Positions 1-64,000 of a DNA stretch of 64,000 nucleotides are shown in pieces. The stretch comes from Microbacterium sp. BK668 (lineage in GTDB: Bacteria > Actinomycetota > Actinomycetes > Actinomycetales > Microbacteriaceae): the NCBI RefSeq assembly GCF_004362195.1, contig NZ_SNWG01000001.1:2356001-2420000 (forward strand), given 5' to 3'. Under the pieces are notes generated by a model. It saw nothing but the letters and a program-made list of their open reading frames with translations, did no database searches and was not told the origin of the DNA. Position numbers and translations under genes: made by a program. The first letter of the stretch is position 1, and the number at the start of each line of letters is the position of its first letter.

Positions 1-588
1 GAGATCGTGCCCGTCACGATCCCGCAGCGCAAGGGCGACCCCGTCGTCCTGACGAAGGATGAGGGCATCCGTCCCGACACGACCGTCGAGACCCTCGCCG
101 GTCTTCGGCCGGCCTTCGCGGAGGGCGGCTCGATCACTGCCGGCAATTCGTCGCAGATCTCCGACGGCGCATCCGCCGTCGTCCTCACGACGCGTTCGCA
201 CGCCGACGAGCACGGCTGGCCCGTGCTCGCCGTCGTCGGAGCTGCCGGTCAGGTGGCCGGCCCCGACAACTCGCTGCACGCGCAGCCCGCGCGCGCGATC
301 GAGAAGGCCCTCGAGAAGCAGGGCATCCGGACCGCCGACCTCGATATCGTCGAGATCAACGAGGCGTTCGGCGCGGTCGTCGCGCGGTCGCAGGCCGAGC
401 TCGGACTCTCCGACGACGTCGTCAACATCCACGGCGGCGGCATCGCGATCGGCCACCCGATCGGCGCGTCGGGAAACCGGCTCGTGGTCCACGCGGTCCA
501 CGAACTCGTGCGACGCGGCACGGGGACGGCGGCGGTCGCGCTGTGCGGCGGCGGAGGCCAGGGCGACGCGCTCATCCTCACCCGCTGA
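1..588 (+). CDS. Thiolase (acetyl-CoA C-acetyltransferase), C-terminal part
   Basis: The reading frame is open from the first base, so the gene begins before the window and only the C-terminal ~195 residues are visible. Thiolases condense or cleave acyl-CoAs in fatty acid and ketone metabolism. The visible part has the family C-terminal signatures: EINEAF, then GGGIAIGHPIGASG with the catalytic His, and CGGGGQGD with the second catalytic Cys. The N-terminal nucleophile Cys lies outside the window, so the substrate class cannot be judged. The last codons run directly into the short gap before the acetyltransferase gene. Confidence 0.9.
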   Translation, partial: EIVPVTIPQRKGDPVVLTKDEGIRPDTTVETLAGLRPAFAEGGSITAGNSSQISDGASAVVLTTRSHADEHGWPVLAVVGAAGQVAGPDNSLHAQPARAIEKALEKQGIRTADLDIVEINEAFGAVVARSQAELGLSDDVVNIHGGGIAIGHPIGASGNRLVVHAVHELVRRGTGTAAVALCGGGGQGDALILTR

Positions 589-607
589 GGATCGAGGAGG
601 GGCGCGG

Positions 608-613
608 TAGCGT
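608..613 (+). promoter_or_regulatory. TAGCGT -10-like box, leaderless type
   Basis: TAGCGT sits exactly 7 bases before the GTG of the acetyltransferase gene, a spacing that would put the transcript start on the start codon. No convincing -35 is visible. A GAGGAGG stretch near 594-600 is about 20 bases from the start, too far for a normal ribosome binding site. Confidence 0.45.
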
Positions 614-620
614 CGAGCGC

Positions 621-1067
621 GTGACGACGATCGCGCCCCTCACCTCCACCGACCACGCCGAGTGGCTCGGGCTCTGGCACGGCTACCTGGCGTTCTACGA
701 GGCATCCATCGCCGACGAGGTCACCGAGTCGACGTTCGCGCGCCTCGTGGCCGGCGACGAGCTTCACGGGGCGATCGCGAGGGATGCCGCCGGCCGAGCC
801 GTCGGGCTCGTGCACTGGCTCGCGCACCCCGCGACGTGGACGACCACGACGTACACCTACCTCGAGGATCTCTTCGTGGACCCGGCCACGCGCGGCGGAG
901 GAGTCGGCCGCGCGCTCATCGAGCACGTGCGCACATGGGCCGAGTCGAGGGGGAGCCACAAGGTGTACTGGCTCACGCACGAGGCGAACACGACGGCCCG
1001 CGCGCTCTACGACCGGGTGGCGACGGGCACGGGCTTCGTGCACTACGAGATCACGCTCGGGCGGTGA
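621..1067 (+). CDS. GNAT family N-acetyltransferase
   Basis: A 148-residue single-domain Gcn5-related acetyltransferase. The acetyl-CoA pyrophosphate loop is visible as RGGGVGRALIEH, preceded by the beta4 strand YLEDLFVDP and followed by the YWLTHEANTTARALYDR segment that closes the cofactor site. The substrate (amino acid, small amine or protein N-terminus) cannot be told from sequence. The GTG start was chosen because it matches the fold's first strand (TTIAPLTSTDH) and is placed 7 bases after a TAGCGT box; an upstream in-frame ATG at 543 would overlap the thiolase gene. Confidence 0.85.
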   Translation: MTTIAPLTSTDHAEWLGLWHGYLAFYEASIADEVTESTFARLVAGDELHGAIARDAAGRAVGLVHWLAHPATWTTTTYTYLEDLFVDPATRGGGVGRALIEHVRTWAESRGSHKVYWLTHEANTTARALYDRVATGTGFVHYEITLGR

Positions 1068-1080
1068 ACCGCCGGAGTCG

Positions 1081-1359
1081 CTACGCGATGTGCGAATCCC
1101 GCAGCTTGCGACGGGTGCGGCGCTCGGCGAGCTGCGCCTGCTTGCCGGCGACGGGCGAGTCGGCATCGATTCCGCGGCCGGTCTCCGCGCGCCGCACGTC
1201 GACGATCGCGCCGATCGCGAGAGCGAGGGAGATCGCCCACGAGGCCCAGCCGAGTGCGACCCGCCACGTGAAGGGCGCGTCGTTGCGAAGGGCGCGCAAC
1301 AGCGTCATTCCACCGGCGATCGCGGTGAGGATGCCCGTGCCGAACAGGTACTTGCGCAT
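1081..1359 (-). CDS. Small membrane protein, two transmembrane segments
   Basis: A 92-residue protein starting MRKYLFGTGI. Two hydrophobic segments (about residues 5-21 and 34-53) are joined by a short charged loop, and the C-terminal third is basic and rich in Arg/Lys with the pattern AERRTRRKLRDS. It is convergent with the acetyltransferase gene. An in-frame GTG three codons upstream (1368) is an alternative start. I do not recognise the family; codon use is normal for the genome. Confidence 0.65.
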   Translation of the reverse strand: MRKYLFGTGILTAIAGGMTLLRALRNDAPFTWRVALGWASWAISLALAIGAIVDVRRAETGRGIDADSPVAGKQAQLAERRTRRKLRDSHIA

Positions 1360-1524
1360 GGCGACCACGCTAGCGGGCCGGGGTCGTCTCTCGCACGGGC
1401 CGGACGCGGACCTTCCCCCGGCCGAGGAGGTGCCCTAGCATACGCGGGCGCCGGGCGACACGCCCCCCGAGCCGGAGCGAGCCCGCTGTTAGCCTGGCGT
1501 CACCCATACGAAACCGGAGCGAAT

Positions 1525-2955
1525 GTGTCACTGGCTGATCTCGTCGTCGTCGCGAACCGACTGCCCGTAGACCGCGTTCCCGACGCCGACAACGGCGACG
1601 AGGAGTGGCGCAGGTCTCCGGGCGGCCTCGTCACGGCGCTCGAACCCGTCATGCGGCGCGCGGACGGCGCGTGGGTCGGGTGGCCGGGCAAGCCCGGCAT
1701 CGAGGTGGAGCCGTTCGAGTTCGAGGGCACGCACCTGGTGCCGGTGGCGCTCAGCGCCGAGGATGTCGAGGACTACTACGAGGGCTTCTCGAACGACACG
1801 ATCTGGCCGCTCTATCACGACGTCATCGCGGCGCCCCGTTATCGGCGGGTGTGGTGGGACGCGTACGTCCGCGTCAACCGGCGATTCGCGGAGTCGGCTG
1901 CCTCCGTCGCGGCGGAAGGAGCGACCGTATGGGTGCAGGACTACCAGCTGCAGCTCGTGCCGCAGCTGCTGCGCGAGGCGCGGCCCGACCTCACCATCGG
2001 CTACTTCCATCACATCCCGTTCCCCGCATACGGCCTGTACTCGCAGCTGCCGTGGCGCAGGCAGGTGCTGGAGGGGCTCCTCGGCGCGGACGTGATCGGA
2101 TTCCAGCGGGTGACGGATGCCTCGAACTTCGCCCGTGCCGTCCGCCGGCAGCTCCGGTACGAGACGCGGGCCTCCGGCATCCGCGTCCCGCAGCCCGACG
2201 GCACGACGCGCCTCGCGCTGGCGAAGGCCTTCCCGATCTCGATCGACGCGTCGTCGTACGCGGAACTGGCCGCGCGGCCCGACATCCAGGCCCGTGCGGC
2301 CGAGATCCGCGAGGGCCTCGGCAACCCGAAGACGGTTTTCCTGGGCGTCGACCGCCTGGACTACACCAAAGGCATCCGTCATCGCCTGAAGGCCTTCGGT
2401 GAGCTCCTGGAAGACGGCCGGCTCTCGGTCGAGGATGCGACCCTCGTGCAGGTCGCGAGCCCCAGCAGGGAGCGCGTCGAGGCCTACATCCAGCTGCGCG
2501 ACGAGATCGAGCTCACCGTCGGGCGCATCAACGGCGATCACGACACAGTGGGCCACACCGCCATCCGGTATCTCCACCAGGCGTATCCCCGCGAGGAGAT
2601 GGTCGCCCTCTTCCTGGCAGCCGACATCATGCTGGTCACGGCGCTCCGCGACGGGATGAACCTCGTCGCCAAGGAGTACGTCGCGAGTCGCACAGACAAC
2701 CGCGGGGTGCTCATCCTCAGCGAGTTCGCGGGCGCGGCGGACGAGCTGGGAAGCGCCATCCGCATCAACCCGCACGACATCGGTGGTCTCAAGGACGCCA
2801 TGATGCGCGCCGTCGAGATGCCCACCGCCGAGCAGGGCCGCCGGATGCGGGCCCTGCGTCGCAAGGTCACGGAGAACGACATCGCGGCGTGGTCGCGGTC
2901 GTTCCTCAGCGCCCTCGACGATGTGCGTCGTGCGAAGGAGGGTGCCGGAGTATGA
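1525..2955 (+). CDS. otsA: Alpha,alpha-trehalose-phosphate synthase (UDP-forming)
   Basis: Glycosyltransferase family 20 enzyme making trehalose 6-phosphate from UDP-glucose (or ADP/GDP-glucose) and glucose 6-phosphate in the cytoplasm. All landmarks are present: SPGGLVTAL near residue 31, DYQLQLVP, HHIPFPAYG, the nucleotide-sugar pocket LGVDRLDYTKGI, ALRDGMNLVAKEYVA and LSEFAGAADEL. Its 476 residues match the usual OtsA length. I chose the GTG at 1525, which gives the standard N-terminus SLADLVVVANRLP; a TAGCCT box at 1490-1495 is a plausible -10. The stop overlaps the otsB start (ATGA), so the two are translationally coupled. Confidence 0.95.
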   Translation: MSLADLVVVANRLPVDRVPDADNGDEEWRRSPGGLVTALEPVMRRADGAWVGWPGKPGIEVEPFEFEGTHLVPVALSAEDVEDYYEGFSNDTIWPLYHDVIAAPRYRRVWWDAYVRVNRRFAESAASVAAEGATVWVQDYQLQLVPQLLREARPDLTIGYFHHIPFPAYGLYSQLPWRRQVLEGLLGADVIGFQRVTDASNFARAVRRQLRYETRASGIRVPQPDGTTRLALAKAFPISIDASSYAELAARPDIQARAAEIREGLGNPKTVFLGVDRLDYTKGIRHRLKAFGELLEDGRLSVEDATLVQVASPSRERVEAYIQLRDEIELTVGRINGDHDTVGHTAIRYLHQAYPREEMVALFLAADIMLVTALRDGMNLVAKEYVASRTDNRGVLILSEFAGAADELGSAIRINPHDIGGLKDAMMRAVEMPTAEQGRRMRALRRKVTENDIAAWSRSFLSALDDVRRAKEGAGV

Positions 2956-3737
2956 CGGGCAGCGGCGCCGATGCGGCCCTCGACGAGCTCGCGGCCACTC
3001 CTCGCCTCCTCGCCGCGCTCGACTTCGACGGCACGCTCTCTCCGCTCGAGAACGAGCCGATGGACGCGCGGATGCTCCCCGCGGCGAGGGATGCCGTGGA
3101 GGCGCTCGTCGCCCTTCCCGACACGTTCGTGGCGCTCGTGTCCGGCCGGAGTCTCACGGACCTCCGGGTCATCGCCGAGCACGACGATGACTCCGGCATC
3201 CGGCTCGCCGGCTCGCACGGCGCGGAGTTCTGGATCCCCGGCGAAGGACGGGTCGAACCCGCCGACGACGCCGCCGACGTCGAGCTGCGCGACCGCCTGC
3301 GTGCGGATGCGGAACGCGTCACGAGCGATCTCGACGGCGTGTGGATCGAGCCGAAGACCTTCGGCTTCGGCGTGCACACCCGCCGGGCCGACCCCGCGGC
3401 GGCTCACACCGCCAACCGCCGCGTCGACCGGATCGTCGCTGCGGAGGCGCCGCACTGGCGTCGCCGCACGGGGCACAACATCGTCGAGTTCTCGTTCCGG
3501 CACGAGGGCAAGGACTCCGCCGTGGCGGCGCTGCGCGAGCGCACGCGAGCCACGGCGGTGCTGTTCGCCGGCGACGACGTGACCGACGAGGACGCGCTTC
3601 GCAGCCTCGCCGCGGGCGACGTGGGCGTGCACGTCGGGACGGGACCCACCGCAGCGCGGGTCCTGGTCGCCGACATCCCCGCGATGGCCGAGTTCCTCGC
3701 GGATCTCGCGCGACGGCGGGCGGCCCTGCGCGCGTAG
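2952..3737 (+). CDS. otsB: Trehalose-6-phosphate phosphatase
   Basis: HAD-superfamily phosphatase that removes phosphate from trehalose 6-phosphate, the step after OtsA. The motif I aspartates are in LDFDGTLSP (Asp24 and Asp26 of 261 residues), followed by VSGR (motif II), the GSHGAE substrate loop, GKDSAVAAL with the motif III Lys, and [12 protein letters not shown] (motif IV). The ATG overlaps the otsA stop by four bases. Trehalose is a stress protectant and, in some actinobacteria, an envelope glycolipid precursor; nothing here distinguishes those uses. Confidence 0.95.
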
Positions 3738-3770
3738 GCTCCCGCGCGTCGGGGGTTCCCAGCGCGGGAA

Positions 3771-3776
3771 TAGACT
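3771..3776 (+). promoter_or_regulatory. TAGACT -10-like box of ilvD, leaderless type
   Basis: TAGACT lies 7 bases before the ilvD ATG, with no room for a Shine-Dalgarno sequence (intervening bases TCACACC). This predicts a leaderless ilvD mRNA. No good -35 is seen 17-18 bases upstream. Confidence 0.5.
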
Positions 3777-3783
3777 TCACACC

Positions 3784-5502
3784 ATGCCCCAGCCGCCTGC
3801 AGAGCACGAGAACGCGATCGACATCAAACCCCGCAGCCGCGTCGTCACCGACGGCATCGAGGCCACGACGTCGCGCGGCATGCTTCGCGCCGTCGGCATG
3901 GGGGACGCGGACTGGGACAAGCCCCAGATCGGCATCGCGTCGAGCTGGAACGAGATCACGCCCTGCAATCTGAGTCTCGACCGCCTCGCGCAGGGCGCGA
4001 AGGAAGGCGTCCACGCCGGTGGCGGCTACCCTCTGCAGTTCGGAACGATCTCGGTGTCGGACGGCATCTCGATGGGCCACGAGGGCATGCACTTCTCGCT
4101 GGTCTCGCGAGAGGTCATCGCCGACTCGGTGGAGACGGTCATGATGGCCGAGCGGCTCGACGGCTCCGTGCTCCTCGCCGGCTGCGACAAGTCGATCCCC
4201 GGCATGCTCATGGCGTCGGCCCGCCTCGACCTGTCGAGCGTCTTCCTCTACGCCGGCTCGATCGCGCCCGGCTGGGTGAAGCTCAGCGACGGAACCGAGA
4301 AGGACGTCACGATCATCGACTCGTTCGAGGCCGTGGGCGCGTGCCTCGCCGGGAAGATGAGCGAGGCCGACCTCAAGCGCATCGAGTGCGCCATCGCGCC
4401 CGGCGAGGGCGCGTGCGGCGGCATGTACACGGCGAACACGATGGCGTCGGTCGCGGAGGCGCTCGGCCTCTCGCTGCCGGGATCGGCCGCCCCGCCCTCG
4501 GCGGATCGGCGCCGCGACTACTTCGCCCACCGCTCCGGCGAGGCCGTCGTGAATCTGCTGAGGCAGGGCATCACGACGCGGGACATCCTCACCAAGGAGG
4601 CGTTCGAGAACGCGATCGCCCTCGCGATGGCGCTCGGCGGCTCGACCAACGTCGTGCTGCATCTCCTCGCGATCGCGCGGGAGGCCGACGTCGAGCTGTC
4701 GCTCCACGACTTCAACCGCATCGGCGACAAGGTGCCGCACGTCGCGGACATGAAGCCCTTCGGCCGGTACGTCATGAACGACGTCGACCGCCACGGCGGA
4801 ATCCCCGTCATCCTCAAGGCGATGCTCGACGAGGGGCTCATCCACGGCGACGCCCTCACCGTCACGGGCAGGACGATGGCCGAGAACCTCCGCGCGCTCG
4901 ACCCCGACCCGGTGGACGGCACGGTCATCCACCGCTTCGACGAGCCGATCCACGAGAAGGGCGGGATCACGATCCTCCACGGCACGATCGCCCCCGAGGG
5001 CGCTGTCGTGAAGTCCGCCGGCTTCGACGGCGACGTGTTCGAGGGCCCCGCCCGGGTCTTCGAGCGCGAGCGCGCCGCGATGGATGCGCTCGAGGCCGGG
5101 CGGATCGCCGCGGGCGACGTCGTCGTCATCCGATACGAGGGTCCGAAGGGCGGCCCCGGGATGCGGGAGATGCTCGCGATCACGGCCGCCATCAAGGGCG
5201 CAGGCCTCGGAAAAGATGTACTACTCTTGACGGACGGACGATTCTCAGGCGGCACAACCGGCCTGTGCATCGGCCACATAGCACCCGAAGCGGTGGACGC
5301 CGGTCCCATCGCCTTCGTGCGCGATGGTGATCTGATACGGGTCGATATCGCGGCTCGCACTCTCGACCTACTCGTCGACGAGGCAGAGCTGAGCTCCCGC
5401 CGCCAGGGCTGGGAGCCCCTCCCTCCGCGCTATACCCGTGGCGTCCTTGCCAAGTACTCCCGTCTGGTGCGCTCCGCCTCCGAGGGCGCGACCACGGGAT
5501 AG
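3784..5502 (+). CDS. ilvD: Dihydroxy-acid dehydratase
   Basis: Iron-sulfur enzyme that dehydrates 2,3-dihydroxy acids in valine and isoleucine synthesis. The 572-residue length is normal. Candidate cluster-ligand cysteines are Cys61 (TPCNLSLDR), Cys134 (GCDKSIPGM) and Cys211 ([12 protein letters not shown]). The conserved C-terminal [12 protein letters not shown] and GHIAPEA segments are intact. From base 5200 onward third-position composition changes abruptly: about half of the next 20 codons end in A or T and rare codons such as ATA and CTA appear, although the protein stays conserved. It lies upstream of ilvB-ilvN-ilvC in the same direction. Confidence 0.96.
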
Positions 5503-9012
<3,510 letters not shown>

Positions 9013-9052
9013 CCTCGCCCCAGACCAGCCGGGCACATCCGCACGGCTTCTT

Positions 9053-9091
9053 CCGGCCGTCGTCCTCCCCATCCGGGGGGACGGCGGCCGG
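9053..9091 (+). terminator. GC-rich hairpin after ilvC
   Basis: CCGGCCGTCGTCC...GGGGGGACGGCGGCCGG can fold into a long, slightly imperfect stem with a loop around ATCC. It lacks a strong T tract, as is usual in this GC range. It sits 40 bases after the ilvC stop. Confidence 0.55.
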
Positions 9092-9178
9092 TCCCTCTCG
9101 TCGCGCACCTTGCCGGTCGCCCCTATGCTCGCGAAGGGGGATCGCTCCGATCCGGGGGAAACGGGCAAAGGAGCACTC

Positions 9179-10021
9179 ATGAACGTCGAGCCGTGGACCA
9201 CGATCGGGCAGGGCGACAGCGGGCCGGTCGTCGCCGGCATCCAGTACCTTCTGCGGGCACGCGGCTTCGGCGTCGATCCCGACGGGATCTTCGGACCGCA
9301 GACGCGGGCGCGCGTGGTCGACCTGCAGACCACCGACGGGCTTCCCACGGACGGGATCGTCGGGCCGGTCACATGGCCGAAGCTCGTCATGCAGACAGGT
9401 TCCGGGGCAACGGGCGACGCCGTGCGCGCCGTTCAGCAGTTCCGGCTGCTGCGATCGCCGGGCGACACGGCCCTCACCGTGGACGGAGAGTACGGCCCGC
9501 GCACCGAGGAGCACGTGGAGTTCTTCCAGGAGTCGTGGGGACTCACGCTGGACGGCATCGCGGGGCGCGAGACGTGGTCGTTCCTGAGCACGGCGTCACC
9601 CGGTCCCCGCCCCTGGCCGCTGGTCAAGGAGGGATTCTCGCAGGCGACCAACTGGCGCGTCCTCGCCGCGCAGCACCTTCTTCGTGCGCACGGGGCCTCG
9701 ATCGTCCCCGACGGCGTCTTCGGACCCGCCAGCGGCGCCGCGGTCTCGGCCTATCAGCAGACGCTGCGCGCGTCGGACATCTCGACGACGCTGGGCCAGC
9801 TCGACTGGCCGGCGATCGTCGTCGAGGTCCGCCAAGGCGACGAGGGCGAGGCGGTCAAGGCGCTGCAGACACTGCTCCCCGGCGAGCTGGCGGTCGACGG
9901 CGGCTTCGGTTCGATGACGGATGCCGCCGTCAGGGAGTATCAGACGATGTTCGCGCCCCCCGCGGACGGCATCGTCGGACCGGTCACGTGGCAGTCCCTG
10001 ACGCTGCGCATCTTCGACTGA
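9179..10021 (+). CDS. Protein of four peptidoglycan-binding (PG_binding_1-like) repeats
   Basis: A 280-residue protein consisting almost only of four tandem modules. Each begins with a turn such as GDSGPVVAGIQYLL, passes through a VDGxFGP element (PDGIFGPQTR, VDGEYGPRTE, PDGVFGPASG, VDGGFGSMTD) and ends with DGIVGPVTW or an equivalent. These are peptidoglycan-binding type 1 units. There is no signal peptide, transmembrane segment, lipobox or catalytic domain, so how it would reach the wall is unclear. Repeats 1 and 4 share an almost identical terminal DGIVGPVTW. AAAGGAG precedes the ATG. It is convergent with the large regulator gene, six bases apart. Confidence 0.8.
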   Translation: MNVEPWTTIGQGDSGPVVAGIQYLLRARGFGVDPDGIFGPQTRARVVDLQTTDGLPTDGIVGPVTWPKLVMQTGSGATGDAVRAVQQFRLLRSPGDTALTVDGEYGPRTEEHVEFFQESWGLTLDGIAGRETWSFLSTASPGPRPWPLVKEGFSQATNWRVLAAQHLLRAHGASIVPDGVFGPASGAAVSAYQQTLRASDISTTLGQLDWPAIVVEVRQGDEGEAVKALQTLLPGELAVDGGFGSMTDAAVREYQTMFAPPADGIVGPVTWQSLTLRIFD

Positions 10022-10027
10022 CGGCCC

Positions 10028-13000
10028 TCACCCGTCCTCTCCTGAACACGTCGGCGTCTGCTCCGCGTCGCCGAAGTACGTGCGCCACTCCGTCGGTGTG
10101 AAGTCGCGGCCCACCATGCGGCAGGCGGCATCCACCATCCGATCGGGATCGAGATCCCACAGGAGCACGCCGTCGGCGAGGTCGGTCACCATCCGGGTCC
10201 CGCTCGGACTCAGGTACGCGCCCGGACCCACGATGACGCCCGAGGCCGGGAGGGCGGCGAAGCCCCGGTCCGGCTGCACGGTGGTGGTGCCGCCGAGACT
10301 GCGCAAAGTCTCGGCGTCGTACAGGGCCACCCCGCCGCTGCCGGTCAGCAGCAGCGTCCTGCCGTCGTCGCTCAACTCGAACTCCGCGCCCGCGGCGATC
10401 GGCTTGGGGGCGGTCAGGATCGGCTGGAGGAGGGGCGAGCTCAGACGCAGCCCGTTGGCGCTCGCGCTGACGATCCGCCCGTCGTTCAGGGGGATGGATG
10501 CGGTGTCCCCTTCGAGCCCGCGGGCGATCTCCTCACCCGTGCGGAGGTCGTAGACGCCGGTGTAGGACTGCGCTTCGTGACGGTCCCGCCACGTGACGAC
10601 GGCTCGTTCCTGCCCGGGGATCTCATTGACGGAGAGGAGGTTGAAAGAGTCCGTCAGATCCTTCTCGGCGAAATCGAGTGCGGAGCCCGCGGCCTGCCCC
10701 GTCGCCGGGTCGAAGGCCGCGATCCAGTCGTTGTAGAGGACGAAGGAGAGCGGACCGGGGCCTCCAGGCACCGGATAAGTGAGGTCGACCGCGGTGATGG
10801 TCTCTCCCTCGATGGCCCAACTGCGGGAGCCGGGCACGTCCGACAGCGGCGGCGTGACGTATCGTTCGCCCCAGCGCGCCACGACGCCTCGACCCACGGC
10901 ATCGATGTGATGCGCGCTCGGTCCGATGCTCCGATCGGCCTCGAGATCCCACACCGTCTCGTCGAGGACGCTCGGGTCGTACGAGGCGCTCGGGAGGCGG
11001 GTCACGATCGCCCCTTCGTCGATGAATCCGTCGACCGCCACCCGGCCGTCGGCGACCCGGGTGGTCAACGGGCCGGTGCCGTCGAGAGGGAAACGCTGCG
11101 CGAAGGATCCCGGCCGGTCGCTGACCACGACGAGTGCTCCGTCGGCTGACACCTCCGCCCGACGCAGAGCGGACGCGTGCGACTCGAAGCGCCTCCCGGT
11201 CGGCATCCCGTCCTCGAGGCGGCCTTCCCACGAGACCGTCCCGAGGCAGATGAACGACTGCTCGCCGGGGACCGGCACGATCGACTCGCACCGGTCCACG
11301 TCTTCGCGGACCCAGAGAGCCGAGCCATCGGCCGGGTCGATGCGGCCGATGCCGTCCCGACCGGAGCCGAGGAGCATCCCCTCCTCGTCGACCGCCAGGC
11401 TCCACTGCATGACCTGCTCCGGTCGGTCCCATGACCGCACGAGGTTGCGCGCGGCGGCGTCATAGATGTCGACGCCCCGCTGTCGGGCAACGGCGATCGC
11501 GCCGTCGGGCAGAGTCGCGACGCCACCCAGGTGCTCGTCTCCGGGCGGTCCCTCATTCGACACGGCCGACGCGGAGGTCGGCGTCCCGCTTTCCAGGTCC
11601 ACCCAGATCGGATGCCTCGACCGCGCGTTGCCGACCGCAGCCCACGAGCCGTCGGCATTGAAGGCGGCATCGGAGTCGGCCAGCCAGCGGGTCTCCTGCG
11701 TGGGTCCGACCGGCAGCCCGGAGGCGAGATCGAGGAGCGTCACCGAGGTCGTGCAGCAGTCGCCCTCACGGCGGGCGATCCACGCCGGGGTGAGGACGAT
11801 CGCGGTGCGAGCCGATGGGTCGATGTGCACGGCGCCCGAGCGGGATGTCGGGTTGCTCGGCAGTTCCGCGGAAAGCGTCCGCACCCGCTCGCCCGTCCGG
11901 CCATTCCACACCTCCGCGCGGGCTCGGCCGTCGCTCGGGTCGTCGGTGACGGCCAGGATCTCGTCGGTGCCGGGGATGACGGCGGCGGAGAGCCGGACGC
12001 CCGCGCCGAACGAGATCTTCGCCGTCGGGCTGTCGGGCGCCGAGAGGACCGTGAAGAGGGCGGCCCGGCCGCGCGGGTCGTCCGGGAAGCGCTCGTGGAG
12101 CTCCGCCGCGATCAGCGCGGCGAGATCGCGATCGGAGGAGACGAGCGCAGCGGCACTGGCTGCCAGGGCCTCGATGCGGGCGTCGTCCTCGGCCCTCCGC
12201 GCGTCGTCGCCCCGCACGACGGCGATCGCGCCCGACACGAGGGCGACGCACAGGAGGCCGGCCGCCCCGCCGAGCGCCCACCGCAGGCGGCGGTTCTGCC
12301 GGCGATCGCCCTCGGCCCGTCGTTCGAGCTCCTGACGCTCGCGGTCGGCGAGCGCGACGGAATCGTCGAGGTATGCGCGCTCCACCCCCGTGAGGTCGGG
12401 AGCCGCGCGCTCCCGCCAGTCGAGGGTCGCCTGCAGGCGGGCGCCGTGCAGCAGCTCGTCGGCCGGCCTTCCCGCCGCGTCCCACGCGAGGGCGTCGGCC
12501 TCGACGCGACGGAGGAGCCGCATGCCTTCGGCGTCGTCGTCGAGCCACCGGTCCAGGCGCGGCCAGGCGGAGGCGACCGCCTCGTGCGCGATCACGATGC
12601 TGTCGCCGTCGATCATGAGCAGTCGCGCGGCGACCAGGTCCTCGACGACGCGCCTGCGCGCGGCATCCTCCAACAGCGACCGCGTCGGCACGCGGCGCCT
12701 GCCGGTCACACCGTCCGGGCCGCGATCGACGAGTCGGAGAAGCACCGCGCGGCACACCGGACGGTCGCCCGCCGGAAGGGACTCGTAGCACTCCTCCGCC
12801 GACTGCGCGATCGACCCCGCGATTCCCCCCGAGTTCTCGTAGCCGTCGACGGTGAGGGTGGACCCGACGCGGCGCGCCCACGTCTCGACCAGCGCGTGCG
12901 AGAGGTGGGGGAGCACGGCGGGCCGGTCCCCGGCATCCCGCATCAGCAGCTCGACCAGTCCGGCTTCAAGGCGCAGCCCCGCCCGCCGCGCCGGCTCCTC

Positions 13001-14254
13001 GATGGCGGCGCGCAGCCCCTCGGGGGACAGGGCACCCAGCACGAGCACCTCGCGGCCGATCGCCGGACCGACCCTCGGAAGCACGCTCGCGGCATCGAGG
13101 CTGTCCGAGCGGATGGTGGTGACCACGGCGCCGCCGGAGTCGAGGTAGTCGCGCAGTGCGGTGGCGAAGCTCTCCGCACCGTCGGAGGGGAGACGGAGCA
13201 CCTCCTCGAGCTGGTCGACGGCCGCGACGTCCACCGCGACGCCGCCGTAAACCGCCGCACGGAGAGTCGCGATGCCCGCCTCGTCCGGATGCACGACACG
13301 CGTGATGCGACCGAGGTCCGCAAGCGCCGCCACGACGCCTGCCCGCAGCACCGAGGACTTGCCCGAGCCCGACGGTCCGGTGATGGTGGCGACCGCCCCG
13401 GGCTGCACGCGCTCGACGAGCGTGGCGACCTCGGCTGCCCGACCGAAGAACAGGTCCACGTCGTCGAAGTCGAAGGGGCGCAGGCCGACCCACGGGCAGG
13501 CTCCGTCGGCGGCTTCGCTGCGCACGGGCGGCGCGAGCAGCGGATCCTGGCGGAGGATCGCCGTCTCGAGCGCTCGAAGACGCGGTCCGGGGTCGATGCC
13601 CAGTTCGACGTCGAGCTGCTCGCGAGCCTGTCGCAGCGCGTTCAAGGCGTCCGCCTGGCGGTTGCTCTGGTACAGGGCCGTGGCGAGGATCGCCCATCGG
13701 TCCTCCCGGAGGGGTTCCGCCCGGGCGAGTCGCTCGGCATCCTGCACGACCGACCGCGCATCCCCTGCTGCCAGCCGCATCTCGAGGAGCTCTTCCTCGG
13801 CGCTGACGCGGATCTGCTCCAGCCGGGAGCTCTCGGCGACGCCGGGGGGCCACTGGGTCACGTCCGCGAACGCGCGGCCGCGCCAGAGGGCGAGGGCTCG
13901 CCGGTACGCGTCGACCGCGCGATCGGGTTCTCCGCGCACGGCCCGCTCCCGGGCCTCGTGCACGAGCTCCTCGAAGCGCACCGCGTCGATCGATGCCGGC
14001 TCTCCCGTGAACACATATGCGCCCGAGACCGTCTGGATGGCGTCGTGCCCGAGCCGCGCCCGGATCTCCGCGATGGCGGTCTTCACCTGCTGCCGCCACG
14101 TCGCAGGCGGCCGCTCGCCCCATGCGGCATCAGCGAGCTCGCCCGGCTCGACCGGGAGGCCGCGGCGCACGATCAGCGTGGCGAGAATCGCTCGTTCTCG
14201 CCGCGGAAGGGGACCGGCGTCGACTTCCAGCGGGCCGAGCACATCGACGGCCAT
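10028..14254 (-). CDS. AfsR-like SARP/BTAD regulator fused to nSTAND NTPase and beta-propeller
   Basis: A 1408-residue multidomain protein. Residues 1-85 are a SARP winged helix and about 90-235 the bacterial transcriptional activation (BTAD) helical domain. An nSTAND-type NTPase module follows, opening with CPWVGLRPFDFDDVDLFFGR (252-271), Walker A GPSGSGKS (293-300) and a Walker-B-like VDQLEE near 347. A single hydrophobic segment at about 658-680 suggests membrane anchoring, and the C-terminal ~700 residues look like an irregular beta-propeller sensor. Family knowledge says SARPs activate transcription from direct repeats; STAND modules act as NTP-controlled switches. The gene is divergent from a small lipoprotein, with candidate SARP sites in the gap. 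Confidence 0.85.
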   Translation of the reverse strand: MAVDVLGPLEVDAGPLPRRERAILATLIVRRGLPVEPGELADAAWGERPPATWRQQVKTAIAEIRARLGHDAIQTVSGAYVFTGEPASIDAVRFEELVHEARERAVRGEPDRAVDAYRRALALWRGRAFADVTQWPPGVAESSRLEQIRVSAEEELLEMRLAAGDARSVVQDAERLARAEPLREDRWAILATALYQSNRQADALNALRQAREQLDVELGIDPGPRLRALETAILRQDPLLAPPVRSEAADGACPWVGLRPFDFDDVDLFFGRAAEVATLVERVQPGAVATITGPSGSGKSSVLRAGVVAALADLGRITRVVHPDEAGIATLRAAVYGGVAVDVAAVDQLEEVLRLPSDGAESFATALRDYLDSGGAVVTTIRSDSLDAASVLPRVGPAIGREVLVLGALSPEGLRAAIEEPARRAGLRLEAGLVELLMRDAGDRPAVLPHLSHALVETWARRVGSTLTVDGYENSGGIAGSIAQSAEECYESLPAGDRPVCRAVLLRLVDRGPDGVTGRRRVPTRSLLEDAARRRVVEDLVAARLLMIDGDSIVIAHEAVASAWPRLDRWLDDDAEGMRLLRRVEADALAWDAAGRPADELLHGARLQATLDWRERAAPDLTGVERAYLDDSVALADRERQELERRAEGDRRQNRRLRWALGGAAGLLCVALVSGAIAVVRGDDARRAEDDARIEALAASAAALVSSDRDLAALIAAELHERFPDDPRGRAALFTVLSAPDSPTAKISFGAGVRLSAAVIPGTDEILAVTDDPSDGRARAEVWNGRTGERVRTLSAELPSNPTSRSGAVHIDPSARTAIVLTPAWIARREGDCCTTSVTLLDLASGLPVGPTQETRWLADSDAAFNADGSWAAVGNARSRHPIWVDLESGTPTSASAVSNEGPPGDEHLGGVATLPDGAIAVARQRGVDIYDAAARNLVRSWDRPEQVMQWSLAVDEEGMLLGSGRDGIGRIDPADGSALWVREDVDRCESIVPVPGEQSFICLGTVSWEGRLEDGMPTGRRFESHASALRRAEVSADGALVVVSDRPGSFAQRFPLDGTGPLTTRVADGRVAVDGFIDEGAIVTRLPSASYDPSVLDETVWDLEADRSIGPSAHHIDAVGRGVVARWGERYVTPPLSDVPGSRSWAIEGETITAVDLTYPVPGGPGPLSFVLYNDWIAAFDPATGQAAGSALDFAEKDLTDSFNLLSVNEIPGQERAVVTWRDRHEAQSYTGVYDLRTGEEIARGLEGDTASIPLNDGRIVSASANGLRLSSPLLQPILTAPKPIAAGAEFELSDDGRTLLLTGSGGVALYDAETLRSLGGTTTVQPDRGFAALPASGVIVGPGAYLSPSGTRMVTDLADGVLLWDLDPDRMVDAACRMVGRDFTPTEWRTYFGDAEQTPTCSGEDG

Positions 14255-14306
14255 GAACGCAGTGTGACCCTGCCGGAAGCCCCCGTCAATGCATGCCGCG
14301 AAGGGG

Positions 14307-14350
14307 CAGTACCGGCGCAGTACCGGCGCCGGACGGCGACAGTACCGCGG
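14307..14350 (+). promoter_or_regulatory. Candidate SARP operator: three direct repeats at 11/22 bp pitch
   Basis: CAGTACCGGCG occurs at 14307-14317 and again immediately at 14318-14328; a third copy, CAGTACCGCGG, starts at 14340. The starts are 11 and 22 bp apart, so all copies lie on one DNA face. SARP regulators are known to bind short direct repeats with one-turn spacing. The site is in the 113-bp gap between the SARP gene and the divergent lipoprotein gene and ends 17 bp before the lipoprotein ATG. No clear -10 box follows it. Confidence 0.6.
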
Positions 14351-14367
14351 CGCAGGACCCTGAGGTC

Positions 14368-14697
14368 ATGAACACCACACGCAACACCCGCAAGGTCTTC
14401 ACGGCGGCTGTCATCGTCGCCCTCGTCGGCTCGCTCGCCGCGTGCAGCACCGCCGAGCGGACCGAGTTCGTCCATCCCGTCGCGCACGGCGCCGGCCAGC
14501 TGTCGGCCTCCCTGCAGATCGAGCAGCAGATCGATCTCGCGAGAACGTCGCGCACCGCGTCGTCGTCGGTGCAGCTGATCCAGCAGGACATCGCCGCCGA
14601 GCGGGAGCGCCTCCACCCGTCGTCGGCGGCCGGTCTGATCCAGGAGGACATCTCGAAGGAGCGCGACCGGCTCGCCGGAGAACGCGCCGGCCGGTGA
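14368..14697 (+). CDS. Small lipoprotein with repeated amphipathic segment
   Basis: A 109-residue protein with a lipoprotein signal: basic MNTTRNTRK, a hydrophobic stretch and the lipobox LAAC at about residues 23-26. The mature part contains three related units, SLQIEQQIDLAR, VQLIQQDIAAERERL and GLIQEDISKERDRL, predicted as charged helices. I do not know a named family. Its position, facing an AfsR-like regulator over direct repeats, parallels the Streptomyces afsR-afsS arrangement, where a SARP drives a small repeat-containing protein; that comparison is by layout only. The start has a weak TGAGG ribosome binding site. Confidence 0.7.
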   Translation: MNTTRNTRKVFTAAVIVALVGSLAACSTAERTEFVHPVAHGAGQLSASLQIEQQIDLARTSRTASSSVQLIQQDIAAERERLHPSSAAGLIQEDISKERDRLAGERAGR

Positions 14698-14707
14698 GGC
14701 CGACCGG

Positions 14708-15544
14708 TCAACCGGCCAGGAAGGGCTCCGTCCGGAAGTCGTCGGCGTCGAGGATCGTCACCGTCGACTCCGGCACTTCGACGAAGGCGCCGGGCAGGTC
14801 GCTCAGAGGCTCGGAGACGACCACCCGCGCCTTCGCCCCGAAGACCTCCAGCCGATCGTTCGCGGGATACATCTCCTTCAGCGACGTCATGTCCACCGAA
14901 TGGAACAGGGTCCGGGACCGGTGCGCCGTCGAGTAGCGGAAGGCCCACAGGGTGCGTCCGTCCGAGACGGCGAACGTACCCTGCACGGCATCGGCGATCC
15001 CGTGTCGCTGCGCGACCTCCTCCACGCGGCGGATCGCTCGGCCGAGACCCGCGACCGGATCCTCCTGCAGCCCATGCGTCACGGCGAGGAGGAAGAGCAC
15101 CTCGGAGTCCGTCGTGCCCCGCACGTGCGGGAAGAGCTCGGGGTCGATCTCCAGCATCAGGTCGCGCCGCATCCGCAAGAAGTGCGCGAGGGCTCCGTTG
15201 TGCATGAAGAGCCAGTGCCCGTGCCGGAACGGGTGGCAGTTGGTCTTCTGGATGGGCGGCCCGGCGGCGGCCCGGACGTGGGCGAGGAAGAGCGGGCTCT
15301 CGATCGCCTGGGTGAGCTCGCGCAGGTTCTCGTCGTGCCACGCCGGCTCGATGCTGTGGAACAGCGCCGGCGGCGCGCCGGGCGCGGCATCCTTCCCGTA
15401 CCAGCCGATGCCGAACCCGTCTCCGTTGACGGTCTCGAAACCGAGCGGCGAGTTGAGCGCCTGCGCGACGAGCGAGTGCTTCGTCTCGAGGATCAGCGTG
15501 GACGGCTGCAGCGGCTCGCCCGCGTACGCCAGCCAGCGGCACAT
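14708..15544 (-). CDS. Class II glutamine amidotransferase (YafJ/EgtC-like)
   Basis: A 278-residue Ntn-hydrolase. The ATG is set so that the mature protein begins MCRWLAYAG with Cys2 as the catalytic nucleophile, as in this family; the two upstream codons of the longer frame would bury it. Conserved GDGFGIGWYG, the FLAHVRAA loop, NCHPFRHGHWLFMHNGAL and GTTDSEVLFLL motifs are present. EgtC removes the glutamyl group in ergothioneine synthesis, but no other egt gene is visible here, so only the amidohydrolase activity can be proposed. It is convergent with the lipoprotein gene. Confidence 0.88.
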   Translation of the reverse strand: MCRWLAYAGEPLQPSTLILETKHSLVAQALNSPLGFETVNGDGFGIGWYGKDAAPGAPPALFHSIEPAWHDENLRELTQAIESPLFLAHVRAAAGPPIQKTNCHPFRHGHWLFMHNGALAHFLRMRRDLMLEIDPELFPHVRGTTDSEVLFLLAVTHGLQEDPVAGLGRAIRRVEEVAQRHGIADAVQGTFAVSDGRTLWAFRYSTAHRSRTLFHSVDMTSLKEMYPANDRLEVFGAKARVVVSEPLSDLPGAFVEVPESTVTILDADDFRTEPFLAG

Positions 15545-15629
15545 GCGAATCACCCCCTGTGGCGTCTGCGGCGACGCCTCTCGTGCCGAGAGTAGCGCTG
15601 TCCGCCCCTGCGCGCCGCATGGCCGCGGC

Positions 15630-15635
15630 TACGCT
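15630..15635 (+). promoter_or_regulatory. TACGCT -10-like box, leaderless type
   Basis: TACGCT lies six bases before the GTG start of the following membrane protein gene, matching the spacing seen at several other genes in the window. There is no Shine-Dalgarno sequence in between. Confidence 0.4.
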
Positions 15636-15641
15636 GGGCTG

Positions 15642-16214
15642 GTGACCTCCGGACGCGACGACGACGCCCTCACGTGGGACGGTGACGACGACCCGACGCT
15701 CGAGGTCGGTGCGACCTCCCGGCCGGCCCCGGCTCCGGGGCATGCGACGACGGATGCCTCGTCCTCGCCGGGTTCGGAGACCGTCGTGCTCCCCGAGGGA
15801 TACACCGCCGTCGGCCGAGGAAGCGAGTCCCTCGCCGGCGCGGGCGAAGGCCGGGGCGCCGGCAGGGATGCGGCCGACGCGGAGATCTCGTCCGGCGCCG
15901 CCGACGCAGATGCGCCCGCGTCCATGGGCAATGCCGCGCTCGTCGGCGTGGGGATCTTCGCCGGTGTCTACCTGCTGCTGACGCTCGGCTGGCTGCTCGG
16001 GGCTGCCCGGCTTCAGCTGGTCGCTCAGCTGTTCCTCGAGCCGATCGCGTTCCAGGTCACCCTGTGGCTCGCCGTGCTCGCGCTGCCCCTGTGGTTCGCG
16101 TCGGTGTTCTGGCTGACGGCGGGCAAGCCCTCGTGGCTGCGCTTCACCCTGCTGGCCGCGGGCGCGGTGCTCCTCGTCCCGTGGCCCTTCGTGCTGGCGG
16201 GAGCGTTCCTGTGA
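15642..16214 (+). CDS. Integral membrane protein with acidic disordered N-terminus
   Basis: A 190-residue protein. The first ~85 residues are low complexity and rich in Asp, Ala, Ser and Gly (DDDALTWDGDDDP), with no predicted fold. The second half holds three hydrophobic helices (approximately NAALVGVGIFAGVYLLLTLG, VTLWLAVLALPLWFASVFWL and FTLLAAGAVLLVPWPFVLAG). The stop overlaps the next gene's GTG by four bases, so the pair forms an operon. I cannot assign a function. Confidence 0.75.
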   Translation: MTSGRDDDALTWDGDDDPTLEVGATSRPAPAPGHATTDASSSPGSETVVLPEGYTAVGRGSESLAGAGEGRGAGRDAADAEISSGAADADAPASMGNAALVGVGIFAGVYLLLTLGWLLGAARLQLVAQLFLEPIAFQVTLWLAVLALPLWFASVFWLTAGKPSWLRFTLLAAGAVLLVPWPFVLAGAFL

Positions 16215-16558
16215 GCGCCGTCGCGTCGTCCCGGCGCGGTCCGGTCCTGCCCGTCTGGCTCATCGCGACGATCGCGGGCGTCTTCCTGCTGCTGTACGCC
16301 TACGTCGTCTGGACCGCGCTCGCGTTCCTCGTGCAGCAGGCGAGCGGCGTCGAGGGCCTGACCGGGTACGGCTGGTTCGTCCTGCTCCTGCCGATCGTGT
16401 TCCCGCTCGTCGTCTTCGGGGGCGCGTTCGCGATCGGTTGGAAGCGCAGCGCCGGACAGTTCGCCCTCGTGCTGCTGACCGGTCTCGGCCTCGTCGCGGC
16501 ATTCTGGCTGAACATCTTCGCGTATGCCGCGGCATCCAGCGCCCTCTACGGAGGCTGA
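16211..16558 (+). CDS. Small integral membrane protein, three transmembrane helices
   Basis: A 115-residue protein starting at GTG inside the previous gene's stop (GTGA overlap). Hydrophobic segments are around PVWLIATIAGVFLLLYAYVV, YGWFVLLLPIVFPLVVFGG and FALVLLTGLGLVAAFWLNIF. It likely works with the overlapping upstream membrane protein. Family not recognised. An in-frame ATG at 16064 would overlap the previous gene extensively and gives a low-complexity leader, so it was rejected. Confidence 0.75.
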   Translation: MSAVASSRRGPVLPVWLIATIAGVFLLLYAYVVWTALAFLVQQASGVEGLTGYGWFVLLLPIVFPLVVFGGAFAIGWKRSAGQFALVLLTGLGLVAAFWLNIFAYAAASSALYGG

Positions 16559-16687
16559 CTCCGGCGGCGTCACACGGTCGGGACGGCTGCCGCCGTCACG
16601 GTAGGCTGACACAGCCCGCCCCGACGACGTGCGGCGCGGCATTCCACCGCCTCTGCCCTCGTGCACCGCTTTCGAAGGTCTTCCGCC

Positions 16688-18292
16688 GTGTCCAAGCCCG
16701 TCGTCCTGATCGCCGAAGAACTCTCACCCGCCACGATCGACGCCCTCGGCCCCGATTTCGACGTGCGCAGCGTCGACGGGACCGACCGTCCCGCACTGCT
16801 GTCGGCTCTGGCCGACGCGCACGCCGTTCTCATCCGGTCCGCCACCCGGATCGACTCCGAGGCGATCGCCGCCGCCCCCGCGCTCAAGGTCGTCGCGCGC
16901 GCCGGCGTCGGACTCGACAACGTCGACATCAAGGCTGCGACATCCGCGGGCGTCATGGTGGTGAACGCGCCGACCTCCAACATCATCTCGGCGGCCGAGC
17001 TGACGGTCGGGCACATCCTGAGCCTGGCCCGTCACATCCCGGCAGCCCACGCCTCGCTCGCCGGCGGACAGTGGAAGCGCAGCTCGTTCACGGGCACCGA
17101 GCTCTTCGAGAAGACCGTCGGCATCTTCGGTCTCGGCCGGATCGGCGCCCTCGTGGCCGAGCGCCTCAAGGCGTTCGGCGTGCGTGTGGTCGGCTACGAC
17201 CCCTACGTGACGCCCGCCCGGGCCCAGCAGCTCGGCATCGAGCTGCTGCCCTTCGACGAGGTGCTCGCCCAGAGCGACTTCGTGACGGTGCACATGCCGA
17301 AGACGCCCGAGACGACCGGCATGATCTCCGAGCCGCAGCTCAAGATCATGAAGCCGTCGGCATACGTCGTGAACGTCGCTCGAGGGGGACTCATCGACGA
17401 GGAAGCGCTCCTCACGGCGCTCGCGAACGGCGAGATCGCCGGCGCGGGCCTCGACGTCTTCACCAGCGAGCCGCCCAAGCCCGACACGGCGGCGGCCCGG
17501 CTCGCCGCCCTCCCGAACGTCGTGGTCACGCCGCACCTCGGCGCCAGCACCGACGAGGCGCAGGAGAAGGCCGGCGTCTCGGTGGCGCGGTCGGTGAAGC
17601 TCGCCCTGGAGGGCGACCTCGTGCCCGACGCGGTCAACGTGGCAGGCGGCGTCATCGACCCGTTCGTGCGCCCCGGCATCGCGCTCGTCGAGATGCTCGG
17701 CCAGTTCTTCACAGGGCTCTCGCACTCGGCCCTCACGAGCCTCGACATCGAGGTGCGCGGCGAGCTGGCCGCGTACGACGTCAGCGTCTACCGCCTCGCG
17801 GCGCTCAAGGGCATCTTCACCAACATCGTGAGCGAGAACGTCTCGTACGTGAACGCTCCTCTCTTCGCCGAGCAGCGCGGTATCGAGACGCGCCTCATCG
17901 TGGAAGCCGAGAGCCCGCTCTACCGCAACATCACGATCCTCCGCGGCACGCTGGCCGACGGCACGACGCTCACAGTCGAGGGGACGCTCGCGGGAACCCG
18001 CATGGTGCCGAAGGTCGTCGGCATCAACGGCTACGAGATCGAGGTGCCCTTCGAGCGGTACCACGTCGTCATGCGCTACGCCGATCGCCCGGGCATCGTC
18101 GCGATCTACGGCAAGGAGCTCGGCGACGCTCAGATCAACATCGCGGGGCTGCAGGTCGCGCACCCCGATGCCAGCGGCCGCGCGCTCTCCGTCCTGACGG
18201 TCGACTCGCCCGTGCCCGACGACATCCTCGAGGAGATGCGCAAGGCTGTCGGCGCCGACCTCTTCCGCCAGATCGAGATCGCGGAGGTCTGA
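16688..18292 (+). CDS. serA: D-3-phosphoglycerate dehydrogenase
   Basis: First enzyme of serine synthesis, oxidising 3-phosphoglycerate with NAD+. At 534 residues it is the long, mycobacterial type: substrate and nucleotide domains (GLGRIGALVAERLKAF; ARGGLIDEEAL; HLGASTDEAQEKAG with the catalytic His), then an allosteric-substrate-binding domain and a C-terminal ACT domain (VMRYADRPGIVAIYGKELG) for serine feedback. The GTG start yields the usual SKPVVLIAEELSP N-terminus; the upstream ATG at 16661 adds only a basic stub. It is convergent with the TetR gene. Confidence 0.96.
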   Translation: MSKPVVLIAEELSPATIDALGPDFDVRSVDGTDRPALLSALADAHAVLIRSATRIDSEAIAAAPALKVVARAGVGLDNVDIKAATSAGVMVVNAPTSNIISAAELTVGHILSLARHIPAAHASLAGGQWKRSSFTGTELFEKTVGIFGLGRIGALVAERLKAFGVRVVGYDPYVTPARAQQLGIELLPFDEVLAQSDFVTVHMPKTPETTGMISEPQLKIMKPSAYVVNVARGGLIDEEALLTALANGEIAGAGLDVFTSEPPKPDTAAARLAALPNVVVTPHLGASTDEAQEKAGVSVARSVKLALEGDLVPDAVNVAGGVIDPFVRPGIALVEMLGQFFTGLSHSALTSLDIEVRGELAAYDVSVYRLAALKGIFTNIVSENVSYVNAPLFAEQRGIETRLIVEAESPLYRNITILRGTLADGTTLTVEGTLAGTRMVPKVVGINGYEIEVPFERYHVVMRYADRPGIVAIYGKELGDAQINIAGLQVAHPDASGRALSVLTVDSPVPDDILEEMRKAVGADLFRQIEIAEV

Positions 18293-18317
18293 TCGCTGCC
18301 GCGCCGGGCCCTGTGCC

Positions 18318-18863
18318 TCAGGCGCGGGCCGCGCGCTCGACCAGCTCGACGAGTGCGTCCATCGCGCGCCCGCGCGGCACGGGGCCGGGGATCGCTCCGC
18401 CCGAGAGCGCGTTGTTGAAGTAGAGGCCGTCGCTCACGAGCATCACAAGGTCGAGCGCCGCCTCGTCCTTGGTCTCGGAACGGAGGGCGTCCGCCCATCG
18501 GTCGCGGATGCCGCGCAGCGCCTCGGCGGCAGCCGTGCTGCCGCCCTGGGCCAGCCGCGATGAGGCGAGGATCGCCCGGTCGAGCGGGTCGTTCTCCATC
18601 GCGGAGGATCGGAGGAAGTAGGCGATGGGCCCCTCCGGCGCCGCGGCCATCGTGGCGACGTCCTCGTCCACGAGCTCGTGGAGCCGATCGACCACCGCCG
18701 CCTCGAGCGCCTCCTTCGTGCCGTAGTGGTACAGCAGACCACCCTTGGAGACGCCGGCCGCGCGGGCCGTGGCATCCATCGTCGCCGCCCGCTCGCCCTC
18801 CTCGATGAGGATCTGCTCGAAGGCGTCCAGCACCTTCTCGCGGGCGAGGGGAGGACGGCTCAT
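18318..18863 (-). CDS. TetR family transcriptional repressor
   Basis: A 181-residue regulator. The N-terminal helix-turn-helix is seen in VLDAFEQILIEEGERAATMD followed by AAGVSKGGLLYHYGTKEAL, the standard TetR recognition helix pattern. The C-terminal ligand domain is variable. It is divergent from an MFS drug-efflux gene with a perfect inverted repeat in the 63-bp gap, so repression of the transporter, relieved by a transported compound, is the natural model. Confidence 0.9.
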   Translation of the reverse strand: MSRPPLAREKVLDAFEQILIEEGERAATMDATARAAGVSKGGLLYHYGTKEALEAAVVDRLHELVDEDVATMAAAPEGPIAYFLRSSAMENDPLDRAILASSRLAQGGSTAAAEALRGIRDRWADALRSETKDEAALDLVMLVSDGLYFNNALSGGAIPGPVPRGRAMDALVELVERAARA

Positions 18864-18876
18864 GGCCTCGATCGTA

Positions 18877-18906
18877 TCGACAGTGGTCCGGCGAACCTGT
18901 TACTAT
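18877..18906 (+). promoter_or_regulatory. Promoter of the MFS efflux gene
   Basis: TCGACA (18877-18882) and TACTAT (18901-18906) are separated by 18 bases and resemble a sigma-70 promoter. The predicted transcript starts about 15 bases before the coding sequence. Confidence 0.6.
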
Positions 18907-18924
18907 ACCGGCTGGACGGTATAG
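18903..18924. promoter_or_regulatory. TetR operator, perfect inverted repeat
   Basis: CTATACCG (18903-18910) and CGGTATAG (18917-18924) are exact reverse complements around the 6-bp spacer GCTGGA. The left arm overlaps the -10 box of the efflux gene, so a bound repressor would block transcription directly; it also lies just upstream of the tetR start. Confidence 0.8.
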
Positions 18925-18926
18925 GA

Positions 18927-20477
18927 ATGATGACTCTCACGCAGGAACTCCGGATCGCCGACGAACGGTCGCAGCGCGTCGGCTGGCGCGGCTGGGCCGC
19001 GCTCGTCGTACTCATGCTGCCCGTGCTGCTCGTCTCGGTCGACAACACGGTGCTCAGCTTCGCCCTGCCCCAGATCGCCCTCGACCTCGAGCCGTCGGGC
19101 ACCGAGCAGCTGTGGATCATCGACGCCTACCCGCTCGTGCTGGCGAGCCTGCTCGTGACCATGGGCACGCTCGGCGACAGGTTCGGACGCCGACGGATGC
19201 TGCTCCTCGGCGCCACCGGGTTCGCCGTCGTTTCGGCACTCGCGGCGTTCGCTCCGAGCGCCGCGTGGCTCATCGCCGCGCGCGCGGGCATGGGGGTCTT
19301 CGGCGCGATGCTCATGCCGTCGACCCTGTCGCTCCTGCGAAGCATCTTCACCGATCGCGACCAGCGCCGGCTCGCGATCGCCATCTGGGCCTCCATGTTC
19401 TCGGCGGGCTCGGCGCTCGGGCCGATCGTCGGCGGGTTCCTCCTCGCGCACTTCGCGTGGGGCTCGGTGTTCCTCATGGCCGTGCCGGTGCTGGTGCCGC
19501 TCCTCGTGCTCGCACCGCTGCTCGTCCCCGAGAGCCGCGACCCGCACCCCGGTCGCATCGACCCGGTCAGCATCGCGCTGTCGCTGGCGACGATGGTGCC
19601 GATCGTCTACGGCATCAAGGAGGTCGCCGTCCACGGGCTGAGCGCGACCGTCGGGGCGCTCTTCGCCGCCGGCGCGGGCTTCGGCATCCTGTTCGTCCGT
19701 CGGCAGCTCCGCGCCGATACGCCGATGCTCGACATGCGGCTCTTCCGCCGCCCCACCTTCACCGGCGCTCTCCTGTTGAACCTGCTGAGCGTCGTGGCGC
19801 TCGTCGGCTTCCTCTTCTTCGTCGCGCAGCACCTGCAGCTCATCGTCGGGCTCACCCCGATGCAGGCGGGCTTCGCCCTCGTGCCGGGGCTCGCCGCGAT
19901 GATCGTCGCGGGACTCGTCGTGGTGCCGATCGCCAAGCGCTTCCCGCCGCGGATCGTCGTGCCGGGTGCGCTCGTGCTCTCGATCGGGGGTTACGTCGTC
20001 ATCGCGGTCGTCGCCGGCAGCGACAGCCTCGGCGCCATCGTCGGGGCCTTCGTCGCGCTCGGCATCGGGATCGGCATGGCCGAGACCGTCTCGAACGAGC
20101 TGATCCTCTCCAGCGCTCCGCCCGAGAAGGCCGGCGCCGCGAGCGCCGTCTCGGAGACTGCATACGAGCTCGGCGCCGTGCTAGGCACGGCTGTCCTCGG
20201 AGGTCTTCTCACGTCGCTCTACCGCACCGGGCTCGTGCTTCCCGCCGAGGTGCCGGACGCTGCGGCCGACGCGGCGCGCGAGACCCTGGCCGGCGCGATG
20301 CACACGGCCGACTCCCTCGGCGGTGCCGTAGGGGACGCGGTGCGGGATGCCGCCTCCCACGCCTTCGACGCGGGTGTCACCGTGACGGCGCTCCTCGGAG
20401 CCGGGCTCGTGGCGATCGCCGCGATCGTCGCGGCCACTACCCTGGGAAGGTCCCGCACCGCGCCGGCCGAGCACTGA
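18927..20477 (+). CDS. MFS transporter, DHA2 (EmrB/QacA) drug efflux type, 14 helices
   Basis: A 516-residue proton-driven exporter. It shows the family's VDNTVLSFALPQIALDL motif in helix 1, then GTLGDRFGRRRMLL (motif A) and about 14 hydrophobic segments, the length and layout of QacA/SmvA-type pumps. Two start codons are possible, ATG 18927 or 18930; AGGA just upstream is close to both and slightly better placed for the second. Expression is probably controlled by the adjacent TetR protein through the CTATACCG palindrome. Confidence 0.93.
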   Translation: MMTLTQELRIADERSQRVGWRGWAALVVLMLPVLLVSVDNTVLSFALPQIALDLEPSGTEQLWIIDAYPLVLASLLVTMGTLGDRFGRRRMLLLGATGFAVVSALAAFAPSAAWLIAARAGMGVFGAMLMPSTLSLLRSIFTDRDQRRLAIAIWASMFSAGSALGPIVGGFLLAHFAWGSVFLMAVPVLVPLLVLAPLLVPESRDPHPGRIDPVSIALSLATMVPIVYGIKEVAVHGLSATVGALFAAGAGFGILFVRRQLRADTPMLDMRLFRRPTFTGALLLNLLSVVALVGFLFFVAQHLQLIVGLTPMQAGFALVPGLAAMIVAGLVVVPIAKRFPPRIVVPGALVLSIGGYVVIAVVAGSDSLGAIVGAFVALGIGIGMAETVSNELILSSAPPEKAGAASAVSETAYELGAVLGTAVLGGLLTSLYRTGLVLPAEVPDAAADAARETLAGAMHTADSLGGAVGDAVRDAASHAFDAGVTVTALLGAGLVAIAAIVAATTLGRSRTAPAEH

Positions 20478-20516
20478 TCCGCCCCGCCCGCGGCGCATCC
20501 CCACGCAAGGAGAGCA

Positions 20517-21569
20517 ATGTCGCGCGTCGTGAAGCTCGCTGTCATCCCGGGTGACGGCATCGGTCCCGAGGTCATCGCCGAGGCGGAGAAGGTGCTGGAT
20601 GCCGCGACCGCCGCTAGCGGCCTCCGCTTCGACAAGACGCGATACGCACTCGGAGCCGCGCGCTTCCTCGAGACGGGCGACACCCTCACCGACGCCGACC
20701 TCGAGTCGATCAAGGAGCACGACGCCATCCTCCTCGGCGCGGTCGGGGGAGTGCCGGGCGACCCGCGCCTCAAGGACGCCAACATCGAGCGGGGTCTGCT
20801 GCTGAAGCTGCGCTTCGAGCTCGACCACTATGTCAACCTGCGCCCCTCGAAGCTGTACCCCGGCGCGCCGGGACCCCTCGCCGATCCGGGCGAGATCGAC
20901 TTCGTCGTCGTCCGCGAGGGCACGGAGGGCCCCTACGTCGGAAACGGGGGCTCGATCCGGCGCGGAACGGCGCACGAGGTCGCGAACGAGACATCCGTCA
21001 ACACCGCGTTCGGCGTCGAGCGGGTCGTGCGGTACGCGTTCGACCTCGCCGAGCGGCGCCGCGGCAAGCTGACGCTCGTGCACAAGACGAACGTCCTGGT
21101 GCACGCGGGCGGGATCTGGAAGCGCGTCGTCGACGAGGTGGCGAAGGTGCACCCCGAGGTCGCCGTAGACTACCTCCACGTCGACGCGGCCACGATCCAC
21201 CTGGTCACGAACCCCGGCCGATTCGACGTGATCGTCACCGACAACCTCTTCGGCGACATCCTGACCGACCTGGCCGGCGCCGTCACCGGAGGCATCGGCC
21301 TCGCCGCTTCGGGCAACATCAACCCCGACGGCGCGCTCCCCTCGATGTTCGAGCCCGTGCACGGATCGGCGCCCGACATCGCGGGCACACAGAAGGCCGA
21401 TCCCACGGCCGCGATCCTGTCCACCGCCCTGCTGCTCGATCACCTCGGGCTGCGAGACGAAGCCGGCCGCGTCACCCGCGCGGTCGAGGACGACATCGCC
21501 GAACGCGGCGCCTCTGCCCGCACGACACCGCAGATCGGCGACGCCATCGCAGCCAGGCTGCAGCCCTGA
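20517..21569 (+). CDS. leuB: 3-isopropylmalate dehydrogenase
   Basis: Leucine synthesis enzyme that oxidatively decarboxylates 3-isopropylmalate with NAD+. The 350 residues include the N-terminal [10 protein letters not shown], the [13 protein letters not shown] substrate loop, LVHKTNVL with the catalytic Lys, and the metal-binding [13 protein letters not shown]. The nucleotide loop [13 protein letters not shown] is intact. AAGGAGAG stands correctly before the ATG. It is followed after 65 bases by the branched-chain aminotransferase, another step of the same pathway. Confidence 0.96.
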
Positions 21570-21634
21570 CCCGTGCGGCTCCAGGCGTAACCTGGAAGCC
21601 GCGCCGCCAAACGAACTCAGAGCCAGGACACGAC

Positions 21635-22741
21635 ATGACCATGATCGACACCGACCCCGACACCGGACTCGCCCCCCTCGAGTTCGCCGTCACGAAGAAC
21701 CTCGCCGCCAAGAGCCCGGCCCAGCGCGAGGAGATCCTCGCCGATCCCGGATTCGGGATGAGCTTCACCGACCACATGGTCGACATCTGCTGGTCGGTGG
21801 GCGGTGGCTGGCACCGTCCGCGGGTGTCGCCCTACGGCCCGATCACCCTCGACCCCGCGGCGGCGGTCCTCCACTACGGTCAGGAGATCTTCGAGGGCAT
21901 CAAGGCCTACCGGCACGCCGACGGCTCGATCCACACGTTCCGTCCCGACCAGAACGCCCGGCGCCTGCAGCGCTCCGCCCGCCGCCTCGCGCTGCCGGAA
22001 CTGCCCGCGCCGTACTTCATCCAGTCGCTGCGCGAGCTCATCGCGGTCGACGGTGCGTGGGTGCCCTCCGGCGACGACCAGAGCCTGTACCTGCGCCCGT
22101 TCATGTTCGCCAAGGAGGCCTTCCTCGGCGTTCGTCCCGCGCACAAGGTCGCCTACTACCTCATCGCCTCGCCCGCCGGGGCCTACTTCAAGGGCGGCGC
22201 CACGCCCGTGTCGATCTGGCTCAGTGAGGACTACGCGCGCGCCGGCAAGGGCGGCACGGGAGCGGCCAAGACGGGCGGCAACTACGCCGCGAGCCTCCTG
22301 CCGCAGTCGGAGGCGTACGAGAACGAGTGCGACCAGGTCGTCTTCCTCGACCAGGACCGCAACGTCGAAGAGCTCGGCGGCATGAACGTCGTCTTCGTCT
22401 ACAAGGACGGGACCCTCGTGACGCCGCAGTCCGACTCGATCCTCGAGGGCATCACGCGCGACTCGATCCTGCAGCTCGCGATCGACCGCGGGCACAAGGT
22501 CGAGGGACGAGCCGTGCCCTTCGACGAGTGGCGCGAAGGGGTCGCCTCCGGCGACATCGTCGAGGTGTTCGCGTGCGGCACCGCCGCCGTGGTGACCCCC
22601 ATCGGCATGCTCAAGGGCAAGGACTTCCTCGACGAGCAGCCCACCGGCTCTCTCGCGCTGGAGCTGCGCGAGGAGCTCACCGACATCCAGTACGGCCGCC
22701 GGGAAGACAGGCACAACTGGCTGCTGCGCCTGGACGCCTGA
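21635..22741 (+). CDS. ilvE: Branched-chain amino acid aminotransferase
   Basis: Class IV PLP aminotransferase completing valine, leucine and isoleucine synthesis (368 residues, typical of the BCAT2-like form). The PLP lysine lies in AAKTGGNYAASLLPQ; other landmarks are the FEGIKAYRHADG and YLRPFMFA segments and the C-terminal CGTAAVVTPIG. A TAACCT box at 21588-21593 could be its own -10, giving a ~35-base leader with a weak AGGA. A strong hairpin follows the stop. Confidence 0.95.
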   Translation: MTMIDTDPDTGLAPLEFAVTKNLAAKSPAQREEILADPGFGMSFTDHMVDICWSVGGGWHRPRVSPYGPITLDPAAAVLHYGQEIFEGIKAYRHADGSIHTFRPDQNARRLQRSARRLALPELPAPYFIQSLRELIAVDGAWVPSGDDQSLYLRPFMFAKEAFLGVRPAHKVAYYLIASPAGAYFKGGATPVSIWLSEDYARAGKGGTGAAKTGGNYAASLLPQSEAYENECDQVVFLDQDRNVEELGGMNVVFVYKDGTLVTPQSDSILEGITRDSILQLAIDRGHKVEGRAVPFDEWREGVASGDIVEVFACGTAAVVTPIGMLKGKDFLDEQPTGSLALELREELTDIQYGRREDRHNWLLRLDA

Positions 22742-22751
22742 CGACTTTCTC

Positions 22752-22787
22752 ACGGAGGGACGGATGCTGCGGCATCCGTCCCTCCGT
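22752..22787 (+). terminator. Perfect 16-bp hairpin after ilvE
   Basis: ACGGAGGGACGGATGC (22752-22767) pairs exactly with GCATCCGTCCCTCCGT (22772-22787) around a TGCG loop, ten bases after the ilvE stop. Little T tract follows. Confidence 0.8.
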
Positions 22788-22810
22788 CGTTCATGGTCGC
22801 GGCTGCACCC

Positions 22811-22842
22811 GGTCGTCGAACGAGCGCAGCGAGACGAAACGC
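22811..22842 (+). repeat. Possible REP-like dispersed sequence
   Basis: GGTCGTCGAACGAGCGCAGC followed by GAGACGAAACG. From memory this type of string (AGCGAGCGCAGCGAGACGAAAC) recurs between genes in Microbacterium genomes. Only one copy is in the window, so this rests on outside knowledge. Confidence 0.4.
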
Positions 22843-22855
22843 CTCGGGCGCTGAG

Positions 22856-22861
22856 TAGGCT
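22856..22861 (+). promoter_or_regulatory. TAGGCT -10-like box, leaderless type
   Basis: TAGGCT is seven bases before the GTG of the FAH-family gene, with no separate ribosome binding site. Confidence 0.45.
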
Positions 22862-22868
22862 CGAAGGC

Positions 22869-23636
22869 GTGAGGATCGCCCGCTTCAGTCACCAGGACGC
22901 CATCAGATTCGGAATCGTCGACGAGGGCGACCTCGTGGTCCTCCAGGGCGACCCGATGTTCGCGGGGTTCGACACGACGGGGGAGCGGGTCGCACTCCGC
23001 GACGTGGCGCTCCTCGCGCCGGTGATCCCGCGTTCGAAGGTCGTCTGCGTCGGACGCAACTACCGCGATCACGCGGCGGAGCTCGGCAACGACGTGCCGA
23101 CCGCGCCGATGCTCTTCTTCAAGCCGAACACCTCGGTCGTCGGCCCCGGTGACGCCGTCACGCTGCCGAAGGGCTCGGACTTCATCAGCTTCGAGGGGGA
23201 GCTCGCGGCGGTCATCGGTCGCATCACCAAGAACGTCAGCGCCGCCGACGCGCTCGACCACGTCTTCGGCTACACGATCGGCAACGACCTCACCGCGCGG
23301 GACTGGCAGAAGAGCGATGGCCAGTGGGCCCGCGCGAAGGGCTTCGACACCTCGTGCCCGCTCGGGCCCGCGATCGAGACCGAGTTCGACGTGAACGGAC
23401 CCGCCGTCATCACGACCCGGCTCAACGGCGAGGTCCGGCAGGAGGGCCCGATCAGCGACATGATCTTCTCGCTCGCGGAGATCATCGAGTACGCCTCCGC
23501 CGCCTTCACGCTGCTGCCGGGCGACGTGGTCCTCACCGGAACACCGGCCGGCGTCGGCCAGATCACGGCGGGCGATGTCGTGGAGGTCGAGATCTCGGGC
23601 CTCGGCATCCTGCGCAACACCGCGCGCGCGGCCTGA
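22869..23636 (+). CDS. Fumarylacetoacetate hydrolase (FAH) family protein
   Basis: A 255-residue FAH-fold metal-dependent hydrolase/decarboxylase. The C-terminal domain is typical: VGRNYRDHAAELG, FFKPNTSVVGPGD, the acidic metal ligands in FEGELAAVIGR, YTIGNDLTARDWQ and the terminal LTGTPAGVGQITAGD. Physiological substrates of this subgroup (acylpyruvates, oxaloacetate enol or homoprotocatechuate products) cannot be told apart here. The gene lies next to gltX in many actinobacteria, as I recall from M. tuberculosis. The MFS gene starts five bases after its stop. Confidence 0.88.
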   Translation: MRIARFSHQDAIRFGIVDEGDLVVLQGDPMFAGFDTTGERVALRDVALLAPVIPRSKVVCVGRNYRDHAAELGNDVPTAPMLFFKPNTSVVGPGDAVTLPKGSDFISFEGELAAVIGRITKNVSAADALDHVFGYTIGNDLTARDWQKSDGQWARAKGFDTSCPLGPAIETEFDVNGPAVITTRLNGEVRQEGPISDMIFSLAEIIEYASAAFTLLPGDVVLTGTPAGVGQITAGDVVEVEISGLGILRNTARAA

Positions 23637-23641
23637 GGGCG

Positions 23642-24943
23642 ATGACCGAGCCCGAGCCGCGGACGACCGCGTCGACGGATGCCTCGGCTCCCGCGGTGGC
23701 GCGCCTTCAGCGGCGCACGGTGTGGGTGCTCTCGATCGGGCAGGTGCTGGGCGGGCTCGCGTTCGGCGCGACGATCTCGCTCGGAGCGCTCCTCGCCGGA
23801 GACGTGTCGGGAAGCGACTCGCTCTCGGGGCTGGCGACCGCGGGGGTCACCCTGGGCACGGCGGTGGTCGCGGTGCCGCTGGCCGCGCTTTCGCGGCGCC
23901 TCGGACGCCGCATGTCCCTCGCGACCGGGATGGCGATCGCCCTCGTGGGCGTCGTGCTGGTCGTCGCGGCCGTCAGCGTGGGCTCGTTCCCTCTCCTGCT
24001 CTGCGCCTTCCTCCTCGTCGGCGCCGGCCAGGCCGCGAACCTGCAGTCGCGGTTCGCCGCGGTGGATCTGGCGACGGATGCCTCGCGTGGGCGAGACCTC
24101 TCGATCGTGGTGTGGGCCACGACCATCGGCGCCGTGCTCGGACCCAACCTGACCGGTCCGGGCGAGGTCCTCGGGGACGCGATCGGGATGCCGTCGCTGA
24201 CCGGTCCGTACGTCTTCACCGTCGTCGCGCAGGTGCTGGCCATCGGGCTCTATCTCATCGCTCTGCGTCCCGATCCTCTGCTCACCGCGCAGCGGCTCGT
24301 GGCGGACCGGGCGACGTCCCGGGTGGCCGACGCCATCGTCAAACCGGATCGCCCCGCAGCGGCCCGTTACGCGATCTTCGCGGTCGCCGCCGCGCACGGG
24401 GTCATGGTCTCGATCATGGCGATGACGCCCGTGCACCTGCAGCATCACGGCGCAGACCTCACGATCATCGGAATGACGATCAGCCTTCACATCGCCGGCA
24501 TGTACGCGCTCTCGCCTGTCTTCGGCATCCTCGCCGACCGGCTCGGCCGCGTGCAGACGATCCTCCTCGGGCAGGCGCTTCTCGTCGCGGCGCTGCTCAC
24601 GGCGTCGTTCGGGCAGGAGTCCACCGGCGCCGTCACCGTCGCGCTCGTCCTTCTCGGGCTCGGCTGGAGCGCTTCGACGGTGGCGGGGTCGGCCCTTGTC
24701 ACCGAGGCTTCATCCGAGGCGATGCGCACGCGCCGCCAGGGCTTCAGCGACTTCGTCATGAGCATCGTCGCGGCGGTCGGGGCGATCCTCGCGGGCGTCG
24801 TCCTGGGCGGGATCGGCTACGGCGGGCTCGCTCTCGTCGTCGGAGTCGCGGTCGTGGCGGTGGTCGCCCTCTCACCGCTCGCACGCGGCGGCGGTCCGGG
24901 TGCGATGGGCCGTGCCCCGGAGGCTGCGGCATCCCCCAACTAG
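23642..24943 (+). CDS. MFS transporter, 12 helices
   Basis: A 433-residue major facilitator protein. A short polar N-terminus is followed by [18 protein letters not shown] and about 12 hydrophobic helices, with a motif-A-like [14 protein letters not shown] between helices 2 and 3 and [13 protein letters not shown] after the central loop. No substrate can be inferred. It starts five bases after the FAH gene, and its TAG stop codon forms the first half of the TAGACT box ahead of gltX. Confidence 0.85.
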
Positions 24944-24946
24944 ACT
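24941..24946 (+). promoter_or_regulatory. TAGACT -10-like box of gltX, overlapping a stop codon
   Basis: TAGACT is seven bases before the gltX ATG. Its first three bases are the stop codon of the upstream MFS gene. The seven bases in between, GGGGAGG, are themselves a good ribosome binding site, so gltX may be read both from read-through mRNA and from a leaderless transcript. Confidence 0.4.
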
Positions 24947-24953
24947 GGGGAGG

Positions 24954-26468
24954 ATGTCTTCAGCACCCGATCCCCGCACCACGACCGCGACGGGCGCCGA
25001 CGTGCGCGTGCGCTTCTGCCCCTCGCCGACGGGTCTCCCGCATGTCGGCATGGTCCGCACCGCACTGTACAACTGGGCCTACGCGCGTCACACCGGCGGC
25101 AAGCTCGTCTTCCGCGTGGAGGACACGGATGCCGCGCGCGACAGCGAGGAGAGCTACCGGCAGCTCGTCGACGCGCTCACGTGGCTCGAGATCGACTGGG
25201 ACGAGGGCGTGGAGAAGGGCGGCCCCGACGCGCCCTACCGGCAGTCGCAGCGCTCCGACATCTACGCCGAGACGCTGCGGAAGCTGGTCGCATCCGGCGC
25301 CGTCTACGAGAGCTACTCCACGGCGGAGGAGGTCGACGCCCGGAACGAGGCGAACGGCCGCGCCAAGCAGCTGGGCTACGACAACTTCGACCGCGACCTC
25401 ACCGATGAGCAGCGCGCGGCGTTCCGCGCCGAGGGCCGGGAGCCCGCGTGGCGCCTGCGGGTGCCCGACGAGGATCTCACCTACGTCGATCTCATCCGCG
25501 GAGAGGTCACCTTCCCGGCGGGCTCGTTCCCCGACTTCGTCGTCGTGCGCGCCGGCGGTCAGCCGCTCTACACCTTCACCAATCCCGTCGACGATGCGCT
25601 CATGGGCATCACACACGTGATCCGCGGTGAGGACCTCATGCCGTCGACCGCGCGCCAGCTCGCCCTCTACGGTGCGCTCATCGACGCCGGTGTCACCACC
25701 TTCGTGCCGCGGTTCGCGCACATGCCGCTCGTCCTGGGTGAGGAGGGCAACAAGAAGCTCTCCAAGCGCGACCCCAAGGCCGACCTGTTCCTCCAGCGGG
25801 AGAAGGGCTTCATCCACGAGGGCCTGCTCAACTACCTGGCACTGCTCGGCTGGTCGATCGGACCCGATCGGGATGTCTTCTCGCTCGAGGAGTTCACCGC
25901 CGCTTTCGACATCGTCGACGTCAACCCCAACCCCGCGCGCTTCGATCAGAAGAAGGCCGAGTCCATCAACGGCGACCACATCAGGATGCTGTCGCCCGAC
26001 GACTTCGCGTCCCGCATCGTGCCGTACCTCGCGGCGAAGGGGGTCGTCGCCGACCCGCCGACCTCCGAGCAGTCGGCGCTGATCGCCGCGTCGGCGCCGC
26101 TCGTGCAGGAGCGCGTGCAGCTCCTCGGCGACGTGCCCGGGCTCCTGGGCTTCCTGTTCAGCGACGACGTCTCACACGAGGACGATGCCCTGAAGTCGCT
26201 GCCCGCCAACGCGGACGAGGTCATCGTCGCCTCTGTCTCGGCGCTCGAGCTCATTCCCGAGTCGGAGTTCACCGCGGCGGCGATCCAGGAGTCCCTCGCC
26301 GCGGCACTCATCGACGGCCTCGGCCTCAAGCCGCGCGTCGCGTACGGGCCGCTGCGCGTCGCGGTCAGCGGACGCCGGGTCTCGCCTCCGCTCTTCGAGT
26401 CCATGGAACTCCTCGGCAAGGGGAAGTCGCTCGCCCGCCTCTCCGCCTTCGTGAACCGTCCGGCCTGA
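24954..26468 (+). CDS. gltX: Glutamyl-tRNA synthetase
   Basis: Class I aminoacyl-tRNA synthetase charging tRNA-Glu (504 residues). The HIGH-like motif is in [13 protein letters not shown] near residue 25, the KMSKS-like motif is KKLSKRD, and the Glu-tRNA synthetase fold is otherwise complete. Actinobacteria usually mischarge tRNA-Gln with this enzyme and amidate it afterwards; a tRNA-Gln gene follows 83 bases downstream. The start gives [11 protein letters not shown] before the catalytic core. Confidence 0.96.
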
Positions 26469-26491
26469 CGCGCCCGGCCTGGGTGCTCGGT

Positions 26492-26520
26492 TTGGCCGTG
26501 CCGTCGCCGTCACGTAGACT
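26492..26520 (+). promoter_or_regulatory. Promoter of tRNA-Gln
   Basis: TTGGCC (26492-26497) and TAGACT (26515-26520) are separated by 17 bases and precede the tRNA by about 31 bases. Confidence 0.6.
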
Positions 26521-26551
26521 TGATCCTCGGCACGGCTTCGGCTCAGCCCCC

Positions 26552-26623
26552 TGGGGTATGGTGTAATTGGCAACACGGCTGATTCTGGTTCAGTTGTTCT
26601 TGGTTCGAGTCCAGGTACCCCAG
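26552..26623 (+). tRNA. tRNA-Gln (anticodon CTG)
   Basis: A 72-nt cloverleaf. Acceptor strands TGGGGTA and TACCCCA pair fully, the anticodon stem GCTGA/TCAGT closes the loop TTCTGGT with anticodon CTG, and the T arm contains GGTTCGAGTCC. CCA is not encoded. tRNA-Gln in bacteria often begins with U at position 1, as here. Two hairpins follow. Confidence 0.93.
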
Positions 26624-26629
26624 CAACAC

Positions 26630-26656
26630 CCCCTGAGTTTCCGCGGAAACCAGGGG
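26630..26656 (+). terminator. Intrinsic terminator after tRNA-Gln
   Basis: CCCCTG-A-GTTTCC pairs with GGAAAC-CAGGGG with one bulged A, followed by TTTCTGTGTTT. The T-rich tail makes this the most classical terminator in the window. Confidence 0.85.
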
Positions 26657-26681
26657 TTTCTGTGTTTCCAGAACCTTCTCT

Positions 26682-26698
26682 GACACCGTCTCGGTGTC
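26682..26698 (+). terminator. Second hairpin behind tRNA-Gln
   Basis: GACACCG and CGGTGTC are exact reverse complements around TCT, followed by ACTTTGGG. It may back up the first terminator or be part of the adjacent element boundary. Confidence 0.45.
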
Positions 26699-26813
26699 AC
26701 TTTGGGGGCGCAAACGCCCCGTTTCAGCCTTCCGGCGGACGTTGCCGCGGTTGCCCCGCGTTGCTACGGGACGACCCCGGACGTCCCGGGGAGTGGTGGT
26801 GCTCCTTGCCGAT

Positions 26814-27023
26814 ATGGACGTGCAGATTCTGACCGGGCAGCAGGTCGCGGAGATGCTGCAAGTGCCTCCGCGGACGCTGGAGGAATGGCGGCAGACGCAT
26901 CACGGCCCGCCCTGGCGCCGGGTGGGCACGCACGTCCCCTATAGCCATACTGAAGTGCTCGCGTGGTTCGAGGGACTCGCTTCTCATGCCTTGGCCCCGG
27001 CTGCGCGCCGGAGAGCGTGGTGA
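26814..27023 (+). CDS. Small helix-turn-helix protein (excisionase/AlpA-like)
   Basis: A 69-residue protein starting MDVQILTGQQVAEMLQVPPR. The pattern LTGQQVAEMLQVPPRTLEEW then GPPWRRVGTHVPYSHTEVLAW matches the MerR-like HTH_17 domains used as excisionases or phage/ICE regulators. It directly follows a tRNA gene, a common integration site, but no integrase or duplicated tRNA end is visible. The frame is open upstream through a GTG near 26793, so the start is uncertain. Confidence 0.6.
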   Translation: MDVQILTGQQVAEMLQVPPRTLEEWRQTHHGPPWRRVGTHVPYSHTEVLAWFEGLASHALAPAARRRAW

Positions 27024-27421
27024 GGTAGCCTTCCGCATCCTCGTATCGCTGGAGTGTCGAGGCGACGGGCTCGTGGGCGCTCGTGAGCGTGTGCGTTTGG
27101 CGTTCCCGCCTGACACGAGTCTCCAGGGCTCGCTTGGCTCCAATGCGTCGTCCGAACCGTGCCGTGCGCACGAACGGCGACGCCCACGTCCTGCAACCAA
27201 CGGCGCGTGATGGACCCCGGACAGCAAGCGACGAGGCATGGCTGTGAGACCGCGAGCCCGTGCTGGCCCGTCAGACTCGATCACCGCTCAGCAGAGGTCT
27301 TGAGACGTGGCGTGTCCTCAGGAATACGAGGCGATGGTCCGGTGCTGTGGTCGGGCGTCCAAGTCGCGGGAACCATCGCGAGGCAAGTCATCCGTTCTGG
27401 TCCGTCGGGCGTGATCTCAGA
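27024..27421. other. About 400 bases without a convincing gene
   Basis: Short open frames occur on both strands but none shows a recognisable domain, a ribosome binding site with normal codon use, or consistent third-position bias. The local composition is less G/C-skewed by codon position than the flanks. It may be the eroded remains of an integrated element between the HTH gene and the MarR fusion gene. Confidence 0.5.
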
Positions 27422-28243
27422 TCACACCGATCTCGCCTTGGGTTGCCAATGCGCGACTTCGTAGAAGAGGTCGGCGAGCGTCTCGCTCTGCTGTTCGATT
27501 CCGCTCATCACAGCGCGAACGGCTTGGACCCCGGCATCTGTTGCCGTGAGGATCACGGCACGACGGTCTCCCGGCACGGCACCCCGGTGTCGAGTGATGA
27601 ATCCCTTCGCGCAGAGCTGGTCGACGATATAGGCCACCCCGGCACGTGAGACTCCGAGGGCAGGAGACAGGTCGTTCGGCCGGACCCCTCCCGCTGTCAC
27701 GATCTGTACGAGGGCAGCGCGTTGGCGTGCGGCGAGCTGGCCTTGGTTCGCCGCGTCGGGCATGAAGCGCACGAGAGCTACGCCGGCCTCACACACCCTG
27801 CCAAGCAGATCCATTGCGTCGGTCGGCTCAGGCGTTTCACGCGGAGCGCGGATCGGCCCCAGTCCCTCACTGATCTGCATCGCTATGCCTGCGCTGACGC
27901 GGAAGAATTCGACGATCGAGGCCTCGAGCACTTTCGTGCGCTGGACGCCCTCGTCGGTCAAGGAGGCGACGACCGCGCGCTTGTCGGCATTTGAGGGGTG
28001 GCGGTGGACCAGGCCATCTGCGCTCATTCGCGCGACCATGCGAGAGACTGCCCGTCGGTTCATCCGGGTGATCTCGGCCAGCCGCCGGGTTGTCACCGAC
28101 GGTTCGGACACGATCGAACTGATCGCCAGCATCTCCTCGATTTCGGCCCACTGGGTACCCAGGGCCTGGTCGAAGACGCGGGTCAGATCGTCGTTGAAGC
28201 GCCCCAGCAGCTCCATGGCCCGACCCTGCGCCACCGCGTCCAT
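27422..28243 (-). CDS. Tandem MarR-MarR transcriptional regulator fusion
   Basis: A 273-residue protein with two MarR-type winged helices in one chain. The first has TTRRLAEITRMNRRAVSRMV and the wing GLVHRHPSNADKRAVVASLT; the second has RPNDLSPALGVSRAGVAYIV and the wing GFITRHRGAVPGDRRAVILT. MarR proteins normally are ~150-residue homodimers, so this single chain could mimic a dimer with two non-identical halves. It is divergent from an unknown 170-residue protein and may control it or itself. Ligand and operator are unknown. Confidence 0.8.
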   Translation of the reverse strand: MDAVAQGRAMELLGRFNDDLTRVFDQALGTQWAEIEEMLAISSIVSEPSVTTRRLAEITRMNRRAVSRMVARMSADGLVHRHPSNADKRAVVASLTDEGVQRTKVLEASIVEFFRVSAGIAMQISEGLGPIRAPRETPEPTDAMDLLGRVCEAGVALVRFMPDAANQGQLAARQRAALVQIVTAGGVRPNDLSPALGVSRAGVAYIVDQLCAKGFITRHRGAVPGDRRAVILTATDAGVQAVRAVMSGIEQQSETLADLFYEVAHWQPKARSV

Positions 28244-28406
28244 CTGCTCCCTTTACCCCCAGCCCATTCAACCAGGAAGGCATTAGCAGCTTTTCAGGAG
28301 TGATTTCCCGGTTTTGCTCGGAAGTGTCCCATTCTCGAGTAGCCTCGACCCAACTTCGCCTCAGACCAGCTCAGCCGGCCGGCCACATCCGATGGAAAGT
28401 GAATCA

Positions 28407-28919
28407 ATGTCCAGAGAAGACAACGCCCGTGAGGGCGCGCAAGCAGTGATTCCCGATGACGAAGTGCTTGACGTTGCCGTCGTCATGCCTCGAGGCTCCA
28501 CGTTCGCCGGCATCGTCGGCGCTACCGCCGGCGTCGCGGCCGGGGGCAGCAACTCCGCGGCGTGGGGCGTGGTCGGCGGCATGGTCGGTTCACGGGTGAA
28601 CGCGGCGTCGAAGGGCAGCTACCCCTCGCTCGTCCTGGCGCTTACCCCGACGCGCCTGTACGTCCTCGGTCGCGAGCACACGGGTCTACTCCGCGGCTAC
28701 AAGAATCTGCATCCGGTCGCGCACATCGAACGCGAGGACCTCGAGGTCACCAAGCACCGTCGCGGCACCGTTCAGGTGATCGGGCTGACCGACACCACGA
28801 CAGGGACCACCCTCGAGGTCGAGGCGCAGACGATCGGCGGACTGGGCCTCAAGGATCTCCTCGGCGACGTCGAGGCACACGATGGCCCGGCTGAAGAGGC
28901 CGACGGAGAGAAAGCGTGA
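28407..28919 (+). CDS. Conserved-looking hypothetical protein with glycine-rich segment
   Basis: A 170-residue protein. Residues ~25-60 contain a Gly/Ala-rich, moderately hydrophobic stretch (FAGIVGATAGVAAGGSNSAA); the rest reads as alternating beta strands (SLVLALTPTRLYVLGRE, HIEREDLEVTKHRRGTVQVI), reminiscent of small PH-like domains. The C-terminus is acidic. Function unknown. Two starts are possible, ATG 28392 and 28407; GGAAAG favours the second. It faces the MarR fusion gene across ~160 bases and is followed by a CPBP protease gene. Confidence 0.6.
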   Translation: MSREDNAREGAQAVIPDDEVLDVAVVMPRGSTFAGIVGATAGVAAGGSNSAAWGVVGGMVGSRVNAASKGSYPSLVLALTPTRLYVLGREHTGLLRGYKNLHPVAHIEREDLEVTKHRRGTVQVIGLTDTTTGTTLEVEAQTIGGLGLKDLLGDVEAHDGPAEEADGEKA

Positions 28920-29058
28920 GAGCCAGGCAAAGGCCCGCTGAGGTTGCCCTAATCGAACTCTTCCGCCCCTGACCAGAAACCACCGCCACGCGGACGCAGC
29001 GTAGTGCCGTCGCGTCGCGGTGCGCCCAGCCCTGCCAAACGCTCAGAAAGACGACCAC

Positions 29059-29856
29059 ATGATGTCAACGACCACCGCTGATCCGTACCGCGTTCGCCCC
29101 CGCGTATGGATCGGCATCGTCATCTACCTCGCCTACGTCGCTGTCGTGTTCACCGTGCAGCTGCTCTCCGGCATCCCCTATACCGACTTCGGCACGAGCG
29201 GCAGCAACCTGTTCCTCGGTGCTGGGCTGTCACTGATCGTCGGAGCGATCCTTCTCGCGATCACCACCACCCTGCTGGGGTGGTGGCGTCCGGCCCTGTT
29301 CGAGCGGCACCGCGCTGAGCGCAGGTGGCCGATCATCGCCCCGGCCATCATGGTGGTCGCCCTCATCGTCAACTTCGTGTCGATCGATTGGGGCTCCTAC
29401 GACGCAGCGTTCCTCGCGGCATCCGTCGTCCTGCTTCTCGTCGGCTTCACCGAAGAACTGGCCACCCGTGGTCTGCTGCTCGTCGGCCTGCGCAGCCGGC
29501 TGTCCGAGGTGTGGGTGTGGTTCCTCACCTCAGCGGCGTTCGGCCTCATGCATCTGGTCAACGCCATCAGCGGTGCGGCGATCGGCCCGACCATCCAACA
29601 GGTCGCCTTCGCCTTCGGCGCAGGAACCATCTTCTATATCCTCCGGCGCGTGACCGGCAGCCTGATCTGGGCCATGGTCCTTCACGGCTTCTGGGACTTC
29701 TCCACGTTCGCGCTCGGCCGCGGCACACCAGGCCCCCTCGCCGCACTTGGCGGCGGCATCGAGATCGTGGCCATCGTGATCGCCCTCTCCAGCGTCGCCT
29801 TCGTCATCCGCGGAGCTGACGAGCAGATCCCCTCACAGCGGCTCGCTACACCCTAG
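29059..29856 (+). CDS. CPBP family intramembrane glutamic protease (CAAX protease-like)
   Basis: A 265-residue membrane protein with about eight hydrophobic segments. The catalytic motifs of the Abi/CPBP family are in place: EEL-ATR (Glu132, Glu133, Arg137), FGLMHL with His165, and HGFWDF with His209 and Asp213. Homologues cleave within membranes and are linked to prenyl-protein processing in eukaryotes and to bacteriocin self-immunity or membrane stress in bacteria. Its partner here is unknown. Consecutive ATG codons at 29059 and 29062 could start it. Confidence 0.88.
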   Translation: MMSTTTADPYRVRPRVWIGIVIYLAYVAVVFTVQLLSGIPYTDFGTSGSNLFLGAGLSLIVGAILLAITTTLLGWWRPALFERHRAERRWPIIAPAIMVVALIVNFVSIDWGSYDAAFLAASVVLLLVGFTEELATRGLLLVGLRSRLSEVWVWFLTSAAFGLMHLVNAISGAAIGPTIQQVAFAFGAGTIFYILRRVTGSLIWAMVLHGFWDFSTFALGRGTPGPLAALGGGIEIVAIVIALSSVAFVIRGADEQIPSQRLATP

Positions 29857-30079
29857 GAACCACGGACGAACGGTCCAACCGTTGCCAGGACGACTCGCCA
29901 ACACCGTCGCTCATCCCGTCGACGCCCAGCCGATGAGACACGCGACCGCCCACATGGAACGTGGCGCCGCCGTGCAGGATCTCCGCACGTCCAACGGGCA
30001 GGCGTTGCGAGCGCGGAGCACGTGCGCGAGACTCCGAGCAGCCGGGCGAGCGGTCGCCGCGGCGGAAGGTGCAGGTGCC

Positions 30080-30484
30080 GTGGTCACGCAGCTTGTCGAG
30101 TACTCCATGGCCGACGGGAGCACAGTGGTGGTCGCTTCGACCGCGCCGGACGCATCGGAGCTTCCGCGCGGGCCCGTGCTTCGCGGCGGGCTCAGCTCGG
30201 AGGCCGTCGTCACGCGGGCGGGCGAGTCATTCGAGGCTGTCGTCCAACGAGCGCAGCCGGCAGCGGCCGCCGTGCTGAACGCTGTGCGCTCGGGTCCGCA
30301 TCCCCCAGCGGAGGTGACGGTCGAGTTCGGCCTGCAGCTGTCGGCGGAGCTCGGAGCGGTGATCGCATCGTCGGCCATCCAGGCGAACTTCACGGTCACG
30401 CTGACCTGGAGGCGCGAGGAGTCGGGCGAGCGGGCCGCGACATCCATCCCCCCGACCGCATCGCCGACTACTGATTCCGCGTGA
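30080..30484 (+). CDS. Trypco1-like (CU044_2847 family) protein
   Basis: A 134-residue protein, mostly beta, with the pattern VTQLVEYSMADGSTVVVAST, an SFEAVVQRAQPAAAAVLNAVR helix and VTVEFGLQLSAELGAVI. This matches my recollection of the trypsin-co-occurring domain 1 family, small partners of proteases and NTPases in bacterial conflict or signalling loci. GGAAGGTG provides the ribosome binding site for the GTG; upstream in-frame sequence is low quality. Its 3' end overlaps that of the convergent CHAT gene by 17 bases. Confidence 0.65.
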   Translation: MVTQLVEYSMADGSTVVVASTAPDASELPRGPVLRGGLSSEAVVTRAGESFEAVVQRAQPAAAAVLNAVRSGPHPPAEVTVEFGLQLSAELGAVIASSAIQANFTVTLTWRREESGERAATSIPPTASPTTDSA

Positions 30485-32255
30485 TGAAGATCGCGAACTC
30501 GCCGCTGTTGTCCGCGAGGTCGGTGTCGTTGACTCCGACGAGAAGGTCGCCCTGCGCTGGGCATTCGTAGGTCGTTCCGGTGCCGATCGGGAAGATGTCA
30601 GGCGTACCTTCGAGCCTGCCGATGACGGCCCCCGTGCCGACGTCGGGCAAGATGCGCGTGTCGGTGGTCGCGTCGGTCGTCAGTCCGTCGGGATCGATCT
30701 CCGACTCCCGGGTCTCGTCGAGCCATCCGCGCCCACTCGCCTGGATCTCGAGCTCGTCCCCGAGCATGCAGTAGAGGCCTGCCTCGACCCAGTCGGTGTC
30801 CAGCGGAACCGAGAGATCGAACGTGCTCGCCTGGTCCTCAGGACCCCCTCCATCCGTGCCGCCGAAGAGCCCCTGCGCCACCGCGAGAAGAACGCCGGCC
30901 CCCACGACGACCGCTGTCACCGCCGTGGCGCCGACGATGAGCCAGCGCCTGCGGGCTCGCGAGCCGGTGGCGGCGGGCTTGGTGGGGACATCGGGTCGTG
31001 CGTTCGACGTGCCGGTCGGCTCATCTGCGCGCGCTGGGTCGGATGCCGCATCCGCCCGTTCTCCGGCGACCGGCGGTTCGGCCCCGCCGTGCGAGGGGTC
31101 GAGCGCAGCAGGGGACGTGCGAGACGAGTGCTCCTGTCCGGACGTCGGCCGCAGGTCGAACAGGTTCCCGTCGCCCCTGAGGTAGAGCACCGGCGTGACC
31201 CATTCGAGGGTGCCCCGGCCGGCGCCGAGGATGCCGATGCGGCCGCTCCGCACGGCCTCGTCGACGCGGCGATTGTGCGCGAGCGCTGTGTAGAAGCCGC
31301 GCGCGAAGGCGAGTGCGGCGGGGTCGCTGATGGAGAACTGCATCGCCGCGACGGCGCGGATGCCGCTTCGTGCGAGCGCCGCTGCGGTGCCCGAGAAGAG
31401 GTCGGTCGCGCCGCTCGCACCGGATTGGCAGGAGTTCAGCACGACGAGGCGCGGAGTGGGCTCGGCCTCATCCAGGAGGTCGGCCAGGGCCGAGGCCGGC
31501 GCGAAATCGGCCCGACCGTCCCGGCCGACGAAGGCGAGGACGCCCTCCTCGGTGGCGCTGTCGTAGGCGCCGTGACCGATGAAGTGCAGCACGTGCCACT
31601 GCTCTTCGAGCAGCTTCGCATGAAGCCCATCCCACGTGAGGTCGTCGAGCCAGCGCAGTTCGACCCGCCCATCCGCGATGTGAGGCTGTAGCGCCTCCTC
31701 CAGCCGGTCGCGCTCCGTAGCCACGTCGAGCGGCTCGAGACCCCGCGGCGATGAGATCATGCCCAGGACGCGGAGCGGTCGCGTTACCTCGAGCGGCGGC
31801 GCGTGCGGGGCGGGCACGCTGCGCACGAGCGGGTCCTTGCGGCAGATGTATCGCTGGGTCACCGGGTCGTACAGGGCCTCCCAGGGGAGAGCCGCGAGGC
31901 CGGGCGCCGAGAGCCGGAGCGAGACCTGCAGACCCTCCCCGCGCTCTGCGGCCAGAGCCGCGCTCGTGCGGTAGGCCGTACCGACGGAGCCCGTGAACGC
32001 GGCCTCGAAGAGCCGCCGGCCGACGTCCTGCAGAACCGTCTCCTTGTCGGACATCACTCGGCGCGCGGCCACGGCCGAGGCCAGCACACTCGCCTCGAGA
32101 AAGGACAGGCGAGCGAGAAGCTGATCGATGTCGAGCTGGAAGCTCTCACTCGGCTCGCCGGCCCCCACCGACTGCAACACGCGCGTGACGAACGACCCCG
32201 GCTGCGTGCCGGGGGCGATCTCGAGTTCCATCACGGCCGAGCTCATCGCCGCCAT
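30468..32255 (-). CDS. CHAT-domain protease, membrane-anchored, with lectin-like C-terminal domain
   Basis: A 595-residue protein. The N-terminal half is a CHAT (caspase HetF-associated with TPR) peptidase: catalytic His228 in HFIGHGAYD and Cys276 in VVLNSCQSGA. A Pro/Ala/Ser-rich linker (~372-432) leads to one transmembrane helix (~438-461). The C-terminal ~120 residues are beta-rich (TDWVEAGLYCMLGDELEIQA to LLVGVNDTDLADNSGEFAIF), resembling PA-IL/LecA-type sugar-binding domains. This topology puts the protease inside and a possible glycan sensor outside. It is convergent with the Trypco1-like gene. Start ATG 32255; 32246 is an alternative. Confidence 0.85.
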   Translation of the reverse strand: MAAMSSAVMELEIAPGTQPGSFVTRVLQSVGAGEPSESFQLDIDQLLARLSFLEASVLASAVAARRVMSDKETVLQDVGRRLFEAAFTGSVGTAYRTSAALAAERGEGLQVSLRLSAPGLAALPWEALYDPVTQRYICRKDPLVRSVPAPHAPPLEVTRPLRVLGMISSPRGLEPLDVATERDRLEEALQPHIADGRVELRWLDDLTWDGLHAKLLEEQWHVLHFIGHGAYDSATEEGVLAFVGRDGRADFAPASALADLLDEAEPTPRLVVLNSCQSGASGATDLFSGTAAALARSGIRAVAAMQFSISDPAALAFARGFYTALAHNRRVDEAVRSGRIGILGAGRGTLEWVTPVLYLRGDGNLFDLRPTSGQEHSSRTSPAALDPSHGGAEPPVAGERADAASDPARADEPTGTSNARPDVPTKPAATGSRARRRWLIVGATAVTAVVVGAGVLLAVAQGLFGGTDGGGPEDQASTFDLSVPLDTDWVEAGLYCMLGDELEIQASGRGWLDETRESEIDPDGLTTDATTDTRILPDVGTGAVIGRLEGTPDIFPIGTGTTYECPAQGDLLVGVNDTDLADNSGEFAIFITRNQ

Positions 32256-32479
32256 TGTCCCGCCCGGTCACCCGGGCGCACCAGGGCCACCGGATCCGGA
32301 GCCCCGGGGGACGCGCGGCCTGCGCGCCCCTCAGCAGCGAGGAAGCGAGCTCCGGAGCGGGGACCACGGGAAGTCCCAACGGGGGGCGAAACAGTCGTAG
32401 GTTGCGGCTTCGGCCATATCGTCGCGGAGATCGGCCCGGTAGCATGGCCGTTCGAAAAGTCCTTCTAAGGGGGCCTTCG

Positions 32480-33304
32480 ATGTCGATCTCTCGCCGTGGC
32501 ACATTCGTGGGAGCAATCGCGGTGGCGCTCGCACTGGTGATGGCGCCGTCGCTTCCCGCATCAGCCGCCCCTGGTCCGGCCGTCACCACTCAAGAGAGCG
32601 ACTGTACGGAAGCGGCGTTCGACCGCAACCTGAGCGCCGCTGCCGTGGATCCGCTCATCCCCGACGGATACGAGCTCGTCCCGGCCTTCACGCCGGTTGG
32701 CGCTCCGCCGCGAGTACAGGGCCTGATCAATGTGGTGACCTGCGAGCAGGTGGTCCTGGAGGGCCCGGGTGGCGCCTCCCTCGGCCGCCAGAGCTCCGTG
32801 ACCTACGTCATCTACAGCGCGCGTCTGGCCGGGGGAGGGCTCTACGTCGTGTCGTACGCGACCGACAACGCCGTGCTGGCGGCTCGTTACCGGCAACTCG
32901 GGTGGCCGGTGGATCTGCTCGGCCCGCGGACGCAGGCCGCATCGGTCTCCGGCCAGGACGGGTCTCAGCAGTACGCCTGGACGCTGCAGGGACCAGGGTG
33001 GGACGGCCGCGTCGCCGCGTACGTACCGGCAGAGCTGAATCCGGTGGAGTCGTCCGGCTTCGCCGCCGTGCACAAGACGCCCGACGGCACCGTGCTGTAC
33101 CTCTGCTACGCGAACTCGAGCTCGGCCACTGAAAGCGCCGTCACCTTCGACCTCGTCGACACCCCCGTCGCGGCTCTCGCGGCGATACCTCCCCTCATCC
33201 CGAATCCCGCCGCCCCGGGGCCCTCGAGCTTCCGCGGAACGTTCGTCGTCGGCGAATGGACCGCGACGCTCAGCACCGAGGACTGCCCGACCGGACCCGC
33301 ATGA
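32480..33304 (+). CDS. Secreted protein of unknown function
   Basis: A 274-residue protein with a Sec signal peptide: MSISRRGTF, a hydrophobic core and cleavage after PASA (about residue 30). The mature part is beta-rich with three Cys and no recognised domain. AAGGGGG precedes the chosen ATG; a TAGCAT box at 32440-32445 could be its -10. An upstream ATG at 32444 would break the signal peptide. It is divergent from the CHAT gene and tail-to-tail with another secreted unknown. Confidence 0.7.
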   Translation: MSISRRGTFVGAIAVALALVMAPSLPASAAPGPAVTTQESDCTEAAFDRNLSAAAVDPLIPDGYELVPAFTPVGAPPRVQGLINVVTCEQVVLEGPGGASLGRQSSVTYVIYSARLAGGGLYVVSYATDNAVLAARYRQLGWPVDLLGPRTQAASVSGQDGSQQYAWTLQGPGWDGRVAAYVPAELNPVESSGFAAVHKTPDGTVLYLCYANSSSATESAVTFDLVDTPVAALAAIPPLIPNPAAPGPSSFRGTFVVGEWTATLSTEDCPTGPA

Positions 33305-33375
33305 CGGCGGCCGGCTACCCAGTGGATGCGTACTCGGATCGCCCCCGGGGAACGGCTCATCCAGGAGAGGTGGGG

Positions 33376-34218
33376 CTACTTCACCGCCTGCACAAGCCGA
33401 GCCAACCCTTCGGCGACGCGGTTCACCCAGCTCGTCTTCCCCTCCAGCCGAGCAAGCTCGGCCGCCACGGGCGCCCACTTCAGCTCCGCCGTCAGTCGGG
33501 TCTTCTGCTTCGCGCTCGCGAGGGAGGCGGCGCATCCTCCGGTGCTGAGGACCGTGCTCGTTCCACTCAGGTAGGCTGCCACGGCCTCGTCCGTGGCGGA
33601 CGGATCGTCGTCCGGCAGGAGCCCGATGAGCGACGTCATGCACGTGCTGAAGGCCGAGCGCCAGGCTTTGTTCTTGATGAGCTGGGACGCGGTGATCGTC
33701 ACGCCTGCCTTGACGGCTGACTGGGCGACCTGCTCGGCGGCGATGTTCACTCCGTAGATCCCCATGGTCTCGGCCGGTCGGGGCGTCCACGACGACTCGA
33801 GGAACCCTCGGCTGAAGAGGAACCGGTCCCCGGGGCCGAACCACACCGAGAATGCCGGAGCGGGGGAGGATGCCTGCAGGATCGCCGTCTGCGCCGACCG
33901 CGACGTGGCGGCGGTGCTCCAGCGCAATCGCGGCCAGCCGTCTTCCACGAGCCATACCGTGGTGCCGACGTTCACGGCGAGGAAGTAGTCCGTGGCGTAC
34001 CGGCCGCGACACACGGTCACTCCCGTCTCACTTGCGCTGGAGTAGAGGTCGTAGAACCGTGGGCAGGTGGCGTCGGTCCACGTCGTCTTCTCGACAGCAG
34101 ACGCCGGGCTTGCGACGCCGCCGCTCGCGAGAAGCACGCAGGCCACGACGACCGCGACAGCCCGCTTGACGCGCGCGATGCGGAGATGAGTGCGACGCCT
34201 CATCGCGGTCCCGCCCAT
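33376..34218 (-). CDS. Secreted protein of unknown function
   Basis: A 280-residue exported protein. A basic N-region (MRRRTHLRIARVKR) and hydrophobic core end at SPASA (about residue 40). The mature chain has five Cys (for example ATCPRF, TVCRGRY, STCMTS, GGCAAS), suggesting disulfides, and a C-terminal helical region. No family recognised. GGGGGAAGG lies five bases before the ATG at 34218; MRRR at 34203 is an alternative. It is convergent with the preceding secreted protein gene, 72 bases apart. Confidence 0.7.
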   Translation of the reverse strand: MGGTAMRRRTHLRIARVKRAVAVVVACVLLASGGVASPASAVEKTTWTDATCPRFYDLYSSASETGVTVCRGRYATDYFLAVNVGTTVWLVEDGWPRLRWSTAATSRSAQTAILQASSPAPAFSVWFGPGDRFLFSRGFLESSWTPRPAETMGIYGVNIAAEQVAQSAVKAGVTITASQLIKNKAWRSAFSTCMTSLIGLLPDDDPSATDEAVAAYLSGTSTVLSTGGCAASLASAKQKTRLTAELKWAPVAAELARLEGKTSWVNRVAEGLARLVQAVK

Positions 34219-34408
34219 GTGACCTTCCCCCGGTTGGCTGGACCATACACCCTGCGCCGCTGTCCGGAACAGAGGTGGTGTCGTTGCGTCGGCAGGTGCG
34301 GAAGACCGGACCCGAGGGCACTTCGGGTTCTTCCGCGCTTCGCGAACCGACGCGTCGTACAGTCGGAGGGGTAGATCGGTTCGGGCAGCGGAGTGCGGGG
34401 ACAGCCAC

Positions 34409-34621
34409 ATGGGTGAGCAGGAGCGGAACGCGAACCAGGCCGGCTGGATCGGCATGCTCCTCTTCGCGGCGTGCTTCGTCGGTCTCGGCGTGTGGGGTCT
34501 GGCGACGGGCGAGGTCGCCTGGGGCGTGGGGTCGGTGCTCTTCGGGATCGTGTGGGCCTTCGCCGCATTGCGGGCGCGGCGCAAGACGAAACCCGAGGGC
34601 CGAACCGCGAAGCGTCAGTAA
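34409..34621 (+). CDS. Small membrane protein, two helices
   Basis: A 70-residue protein with two hydrophobic segments (GWIGMLLFAACFVGLGVWGL and GVGSVLFGIVWAFAALRA) and a basic tail (RRKTKPEGRTAKRQ). No family assigned. It is convergent with the LtrA-like gene, 38 bases away. Confidence 0.6.
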   Translation: MGEQERNANQAGWIGMLLFAACFVGLGVWGLATGEVAWGVGSVLFGIVWAFAALRARRKTKPEGRTAKRQ

Positions 34622-34658
34622 ACCCGCGCGCCACGACGACCTGAAGGGGCAGCACGCC

Positions 34659-35906
34659 TCACGGCGCAGCATCCTCCCTCGCAGACGCCCCCTTCCCGCC
34701 CTCCGCTCGACGGTGAAGCGCGCTCTCCATCAGAGCGATCACCGCCATCAGCACCACGGCGATCACGAGTGCGGCGAGCGCGCTGACCGCCGCGAGCAGC
34801 GGGATCGCCGCGATCAGCACGACGGCTTCGACGGCCCGCATGATCGGCCGACGAAGGCCCACGAACAAGGCGAACACGATCGTGCCGGCAGCGAACGCGG
34901 CGATGCCCGAACCGAGTGCGATCGCACCGAACCACCCGAACGGCTCGGGGTCGTCGATGTGCTTCATCGCATCCTCGATGCCCAGGGCCGCGATGATGAT
35001 GCCCGCGATGATGACGAAGTGCGTGTAGGAGTACGCGTCCGCGGCGAGGGTCGCGCGAGCGCGCTGGTCGCGTTCGGCGAGGCGCTCCTCGCCGATCCCG
35101 GCGAGTCTGGCGAAGTAGGACCACCAGAGCAGCATCGACAGCACGATGGATGCCGCGGTGCCCATGACGATCGGCAGGTCGATCGGCTCCTGCGCGACGC
35201 CGACGCCGATCGCCACGATCGACTCACCGAGGGCGAGGATGACGACGAGCCCGTAGCGCTCCGCCCAGTGCTCGGCCGAGGGGATCCGCCAGCCACGCCC
35301 GATCGTCGAGCCGACCCGGGTCGCGGTCACGTCGTACACCACGGCGGCGATCCACAGCCACAGCTGTGCCGGCCCGCCCACGACGGCGCCGATCACGATG
35401 AGCGCGACGCCGGGGATCAGGGCGGTGAGGAAGATGAGCAGCTGACGACGCAACGCGGGGTCGTCCGCCGACAGAGTGGCGTAGATCACCAGGTGCGCGA
35501 TCCGCACGACCGCGTAGGCGATCGCGAACACCAGCGGACCCGACCAGCCGCCCTCGAGGTCGTCGTACGCCTCCGGGATCGTCAGCGCCGCGACGAAGAC
35601 GGCGATCATCGTGACGGTCAATCCGACGCGGAGCCCCGGCTGGTCTACGGATGCCTGATTGGAGATCCAGCTGAAACCCACCCACGTCCACCACAGCAGA
35701 GCGAGCACGGTGAGCGCCTGAAGAACCCCCGTCGCACTGTGCGTCTCGGCCATCAGCCGCGACACCTGGGTGAAGGCGAACACGTAGACGAGGTCGAAGA
35801 ACAGCTCGAAGGGGCGCACGCGCGCCGAGGACTCATCCGTGTGCAGCATGGGGAGCGGGATGCGGCGTCCTGCCGCCCCGGGCGAGGGACCGGTTGCTCG
35901 GCTCAC
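34659..35906 (-). CDS. Low temperature requirement protein A (LtrA) family membrane protein
   Basis: A 415-residue polytopic membrane protein. The N-terminal RVRPFELFFDLVYVFAFTQVSR signature, WWTWVGFSWISNQ and AERYGLVVILALGESIVAIG are hallmarks of the LtrA family, first linked to cold growth in Listeria; biochemical function is unknown. About 11 hydrophobic helices are visible. The start is uncertain: GTG 35906 keeps a longer polar N-terminus, ATG 35849 begins MLHTDESS just before the signature; neither has a clear ribosome binding site. Confidence 0.85.
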   Translation of the reverse strand: MSRATGPSPGAAGRRIPLPMLHTDESSARVRPFELFFDLVYVFAFTQVSRLMAETHSATGVLQALTVLALLWWTWVGFSWISNQASVDQPGLRVGLTVTMIAVFVAALTIPEAYDDLEGGWSGPLVFAIAYAVVRIAHLVIYATLSADDPALRRQLLIFLTALIPGVALIVIGAVVGGPAQLWLWIAAVVYDVTATRVGSTIGRGWRIPSAEHWAERYGLVVILALGESIVAIGVGVAQEPIDLPIVMGTAASIVLSMLLWWSYFARLAGIGEERLAERDQRARATLAADAYSYTHFVIIAGIIIAALGIEDAMKHIDDPEPFGWFGAIALGSGIAAFAAGTIVFALFVGLRRPIMRAVEAVVLIAAIPLLAAVSALAALVIAVVLMAVIALMESALHRRAEGGKGASAREDAAP

Positions 35907-35960
35907 ACGAGGAGTGTAAAGCCGGCGCTGGACTGCGGGCCCGTCGTTTCGGATCATCGC

Positions 35961-35966
35961 TAGATT
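35961..35966 (+). promoter_or_regulatory. TAGATT -10-like box, leaderless type
   Basis: TAGATT ends six bases before the ATG of the proline dehydrogenase gene; no Shine-Dalgarno sequence fits in GCCGAC. Confidence 0.45.
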
Positions 35967-35972
35967 GCCGAC

Positions 35973-37001
35973 ATGGAGATCGATCCGCGCACGGCGGAGC
36001 GCGCCGCCGACCTGCTGCGCACCTGGGCGCTCGACGAAGACCTGAAAGCCCGCGTCCTGTCCCACCCGGCGCAGGCGGCGGCGGCGTTCCGGGTGGCGGG
36101 CCGTTACATCGCCGGCCCGCGTATCTCGGACGCTCTCCGGCTCGTGGCGCTGAACCGGCAGCGCGGCCACCGCGCGAGCGTCGAGTGCGTCGGAGAGTCG
36201 ATCCGCAGCGCCGAGGTGGCCGAGACCGAGACGGCGGAGTTCCTCGCCTTGATCGGCGCGCTTCAAGACTCCGACGAGACGGCCACCGTCTCGTTCGACC
36301 TCTCGCACGTAGGGGCGATCGTCGATCCCGACCTCGGTCTCGAGAACGCCCGTCGTCTGGCCGCCGCCGCGAGCGAGGCCGGGACGGCGCTCATGGTCTC
36401 GGCCGAAGGGTCCGCCCGCACCGATCTCGTCCTCGACCTCTACGAGCGGATCGCCGCCGACCACCCCGAAACCGGCATCACGCTGCAGGCGCGACTGCAT
36501 CGCACTCCACCGGACCTCGATCGCGTCATGAGGCTCGCCGGGCCCGTCCGGATCGTGAAAGGTGCGTTCCTGGAATCGCCGAAGGTGGCGCTCGCTCGCG
36601 ACACCCGCGAGCTCACGGATGCCTATCTCTCCCTCGTCGGCACGCTCGTCCGACGTGGGCACCGCGTCAACATCGCAACCCACGATGCCGAGCTCGTCGC
36701 GGCGCTCGCGGCCGAGCACGGCGACGACCTTCGGGCCGACCACGTCGAGTTCGAGATGCTCCAGGGCCTGAGCGACGGACTGCTGGACAAGCTGCGGGAT
36801 GAGGGCCACGCCACCAGGGAGTACATCGTCTTCGGGCGCGAGTGGTGGCTCTACGTCCTCAACCGCATCGCGGAGCACCCCGAACGGGTCATCCTGGCTC
36901 TCGCCGACCTCGCCGACTTCGCCCACGACGCCGACCTCGACGACGAGCTCCGGTCCGTGACGGCCATCCCGGCGCCGCGGTCTGACAGCATGACGACATG
37001 A
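35973..37001 (+). CDS. Proline dehydrogenase family protein (FAD)
   Basis: A 342-residue single-domain PRODH, which oxidises L-proline to pyrroline-5-carboxylate. The barrel motifs are VSFDLSHVGAIV, TLQARLHRT, GPVRIVKGAFLES, VNIATHDAELV, EFEMLQGLSD and the terminal YVLNRIAEHPER. No P5C dehydrogenase is fused or adjacent, so the second step must be elsewhere. Its stop overlaps the ATG of the photolyase-family gene (ATGA), an unusual operon partner. Confidence 0.88.
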   Translation: MEIDPRTAERAADLLRTWALDEDLKARVLSHPAQAAAAFRVAGRYIAGPRISDALRLVALNRQRGHRASVECVGESIRSAEVAETETAEFLALIGALQDSDETATVSFDLSHVGAIVDPDLGLENARRLAAAASEAGTALMVSAEGSARTDLVLDLYERIAADHPETGITLQARLHRTPPDLDRVMRLAGPVRIVKGAFLESPKVALARDTRELTDAYLSLVGTLVRRGHRVNIATHDAELVAALAAEHGDDLRADHVEFEMLQGLSDGLLDKLRDEGHATREYIVFGREWWLYVLNRIAEHPERVILALADLADFAHDADLDDELRSVTAIPAPRSDSMTT

Positions 37002-38449
37002 CGGGAACCACCGCCGCCCTCATCCTCGCGACGCAGCAGTTCGAGCACCACCCCGCTTACGAGGATCCGGACATCGCCGCCTTCCTGTTCGTCGAGTCGG
37101 CGGAGCGCTTCGACGTGCTTCCCTACCACCGGCACAAGATCGTGCTGCTGGTCTCGGCGATGCGGCACACGGCGGCCCGTCTGGAGGCACAGGGCCGGAC
37201 GGTGCATCGCGTGCCGCTGTCGGACGATCTCGGCTTCGCCGCGGGCCTCGGCAAGCTGCTCCGCGACCACGACGTCGACCGCCTCGCCTGGATGAGCGCG
37301 ACCGACCGCGGCGTGGACGAGGGCATCGCGCGGGTGTGCGCGCGGCGGGGCGTGGCGACCCGCCGCTATGAGGACGCCCTCTTCCTGACCCCCGCCTCCG
37401 AGCTCGACGCGTGGTTCGCCGAGCACCCCCGTACCCCGATGGAGGACTTCTACCGCTGGCAGCGCCGGCGCACCGGCATCCTGATGCACGGCTCCGCACC
37501 CGCCGGGAAGCGCTGGAACTTCGATGCCGACAATCGCAAGCCGCTGCCGAAGGGCGGCATCGATGTGCCCGAGCTCCGGCATCCCTCGCCCGACGACCTG
37601 ACGGCGCAGGTGATGAGCGAGGTCGCCGCCCGGTTCCCGGACCATCCCGGTGATCCGGATCGCTTCTGGCTGCCGGTCACACCGGACGAAGCGCGTGCGC
37701 ACCTGCGCGACTTCGTCGACGAGAGGCTCGAGCGCTTCGGCCCGTACGAGGATGCGATGGCGGCCGACGAGCCGTTCCTCTTCCACGCCGTGATCACGCC
37801 GATGCTCAACATCGGGCTCCTGACGGTCGCCGAGGTGCTCACCGCGGTGACGGAGTCCTCCGAAGCGCCGCTGGCCTCCGTCGAGGGCTTCGTGCGCCAG
37901 ATCATCGGCTGGCGTGAGTACATGCGAGGGATGTACCGAGCGCACCCCGAGCTCGAGCGGGCGAACGCCCTCGGCCTCCGGCGACGCCTCGAGGACTGGT
38001 GGTACACCGGCCGCGGCATCCCGGACGACCTTCCGGTTCCCGTGCGCACGGTGCTCGAGCGGGTCCACCGGTGGGGCTACGCGCACCATATCGAGCGGCT
38101 CATGGTGCTCGGCAACTGGCTGCTGCTGCAGGGCTACGCGCCCCGGCAGGTCAACCGCTGGTTCCTCGCGCTCTTCGTGGACGCCTATCCGTGGGTCATG
38201 GTGCCGAACGTCATGGGCATGAGCCAGTACGCCGACGGCGGCCTCGTCGGCACCAAGCCCTACGTCTCGGGCGGGGCGTACCTGCAGAAGATGGGATCGT
38301 GGTGGCCATCGGCCGCCCAGGCGCGGGACTCGCAGTTCACAGAGGCCTACTGGCGATTCCTGGACGAGAACGAGCCGGCGCTCTCGGGCAACCCGCGCAT
38401 GTCGCTGCCGCTCGCGCAGATGCGACAGCGGCGCGACAAGGGCGACTGA
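36998..38449 (+). CDS. Cryptochrome/photolyase family protein, FeS-BCP/PhrB-like but lacking cluster cysteines
   Basis: A 483-residue protein matching bacterial (6-4) photolyase-type flavoproteins: N-terminal FEHHPAYEDP domain, PMEDFYRWQRRRTGILM, FVRQIIGWREYMRGMY, the FAD-region HRWGYAHHIERLMVLGNW and DAYPWVMVPNVMGMSQYADGG written in part as NVMGMSQYADGG. Family members bind a [4Fe-4S] cluster through four C-terminal Cys. Here the corresponding GGAYLQKMGSWWPSAAQARD segment has none, and the whole protein has one Cys (VCARRG). It should still bind FAD, but repair activity is uncertain. Translationally coupled to the proline dehydrogenase gene. Confidence 0.88.
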   Translation: MTGTTAALILATQQFEHHPAYEDPDIAAFLFVESAERFDVLPYHRHKIVLLVSAMRHTAARLEAQGRTVHRVPLSDDLGFAAGLGKLLRDHDVDRLAWMSATDRGVDEGIARVCARRGVATRRYEDALFLTPASELDAWFAEHPRTPMEDFYRWQRRRTGILMHGSAPAGKRWNFDADNRKPLPKGGIDVPELRHPSPDDLTAQVMSEVAARFPDHPGDPDRFWLPVTPDEARAHLRDFVDERLERFGPYEDAMAADEPFLFHAVITPMLNIGLLTVAEVLTAVTESSEAPLASVEGFVRQIIGWREYMRGMYRAHPELERANALGLRRRLEDWWYTGRGIPDDLPVPVRTVLERVHRWGYAHHIERLMVLGNWLLLQGYAPRQVNRWFLALFVDAYPWVMVPNVMGMSQYADGGLVGTKPYVSGGAYLQKMGSWWPSAAQARDSQFTEAYWRFLDENEPALSGNPRMSLPLAQMRQRRDKGD

Positions 38450-38477
38450 TCCGACGAGCTCCTCTGATTCGACGAGC

Positions 38478-39428
38478 TCACCGCAGCCGCGCGAACGCCT
38501 CGGCCAGCGACGCCCAGAACCGGTCGACGTCGAGCCGCGTCGCGATCCACGCGTTGGGCTCCCGGCCGAGCATGCCATCGAGATCGACGCTCGTGGCGCC
38601 GAGGGTCTCGGCGCCGGTGAGCTCGACGTCCAGGCGCGCATGGATACGCGTCACCGCGTCGGGCTCCGCCACCGCCAGGACGGCGACCGGGTCGTGCAGC
38701 GGACCGTCGGGGAGGCCGAAGACCTCGCCGTTGGTGCGGCAGAAGAACTCCATGAGCTCGTCGCCGAACAGGGCCGTACGCGTTCCGACCGCCGCGAGCC
38801 GCTTGCGGACGTCCGCGGTCACCAGTGCGGTGTGGGTGACATCGAGTCCCACCATCGTGAAGCGGATGCCGCTTCCCACGACGAGCGCGAGCGCCTCCGG
38901 GTCGACGAGGGCGTTGAACTCGGCGTAGGGCGTGGCATTGCCGCGACCGGTCGAGCCGCCCATCCACACGATCTCCCCGATGCGCGCGGCGATCGCCGGG
39001 CGCTGGCGGAGCAGGATCGCGACATTGGTGATCGGTCCCGTCGCGATGATCGTGACGGGATCCACCGCGGCGGTCAGCACATCGGCCATGAGCTCTGTCG
39101 CCGATCGTCGATCGAGCGCGAATCCGGGATCGGGAAGCACCGGCCCACCGAGGCCGTTCTCGCCGTGGATCCACTCGGCTGTCTGCAGGTCGCGGGAGAG
39201 CGGGCCGGCCGCGCCGGCCGCGACCGGGACGCCGGTGACCCCCGCGACCGCGAGCGCGACGCGGGCGTTGCGGCTCGTGTGCTCGAGTGCGACGTTGCCG
39301 CCGACGGTCGTGACGGCGCGGAGGTCGATGGCGGGGTGGCCGGCGGCGAGCCACAGCGCGAAGACGTCGTCGTGGCCGGGATCGCAGTCGAGGATCACCG
39401 GGATGCCGGAGCTCGTCGAGGGCGTCAC
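38478..39428 (-). CDS. Nucleoside hydrolase (inosine/uridine-preferring type)
   Basis: A 316-residue enzyme hydrolysing ribonucleosides to base and ribose. The calcium-binding signature is DCDPGHDDVFAL near residue 13, with TTVGGN, IIATGPITNVA, EIVWMGGS and the ligand Asp in LHDPVAVL. The base specificity cannot be set. Its GTG start overlaps the ribokinase stop (GTGA), so the two form an operon that would salvage nucleosides: hydrolysis here, then ribose phosphorylation. Confidence 0.93.
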   Translation of the reverse strand: MTPSTSSGIPVILDCDPGHDDVFALWLAAGHPAIDLRAVTTVGGNVALEHTSRNARVALAVAGVTGVPVAAGAAGPLSRDLQTAEWIHGENGLGGPVLPDPGFALDRRSATELMADVLTAAVDPVTIIATGPITNVAILLRQRPAIAARIGEIVWMGGSTGRGNATPYAEFNALVDPEALALVVGSGIRFTMVGLDVTHTALVTADVRKRLAAVGTRTALFGDELMEFFCRTNGEVFGLPDGPLHDPVAVLAVAEPDAVTRIHARLDVELTGAETLGATSVDLDGMLGREPNAWIATRLDVDRFWASLAEAFARLR

Positions 39429-40288
39429 GTCGCGGACGCCTTCGCGACGTAGGTCTCGAGCGGCCGGAAGGGGGGCTGACTCGCCTCGTGCTCGACGGCC
39501 GCGGCTCCGACGGCGCAGGCGGTCTCGAGCGCTTCCGCGTCGGATGCTCCGCGGGCCAGGGCGATGACGAGCGCGGCGCAGAACGCGTCGCCGGCACCCA
39601 CCGTGCTGACGACCTCTGCGCGTCTTCCCGGCGCGCGTGCGATCTCCGAGCCGTGGGACAGCAGGACCGCGCCGTCGGCACCGAGGGTCATGGCGACGCG
39701 CCGAGCGCGGCTGAGCTCCGGCATCCGCTCGTACTCCTCCTGATTGACCACGAAGAGATCGGCCCGTTCCACGAGAGCGTGGGGGAGCCGCCGTGCGGGC
39801 GAAGCGTTCACGACGAGGAAGCCCGGGCACTCGGCAGCGAGAGCCGTGACGACGTCGAGAGGCGTCTCGAGCTGCGTGATCACGACGTCGTCGGGCGCGA
39901 GCGCGACGCCGGCGGGGCCGATGCGCGCGTTGGCGCCGGGACACACGATGATCTGGTTCTCGCCCCGCGCGTCGACTCCGATCAGAGCGACGCCCGTCGC
40001 GGCATCCACCGACGTCACCGCTCGGACGTCGACGCCGGCTGCACGCAGCTCCTCGCGCGCCCACTCGCCGTCGGCGTCGTGGCCGACCGCGCCCACCATG
40101 CGCACGCGCGCGCCCAGTCGCGCCGCCGCTGCGGCCTGGTTCGCCCCCTTGCCGCCCACGACGCGAACCAGTTCGCCCCCGCCGACGGTCTCCCCGGGGA
40201 CGGGGAGGCGCTCGACCCGCGCCGTCAGGTCGACATTGATGCTTCCGACCACGACGAGGTTCGGATTGCCGGCGGCGAGCGGGGTCAC
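39425..40288 (-). CDS. rbsK: Ribokinase
   Basis: PfkB-family sugar kinase phosphorylating ribose (287 residues). It has the N-terminal VVVGSINVDLTARVERLP, the GGKGANQAAAAARLGA motif, and the C-terminal VGAGDAFCAAL with the catalytic Asp. First gene of a two-gene operon with the nucleoside hydrolase. The GTG at 40288 follows an AGGATGGA ribosome binding site; another in-frame GTG at 40303 would add five residues and is possible. Confidence 0.88.
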   Translation of the reverse strand: MTPLAAGNPNLVVVGSINVDLTARVERLPVPGETVGGGELVRVVGGKGANQAAAAARLGARVRMVGAVGHDADGEWAREELRAAGVDVRAVTSVDAATGVALIGVDARGENQIIVCPGANARIGPAGVALAPDDVVITQLETPLDVVTALAAECPGFLVVNASPARRLPHALVERADLFVVNQEEYERMPELSRARRVAMTLGADGAVLLSHGSEIARAPGRRAEVVSTVGAGDAFCAALVIALARGASDAEALETACAVGAAAVEHEASQPPFRPLETYVAKASAT

Positions 40289-40402
40289 GGTTCCATCCTG
40301 CACGGCGAACCGGCCTCTGCGCGGGTGCTCCCGGTCGCGCGTCCTCGCGAGGCCGCCGACCTCGCCGCTCGGGGATCGCGCCGCCGGTGGGCGGGATGCG
40401 CA

Positions 40403-41761
40403 TCACCGCGCGCCCACGCGCAGCAGTCTCATCTCGTGCAGCCACTCCACGAAGCCGAAGGGCGTCAGCCGGCCGATGAAGTCGGGAGCGATGTCCCACA
40501 TCGTCTGCCCGCGACGTCGAAGGGCGGAGCCGGCGCCCGCCGCGATCTCGGCGAGGGTGGACGCGGGGATCCCGTAACCGCTGAGAGGCCGCGTGGCGAG
40601 GGTGAGGAAGGCATCGCCCGCCGACGGCCCGATCCGAGCCCAGACGACACGCCCCACCAGCTCCACCGCCGTCGCCGCGCTGCCGAGGGCCCTCGCATCC
40701 CACCCCGCCGGATCGAGGCTCGCCCGCGCCGCCGCCAGTGCGGCACCGATCTGCTCGGCGAGCCCGGTGGGCTGCGGGGCCGACGTCCCCGGTGCGGAGC
40801 CGGCGACTCCTCGGCGCGCGCTGTCATCGGCCGCGAGGGCCTCGTCCAGTTCGGCGAGCTCCGCCTGGTGCTGCTCGCCCAGTTCGACCCCCCGGGCGGC
40901 GATGGCCACCCCCTGCCCGATCTCCCACCCCGCGTCGGCCGCGCCGCCGATCGTGCTGATCGCTCGCGCGGCGGGCGCCACGAGGCGGAGGAAGCTCGAC
41001 AGCCGTGCGAGCCGTGCGAGCCGCTCCGTGCCCGCCGTCCGCGGAGCGCCTCCCGTCGGTCCGCCGCCCGGTGGCGGGTCGAATTCGGGGGCAGGGGGAG
41101 GCGGGACGATGGCGCTCCGGTTCCCCGGGCCACGCGACCACGTCTCCGTCTCGGGTACGGCGTCCGGCCGCGGGATGGGCGGGGGAGAAGACGGGGCGCG
41201 ACCGGAGACGGGTACCGGTGGGGGCAGCGGAGGCGGCTCCGCCCGCCGTCCACCGGGACCGACCCCTTGCGGAGGTTCGACGGTCCTCCGGTACGACCAC
41301 TGTCCGGGTGGGAGCGGAGGCTCCGGCGTGAGCCGCACGGCAGCGCCGAGGTCGCTGATCCTCAGGTTGTAGCGGTACATCGACCGGAATCGCTGCCGAC
41401 GGCCCATGCGGCCCCGGTCGTCCGCGATCTGCACCCACCAGGGCTCGTCTGGACGGGTCGGGTCCAAGCCGTACCTCGTGCGCACCTCCCGGCCGTCGGG
41501 CAGCGTCACATCGAGCTGGCGCTCCATCGGCCGCTCCCTTCCGGCCCGGACGAACTCCGTATACAGCTGCGCGAAGTCCCCGGGGCTCGGCCAGCGCCGG
41601 AGGATCGCCGATTCGCCGACGGCGGCGGGTGGGTGCACATGTCTCGTGACCTCCCAATTGCCTCGACTGTGCACGCCCAGGGCGGCAGTGAAGTCCGTAG
41701 AACCGAACGAGACGCTGTCACGTGCCCCCTGGAGGACGAGCCAGCGATCGCCGTTTCGCAC
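40403..41761 (-). CDS. LQR-GN-AV type hypothetical protein with Pro-rich linker (start unclear)
   Basis: The GTG-initiated frame encodes 452 residues: a globular N-terminal part (VRTRYGLDPTRPDEPWWVQI), a Pro/Arg-rich linker (~160-240) and an Ala-rich helical C-terminus ending EWLHEMRLLRVGAR. The same frame stays open for 121 more codons upstream and there encodes LELQRTAGNRAV (bases 41966-42001), a motif I associate with N-termini of DUF4157-like and contractile-injection-associated proteins. No ATG, GTG or TTG lies between that motif and an in-frame TGA at 42125-42127, so the true gene is probably longer than annotated or damaged. Function unknown. Confidence 0.6.
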   Translation of the reverse strand: MRNGDRWLVLQGARDSVSFGSTDFTAALGVHSRGNWEVTRHVHPPAAVGESAILRRWPSPGDFAQLYTEFVRAGRERPMERQLDVTLPDGREVRTRYGLDPTRPDEPWWVQIADDRGRMGRRQRFRSMYRYNLRISDLGAAVRLTPEPPLPPGQWSYRRTVEPPQGVGPGGRRAEPPPLPPPVPVSGRAPSSPPPIPRPDAVPETETWSRGPGNRSAIVPPPPAPEFDPPPGGGPTGGAPRTAGTERLARLARLSSFLRLVAPAARAISTIGGAADAGWEIGQGVAIAARGVELGEQHQAELAELDEALAADDSARRGVAGSAPGTSAPQPTGLAEQIGAALAAARASLDPAGWDARALGSAATAVELVGRVVWARIGPSAGDAFLTLATRPLSGYGIPASTLAEIAAGAGSALRRRGQTMWDIAPDFIGRLTPFGFVEWLHEMRLLRVGAR

Positions 41762-42340
41762 GAGAGCGATCTCGCGCGTCGGATGCTGCGCGCGCAGCTG
41801 CCGGTACGCCGCCTCGGCGCTCGCCCGATCACCTCCCGGGGGATCGACGATCTGCAGATCCGCCGCGGACAGCCGCAGCGGCTCGTCCGCCAGCGGGTTG
41901 GCGGGACGTCCGCGTGCCCCACCGGGTCGCGTCGGACGATCGCCGTTGCGCTGGAGAGCGACCGAGACGGCTCTGTTGCCCGCCGTGCGCTGAAGCTCGA
42001 GGAATCCGACCCCCGGGCCGGCTCCGCCCGAGGTCGGTCCCGACGGCCTGGCCGCTTCGGCCGCCTTGTCGGCTGCGGCGCCTTCCGGTGCATGCGTGGC
42101 GGAGCGTTCGATCGCCGACCCCGATCACCGCGCGCTCGAGAGGACCATGGGCCGATCCAACCCCGGTCCGCTGCACCGGGCCATCCCGTCCGTGCAGCGG
42201 GCGGGCGAAGTCCGGTGCCCGATCGGGCGCCGGTGCGTCGGCGGCGCCGGGTCAGCCGGCACGACCTCCCGGGGTATCAGAACGCCGGTCCGCTCCTCAT
42301 CCACTGCGAGCGGAACCTCGCTCGGAACGGGAGAACTCCG
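41762..42340. other. Upstream extension of the LQR-GN-AV frame and divergent intergenic region
   Basis: On the minus strand 41762-42124 is open and in frame with the gene downstream, carrying the LQRTAGNRAV motif. Beyond the TGA at 42125-42127 the frame continues to an ATG at 42148 (reading MVLSSAR then stop) and to a GTG at 42304. This is consistent with a nonsense mutation, a frameshift, or an unusual start. The remaining ~200 bases precede a divergent small gene and show no clear promoter. Confidence 0.5.
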
Positions 42341-42661
42341 ATGAACATGTCAGCGATGCGGCGCGCGGGCGCGGGGACGGTCCGCCGCCGGCACCTCGGC
42401 CGGACCGTGGATCACCTGGCCGAGATCATCCAGGGCCTGCTCGACGGCTCGGAGGAGTTCGTCTGCTGCCTCGAGTTCGCGGAAGCGGAAGCGCTCGCCG
42501 ACGTGCTCGACGCCGGCCATCACCCCGCGACCGCCGCGCACCTCATGCACCGCTGGGCGCTGACCGAGCCGGAATGGGGGGACGACGTCGAGCACTCGGA
42601 CTCCCTGCACCGCTGGCTCGCGCTCTCGGTCGCGCCGGACCGCGTCGCCGCGCTCGCGTGA
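42341..42661 (+). CDS. Small hypothetical protein
   Basis: A 106-residue protein with normal codon bias. A basic start (MNMSAMRRAGAGTVRRRHLG) is followed by a mainly helical acidic part (VDHLAEIIQGLLDGSEEFVC, FAEAEALADVLDAGHHPATA) and HRWALTEPEWGDD. No signal peptide or known domain. It is divergent from the LQR-GN-AV gene and convergent with the TPR-CHAT gene, so it may belong to either accessory unit. Confidence 0.6.
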   Translation: MNMSAMRRAGAGTVRRRHLGRTVDHLAEIIQGLLDGSEEFVCCLEFAEAEALADVLDAGHHPATAAHLMHRWALTEPEWGDDVEHSDSLHRWLALSVAPDRVAALA

Positions 42662-42677
42662 CGGCGGGTCGGATCGG

Positions 42678-45212
42678 TCAGAATCCCGCGCCGTGCGCCA
42701 GAAACGGCGCCACCACGCCGGACTCTTCGGACGCCCGGCCGAGGGCCACCGCGGGAGGGTCCCCCGCGGCGAGTCGCGCATGCATGGCGCCGAGCAGGTC
42801 GCACGCGATGTCGTCGCCCACCACGACGGGCGATGCCACGACGCATCGTGTGCCGGCGTGCAGCCAGGCCCGTGTCATTCCGGCCGCCTCCTCACCCCAG
42901 CGGACGGAGGAGCGGCCGAGCTCGCAGGCGGACAGCACGACCGTCTGCGGAATACGGGGCATGCGGTCTATGTCGTAGCCGAAGAGCGCGCCGTCGGAGA
43001 GGTCCAGGCCCGAGAACTGGGGATTGTCGACGGAGTGGCGCCCGTGCGCCGCGATGTGCAGCACGTCGGCTCCCGCGGCCACCTCGGCGACGGCATCCAC
43101 TGTCGCCCCCGCATCGCGCAGGATCACGGGCGAGACCCACGACCTCGCCGCGCGCGTCACCTCTTCCTCGCCGCGGGGAACGTTCGGTCCGACCGCGAAG
43201 GCGGCCGTCCGGGCACCGGAAGAGGACGTCAGGCGCCCTCGTACCCACTTCGAGGCCGAAGGCGTCACCGTGACCGCCCGGCCCCGGAGGTCGGGGAGCA
43301 TCGTCCAGGGGATTCCGCTCAGGATGCCGGGAACCGTGATCACGATGCGGGGGGCGTCGAGGATGCCGCGCAGATCGTGCGGCAGCAGGCACGTCGCCAG
43401 GCGGCGGAGCCGGGCTTCGAGTGAGCTGCGGACAACGCTCGCGAGCGGGCCGGTGCGGATGGATGCCGTCATGTCGAGGTCTGACCGGAGCCCGGCGATC
43501 GCGGTCCGCGCAGCCGAGACGTCGACGTGCACCAGCCGGACGTCTGCCGGTCCGACTGCCAGTGCGACGAGCGATCTCCCGTCGTGCACGAAGGAGAGAA
43601 TCGCTTCGTCGTGAGTCAGCGCCGCCTGCGCCTCGTCGAGCCCCACGCGTCCCTCGAGCCCGGCGGTGCCCGTCTGCGACCACTGCCGCTCTCGTGCGCG
43701 GTCGCGAAGGAACGCGGCGCGGGGCGTCGAGAGCCACTCCCCGTCCGGAGAGGCGGCGCGGATCCTGCGGAGCTCGGCGAGGTCGGCGGCGGCCTCCGGG
43801 TCGGGAGGCGGTCGCAGCGGAACGACCTGCGTGCTCATGTGACGAGTCCGCTCGGACCAGTGGAAGACGACGGCCGGCCGTCCGGATCGGAGCGCGGATG
43901 ACAGTCCCGCGACGAGGAGTCCGCGGCCGAGCATGATCGACGCTCCCTGCAGCTCGAGGCTGCCGGTGGCCTGCCGGGATCGCTCGAGCAGCTCCAGCCC
44001 GCGCTCGGCCTGGCGTCGCGCCTCGGCCTCCCGGCCCGCGGCACCCGCCCGCAGCGACCGCAGCTCGGCCGCCGTCAGTGCCGCCTCGAGCGGGAGTCCC
44101 GACGTCGTGCGCACGATCGGGTCCCGGGTGTCGAGCCCGCTGCGGCGGAGGCGTGCGATGCGCTCCGCGAGGCGCAGGATCGCAGCGTCCCCCGCAATCC
44201 CGGCCGCCTCCAGCTCCCGGGCGAGCGACGCGATCTCCTCCGCGGACGGAAGCCGCCGCATCCTTCCCGATCCCGCCCGGTCCTCGCCGGCCGCGAGGAG
44301 ACGCGCGCGCTGGCGGACCGCCTCGGCGCGAAGGGCGCGGGCGTCACTGCCCAGCCGGCGGAAGCGTCGGGCCGCGGCGGAAGCGGCCCGTGCCGCGCCC
44401 GCTGCGTCGTGGCGCAGGAGCGACCGCGCGAGGGCGTACTCTGCCTCCGCCTGCTCGCGCACCGCGCGAAGCGTGCCGAAGACGCGTGCGACGTTCGCCA
44501 GCGCCGCCTCGGCCTCGCCGGTGAGGCCCGCGTCGGCGAGAGCCTGGGCGCGGTCGGACTCGTTCGTGGCCGCCCACAGCTCGGACTCGGCGTCGAGCGG
44601 AGCCCGGACGCGCTCCATCGTCCGCAGCGCCGTCACGACGTCGCCCTCGAGCATCGACACGTAGCCGTGATTGTGGACCGCCTGCCCCGCGGCCAGCAGG
44701 TCGCCCGCATCGAGGTACGCCTGCTCCGCCCACTCCAGGTCCGCCTTCGCCGACGCGAAGTTCCCGCGGTCCATCTCGACGAGCGCGCGGTTCATCCGCA
44801 TGTTGGCCGCGCGCACGGGGTCGTGCGCGAGTCCCCGGATGCTGCGTCCCAGCCAGTCGGCGGCGCTGTCGAGGCGCCCGCGGGACATGTCGATCGACCC
44901 GAGCTGGCCCTGCAGGATCGCGGTCGTCTCGCGCGAGATCCCGGGGCGGTGCAGAGCCTGGCGACACAGCCGCTCGCCGGCTGCGGCGTCGCTGGAGATC
45001 GCGAGGAGGAATCCGGTCGTCCCCGCCACGCGCGCCGCCAGGTCGACGTCGCCGTCGGCCTCCGCGGCGGCTGACGCCCGCGCGAGCACCCGGCGTGCCG
45101 CGGCATACCGACCCGCGTTGACGTCGGCGACACCGCGCTGGTACAGCGCCGCGGCCGAAGAGCCGGGTGCCGTCCGCCGCGCGGTGCTCGGCGACGCCGC
45201 GTCCACCGTCAT
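42678..45212 (-). CDS. TPR-CHAT protease
   Basis: An 844-residue protein without signal peptide. The N-terminal ~450 residues are helical repeats of TPR type (AAALYQRGVADVNAGRYAAA; AVHNHGYVSMLEGDVVTALR). The C-terminal CHAT domain carries catalytic His723 in LHIAAHGRHS and Cys763 in VVLSACELGRSS, with VPGILSGIPWTMLPDL typical of the fold. CHAT proteases are caspase relatives; the bacterial TPR-CHAT protease of the gRAMP/Craspase system cleaves a partner to trigger a response. Here it is the last gene behind a subtilase, a small partner and a sigma factor, separated by 39 bases from the subtilase. GAGG precedes the ATG. Confidence 0.85.
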   Translation of the reverse strand: MTVDAASPSTARRTAPGSSAAALYQRGVADVNAGRYAAARRVLARASAAAEADGDVDLAARVAGTTGFLLAISSDAAAGERLCRQALHRPGISRETTAILQGQLGSIDMSRGRLDSAADWLGRSIRGLAHDPVRAANMRMNRALVEMDRGNFASAKADLEWAEQAYLDAGDLLAAGQAVHNHGYVSMLEGDVVTALRTMERVRAPLDAESELWAATNESDRAQALADAGLTGEAEAALANVARVFGTLRAVREQAEAEYALARSLLRHDAAGAARAASAAARRFRRLGSDARALRAEAVRQRARLLAAGEDRAGSGRMRRLPSAEEIASLARELEAAGIAGDAAILRLAERIARLRRSGLDTRDPIVRTTSGLPLEAALTAAELRSLRAGAAGREAEARRQAERGLELLERSRQATGSLELQGASIMLGRGLLVAGLSSALRSGRPAVVFHWSERTRHMSTQVVPLRPPPDPEAAADLAELRRIRAASPDGEWLSTPRAAFLRDRARERQWSQTGTAGLEGRVGLDEAQAALTHDEAILSFVHDGRSLVALAVGPADVRLVHVDVSAARTAIAGLRSDLDMTASIRTGPLASVVRSSLEARLRRLATCLLPHDLRGILDAPRIVITVPGILSGIPWTMLPDLRGRAVTVTPSASKWVRGRLTSSSGARTAAFAVGPNVPRGEEEVTRAARSWVSPVILRDAGATVDAVAEVAAGADVLHIAAHGRHSVDNPQFSGLDLSDGALFGYDIDRMPRIPQTVVLSACELGRSSVRWGEEAAGMTRAWLHAGTRCVVASPVVVGDDIACDLLGAMHARLAAGDPPAVALGRASEESGVVAPFLAHGAGF

Positions 45213-45251
45213 CCCGTATGCCTCACTCCGACCGGCCGCTGCGGGAGTCGT

Positions 45252-46922
45252 TCACCGCGACGCGGGGCGCGAGGCATCCCACACCGAGAGCTCGCGGGGC
45301 GACAGCGCCGTCACGAGACCGTCGAAGGTGGGAGTCTCCGGCCTCGTGCCCGACGTCAGCTGCGACGCCATCCCCTGCGCGATCAGGCCGGCGACATACG
45401 GCGCCGCGAACGAGGTCCCGCTCCAGATGGCGAACCCGCCGTGGAAGTCATCCGGGTCGATCATCGTGCGCGTGAGACCGTGGCGGTCGTCGCGCGCCGC
45501 GGGGGCGAGACCGCCGGTGAAAGAGGCGGGAAGCGTGCTCACCACCGACGTGCCCGGCGCGTAGAGCCGCACCCACCCGCCGATGTTGCTGTAGAGCGCG
45601 ACGGAGCGCCGGTCGGGGTTGAGCGCGCCGACCGACACGTGAGGGGCGAGGTCCGCCGGTTCGGGACCGAGGCCGAGCCCCGGCTCGCTGCCCTCCCACA
45701 GTGCCGCGGGGAACGCCGGTCGATCGGTCGAGTCGTTGCCGGCCGAGCACACCACCACGACGCCGCGCTGTCGGAAGTCGACCAGGAGGTCGTAGAGCGC
45801 GGTCGAGAAGAGGCCGTCCTCGGGTGTCTCGTGATAGTAGCCCAGGGAGAGATTCAGGACGTCGAGGGACAGCGGGTCGCTTCCGTGATCCATGAGCTCG
45901 AGGAGTTCGTCGAGGGCCGTCAGCAGCTCGCTCTCGAGCACGGTGCCGTCACTGTCCGCGACGCGGACGGCGAGGATGTCGGCATCGGGCGCCGCCTGCC
46001 GGACGATTCCGCACACGAAGGTGCCGTGACCGGATGCCGCATCCAGCCGTCCGTCGCGGGGTCCGGTCTGGTCGGGATGGGTCTCGGGATCGGTTTCGGC
46101 CTGATCGACCCCGACGACGGCGGGGGGCGTGGACGAGGGAAGGCGGGCCTGCACCCACGGGTCGTCGGAGCCGTCCGGACCCGGAAGCCACGCGTGCTCA
46201 CCGCATCCCGTGTCGACGACGGCGACGACGGGTCGCCGTCCCTCCTTCTGGACCGAGAAGGTCGGCGCCGGCGCCGCGCCGACGTACGTGACGACCTCGA
46301 GTCCTCCCGAGCCCGCCGAGGCGTAGCTGTCCAGTTCGCCGGCGGGATTGGTGCGGGCGAAGGGGTTGGTGCGTGCGAAGGGATTCGTCCGGGCGAACGG
46401 GTTGGTGCGTGCGAAGGGATTGACGCCGATGTCGTCGAGCGTGAGGACGTGGTCGAGGCCGACGGATCGCAGCGGGTCGTCCGGGGTCGGAGAAAGTGCA
46501 GGGGATACGGGGAGGCGCCGGCCGACGCCGGGCGCACCGCCTGCCCCCACGGCCGCGCGGCCGGAGACAGCGCGGCGCCGGGCGTGCTGCAGGAGGCGCC
46601 ATGCGTCGACGGGCACGGGGGGAACGACCCCGTCGGCCGGGCGGATATCCACCCGCGTGAGCTGCGCGCCGCGTGCGCGCGGCCGTTCGCGCTTGCGCGG
46701 GGGCCGGAGCACGACAGGTGAGAGTTTCCAGCCGAACGCTTCGGCCGCGGTCCCGAGCCGCTCGAGCGCGCCGGCGGGCTCGCCGGAGATCAGCAGGTGC
46801 CCGGGCATGTAGACCGTCGGGAACGCCGCGATCCCGCTCACGGTCTCCGCACGGGGATCCAGAGGCACGCCTCGGGGCACCGCCGCCGCTTCACGATCGC
46901 GCCAGTTCGAATCGTCCGCCAT
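45252..46922 (-). CDS. Cytoplasmic-type S8 subtilisin-like protease with NPFART repeats
   Basis: A 556-residue serine protease with the complete catalytic set: Asp237 (VAVVDTGCGEHAW), His299 (SGHGTFVCGIV), oxyanion Asn396 (CSAGNDST) and Ser504 (WSGTSFAAPYVAG). There is no signal peptide. The N-terminal ~165 residues form a separate domain, then come four exact NPFART hexapeptides (168-191), a fifth partial NP, and the protease domain. The repeats sit where an activation linker would be. GGGAG precedes the ATG at 46922. It lies between the small sigma-partner gene and the TPR-CHAT gene on one strand. Confidence 0.88.
   Translation of the reverse strand: MADDSNWRDREAAAVPRGVPLDPRAETVSGIAAFPTVYMPGHLLISGEPAGALERLGTAAEAFGWKLSPVVLRPPRKRERPRARGAQLTRVDIRPADGVVPPVPVDAWRLLQHARRRAVSGRAAVGAGGAPGVGRRLPVSPALSPTPDDPLRSVGLDHVLTLDDIGVNPFARTNPFARTNPFARTNPFARTNPAGELDSYASAGSGGLEVVTYVGAAPAPTFSVQKEGRRPVVAVVDTGCGEHAWLPGPDGSDDPWVQARLPSSTPPAVVGVDQAETDPETHPDQTGPRDGRLDAASGHGTFVCGIVRQAAPDADILAVRVADSDGTVLESELLTALDELLELMDHGSDPLSLDVLNLSLGYYHETPEDGLFSTALYDLLVDFRQRGVVVVCSAGNDSTDRPAFPAALWEGSEPGLGLGPEPADLAPHVSVGALNPDRRSVALYSNIGGWVRLYAPGTSVVSTLPASFTGGLAPAARDDRHGLTRTMIDPDDFHGGFAIWSGTSFAAPYVAGLIAQGMASQLTSGTRPETPTFDGLVTALSPRELSVWDASRPASR
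46350..46421 (-). repeat. Four tandem 18-bp units encoding NPFART
   Basis: Inside the subtilase gene, four consecutive 18-bp units encode the same hexapeptide. The DNA units are not identical (for example CGCACC versus CGGACG for Arg-Thr), so the protein sequence is conserved while synonymous positions have drifted. Confidence 0.85.
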
Positions 46923-46997
46923 CTCGCCGCTCCCTTTCTGCGCCGGAGCCCGGTCTCCGACGTCATCATGGCCCTGAGGGCCGGGGGGCCGCACGTC

Positions 46998-47468
46998 CTA
47001 TACCTCGAATCGCGGCGTCCGGAAGTCGCGCAGGTCGCCGTCCGCGCCGCGGACGACGAGATGCAGCCGCGTGACGCCGGGTGGAATCCCGTCGAAGGCG
47101 AACCGGCCGTTCTCATCGGCGGACGAGGGCCAATCCCGTCCGTCCTGCACCAACCGGATCGCGAGGACCGCGGCATCCACCCACCCGTCGACCCGGCGCG
47201 AGCCGTCCTCCGCCGCCGTCACATGCAGGAGCACGTTCGTCTCGCCGTCGCTGAATTGCAGCGTCGACGTGTCGGACTCACCGCGCACAGCGACCCGCGT
47301 CGATCCCTCGACGAGGGTCAGCAGAGCGTAGTCGCGCGAGAGATCGGCGACGGCCACCGCGGCGACCATGCGATCGGCGAGGTCCGGCGGCACCGGGTCG
47401 GTGTGCTCCCACATCCCACGCAAGCGCGCGAAGACCGCGGCATCCGCGCCGGCTTCCTCATCGTCCAT
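46998..47468 (-). CDS. Small protein overlapping the ECF sigma gene, possible sigma partner
   Basis: A 156-residue protein. Residues 1-50 are helical and acidic (MDDEEAGADAAVFARLRGMW) and resemble the short cytosolic partner segments of sigma factors; the rest is beta-rich and ends in ENGRFAFDGIPPGVTRLHLV, a pattern like carboxypeptidase-regulatory or other Ig-like domains. No membrane segment is present, so it is not a classical anti-sigma factor. Its ATG lies 11 bases inside the end of the sigma gene. Role inferred from position only. Confidence 0.65.
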   Translation of the reverse strand: MDDEEAGADAAVFARLRGMWEHTDPVPPDLADRMVAAVAVADLSRDYALLTLVEGSTRVAVRGESDTSTLQFSDGETNVLLHVTAAEDGSRRVDGWVDAAVLAIRLVQDGRDWPSSADENGRFAFDGIPPGVTRLHLVVRGADGDLRDFRTPRFEV

Positions 47469-48093
47469 GTTCTCGTCCTCCCCATCCGGCGCGCTCGAGC
47501 TCGGCGCGGAGCTTGGCGAGACAGCGCTGCCGGGTCGGCCCGATGGAACCGACGGGCATGGCCAGGTCCTCGGCGATCCGCGCGTAGTCGGGTCTCTCGT
47601 CGAACGCGACGATGCGCAGGAGGTGTCGGCATCGGTCATCGAGCCGCGCCACCGCGGTCCACAGGCGGACCCGCTCGTCCGCGGCGCCGGCCTCCTGCTC
47701 CGCCGACTCGTGCACCGGAAGGTGCGACTCGAGCGACTCGGCTTCGGTCGGCGTCGCGCGGCGGTGCTGCCGGCCCACCCGCCAGGCCTCCCGCCGAGCG
47801 CACATCGTCAACCAGCCCGACACGGCGCGGGGATCCGCGATCGACGCGTGTCGTCGCACGAGGGTGAGCCAGGTGGTCTGAACGACATCCTGTGCCAGAC
47901 CGGCGTCCAGGCCGTACGAGCGGACGATGTGCCACAGGGCGGGCGTCATGAGGCGCACGAGCTCGTCCATCGCGCGGCTGTCCCCTTCGCGCCATCGCAC
48001 GAACAGCGCGCCCGCGTGCTCCCATCGAGCGGGCTCGACGGAGTCGACGGATGCCTCGGCGCCCCCGTGCGTCATAGCGCCCATTGTGTCCAC
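47458..48093 (-). CDS. ECF-type RNA polymerase sigma factor
   Basis: A 211-residue sigma-70 family protein. Region 2 is visible as FVRWREGDSRAMDELVRLMT through GLAQDVVQTTWLTLVRRH, and region 4 as LLRIVAFDERPDYARIAEDL with SIGPTRQRCLAKLR. It heads the sigma, partner, subtilase, TPR-CHAT gene run and probably controls it. Three starts are close together: GTG 48093, ATG 48084 and ATG 48075; the ribosome binding site does not decide. Confidence 0.85.
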   Translation of the reverse strand: MDTMGAMTHGGAEASVDSVEPARWEHAGALFVRWREGDSRAMDELVRLMTPALWHIVRSYGLDAGLAQDVVQTTWLTLVRRHASIADPRAVSGWLTMCARREAWRVGRQHRRATPTEAESLESHLPVHESAEQEAGAADERVRLWTAVARLDDRCRHLLRIVAFDERPDYARIAEDLAMPVGSIGPTRQRCLAKLRAELERAGWGGREHGR

Positions 48094-48257
48094 GTGGAGA
48101 AGAGAGCGATAGTGCCCAGGAGATACACGTGAGCAGGATCGGTTTCCCCCGGCTCGGATGTATCACGCCTGCGGAGGTCGGCCTCATCCGGTGACGCACG
48201 CACGGCGGGGCGTGTCACGGGGGAGGAGGATGCCGCGACCCGAGGCATCCTCCTTCC

Positions 48258-49172
48258 TCAGCCGCGCGCGAGCTCTTCCAGGGTGTCGTGGCCCAGACGC
48301 GCGTAGTCGGGGTTGTCGTCGCTGTGCGCGAGCAGGAGCACGGCCACGGCAGCCGCCCACGCGCGGGCGCGGTCCCACGTCGGCGGTGCGTAGCGATCGG
48401 CCGTCGCAGCGCGGAAGCGGCTCCGGCCGTGCTCGTCGAAGGCGAGCCACGCGACGGCGAGGTCGTAGGCCGGGTCGCCCGCCGTGACATCGCCCCAGTC
48501 GATGATCGCCACGAGCGTCCCGCCGCGCGCGATGAGGTTGCCCGGGTGCAGGTCGCCGTGGATCCACACGGGCGGGCCCTCCCACGTCGCGGCCGCCGCA
48601 CCCGCCCGCCAGAGGTCGCCGGCGTGGTCCAGGAGTCCGGTCGGCACGGCCTTTCGATCGCGCAGCAGAGACATCCGGTCCTCCACAGCAGGAGCGCGGG
48701 ACGGCAAGGGCACGCCACGAACGGGGTTCACCGGGAAGTCGGCGGGCGCCGGTCGATGCAGCGCCTCGAGGGCAGCGGCCAGGCGCTCGGCCCATCCGGA
48801 GCGCTCGGGGCGGGCGACGTCCAGGCCGCGATCGCCGTCGAACCAGGGGACGACCGACCACGCCCACGGGAACCCGCCGCCTGGGACGCCGTGCACGATC
48901 GGCGCCGGCACGCCGACTCCGACGGCCGCGACCCTCGGGGCGAGCACGTCGAGCGCGCGCTGCTCGTGGAGAACGAGGGGAGCCGCGACGGCTCGTCGGG
49001 GCAGTCGCGCGGCGAGCCGGTCGCCGAGGCGCCACAGCTCGCTGTCCCACCCCTCGGCGACCTTCGACGGGGGCAGCGGGGAGAGGTCCGGGAGATCCGC
49101 GGCCTGCGAAGCCACCAGGCGCTTCACCAGCTCGCTGCTGATCTGCACCTCCGCGGCGGGCTTGTCCGGCAT
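48258..49172 (-). CDS. Aminoglycoside phosphotransferase (APH) family protein
   Basis: A 304-residue kinase-fold protein. The catalytic loop is WIHGDLHPGNLI and the metal-binding motif IIDWGDVTAGDPAYDLA. Such proteins phosphorylate antibiotics, homoserine, or other small hydroxyl compounds; resistance cannot be concluded. The nucleotide-binding N-lobe includes LAARLPRR. It is divergent from the fructose operon, with about 115 bases between. Confidence 0.88.
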   Translation of the reverse strand: MPDKPAAEVQISSELVKRLVASQAADLPDLSPLPPSKVAEGWDSELWRLGDRLAARLPRRAVAAPLVLHEQRALDVLAPRVAAVGVGVPAPIVHGVPGGGFPWAWSVVPWFDGDRGLDVARPERSGWAERLAAALEALHRPAPADFPVNPVRGVPLPSRAPAVEDRMSLLRDRKAVPTGLLDHAGDLWRAGAAAATWEGPPVWIHGDLHPGNLIARGGTLVAIIDWGDVTAGDPAYDLAVAWLAFDEHGRSRFRAATADRYAPPTWDRARAWAAAVAVLLLAHSDDNPDYARLGHDTLEELARG

Positions 49173-49230
49173 TCCGCGAGGCTATCGTGTCGCCGCCCGG
49201 AGTCCCGATCTGCATTTATGTGGGAATGAC

Positions 49231-49259
49231 TTGTTTTGGCTTTGGCTCTGTTGTATCTT
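49231..49259 (+). promoter_or_regulatory. Promoter of the fructose PTS operon
   Basis: TTGTTT (49231-49236) and TATCTT (49254-49259) are exactly 17 bases apart in an AT-rich island unlike its surroundings. The -35 region contains the direct repeat TTTTGGC/TTTGGC, a possible DeoR-type operator. Confidence 0.65.
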
Positions 49260-49286
49260 GGTGTCACCTTGACGGTGAGGAACCAC

Positions 49287-50072
49287 ATGTACGCGACGGA
49301 GCGACAAGCTCACATCACTCGGCATCTCGCCGAGCGCGGCCGCGTCTCGGTCGTCGTGCTCGCCGACGACCTGGGCGTGACGACCGAGACGATCCGCCGG
49401 GATCTCGACGCGCTCGAGCACCAGGGGCTGCTGCGCCGAGTACACGGCGGAGCCGTTCCGGCGCGCGCCGGCAGCGTCTCGGAGCCGTCGATCGCAGAGC
49501 GGATGACGGTCAACTCCGACGCGAAGCGGGCCATCGCCCACCGGGCGCTCGACGTCATCACCGACGGATACCGCGGCGCTGTCGTGTTCGACGCCGGCTC
49601 GACCGTCGGGGCCGTCGCAGCAGGCATCGGGGAGCGCATCGCCGCGACCGGGGCGCGCCTGGATGTCGTGACGCACGCGGTACCGGTCGCGCACACCCTC
49701 TCTCTGCTGCCCGACATCGGGCTCACCGTCCTGGGCGGACAGGTGCGCGGGCTCACCGCCGCCGCCGTCGGCCCGTCGACCCTCTCGGCACTCGCGACGC
49801 TCCGCCCGGACCTCGCCTTCGTCGGGACCAACGGCGTCTCCGCGGAATTCGGTCTGAGCACACCCGACCCGGCCGAAGCGGCGGTCAAGACCGCGATCGT
49901 CCGGTCGGCTCGCCGCGTGGTGGCCCTCGCGGACCGCGCCAAGTTCGGCGTGGAGTCGTTCGTGCGCTTCGCCGACCTCGACGAGATCGACATCCTCGTG
50001 ACGGATGCCGCGCCCGACCGGCCGCTGGCTGCCGCACTCGCCGCGGCGGGCGTGGAGGTGTGGCTCGCATGA
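49287..50072 (+). CDS. DeoR family repressor of the fructose operon
   Basis: A 261-residue regulator. The N-terminal DeoR helix-turn-helix reads RGRVSVVVLADDLGVTTETI then RRDLDALEHQGLLRRVHGGA; the C-terminal DeoRC sugar-phosphate sensor has VVFDAGSTVGAVA, TNGVSAEFGLST and KFGVESFVRFADLDEIDILV. By context it should sense fructose 1-phosphate and repress its own operon. GGTGAGG precedes the ATG. The stop overlaps the fruK start by four bases. Confidence 0.92.
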   Translation: MYATERQAHITRHLAERGRVSVVVLADDLGVTTETIRRDLDALEHQGLLRRVHGGAVPARAGSVSEPSIAERMTVNSDAKRAIAHRALDVITDGYRGAVVFDAGSTVGAVAAGIGERIAATGARLDVVTHAVPVAHTLSLLPDIGLTVLGGQVRGLTAAAVGPSTLSALATLRPDLAFVGTNGVSAEFGLSTPDPAEAAVKTAIVRSARRVVALADRAKFGVESFVRFADLDEIDILVTDAAPDRPLAAALAAAGVEVWLA

Positions 50073-51016
50073 TCGTCACCCTCACCGCCAACCCGTCGCT
50101 CGACCGCACGATCACCTTGGCTGACACCCTGCGGCCGGGCGAGGTGCAGGCGGCGACCTCCGCGCGCGAGGATGCCGGGGGCAAAGGCATCAACGTCGCC
50201 CGCGTCATCGGAGCGGCGGGCGCCCGATCGCTCGCCGTGCTGCCGCTCGCGGCCGACGACCCGTACGACGCCGCGCTCAGGACCTCCGCTGTCGCAGCCC
50301 GGCGCGTCGCGATCCACGGACGAGTCCGCGCCAACATCACCATCACCGACCCCGCAGGCGTCACGACGAAGCTCAACCTCCCGGGCGCGCGGTTCGCCCC
50401 CGACGACGTGGCGGCCGTCATCGACGCCGTCGTGGACGCCTGCTCGGGCGCACGATGGCTCGCACTGGCCGGCTCGCTGCCACCCGGCGCCGGCGACGAC
50501 TTCTACGTCGCGACCATCGGGGCCGTTCGGGCACGTCTCGGGGCGGACGCACCGCGGATCGCCGTCGACACCTCCGGCGCAGCCCTCGCCGCCGTCGTCG
50601 AGAGCGGACGCCCCGATCTCATCAAGCCCAACGACGAGGAGCTCGCCGAGCTCGCCGGCGTCGAACTCGCCCAGGGCGACGACCTGGCGGCCGCCGTGCT
50701 CCCGGTCGCCCGCCGCCTGGTTCCCGGCCGGGTCGGGGCGGCCCTCGTGACGCTCGGCGCGACCGGCGCCGTGCTCGTCGACGCCGAGGGGGCGTGGGCG
50801 GGCACCCCGCCGCGCATACGCGTCGTGAGCACGGTCGGCGCGGGCGACAGCTCTCTCGCCGGCTACCTGCTCGCCGATCTCGACGGGGCCGGCCCCGAAG
50901 AGCGGCTCCGCCGGGCCATCCGCTACGGAGCGGCCGCGGCATCCCTGCCCGGAACCCAGGCGCCCTCGCCCGCCGACCTCCCGGACGGCGACGTGCCGAT
51001 CCGGACTCTTCCCTGA
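50069..51016 (+). CDS. fruK: 1-phosphofructokinase
   Basis: PfkB-family kinase converting fructose 1-phosphate, the product of PTS uptake, to fructose 1,6-bisphosphate (315 residues). Motifs: N-terminal TLTANPSLDRTI, DAGGKGINVARV, LAGSLPPG, KPNDEELAEL and VSTVGAGDSSLAGYL with the catalytic Asp. Start overlaps the regulator's stop (ATGA). The permease gene follows after 29 bases. Confidence 0.94.
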   Translation: MIVTLTANPSLDRTITLADTLRPGEVQAATSAREDAGGKGINVARVIGAAGARSLAVLPLAADDPYDAALRTSAVAARRVAIHGRVRANITITDPAGVTTKLNLPGARFAPDDVAAVIDAVVDACSGARWLALAGSLPPGAGDDFYVATIGAVRARLGADAPRIAVDTSGAALAAVVESGRPDLIKPNDEELAELAGVELAQGDDLAAAVLPVARRLVPGRVGAALVTLGATGAVLVDAEGAWAGTPPRIRVVSTVGAGDSSLAGYLLADLDGAGPEERLRRAIRYGAAAASLPGTQAPSPADLPDGDVPIRTLP

Positions 51017-51045
51017 ACCTGCATCACCGACCTGAGGAGGTCATC

Positions 51046-53127
51046 GTGTCACACACCATCACACCAGAGCTCGTGAGCCTCGATGTCGGGCTCGGCGCCG
51101 ACAAGGCCGCCGTCATCCGAGCCCTCGCCGCACGCGTCGTCGCGCAGGGTCGCGCCACCGACGCCGGCGCCCTCTTCGCCGACGCATGGGCGCGCGAGGA
51201 GAAGGACGAGACGGGTCTTCCCGGCGGCATCGCCATCCCGCACGCCAAGAGCGCCGCCGTGAACGAGGCGTCGCTCGCGTTCGCGCGCCTCAAGCCCGGC
51301 GTGGATTTCGGCGCACCGGACGGCCCCGCCGACCTCGTGTTCCTCATCGCCGCGCCCGAGGGCGCAGCCGAGGCGCATCTGGCGGTCCTGTCGAAGCTCG
51401 CCCGCAGCCTCATGCAGGACGACTTCACCAGCGGCTTGCGCGCTGCCGGCTCGACGGCCGAGGTCGTCTCGATCGTGCGCCGTGCCATCGGGGAGGAGGA
51501 CGCGGCGCCCGCCTCCGCGACGGGAGCGGGCACATCGGCCGTCGCCGGGTCGGTCGGCGCTCCGGCCGGGCAGGCCGCGGCAACCGCCACCGCACCCGGC
51601 CTCACGGTCGAGGGGCGTCCCGCGCGCATCGTCGCCGTCACGTCCTGCGCCACCGGGATCGCCCACACCTTCATGGCGGCGGACGCTCTGACCGCCGCGG
51701 GCAAGAAGAACGGCGTCGACCTCACCGTCGAGCCGCAGGGCTCGAGCGGCTACCAGGCGCTGCCGCAGGGGGTCATCGACGGCGCCGACGCGGTCATCTT
51801 CGCCACCGACGTCGACGTGCGCGAGCTCCAGCGGTTCGCCGGGAAGCCCGTCGTCCGCTCCGGCGTCAAGCGCGGAATCGAGCAGCCCGACCAGCTGATC
51901 GCCGAAGCGGTGGCGGCGGCCAACAACCCCGCCGCCACGCGGGTGTCGGGAACGGCCGCGGCGGCGGGTGCCGCCGCACCGACCGAGTCGCTGTCGTGGG
52001 GCGCCCGCATCCAGCGGATCCTCCTCACCGGCGTCAGCTACATGATCCCCTTCGTGGCCGGCGGTGGTCTCCTGATCGCTCTCGGCTTCCTGCTCGCGGG
52101 CTACGAGGTCACCGATTTCGGTTTCGACGTCGTGGTCCAGAATGCGCTGTGGGATCTGCCCGCGGGCGGCCTCGGCCGGTACCTCGGCTCGGTCGCGTTC
52201 GTCATCGGCGCAACCTCCATGGGCTTCCTCGTGTCGGCTCTCGCGGGCTATATCTCCTTCGCGATCGCCGACCGCCCCGGCATCGCGCCGGGCTTCGTCG
52301 CTGGCGCCGTCGCGGTGCTCATGAGCTCGGGCTTCATCGGCGGCATCGTCGGCGGTCTGCTGGCCGGCTTCGTCGCACTGGCGATCGGCCGGCTCAACGC
52401 GCCGCGGTGGCTGCGCGGTCTCATGCCCGTCGTGATCATCCCGCTCGTCGCATCGATCGTCGCCTCGGGCCTGCTCATCCTCTTCCTGGGCCGCCCCATC
52501 GCGACCCTCATGGAGTGGCTCAACACGTGGCTGACCGACGTCGCGAACACCTCCGGCATCATCGTCGTCGGCGTCATCCTCGGCCTCATGATGTGCTTCG
52601 ACCTCGGCGGTCCGGTCAACAAGGTCGCGTACGCGTTCGCCGTCGCGGGGCTCGCCTCGGCGTCGGCGGAGAACACGACCCCGTACCTCATCATGGCGGC
52701 CGTGATGGCGGCGGGCATGGTGCCGCCGCTGGCCATGGCGCTGGCCTCGACGGTCCTCGCCCGCAACATGTTCACACCCGTCGAGCGGGAGAACGGCGTG
52801 GCCGCGTGGCTGCTCGGCGCCTCGTTCATCAGCGAAGGAGCGATTCCGTTCGCGGCCGCCGACCCCCTCCGCGTCATCCCTGCGTCGATGGTGGGCGGTG
52901 CCGTGACGGGCGGCCTCAGCATGGCGCTGGGCGTGCAGTCGCTCGCGCCGCACGGAGGCATCTTCGTCTTCTTCGCGATCAACCCCTTCTGGGCTTTCGC
53001 GGTGTCGATCATCGCCGGTACGGTCGTGACAGCGTTCCTCGTCGTCGCCTTCAAGCGCTTCATCGCCCCGAAGGAGCTCGAGGCCGCCGAGGCGAGCAGC
53101 CTGACGGCGACCGCCGTCCCCGCCTGA
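51046..53127 (+). CDS. fruA: Fructose PTS permease EIIABC
   Basis: A 693-residue fusion that imports and phosphorylates fructose. Domain order is IIA (residues ~1-150, phospho-His66 in GIAIPHAKS), an Ala-rich linker, IIB (~190-295, phospho-Cys201 in TSCATGIAHTFMAA) and the membrane IIC part (~330-680, about ten helices, starting ILLTGVSYMIPFVAGGGLLI). GAGGAGG lies just before the GTG. All three functional domains are in one chain, so only HPr and EI are needed in addition. Confidence 0.95.
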   Translation: MSHTITPELVSLDVGLGADKAAVIRALAARVVAQGRATDAGALFADAWAREEKDETGLPGGIAIPHAKSAAVNEASLAFARLKPGVDFGAPDGPADLVFLIAAPEGAAEAHLAVLSKLARSLMQDDFTSGLRAAGSTAEVVSIVRRAIGEEDAAPASATGAGTSAVAGSVGAPAGQAAATATAPGLTVEGRPARIVAVTSCATGIAHTFMAADALTAAGKKNGVDLTVEPQGSSGYQALPQGVIDGADAVIFATDVDVRELQRFAGKPVVRSGVKRGIEQPDQLIAEAVAAANNPAATRVSGTAAAAGAAAPTESLSWGARIQRILLTGVSYMIPFVAGGGLLIALGFLLAGYEVTDFGFDVVVQNALWDLPAGGLGRYLGSVAFVIGATSMGFLVSALAGYISFAIADRPGIAPGFVAGAVAVLMSSGFIGGIVGGLLAGFVALAIGRLNAPRWLRGLMPVVIIPLVASIVASGLLILFLGRPIATLMEWLNTWLTDVANTSGIIVVGVILGLMMCFDLGGPVNKVAYAFAVAGLASASAENTTPYLIMAAVMAAGMVPPLAMALASTVLARNMFTPVERENGVAAWLLGASFISEGAIPFAAADPLRVIPASMVGGAVTGGLSMALGVQSLAPHGGIFVFFAINPFWAFAVSIIAGTVVTAFLVVAFKRFIAPKELEAAEASSLTATAVPA

Positions 53128-53163
53128 CCAGGAATCCTCGCCGAGACAAGAACAGGAGCACTC

Positions 53164-53433
53164 ATGGCAGAACGCCAGGCCACCATCGCGAGCAGCTCGG
53201 GCCTCCACGCCCGCCCCGCCAAGCTCTTCGTGCAGGCCGTGCAGCAGAAGCCGGTCCCCGTCACGATCGCCGTCGACGGCGGCCCCGACCTCAACGCGGG
53301 GAGCATCCTCTCGCTCATGGGTCTGGGAGCTTCGAAGGGAACCGTCGTGACCCTCAAGGCGGAAGGCGAGGGTGCCGATCAGGCGCTCGACGAGCTCGTC
53401 GAGCTGCTGGAGACGGATCTCGACGCCGAGTAG
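53164..53433 (+). CDS. ptsH: Phosphocarrier protein HPr
   Basis: An 89-residue PTS phosphocarrier. The active His15 is in SSGLHARPAKLF, and Ser47 in NAGSILSLMGLG occupies the usual Ser46 position, though the regulatory kinase is not seen here. It is the last gene of the fructose operon, which then ends in a strong symmetrical hairpin. AGGAGC precedes the ATG. Confidence 0.95.
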   Translation: MAERQATIASSSGLHARPAKLFVQAVQQKPVPVTIAVDGGPDLNAGSILSLMGLGASKGTVVTLKAEGEGADQALDELVELLETDLDAE

Positions 53434-53434
53434 A

Positions 53435-53483
53435 GACGACAGAAGGATGCCGCGGGCCGGTCCGGCCCGCGGCATCCGTCGTC
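53435..53483. terminator. Bidirectional terminator between ptsH and the MBL gene
   Basis: GGATGCCGCGGGCCGG (53445-53460) and CCGGCCCGCGGCATCC (53462-53477) are exact reverse complements around one T, and the flanking GACGAC/GTCGTC extend the stem past an AGAA bulge. It lies between two convergent genes. Confidence 0.85.
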
Positions 53484-53490
53484 TTCCCGG

Positions 53491-54129
53491 TCAGATGTCG
53501 GCGGCCTCGCCCGGTTCGAGCACCAGGAACTGCCCGCCGTCCTGCTCGACGGCCCATTGGAGCCGAGCGCGCGCCATGTCCCGACCGATCACCGACAGCG
53601 TCATGTCGTGCGTGCCGAAAGCCTGGCGCGGCGCCACAGCGAGGACGAAGTCCATCGCCTCGCCGATCTTCAGCCACGGTGCGCCGATGGGCGCGGCGAG
53701 GAGCGTGACGTCCACCCCCTTGGGGACGGCGTAGGAGTCGCCGGGGTAGTAGAACTGCTCGTTCACCAGCACGCCCACGTTCTGGATGACCGGGATCGAC
53801 TCGTGGATGACGGCGTGCGTGCCGCCGAAGAAGCGAAGCGTGAAGTCGTCGAGGGTGACCGTGTCGCCCGGAGCGACGACGGTGATGTCATAGCCCCCCG
53901 CAGCCTTCGCGACGCCCTCCGGACCGTAGATCGGGATGCCGGGGGAGTACTTGAGGATCTGGTCGAGGTGATCGGCCGTCCAGTGGTCGGGGTGCTCGTG
54001 GGTGATGACGACGGCGACGACGGTGTTGAGGTCGCTGAGCGGCAGGGTGAACGATCCGGGATCGATGATGAGCTTGCTGCCCTCGTTCTCGATCGTGAGG
54101 GCGGCATGCTCGAACTTGGTCACTCGCAT
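53491..54129 (-). CDS. MBL-fold metallo-hydrolase (UlaG-like)
   Basis: A 212-residue single-domain metallo-beta-lactamase fold protein. The metal site motif is VITHEHPDHW, after the strand SKLIIDPGSF; further ligands are FGGTHAVIHE, YYPGDSY and AFGTHDM. UlaG-like proteins hydrolyse lactones or phosphoesters; the substrate is unknown. The ATG at 54129 gives the typical MRVTKFEHAALTI start; ATG 54165 upstream adds a poor leader. Confidence 0.88.
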   Translation of the reverse strand: MRVTKFEHAALTIENEGSKLIIDPGSFTLPLSDLNTVVAVVITHEHPDHWTADHLDQILKYSPGIPIYGPEGVAKAAGGYDITVVAPGDTVTLDDFTLRFFGGTHAVIHESIPVIQNVGVLVNEQFYYPGDSYAVPKGVDVTLLAAPIGAPWLKIGEAMDFVLAVAPRQAFGTHDMTLSVIGRDMARARLQWAVEQDGGQFLVLEPGEAADI

Positions 54130-54191
54130 GTGACGAGTCAAGCCGTGCGGCGCGTCGTCCGGCAAGGGCGATTCTGCGTTCCCGCCTCGAT

Positions 54192-54220
54192 TTGGACGGG
54201 CTTCGCGGCCATGGCATACT
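54192..54220 (+). promoter_or_regulatory. Promoter of tRNA-Glu
   Basis: TTGGAC (54192-54197) and CATACT (54215-54220) are 17 bases apart and precede the tRNA by 16 bases. Confidence 0.6.
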
Positions 54221-54236
54221 TGAACGGTTGCCTGAC

Positions 54237-54312
54237 GGCCCCATCGTATAGCGGCCTAGTACGCCGCCCTCTCACGGCGGTAACGCGGGTTCGAATCCCG
54301 CTGGGGTCACCA
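54237..54312 (+). tRNA. tRNA-Glu (anticodon CTC)
   Basis: A full cloverleaf with encoded CCA. Acceptor strands GGCCCCA and TGGGGTC pair with one G-U; anticodon stem CCGCC/GGCGG closes the loop CTCTCAC with anticodon CTC; T arm is GCGGGTTCGAATCCCGC. The discriminator is A. Confidence 0.95.
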
Positions 54313-54355
54313 ACAGCAAGAAAGCCGGTCCGCCAGGACCGGCTTTCTTGCTGTT
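54312..54355 (+). terminator. 20-bp hairpin after tRNA-Glu
   Basis: A 20-base arm (54312-54331, starting AACAGCAAGAAAG) pairs perfectly with 54336-54355 around the loop GCCA. Its T-containing 3' arm (CTTTCTTGCTGTT) makes it an efficient-looking intrinsic terminator. Confidence 0.85.
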
Positions 54356-54548
54356 CGGCGTCAGTGGTCTCTTCGGACCCGCCCCGCGGGCGGTAGCCCC
54401 GCGGGCGGTCCTCGCGCCGCCGGGGAGGATTATCAAACGCCGGTCCATCGGTCAACCCACTCGGCCGATCGCCGGGTCGTCGTGAACATAAGAGGACCGG
54501 TAGAGAAGCGCGCAACGTGCGCCCCTGGGGTGAAGTCGAGTTCATGCG

Positions 54549-54836
54549 ATGAAAGATCTGCTCTTCAGCGGCAGCCGGTTCCTCACCACGGACGAAGTCG
54601 CCGACGCCGTCCTGCACTACGCACAGGTCCTCGCGCAGTACGGCCGGGCCGACGTCGTGCGCTTCCCCGCGCTGGTCGACGGCGTCGCCGCGAACTCGTG
54701 GCTCGCCCTCGGGCCCGGCACGGGCTCCGCCATCGCGGCCGTCGAAGTGCTCGATTCGCCGATCGAGCGGCTCGCCGGCGCGCACGAGGCCTCGGTGGAG
54801 ATCCAGCGGCGCAGCGAGCGGCTCGAGGGCGTCTGA
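54549..54836 (+). CDS. Small hypothetical protein
   Basis: A 95-residue protein beginning MKDLLFSGSRFLTTDEVADA, alpha/beta in character with no signal or membrane segment (VLHYAQVLAQYGRADVVRFP, LALGPGTGSAIAAVEVLDSP). Codon bias is normal. No function is suggested; it is convergent with the DUF4349 gene with four bases between. About 190 bases upstream contain only a duplicated CCCCGCGGGCGGT. Confidence 0.65.
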   Translation: MKDLLFSGSRFLTTDEVADAVLHYAQVLAQYGRADVVRFPALVDGVAANSWLALGPGTGSAIAAVEVLDSPIERLAGAHEASVEIQRRSERLEGV

Positions 54837-54839
54837 GCT

Positions 54840-56042
54840 CTACGCTTCGCGGTCCCCACCCTCACGAGCCTGCTCAGCGAGGCTTTGCGAGGCAGGGGCG
54901 CCCGCGTCGCGCTCCGACCGAGCCCGCGCCCGGCGTGCCGCGCGGCGGCGCGTCACCAGCCGCACCACGCCCCAGATCACGAGCGCGACGACAGCGGCCA
55001 GCGCGAGCCAGGGGATGATGAACCCGAGCGCGATGACGATGCCGTTGAGCGTGGCCACGAGCCCGTTCCAACCGGCCGCCAGTCCGTCGGCGAATCCGGC
55101 AGGATCCGCCTCGACGGGCTCGGCGACGGGTGTCAGCGTGACGGTCAGCGTCGACAGCTCGACCTGACCCTCCAGCGACTCCAGCTGCTGCTGGTACGAC
55201 TCCAGGGTGGCCTGGCGCTCGGACAGCGCCGTCTCGGCGGCGATGAGATCCGAGAGGTCCCCGGCCTGCGCGAGAAGTGCGGTGAGCCGGTCGACGGAGG
55301 CCTGCGTCGCATCGATCCGCGCCTGCAGGTCGACCGTCTGCTCGGTCACGTCCTGGCGGTTGATCGTCGAGGCCGTGACCTCGCCCAGGTCGGCGAGATC
55401 GTTCACGGTCGCCGTGAGCCGGTCGGCGGGCACCCGCACCGTGATCACCGCACCGTCGGTCGGCGGATACGGATACGGATACGGATACGCCGTGTCGTAT
55501 CCTGCGCCGGGGTCGACCGGCACCACCTGTCCGCTCTGGCCGATGCTCAGGGACTCGACGTAGCCGCCGGCCGCCTCGGCGGCTGCTCCGACCTTCGCCG
55601 TCGCGTCCCGCACGTCCTCGACGACGACGGTCGCTGAAGCCGTCGTGATGATGTCGCGGCCCGCCGGGCGGTCGGCGAGCGGAACCGACGAGGACTCGAG
55701 CGTGCTCGACGAATCGCGCGCCCCCTCCGCCACCTGCGCCCCGGAGTCGCCCGTCATCGTCTCGGGAGCAGCGGGCGCAGAACCCGCCTGGTCCGAGACG
55801 GATGAGCCGGCCGACCCCGACACGATCGGGACGATCGTCGGCGCGGCGATCGCGGCCACCACGACGACCGCGGCAGCGGCTGCTCCGCCGATCCACCACC
55901 GTCCGCGCCGCGCGCGCTGCGCGCGCCGCTGCCGCGCGATCTCGGCGAACAGCGACTCCTCGATCTCCGCGATGCGTGCGTCGGGCAGCTCGGGAAGGCC
56001 GGCCTCTTCTGCGGTGGCCTCCTCGCGGCGTGACGTGTTCAT
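54840..56042 (-). CDS. DUF4349 membrane protein, probable partner/anti-sigma of the adjacent ECF sigma
   Basis: A 400-residue protein. The first ~45 residues are cytosolic and helical (PDARIAEIEESLFAEIARQR), then a transmembrane helix (~48-72), an extracytoplasmic DUF4349 domain with coiled coil (VDLQARIDATQASVDRLTAL, AETALSERQATLESYQQQLE) and a second helix (~345-370) before a basic tail. A PYPYPYP run follows residue 185. Its ATG overlaps the sigma stop by four bases, so it is likely the sigma factor's membrane regulator. Confidence 0.82.
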   Translation of the reverse strand: MNTSRREEATAEEAGLPELPDARIAEIEESLFAEIARQRRAQRARRGRWWIGGAAAAAVVVVAAIAAPTIVPIVSGSAGSSVSDQAGSAPAAPETMTGDSGAQVAEGARDSSSTLESSSVPLADRPAGRDIITTASATVVVEDVRDATAKVGAAAEAAGGYVESLSIGQSGQVVPVDPGAGYDTAYPYPYPYPPTDGAVITVRVPADRLTATVNDLADLGEVTASTINRQDVTEQTVDLQARIDATQASVDRLTALLAQAGDLSDLIAAETALSERQATLESYQQQLESLEGQVELSTLTVTLTPVAEPVEADPAGFADGLAAGWNGLVATLNGIVIALGFIIPWLALAAVVALVIWGVVRLVTRRRAARRARARSERDAGAPASQSLAEQAREGGDREA

Positions 56043-56593
56043 GTGCTCTCCTCGACGGTGGTCCGCAGACGCGTGCGGATGCGGGAGAGACGGTTGCGGA
56101 CGACGCCGTGCGCGACGCCGAGCTCATCGGCGGCCGCCTGATAGGCATATCCCTCCGCGGCGCAGAGCCGGAAGATGTCCTGGTCGAGCGGGCTCAGGCC
56201 CTCCACCTCACGAAGGATGCGCTCGGCGAGGTCCGCGTCGATCACCTGCTTCTCGACGTCGATGCGCGCGGGCAGGGTCTCATCGGCCGCTCCCGCGGTG
56301 CGCTCGCGGTCGCGGCGCTGACGGCGGATGCGGTTCGCCGCCTGCAGGCGGCAGATCGCTGCGAGCCAGGGGAGGAGCGAATCCCCCGCGAGCTCGAAGC
56401 CCCGCAGCTTCCGCCACGCAGCCAGGAAGGTCTCCTGGGTGACGTCCTCGGCGTCGGGGGCGTTACCCACGAGCCCGTGGGCGATCCAGTAGACGGGTCG
56501 CACATAGGCGCGATACAGCGCGCGGAAGGCGTGCTCACTGCCGTCCGCGGCCGCACGCGCCAGCGCGGCATCCGTCCCATCGATCTCGGTCAT
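56039..56593 (-). CDS. ECF-type RNA polymerase sigma factor
   Basis: A 184-residue sigma factor. Region 2 includes AFRALYRAYVRPVYWIAHGL and DAEDVTQETFLAAWRKLRGF; region 4 is LSPLDQDIFRLCAAEGYAYQ with AADELGVAHGVVRNRLSRIR. The ATG at 56593 gives MTEIDGTDAALARAAADG, the normal length; an upstream in-frame start at 56635 adds 14 residues. Overlaps the downstream DUF4349 gene. Divergent from the terC riboswitch region. Confidence 0.9.
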   Translation of the reverse strand: MTEIDGTDAALARAAADGSEHAFRALYRAYVRPVYWIAHGLVGNAPDAEDVTQETFLAAWRKLRGFELAGDSLLPWLAAICRLQAANRIRRQRRDRERTAGAADETLPARIDVEKQVIDADLAERILREVEGLSPLDQDIFRLCAAEGYAYQAAADELGVAHGVVRNRLSRIRTRLRTTVEEST

Positions 56594-56730
56594 GCACCGT
56601 CCGTCCGGTGAGGCCAGCGCCTCATTGTCTCTCACCCCTGAAGTGTCGGTGGATCGGCATTCGTCTCACGGGTCGGGGCGGCCGTCGCCGCTTCCGGGCG
56701 GAGCGGGCCGCACGCGCGCTGTAGTCTGTT

Positions 56731-56850
56731 CGGGCGAGAGGGAGTATCCCGACCTCGCGCGTCCGTCATCACGGGCTGCCGTCGCGGAGCCCCGGGCGCG
56801 CGCCGCGTACGCGGGGGAGAGACTTTCGGTCCCTGAGCATCCCCGAAAGG
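56731..56850 (+). ncRNA. Probable yybP-ykoY (Mn2+) riboswitch of terC
   Basis: The leader holds the elements I associate with this class in order: GGGAGTA (56740-56746), CCGTCATCACGG (56763-56774), TACG (56808-56811) and GAGAGACTTTCG (56817-56828). P1 can form from CGAGAG (56735-56740) with CTTTCG (56823-56828). The same CTTTCGG can instead pair with CCGAAAG (56843-56849), which contains the ribosome binding site GAAAGG. The downstream gene is a TerC/Alx family member, a known target of this riboswitch. Confidence 0.75.
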
Positions 56851-56855
56851 TACCC

Positions 56856-57932
56856 ATGACCTTCGAGATCCCCGCCTGGTTCGCCGTCGGATCCCTCATC
56901 GTGCTGACCCTGATCCTCGTCGCCGATCTGCTGATCATCCTGAAGCGCCCCCACATCCCCTCGATGAAGGAGGCCACCCTCTGGGTCGTGTTCTACGTCG
57001 CGCTCGCGCTCATCTTCGCCGTCGTCCTGTACTGGGTGACCGGCAGCTCCGACGCGATGGGACAGTTCATCGCGGGCTGGCTGACGGAGTACAGCCTGTC
57101 GATCGACAACCTGTTCGTCTTCGTGCTGATCATGGCCCAGTTCTCGGTGCCGCGGCGATACCAGCAGGAAGTGCTCATGGTGGGCATCATCATCGCCCTC
57201 GTCCTCCGGGCGATCTTCATCATGCTGGGCGCTGCGCTGATCGAGAACTTCTCGTGGATCTTCTACATCTTCGGCGCCTTCCTCGTCTTCACCGCATGGC
57301 GGCAGGCGTTCCCGGGCGCGCACGACGAGGACGCCAAGGCGGAGTCGGGCATCGTACGGTTCTTGCGGCGCTTCATCGACATCAGCGACCACTACGACGG
57401 CGCGAAGCTGCGCACGGTCGTGGCAGGCAAGCGGATCTGGACGCCGATGATCCTCGTGTTCGTCGCGATCGGCTTCACCGACCTCATCTTCGCGATCGAC
57501 TCGATCCCGGCGATCTTCGGCATCACGCAAAGCCCCTTCATCGTCTTCACGGCGAACCTGTTCGCGCTGATGGGTCTGCGTCAGCTGTACTTCCTCCTCG
57601 GCGGCCTGCTCGACCGCCTCAAGTACCTGCACTACGGGATCGCCTTCATCCTGGCGTTCATCGGCGTCAAGCTCTTCTTCCACGCCCTCCACGTCAACGA
57701 GCTGCCGTTCATCAACGACGGCGAGCCCGTCGAGTGGGCGCCCGAGATCAGCACGTGGGTGTCGCTGCTCGTCATCATCGCCGCGATGGCCGTCGCCACG
57801 ATCGCGAGCCTCGCCTCGTCGAGCCGTGAGAAGAAGGCCGCGACTCCGGATGCCGCGGCCGCCGCCGTCGCCGACGAGAAGGGCACCCCGCCCACCGTGG
57901 AGCAGCCGCCCAGGTCCGAGGGGCCGCGCTGA
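56856..57932 (+). CDS. TerC/Alx family membrane protein
   Basis: A 358-residue integral membrane protein, nine or so helices. Landmarks are the acidic helix LTEYSLSIDNLFVFVLIM and FTDLIFAIDSIPAIFGIT, where family members carry the Asp residues for metal passage, and LYFLLGGLLDRLKYLHYG. Relatives export manganese or handle metals for secreted enzymes. The C-terminal ~45 residues are polar and disordered. GAAAGG is five bases before the ATG and lies in a switchable hairpin, so translation is probably metal-controlled. Confidence 0.92.
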   Translation: MTFEIPAWFAVGSLIVLTLILVADLLIILKRPHIPSMKEATLWVVFYVALALIFAVVLYWVTGSSDAMGQFIAGWLTEYSLSIDNLFVFVLIMAQFSVPRRYQQEVLMVGIIIALVLRAIFIMLGAALIENFSWIFYIFGAFLVFTAWRQAFPGAHDEDAKAESGIVRFLRRFIDISDHYDGAKLRTVVAGKRIWTPMILVFVAIGFTDLIFAIDSIPAIFGITQSPFIVFTANLFALMGLRQLYFLLGGLLDRLKYLHYGIAFILAFIGVKLFFHALHVNELPFINDGEPVEWAPEISTWVSLLVIIAAMAVATIASLASSSREKKAATPDAAAAAVADEKGTPPTVEQPPRSEGPR

Positions 57933-57967
57933 GCGGGCCGCGCGAACGGGCGATCCGCGCCCGGTGG

Positions 57968-57973
57968 TAGTCT
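57968..57973 (+). promoter_or_regulatory. TAGTCT -10-like box of the leuC leader
   Basis: TAGTCT ends six bases before the GTG of the leader peptide, so the transcript would begin on that start codon. Confidence 0.55.
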
Positions 57974-57979
57974 GACCGG

Positions 57980-58030
57980 GTGCGGATCGCTCGCCTTCTC
58001 CTTAGCGGCCGCGGCGAGATCTCGTTCTGA
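57980..58030 (+). CDS. Leucine leader peptide of leuC-leuD
   Basis: A 16-codon frame, MRIARLLLSGRGEISF, with three consecutive Leu codons (CTT CTC CTT at 57995-58003) and a TGA at 58028. No ribosome binding site precedes the GTG, which is placed for leaderless translation. Similar short LLL-containing peptides upstream of leucine genes have been described in actinobacteria. It lies 63 bases before leuC. Confidence 0.75.
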   Translation: MRIARLLLSGRGEISF

Positions 58031-58081
58031 GCCCCTCCTCGTCGCGGAGTCCGTTGCGGGCTTGATCCCCCATTCGAGGAG
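58009..58081 (+). promoter_or_regulatory. Attenuator with two exclusive pairings controlling the leuC ribosome binding site
   Basis: CCGCGGCGAG (58009-58018, inside the leader coding region) pairs with CTCGTCGCGG (58038-58047) with one G-U. Alternatively CTCCTCG (58035-58041) pairs exactly with CGAGGAG (58075-58081), the leuC ribosome binding site. The two share 58038-58041. A ribosome stalled at the Leu codons would leave the first pairing free to form and expose the site. Confidence 0.65.
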
Positions 58082-58093
58082 AACGACAGAGCA

Positions 58094-59575
58094 ATGAGCA
58101 CCCCCGCTTCCGACGGCTTCGGCATCCCCGACCGCCCCCGCACCCTCGCCGAGAAGGTGTGGGACGACCACCTCGTGGTCAAGGGCGAGAACGGCGAACC
58201 CGACCTCATCTACATCGACCTCCACCTCGTCCACGAGGTGACCAGCCCGCAGGCCTTCGACGGCCTCCGTGCCGAGGGGCGCCCCGTCCGTCGCCTGGAC
58301 CTCACGATCGCGACCGAGGACCACAACACTCCGACGCTCGACATCGACAAGCCGATCGCCGATCTCACGAGCCGCACGCAGATCGAGACCCTCCGCCGCA
58401 ACGCCGAGGAGTTCGGCGTCCGCCTGCACTCCCTGGGCGACCGGGAGCAGGGCATCGTGCACGTCGTCGGCCCGCAGCTCGGCCTCACCATGCCGGGCAT
58501 CACCGTCGTCTGCGGCGACTCGCACACCTCGACGCACGGCGCCTTCGGGGCCATGGCGTTCGGCATCGGGACGAGCGAGGTCGAGCACGTCCTCGCCACG
58601 CAGACCCTGCCGCTCAAGCCCTTCAAGACGATGGCGATCACCGTCGAAGGACAGCTCCGGCCGGGGGTCACCGCGAAGGACATCATCCTCGCCGTCATCG
58701 CGAAGATCGGCACGAACGGCGGACAGGGCTACGTGCTCGAGTACCGCGGCTCGGCCATCCGCTCCCTCTCGATGGAGGGGCGCATGACGATCTGCAACAT
58801 GTCGATCGAGGCGGGGGCGCGCGCGGGCATGGTCGCGCCCGACGACACGACGTTCGCCTACCTGGAGGGCCGTCCGCACGCGCCCAAAGGCCAGGACTGG
58901 GAGGATGCCGTGGCGTACTGGCGCACCCTGCCCAGCGACGAAGGCGCGGTCTACGACGCCGAGGTGTTCCTCGACGCGGACGAGCTCGAGCCGTTCGTGA
59001 CCTGGGGCACCAATCCCGGTCAGGGGGTCTCGCTCAGCGATGTCGTCCCCTCGCCGGAGACGTTCGCGGACCCCAACGAGCGCGCCGCGGCTGAGCGGGC
59101 GCTGGAGTACATGGACCTTCAGGCGGGCACGCCCCTGAAGGAGATCCCGGTCGACGCGGTGTTCATGGGCTCGTGCACGAACAGCCGCATCGAAGACCTC
59201 CGCGCGTTCGCATCGATCATCCGCGGGCGCACGAAGGCCCCGAACGTCCGGGTGATGGTCGTCCCCGGCTCGGCGCGGGTGCGCCTGGAGGCCGAGGCGG
59301 AGGGCCTGGACAAGGTCTTCATCGACTTCGGTGCCGAATGGCGTTTCGCCGGCTGCTCCATGTGCCTGGGCATGAACCCCGATCAGCTCGCCCCGGGCGA
59401 GCGCTGCGCCTCGACGTCCAACCGCAACTTCGAGGGCCGGCAGGGCAAGGGCGGGCGCACGCACCTCGTCTCGCCGCTGGTCGCGGCCGCGACCGCCGTC
59501 CGCGGGACGCTCTCGAGTCCGAGCGATCTGCCCGTCCTCCGACACGCCGAGGAACCGGCCGGGGCGGAGGTCTGA
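58094..59575 (+). CDS. leuC: 3-isopropylmalate dehydratase, large subunit
   Basis: Aconitase-family subunit carrying the [4Fe-4S] cluster for isomerising 2- to 3-isopropylmalate (493 residues). Cluster Cys are in [11 protein letters not shown] and in [10 protein letters not shown] (two). Other landmarks: [30 protein letters not shown] and [15 protein letters not shown]. The small subunit gene follows one base after the stop. Expression is predicted to respond to leucyl-tRNA supply through the leader upstream. Confidence 0.97.
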
Positions 59576-59576
59576 C

Positions 59577-60173
59577 ATGGAGAAGTTCTCGACCCACACC
59601 GGCATCGTGGCACCGCTCACGCGCTCCGCCGTCGACACCGACCAGATCATCCCCGCCGTCTACCTCAAGCGCGTCACGAAGACGGGCTTCGACGACGCCC
59701 TGTTCGCCAGCTGGCGTCAGGATCCCGCGTTCGTCCTGAACCAGGCGGCCTTCGCCGGCGCGTCGATCCTCGTCGCCGGCCCGGACTTCGGAACCGGCTC
59801 CAGCCGCGAGCACGCCGTGTGGGCGCTGCGCGATTACGGCTTCCGGGTCGTGCTCAGTCCCCGGTTCGCCGACATCTTCCGCGGCAACGCGGGCAAGCAG
59901 GGTCTGGTGACGGGTGTGATCGCGGAGGACGACCTCAACGCGATCTGGGGCGCGATCGACGCCGAGCCCGGCATCCCGATGACCGTCGACCTCGAGGCCC
60001 GCACGGCGACGATCGGCGGTCTTCAGGTCGCTTTCGAGATCGACGATTACACTAGGTGGCGCCTTCTCGAGGGTCTCGACGACATCGGGCTCACTCTGCG
60101 GAACGAAGACAGGATCGCCCAGTTCGAGGCTCGTCGCGAGGCGTGGCGCCCTCGCACGCTTCCCGTTCCGTAA
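59577..60173 (+). CDS. leuD: 3-isopropylmalate dehydratase, small subunit
   Basis: A 198-residue swivelling subunit that completes the LeuCD enzyme. It has the family [20 protein letters not shown] loop and the N-terminal [19 protein letters not shown] at the end of leuC is its ribosome binding site, one base separating the genes, so the subunits are made together. Confidence 0.96.
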
Positions 60174-60256
60174 GCTAAGGCGTTCCCGAAACCAGCGTCG
60201 GCGCTCCACCAGGGCGGCCCGCGCGTTCGACCAAGAACCAGATGAGGTCCCACCGG

Positions 60257-61627
60257 ATGAAGACACTCCTGAGCGAAACGGCCGCTCCGACGGCGGAAGA
60301 CAGGGAACTGTCCGGCGACACGATCACGATCCGGGGCGGGCGGCCGCTCACCGGTCGCGTGGAGGTCAAGGGGGCGAAGAACCTCGCGACGAAGGCGATG
60401 GTGGCCGCGCTCCTCGGCGAGACCTCGAGCACGCTGAGAGATGTCCCCGACATCAGCGACGTCAAGGTCGTGCGCTCCCTCCTCGAGGCGCACGGCGTGC
60501 GCGTCGATGAGGGCGACGAGGACGGCGTGCTGCACTTCGACCCGAGCGGCGCCGTGTCGGCGCACATCGAGGAGATCGACGCGCACGCCGGGGCATCCCG
60601 CATTCCGATCCTCTTCTGCGGACCGCTTCTGCACCTGCTCGGCCAGGCCTTCATCCCCGACCTCGGGGGATGCCGCATCGGCGACCGCCCCATCAACTTC
60701 CACCTCGACGCGCTGCGCAATTTCGGCGCGATCGTCGAGAAGCTGCCGAGCGGCATCCGCCTGTCGGCGCCGAACGGCCTCCACGGCGCTGACATCGAGC
60801 TGCCGTACCCCAGCGTGGGGGCGACCGAGCAGGTGCTTCTGACCGCGGTGCGCGCGAAGGGCACGACCGAGCTGCGCAACGCCGCGATCGAGCCCGAGAT
60901 CATGGATCTCATCGCCGTTCTGCAGAAGATGGGCGCGATCATCTCCTACGAGCCGAACCGCGTCATCCTCATCGAGGGCGTCGACTCGCTGCGCGGCTAC
61001 GACCACCGCTGCATCTTCGACCGCAACGAGGCCGCCTCCTGGGCGTGCGCGGCGCTCGCGACCGACGGCGACGTGTTCGTCGGGGGCGCGAAGCAGCAGG
61101 AGATGCTCACCTTCCTCAACGTCTTCCGCAAGGCCGGCGGCTGGTTCGAGATCCACGAGGACGGCATCCAGTTCCGCCGTGACGGCGCGCTCAAGCCCGT
61201 CATGGTCGAGACCGACGTGCACCCCGGCTTCATGACCGACTGGCAGCAGCCGCTGATCGTCGCTCTGACGCAGGCTGCCGGCGAGTCGGTCGTGCACGAG
61301 ACCGTGTATGAGAACCGCCTCGGCTTCACGCAGGCACTCGTCCAGATGGGCGCCGACATCGTCGTGCATCCGCACGGTCTTCAGCAGCCCGGCCGGCGCG
61401 TGCCGCGCCGCGAGCTCGAGCAGGCCGCCGTCATCAACGGCCCGACGCCGCTGCACGGCGCCGATGTCGTCGTGCCGGACCTCCGCGGCGGTTACAGCTA
61501 TCTCATCGCCGCGCTCGCGGCCGAGGGCGAGTCGACCGTGCGCAACGTCGGCATCATCCGCCGCGGCTACGAGAAGCTGTTCGCCAAGCTCGACGCCCTC
61601 GGCGCCGATTTCAACATCGTCGGATAA
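60257..61627 (+). CDS. murA: UDP-N-acetylglucosamine 1-carboxyvinyltransferase
   Basis: First committed enzyme of peptidoglycan synthesis (456 residues), adding enolpyruvate to UDP-GlcNAc. The Lys-Asn pair is in VEVKGAKNLATKAM and the catalytic Cys loop is DLGGCRIGDRPINFH, aligning with Cys115 of E. coli; because Cys is present, sensitivity to fosfomycin is possible. The C-terminal DLRGGYSYLIAALAAEG is typical. GAGGT before the ATG at 60257 favours it over ATG 60242. Confidence 0.94.
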   Translation: MKTLLSETAAPTAEDRELSGDTITIRGGRPLTGRVEVKGAKNLATKAMVAALLGETSSTLRDVPDISDVKVVRSLLEAHGVRVDEGDEDGVLHFDPSGAVSAHIEEIDAHAGASRIPILFCGPLLHLLGQAFIPDLGGCRIGDRPINFHLDALRNFGAIVEKLPSGIRLSAPNGLHGADIELPYPSVGATEQVLLTAVRAKGTTELRNAAIEPEIMDLIAVLQKMGAIISYEPNRVILIEGVDSLRGYDHRCIFDRNEAASWACAALATDGDVFVGGAKQQEMLTFLNVFRKAGGWFEIHEDGIQFRRDGALKPVMVETDVHPGFMTDWQQPLIVALTQAAGESVVHETVYENRLGFTQALVQMGADIVVHPHGLQQPGRRVPRRELEQAAVINGPTPLHGADVVVPDLRGGYSYLIAALAAEGESTVRNVGIIRRGYEKLFAKLDALGADFNIVG

Positions 61628-61630
61628 GCC

Positions 61631-62401
61631 ATGGCAGCCACCTCGCCACGGCTGCGGGCGTCGACGGAGAAGACGCGGCCGAGTGTCTTCTGGCCGCTGG
61701 CGGCCGTCATCGCGCCGCTGATCGCGCTGCTGTTCAAGCTCGAGATCGAGGGTGCGGAGAATCTGCCCCGCGAGGGCGCCTACGTCCTCGCGCCGAACCA
61801 CTACTCCGAGTCCGACCCGCTCGCCGTCGCCCTCGCAGTGTGGAAGGCCGGGCGCGCGCCGCGCTTCATGGCCAAGGAGTCCCTCTTCCGCGTACCGGTC
61901 CTCGGCTGGATCCTCCGGATCACCGGCATGGTTCCGGTCGCCCGCTCCTCGTCGGCCGCGTCCGCGCGCCAGACTCTCGAGACGTCGGAGACGCTCGTCA
62001 AGCTGGGCCGCGGCGTCATCGTCTACCCCGAGGGCACCCTCACCCGCGATCCCGCCATGTGGCCGATGCGCGGGAAGACCGGTGCCGTCCGGCTTGCGCT
62101 GGCCGGCGACATCCCGCTCGTGCCGATGGCGCAGTGGGGCTGCCAGGCGGTTCTGCCCCGCTACGGCAAGCTCAAGCTGTGGCCGCTGCGCCGCCCCGTG
62201 AGGGTCGTGATCGGCGAGCCCGTCGACCTCTCGGCGTTCCGCGCGAACGAGACGCAGCCGGCCGCGCTCGTCGCGGCGACGGACGTCGTCATGGCGGAGA
62301 TCGCCGAGCTGCTGTCGACGATCCGCAATGAACCGGCGCCCGCCGAACGGTGGAACCCCTCCGAGCACGGGCAGAAGGAGACGGGGCGCCTTGAGCCGTA
62401 G
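61631..62401 (+). CDS. 1-acyl-sn-glycerol-3-phosphate acyltransferase (PlsC family)
   Basis: A 256-residue membrane-associated acyltransferase making phosphatidic acid. Motif I is NHYSESD (the NHX4D pattern), followed by FMAKESLFRVPVLGW, VYPEGTLTRD (motif III) and PLVPMAQWG (motif IV). A hydrophobic N-terminal segment (VFWPLAAVIAPLIALLF) may anchor it. It starts three bases after murA and its 3' end overlaps the next gene. Confidence 0.9.
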   Translation: MAATSPRLRASTEKTRPSVFWPLAAVIAPLIALLFKLEIEGAENLPREGAYVLAPNHYSESDPLAVALAVWKAGRAPRFMAKESLFRVPVLGWILRITGMVPVARSSSAASARQTLETSETLVKLGRGVIVYPEGTLTRDPAMWPMRGKTGAVRLALAGDIPLVPMAQWGCQAVLPRYGKLKLWPLRRPVRVVIGEPVDLSAFRANETQPAALVAATDVVMAEIAELLSTIRNEPAPAERWNPSEHGQKETGRLEP

Positions 62402-63524
62402 GCACGAGACCCTGCCTCGCGTCGCGGTCGTCGGGGCAGGCAGCTGGGGGACGACGTTCGGGAAGGTCCTGGCCGACGGCGGCGCCCACGTGACGATGTG
62501 GGCCCGCCGACCCGAGCTCGCACACGAGATCGACGAGGCCAAGCGCAACAGCCAGTACCTGCCGGGCGTGAACCTGCCCCGGGAGATGTCGGCGACGCAT
62601 CACCTCTCCGAGGCGCTCGAGAGCGCCGACCAGGTCTACCTGTCGGTGCCGAGCCAGACTCTCCGCGAGAACCTGAAGGCGGTCCGGCCGCTCGTGTCGA
62701 AGACCGACGCGCCGATCATCTCGCTCATGAAGGGCGTCGAGAAGCGCACGGGACTGCGGATGAGCCAGGTCATCCAGCAGGAGCTCGACTGCGACCCGGC
62801 ACGCATCGCCGTGGCATCCGGTCCGAACCTCGCGCTCGAGATCGCCCGCGAGCAGCCGACGGCCGCCGTCATCGCCTCGACGAGCCAGGAGACCGCCGAC
62901 GCCGTGGCGCGCCGCGCACGCAACCGCTACTTCCGCTCGTTCGTCAACACCGACGTCATCGGCACCGAGTTCGGCGGGGTGCTCAAGAACCTCATCGCCG
63001 TGGCGATCGGCATCGTGGACGGCGTCGGCTACGGAGAGAACACCAAGGCCTCGATCATCACCCGCGGACTCGTCGAGATGACGGACTTCGCCGTGATCCA
63101 GGGTGCGCATCCCGAGACCTTGCAGGGCCTCGCGGGTCTCGGCGATCTGATCGCGACGTGCCAGTCGCCGCTCAGCCGCAACAACACGGCGGGCCGGCTG
63201 CTCGGGCAGGGCTACAGCTTCCAGGACGTCGTGAAGCAGATGAACCAGACCGCCGAGGGCCTCGCCTCGGTCGCCCCCGTGCTGCAGCTCGCGAAGGAGG
63301 CGGGCATCGAGATGCCCATCGTCGAGCAGGTCAAGCGCGTGCTCGACGGCACGATGAACCCGCGCGAGATCGCGCCCCACCTGACGACCGACGACGACGA
63401 GCCGAAGGGCGAGAGGACGCAGAATGGAACAGCCGGCGGTGGTGGTGCTCTTTGGAGGTCGCTCCAGCGAACACTCGATCAGCTCCGCAACAGCGGGAGG
63501 CGTCCTCCGCGCGATCAACCGTGA
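62391..63524 (+). CDS. gpsA: Glycerol-3-phosphate dehydrogenase (NAD(P)+)
   Basis: Makes sn-glycerol 3-phosphate for phospholipids (377 residues). The N-terminal AVVGAGSWGTTFGKVLA Rossmann motif, VASGPNLALEI, and the catalytic-Lys region GVLKNLIAVAIGIVDG are intact, as is NTKASIITRGLVEM. A TTG start is inferred: AGAAGGAG is 10 bases upstream and no ATG or GTG fits; it overlaps the acyltransferase stop. The last ~35 residues are an unusual Gly/Arg-rich tail read from DNA that also encodes the start of ddl. Confidence 0.9.
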   Translation: MSRRHETLPRVAVVGAGSWGTTFGKVLADGGAHVTMWARRPELAHEIDEAKRNSQYLPGVNLPREMSATHHLSEALESADQVYLSVPSQTLRENLKAVRPLVSKTDAPIISLMKGVEKRTGLRMSQVIQQELDCDPARIAVASGPNLALEIAREQPTAAVIASTSQETADAVARRARNRYFRSFVNTDVIGTEFGGVLKNLIAVAIGIVDGVGYGENTKASIITRGLVEMTDFAVIQGAHPETLQGLAGLGDLIATCQSPLSRNNTAGRLLGQGYSFQDVVKQMNQTAEGLASVAPVLQLAKEAGIEMPIVEQVKRVLDGTMNPREIAPHLTTDDDEPKGERTQNGTAGGGGALWRSLQRTLDQLRNSGRRPPRDQP

Positions 63525-64000
63525 CCGCTACCGTGTGATCCCGGTCGGGATCACACGAGACGGCGTGTTCGTCCTCGAAGACGACGAGCCCGACAAGTTC
63601 GCGCTCGATGCGTCGAAGCTGCCCGAGGTCTCCGACAACGGCACGCGGATCCTCTGGCCGGAGGGTGGAGCCGATCGCCACCTGCGGGTCCGGCGCGCCG
63701 ACGGCTCCATCGACGAGCTCGGTCCGCTCGACGTCGTGCTGCCGATCCTCCACGGCGTGCACGGCGAGGACGGGACGGTTCAGGGCTTCCTCGACACCCT
63801 CGGCATCCCGTATGCGGGCGGCGGCGTGCTCGACTCGGCGCTGTGCATGGACAAGCACTTCATGAAGATCGTGCTGCAGGCGTCCGGCGTGCGGGTCTCC
63901 CCGTGGGTCACGGTCTCACGTGCCCGCTGGGCGGCGGATCCGGAGGGCGTGCGCACGGATGCCTCCTCCCTGGGCGAGCCCGTCTTCGTCAAGCCCGCGC
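63424..64000 (+). CDS. ddl: D-alanine--D-alanine ligase, N-terminal part
   Basis: Forms the D-Ala-D-Ala dipeptide for peptidoglycan. The window ends after ~192 residues. Visible are the N-terminal VVVLFGGRSSEHSISSATAG, VLPILHGVHGEDGTVQGFLD with the second conserved loop, GIPYAGGGVLDSALCMDKHF and the start of the ATP-grasp domain. The ATG lies inside the gpsA frame, giving a 101-base overlap in a different phase. Confidence 0.95.
   Translation, partial: MEQPAVVVLFGGRSSEHSISSATAGGVLRAINRDRYRVIPVGITRDGVFVLEDDEPDKFALDASKLPEVSDNGTRILWPEGGADRHLRVRRADGSIDELGPLDVVLPILHGVHGEDGTVQGFLDTLGIPYAGGGVLDSALCMDKHFMKIVLQASGVRVSPWVTVSRARWAADPEGVRTDASSLGEPVFVKPA

Follow-up and report, generated by a model that had tools for sequence, protein, structure and literature searches.

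A candidate specificity locus in an ECF54-type module: a lineage-private peptide array in the linker of an S8 zymogen encoded beside a TPR-CHAT protease

The 64,000-nucleotide window from Microbacterium sp. BK668 (NZ_SNWG01000001.1) contains a four-gene module whose distinctive element is new: a short peptide, repeated in tandem within an S8 protease, which is usually uniform within a protein and differs between lineages. We tentatively propose (probability about 0.4) that the module represents a specificity locus, in which an intracellular S8 zymogen/TPR-CHAT pair would be kept lineage-private by this peptide barcode in the activation linker. Its alleles would be transferred as one S8-TPR block, with a constant front (sigma factor and partner) on one side and a constant CHAT catalytic end on the other, much as at loci for polymorphic self-recognition or for immune receptors; the sigma regulon driven by the pair would comprise a multi-hairpin RNA. 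Earlier work recorded the gene set without explaining it. A coded recognition between two proteases is suggested by a repeat that is homogeneous yet private to its lineage, is located at the zymogen junction and is exchanged along with the TPR half of the caspase-like partner. If true, the locus would be the bacterial equivalent of an allelic specificity system, composed of caspase-like and subtilisin parts, and its output would be a sigma factor, perhaps joined by an RNA.

All four ORFs are located on the minus strand (42678..48093), in accordance with the collinear cassette proposed in the preliminary description. The full set is present in 120 of 126 non-duplicate loci, always on a single strand (120/120); the gene order corresponds to that of the window in 112 loci and is rearranged in 8, and in 6 loci one or two of the four genes were not found within the stretch examined. 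The window locus itself is counted among these 126 loci and among the 114 arrays analyzed below. The co-inheritance across genomes on which the earlier proposal depended is thus documented; among 40 loci fetched via the gene of the small partner, 8 have no S8 or CHAT gene. The gene set as such is not new, because the same context has already been reported for the sigma group ECF54. The review passages on this actinobacterial group describe an ECF sigma factor in a conserved context with carboxypeptidase-, subtilase- and CHAT-domain genes, and they mention neither the array nor the block exchange, the second promoter or the RNA (PMC8999054). Carboxypeptidase-like, subtilase and CHAT genes also adjoin the sigma gene in the window, the carboxypeptidase-regulatory match being sub-threshold, and the best reading is an ECF54-type module, assigned by gene context, that is made of two halves. 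A known PADLOC defense system was rejected, since CHAT, the small partner and the ECF sigma factor had no match and S8 gave only weak general subtilase and IetS matches. A plasmid-borne module was rejected as well, the sole match among 72,556 records being a Nonomuraea record of 11.85 Mb. Pfam, which may or may not include a Trypco model, gave no row for such a domain in any of the four proteins.

The first half of the module comprises the ECF sigma factor and its soluble partner, here termed SMALL. The sigma factor gene (47458..48093, minus strand, 211 aa) has a GTG start with an ATG three codons in, and its product matches sigma70-ECF (TIGR02937, E 2.4e-18) and Pfam Sigma70_r2 (E 3.4e-8). 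SMALL (46998..47468, minus strand) more likely starts at the ATG at 47468, which yields 156 aa and an overlap of 11 bp with the sigma gene, than as a 213-aa ORF. Its matches in Pfam are sub-threshold only (CarboxypepD_reg, E 0.0087), and its profile has no significant match in the PDB (best E 0.095). Divergence of SMALL follows that of the sigma factor (Spearman 0.74), and this relation persists with S8 held constant. ECF and SMALL, which diverge together, constitute the slow half, and the conserved output of the module is best read as this ECF-SMALL pair.

The S8 protease gene (45252..46922, minus strand) probably starts with the ATG at 46922, a conserved position behind AAAGGGAG and, as judged from sequence, more likely than the upstream GTG at 46994 to which the ORF extends (45252-46994, 580 aa; Pfam S8, E 2.6e-23). 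In this 580-aa numbering, an I9-like prodomain fold (46440..46826, minus strand; residues about 57-185) precedes the catalytic domain (45255..46283, minus strand; residues about 238-580). The protein thereby shares the S8 fold, the catalytic residues and the prodomain with intracellular subtilisins and pro-subtilisins, and its order of prodomain, linker and catalytic domain is that of unprocessed pro-subtilisins, in which processing occurs in this linker. Asp261, His323, Asn420 and Ser528 are invariant in all 59 aligned proteins (selected rows); the Ser-motif pattern was unmatched at three further loci (L082, L083, L086). No hydrophobic signal segment was seen by eye at the N-terminus, which agrees with the protease having been described as signal-less.

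In contrast to subtilisins, the linker of this S8 protease is filled by a tandem array of units of 4-7 residues. In the window it harbors four perfect copies of NPFART (46350..46421, minus strand; residues 192-215), located within a low-confidence stretch of the predicted structure (residues 189-236, pLDDT <50), and the array-bearing linker is probably disordered according to this model. The preliminary description named NPFART in its title, but recognized neither the lineage-private nature of the array nor the exchange of the S8-CHAT block. Copy number ranges from 2 to 13, and more distant relatives lack the array. Our comparison of 114 arrays with at least three copies, comprising 60 distinct units, showed copies identical in protein in 100 and a deviating copy in 14, and copies identical in DNA in none (0/114). 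Within arrays pN is 0.015 and pS 0.514; between loci the values are 0.377 and 0.526. The silent differences within arrays amount to 0.368 per codon compared with 0.442 in random codon draws, thus indicating that recent duplication is not the cause of copy identity; being below the random draws, they also led us to reject an active diversification of the copies in DNA. The variable copy number might suggest a functionless minisatellite homogenized by slippage or gene conversion. However, silent sites have diverged as much within arrays as between loci, and not one array consists of identical DNA copies; slippage and gene conversion were rejected as sources of the identity on this silent divergence, and we regard a functionless minisatellite as highly improbable. 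In 83 hexamer loci the ECF, SMALL and CHAT proteins are matched by the unit of their own locus no better than by units of other loci, which led us to reject a derivation from another protein of the operon. A second occurrence of the peptide in its own genome was rejected too: the S8 array is the one good match (5e-15), and the next follows at 0.025. We found no paper on the array in the open-access literature searched.

The arrays also bear on the proteolytic control of the sigma factor that the ECF54 passages propose (PMC8999054). Subtilase and CHAT protease would accordingly degrade the sigma factor and hold its level low, and the array would be a drifting spacer. Gene context and the published proposal speak for this explanation, but a drifting spacer would not retain protein-identical copies while the silent sites are near saturation. 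Moreover, the divergence of ECF bears little relation to that of S8 (Spearman 0.21), even though a substrate need not follow its protease in this, and we consider sigma degradation unlikely.

The fourth gene encodes the TPR-CHAT protease (42678..45212, minus strand, 844 aa; Pfam CHAT, E 5.6e-28). Its CHAT domain (42729..43412, minus strand; Pfam, residues 601-828) contains His723 and Cys763, neither of which varies among the 45 aligned proteins (selected rows); the claim of an intact His/Cys pair therefore holds, and conservation of the catalytic residues in homologs extends to both proteases in the aligned sets. The TPR and linker half (43647..45212, minus strand; residues 1-522) diverges with the S8 array. 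Taken alone, the window protein gives a weak TPR match in Pfam (TPR_9, E 0.12), and the CHAT family profile matches solved TPR proteins with a best E of 5e-16; Csx29 was not among its best 60 PDB rows. The parallel to the Craspase of type III-E CRISPR systems drawn in the preliminary description is apt in outline: the available account places a TPR-CHAT protease (Csx29) beside an ECF-like sigma factor (CASP-sigma) and a partner, Csx30, which is cut by the protease and which binds and inhibits the sigma factor (PMC10028731). The TPR-CHAT feature is present here as judged by domain content only, but a partner of the size of Csx30 (565 aa, compared with 156 aa for SMALL) is absent, and the S8 zymogen with its array distinguishes the present module from Craspase.

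The S8 zymogen and much of TPR-CHAT form the fast half, which looks to be exchanged as a block. One example is a locus pair with 94.6% DNA identity in ECF-SMALL, yet hardly alignable S8-CHAT sequences. Among 117 close ECF-SMALL pairs, 48 have S8 catalytic domains that are less than 60% identical, and the units differ in every case (48/48); these 48 pairs draw on only 12 loci and cannot count as independent. The left break is located at a median of 3 bp past the SMALL stop, and within 30 bp of it in 35 of the 48 pairs. Much of S8-CHAT still aligns in many of them, the covered share of the middle ranging from 0.10 to 0.87. Strong S8 splits contradict 7 of 24 strong ECF+SMALL splits, and TPR splits contradict 4 of 35 S8 splits. 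Movement of an S8-CHAT allele between distant ECF backgrounds was seen in a single pair (L055-L171).

Array divergence tracks S8, more weakly the TPR half, and not SMALL. Given ECF, unit distance in 71 loci correlates with the S8 catalytic domain (0.62), the prodomain (0.58), the TPR half (0.43), the CHAT core (0.21) and SMALL (-0.11). Permutation with one locus per unit (28 units) resulted in p values of 0.001, 0.006, 0.009, 0.082 and 0.79, respectively. With all other domains controlled, the correlation drops to 0.08-0.13 for TPR and to 0.17-0.24 for the S8 parts, and windows along CHAT show a slope without a peak; the TPR correlation could partly result from the co-transfer of neighboring DNA. 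The S8 domains show the strongest correlation with unit distance, which would also be expected if the array acted in cis on its own enzyme: its P-[FYH] core would offer the S8 active site a pseudo-substrate in several copies, its private sequence would co-vary with the S8 pocket, and CHAT would be an independent effector of the operon. The location at the zymogen junction fits as well, and in 87 of 99 hexamer arrays Pro is followed by F, Y or H. The inhibitory LIPY/F motif in the pro-peptide of intracellular subtilisins, as given in the part of the source dealing with it, is [LVI]-[IFLV]-P-[YFH] and thus has the same ending (PMC6220982). However, this published motif requires hydrophobic residues before Pro, whereas the array, the part of the protein checked for the motif, usually has N, D, S or A at this position (N in 71, D in 11, S in 6 and other residues in 11 of the 99) and thus does not conform to it. 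A single copy would moreover suffice, which leaves several identical copies and the TPR-half correlation unexplained, and the structure prediction gives no sign of order in the array. A reading in cis is possible but doubtful.

We favor a co-adapted pair of S8 zymogen and TPR-CHAT, in which the array would be a private site of recognition or processing; as a whole, this explanation has somewhat less than an even chance. The cognate TPR-CHAT could read the array, which would offer it multivalent docking or a site of processing. Upon a trigger, TPR-CHAT would engage the array and cut or release the linker, thereby freeing S8 from its prodomain, and S8 or CHAT would then remove SMALL and free the sigma factor; binding, cleavage and trigger are what we infer. 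A change of the array would be accompanied by a matching change of the TPR half, so that each lineage would retain a private, insulated pair. TPR receptors of the RNPP type sense short peptides, and an alternative is that cuts between the copies liberate identical hexapeptides, which would serve as a private signal inside the cell or after export, with the TPR half as their sensor. Copies that are identical within a gene and differ between lineages, their number (2-13) and length (4-7 residues), and an adjoining TPR protein whose divergence follows the unit are reminiscent of multi-copy peptide precursors and their receptors. These precursors differ in that the present copies reside within an enzyme linker and are devoid of a leader; no export signal was seen in S8, and, structurally, the array also simply links two domains of a single enzyme. 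A peptide precursor is accordingly quite improbable.

The freed sigma factor of the co-adapted pair would transcribe its own operon and, in relatives, also a second unit past CHAT. The putative promoters follow the pattern TGTATC[AT]-N12-16-[CG]CTC. A putative promoter of the sigma factor (48104..48127, minus strand; TGTATCT-N13-GCTC) deviates by one base from the common TGTATCA. A divergent second copy of this element with weak support (48159..48185, plus strand; TGTATCA-N15-GCCTC) may be the start of a short RNA ending near a hairpin at about 48224-48255. In relatives the putative promoter recurs after CHAT, ahead of a candidate structured RNA or a small-protein gene. A known Rfam RNA family was rejected, as seven loci gave no match at the gathering score. 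The small protein that follows the second promoter in Nocardioides could be assigned to no family of Pfam or NCBIfam, nor did it match any PDB entry significantly; its appearance gives the impression of being chagasin-like.

The four-gene cassette that the preliminary description recognized was confirmed in the window, which comes from a high-GC genome of 3.73 Mb. Four consecutive minus-strand genes encode an ECF sigma factor (ECF, 47458-48093), a small soluble partner (SMALL, likely 46998-47468), a subtilase zymogen (S8, likely 45252-46922) and a TPR-CHAT protease (CHAT, 42678-45212). The linker between the I9-like prodomain and the catalytic domain of S8 carries a tandem peptide array, which in the window consists of four NPFART copies (ORF residues 192-215). 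The gene set is of a known but unexplained kind, and its evolution is more unusual than initially noticed. Its anatomy, array statistics and exchange pattern were observed directly. The same gene context has been published for ECF54, with a proposal of proteolytic control (PMC8999054), and a worked case is Craspase, whose TPR-CHAT protease cuts a sigma-binding partner (PMC10028731). For the present cassette we infer recognition, a proteolytic cascade and a trigger. The window harbors a second, unrelated CHAT protein of 595 aa with a hydrophobic segment (30468-32255, minus strand; PADLOC SAVED_CHAT match, 3.7e-19).

S8 has a match in 47 genomes out of the 118 related ones and SMALL in 87 out of 394 from the whole class; both counts include the own genome. 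Among the best 80 of 540 confirmed loci from named genomes the four-gene set belongs mostly to Microbacterium, but also to Nocardioides, Cellulomonas, Klenkia, Rhodococcus and further genera. After removal of 12 fetched loci whose prodomain-to-catalytic linker equals that of another locus, the working set comprised 126 loci, including the window, with an S8 score of at least 290 bits against the S8 family profile built for this analysis. The order ECF-SMALL-S8-CHAT on a single strand is present in 112 of them; S8 comes first in seven, CHAT precedes S8 in one (L153; L-numbers denote fetched relative loci), and in six one or two of the genes are missing from the fetched stretch. Four of these six lie on short contigs (L012, L056, L057, L193), the other two do not (L147, L192). 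Extra DNA with other ORFs lies between the retained S8 and CHAT genes of L049 (about 9650-13700) and L051 (about 9670-10960). All loci were retrieved via S8 or SMALL, and co-occurrence is therefore measured among such loci only. Of the 40 loci taken from the 87 SMALL-matched genomes, eight contain ECF and SMALL without an S8 or CHAT match in the stretch (L088, L092-L096, L098, L112); some of the others carry S8 and CHAT genes that are shortened and rearranged and lack an array.

A tandem array was called by script in 117 of the 126 loci. Among the nine uncalled loci, the array lies at a contig end in L057, is visible in L175 although missed, consists of spaced repeats in L079 and L192 and of non-tandem repeated words in L069, L070, L072 and L073; L089 is the only one without any repeat. 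Units are four to seven residues long and occur in 2-13 copies. The 114 arrays with at least three copies represent 60 distinct units; the copies are identical as protein in 100 arrays and as DNA in none, and in the remaining 14 one copy deviates or the script included an edge copy. Within arrays pS is 0.514 and pN 0.015, compared with 0.526 and 0.377 between loci (99 hexamer arrays). The codon difference per pair in the 100 homogeneous arrays is 0.368, versus 0.442 expected from the codon usage of the locus itself (range of the codon-draw simulation 0.409-0.472). Copies within one gene are thus silently nearly as far apart as copies from different loci, while the peptide stays the same. This pattern is explained by selection for sameness within the protein together with change between lineages, but not by recent duplication. 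The mixed arrays of L041, L153 and L184 combine at least two versions of the unit and are possibly in transition. The S8 proteins of L082, L083 and L086, which have PFTRGA arrays, do not match the catalytic GTS motif pattern; their Ser motif may be a variant one, or they may be inactive. No description of the S8 array was found in searches of an open-access library. Intracellular subtilisins have their own site blocked by a P-[YFH] motif (PMC6220982), which keeps a cis reading of the array alive.

In 71 Microbacterium-like loci, with ECF distance held, unit distance correlates with the S8 prodomain (0.58), the S8 catalytic domain (0.62), the N-terminal TPR half of CHAT (0.43) and the CHAT core (0.21), but not with SMALL (-0.11). 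When each unit is represented by a single locus (28 units, 300 draws), the mean values are 0.32, 0.43, 0.33, 0.16 and -0.09, respectively, and label permutation on one such set gave p values of 0.006, 0.001, 0.009, 0.082 and 0.79. S8 itself correlates with the TPR half at 0.50, with the CHAT core at 0.28 and with SMALL at -0.01. Against a TPR-array link, the TPR value drops to 0.08-0.13 with all other domains held (S8 parts to 0.17-0.24), windows along CHAT yield a slope without a peak, and adjacency may provide part of the correlation. In favor of the link, SMALL is equally near to S8 on the opposite side, yet shows no correlation with the unit. SMALL follows ECF (Spearman 0.74, unchanged with S8 held) and is therefore paired with the sigma factor. 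The adjoining ECF and SMALL relatives in L092-L096, L098 and L112, where S8 and CHAT are absent from the stretch, suggest that these two genes constitute a separate unit.

In the 95 loci for which every part was scored, 117 pairs reach an identity of at least 80% in both ECF and SMALL. The S8 catalytic domains of 48 pairs, which come from 12 loci, fall below 60% identity, and every one of these pairs has different units, compared with 25 of the remaining 69. The clearest pair is L044/L064, whose ECF-SMALL DNA is 94.6% identical across 1161 bp, while S8 and most of CHAT lack a blastn match at E 1e-10 (about 10% covered at 1e-5); 86% identity resumes over the final 131 CHAT codons and the flank. 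Judged from the window protein, the catalytic His and Cys are encoded within these codons. The left break of the 48 pairs lies at a median of 3 bp past the SMALL stop (at most 30 bp in 35) and the right break at a median of 1254 bp ahead of the CHAT stop. The middle is still alignable over 0.10-0.87 of its length, and many of the pairs are thus less clear. The trees agree with block exchange: strong S8 splits contradict 7 of 24 strong ECF+SMALL splits, and of 35 S8 splits 11 are contradicted by ECF+SMALL and four by TPR.

TGTATCA occurs in 68 of the 80 upstream regions with an anchor (0.2 expected; 37 loci without anchor are outside this count). The element TGTATC[AT]-N12-16-[CG]CTC, which was derived from the same regions and is read as the putative promoter of the sigma factor, precedes ECF in 57 of the 71 Microbacterium-like loci; a second copy no more than 130 bp past the CHAT stop is likewise present in 57 of the 71. 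Seven further matches exist in 1.21 Mb; three are near a CHAT stop (L037, L046, L171), at distances of 486 and 1509 bp past it or immediately ahead of it, and one is the divergent site of the window (48159-48185), which has no copy after CHAT. In L091, L142, L155, L169, L173 and L186, all but one of which are named Nocardioides, the second element precedes a small ORF of a single family without a Pfam, NCBIfam or significant PDB match. In Microbacterium the sequence behind it shows no consistent ORF and closes with a strong, terminator-like hairpin; this candidate structured RNA (e.g. L180:11721-11871 and L152:11897-12056, after CHAT) has no Rfam match in seven loci. The fold of a 24-sequence alignment contains 36 pairs, of which 15 show one or more double changes (covariation contributes -2.56 to the total of -44.72), and CTGGGG recurs in the loops.
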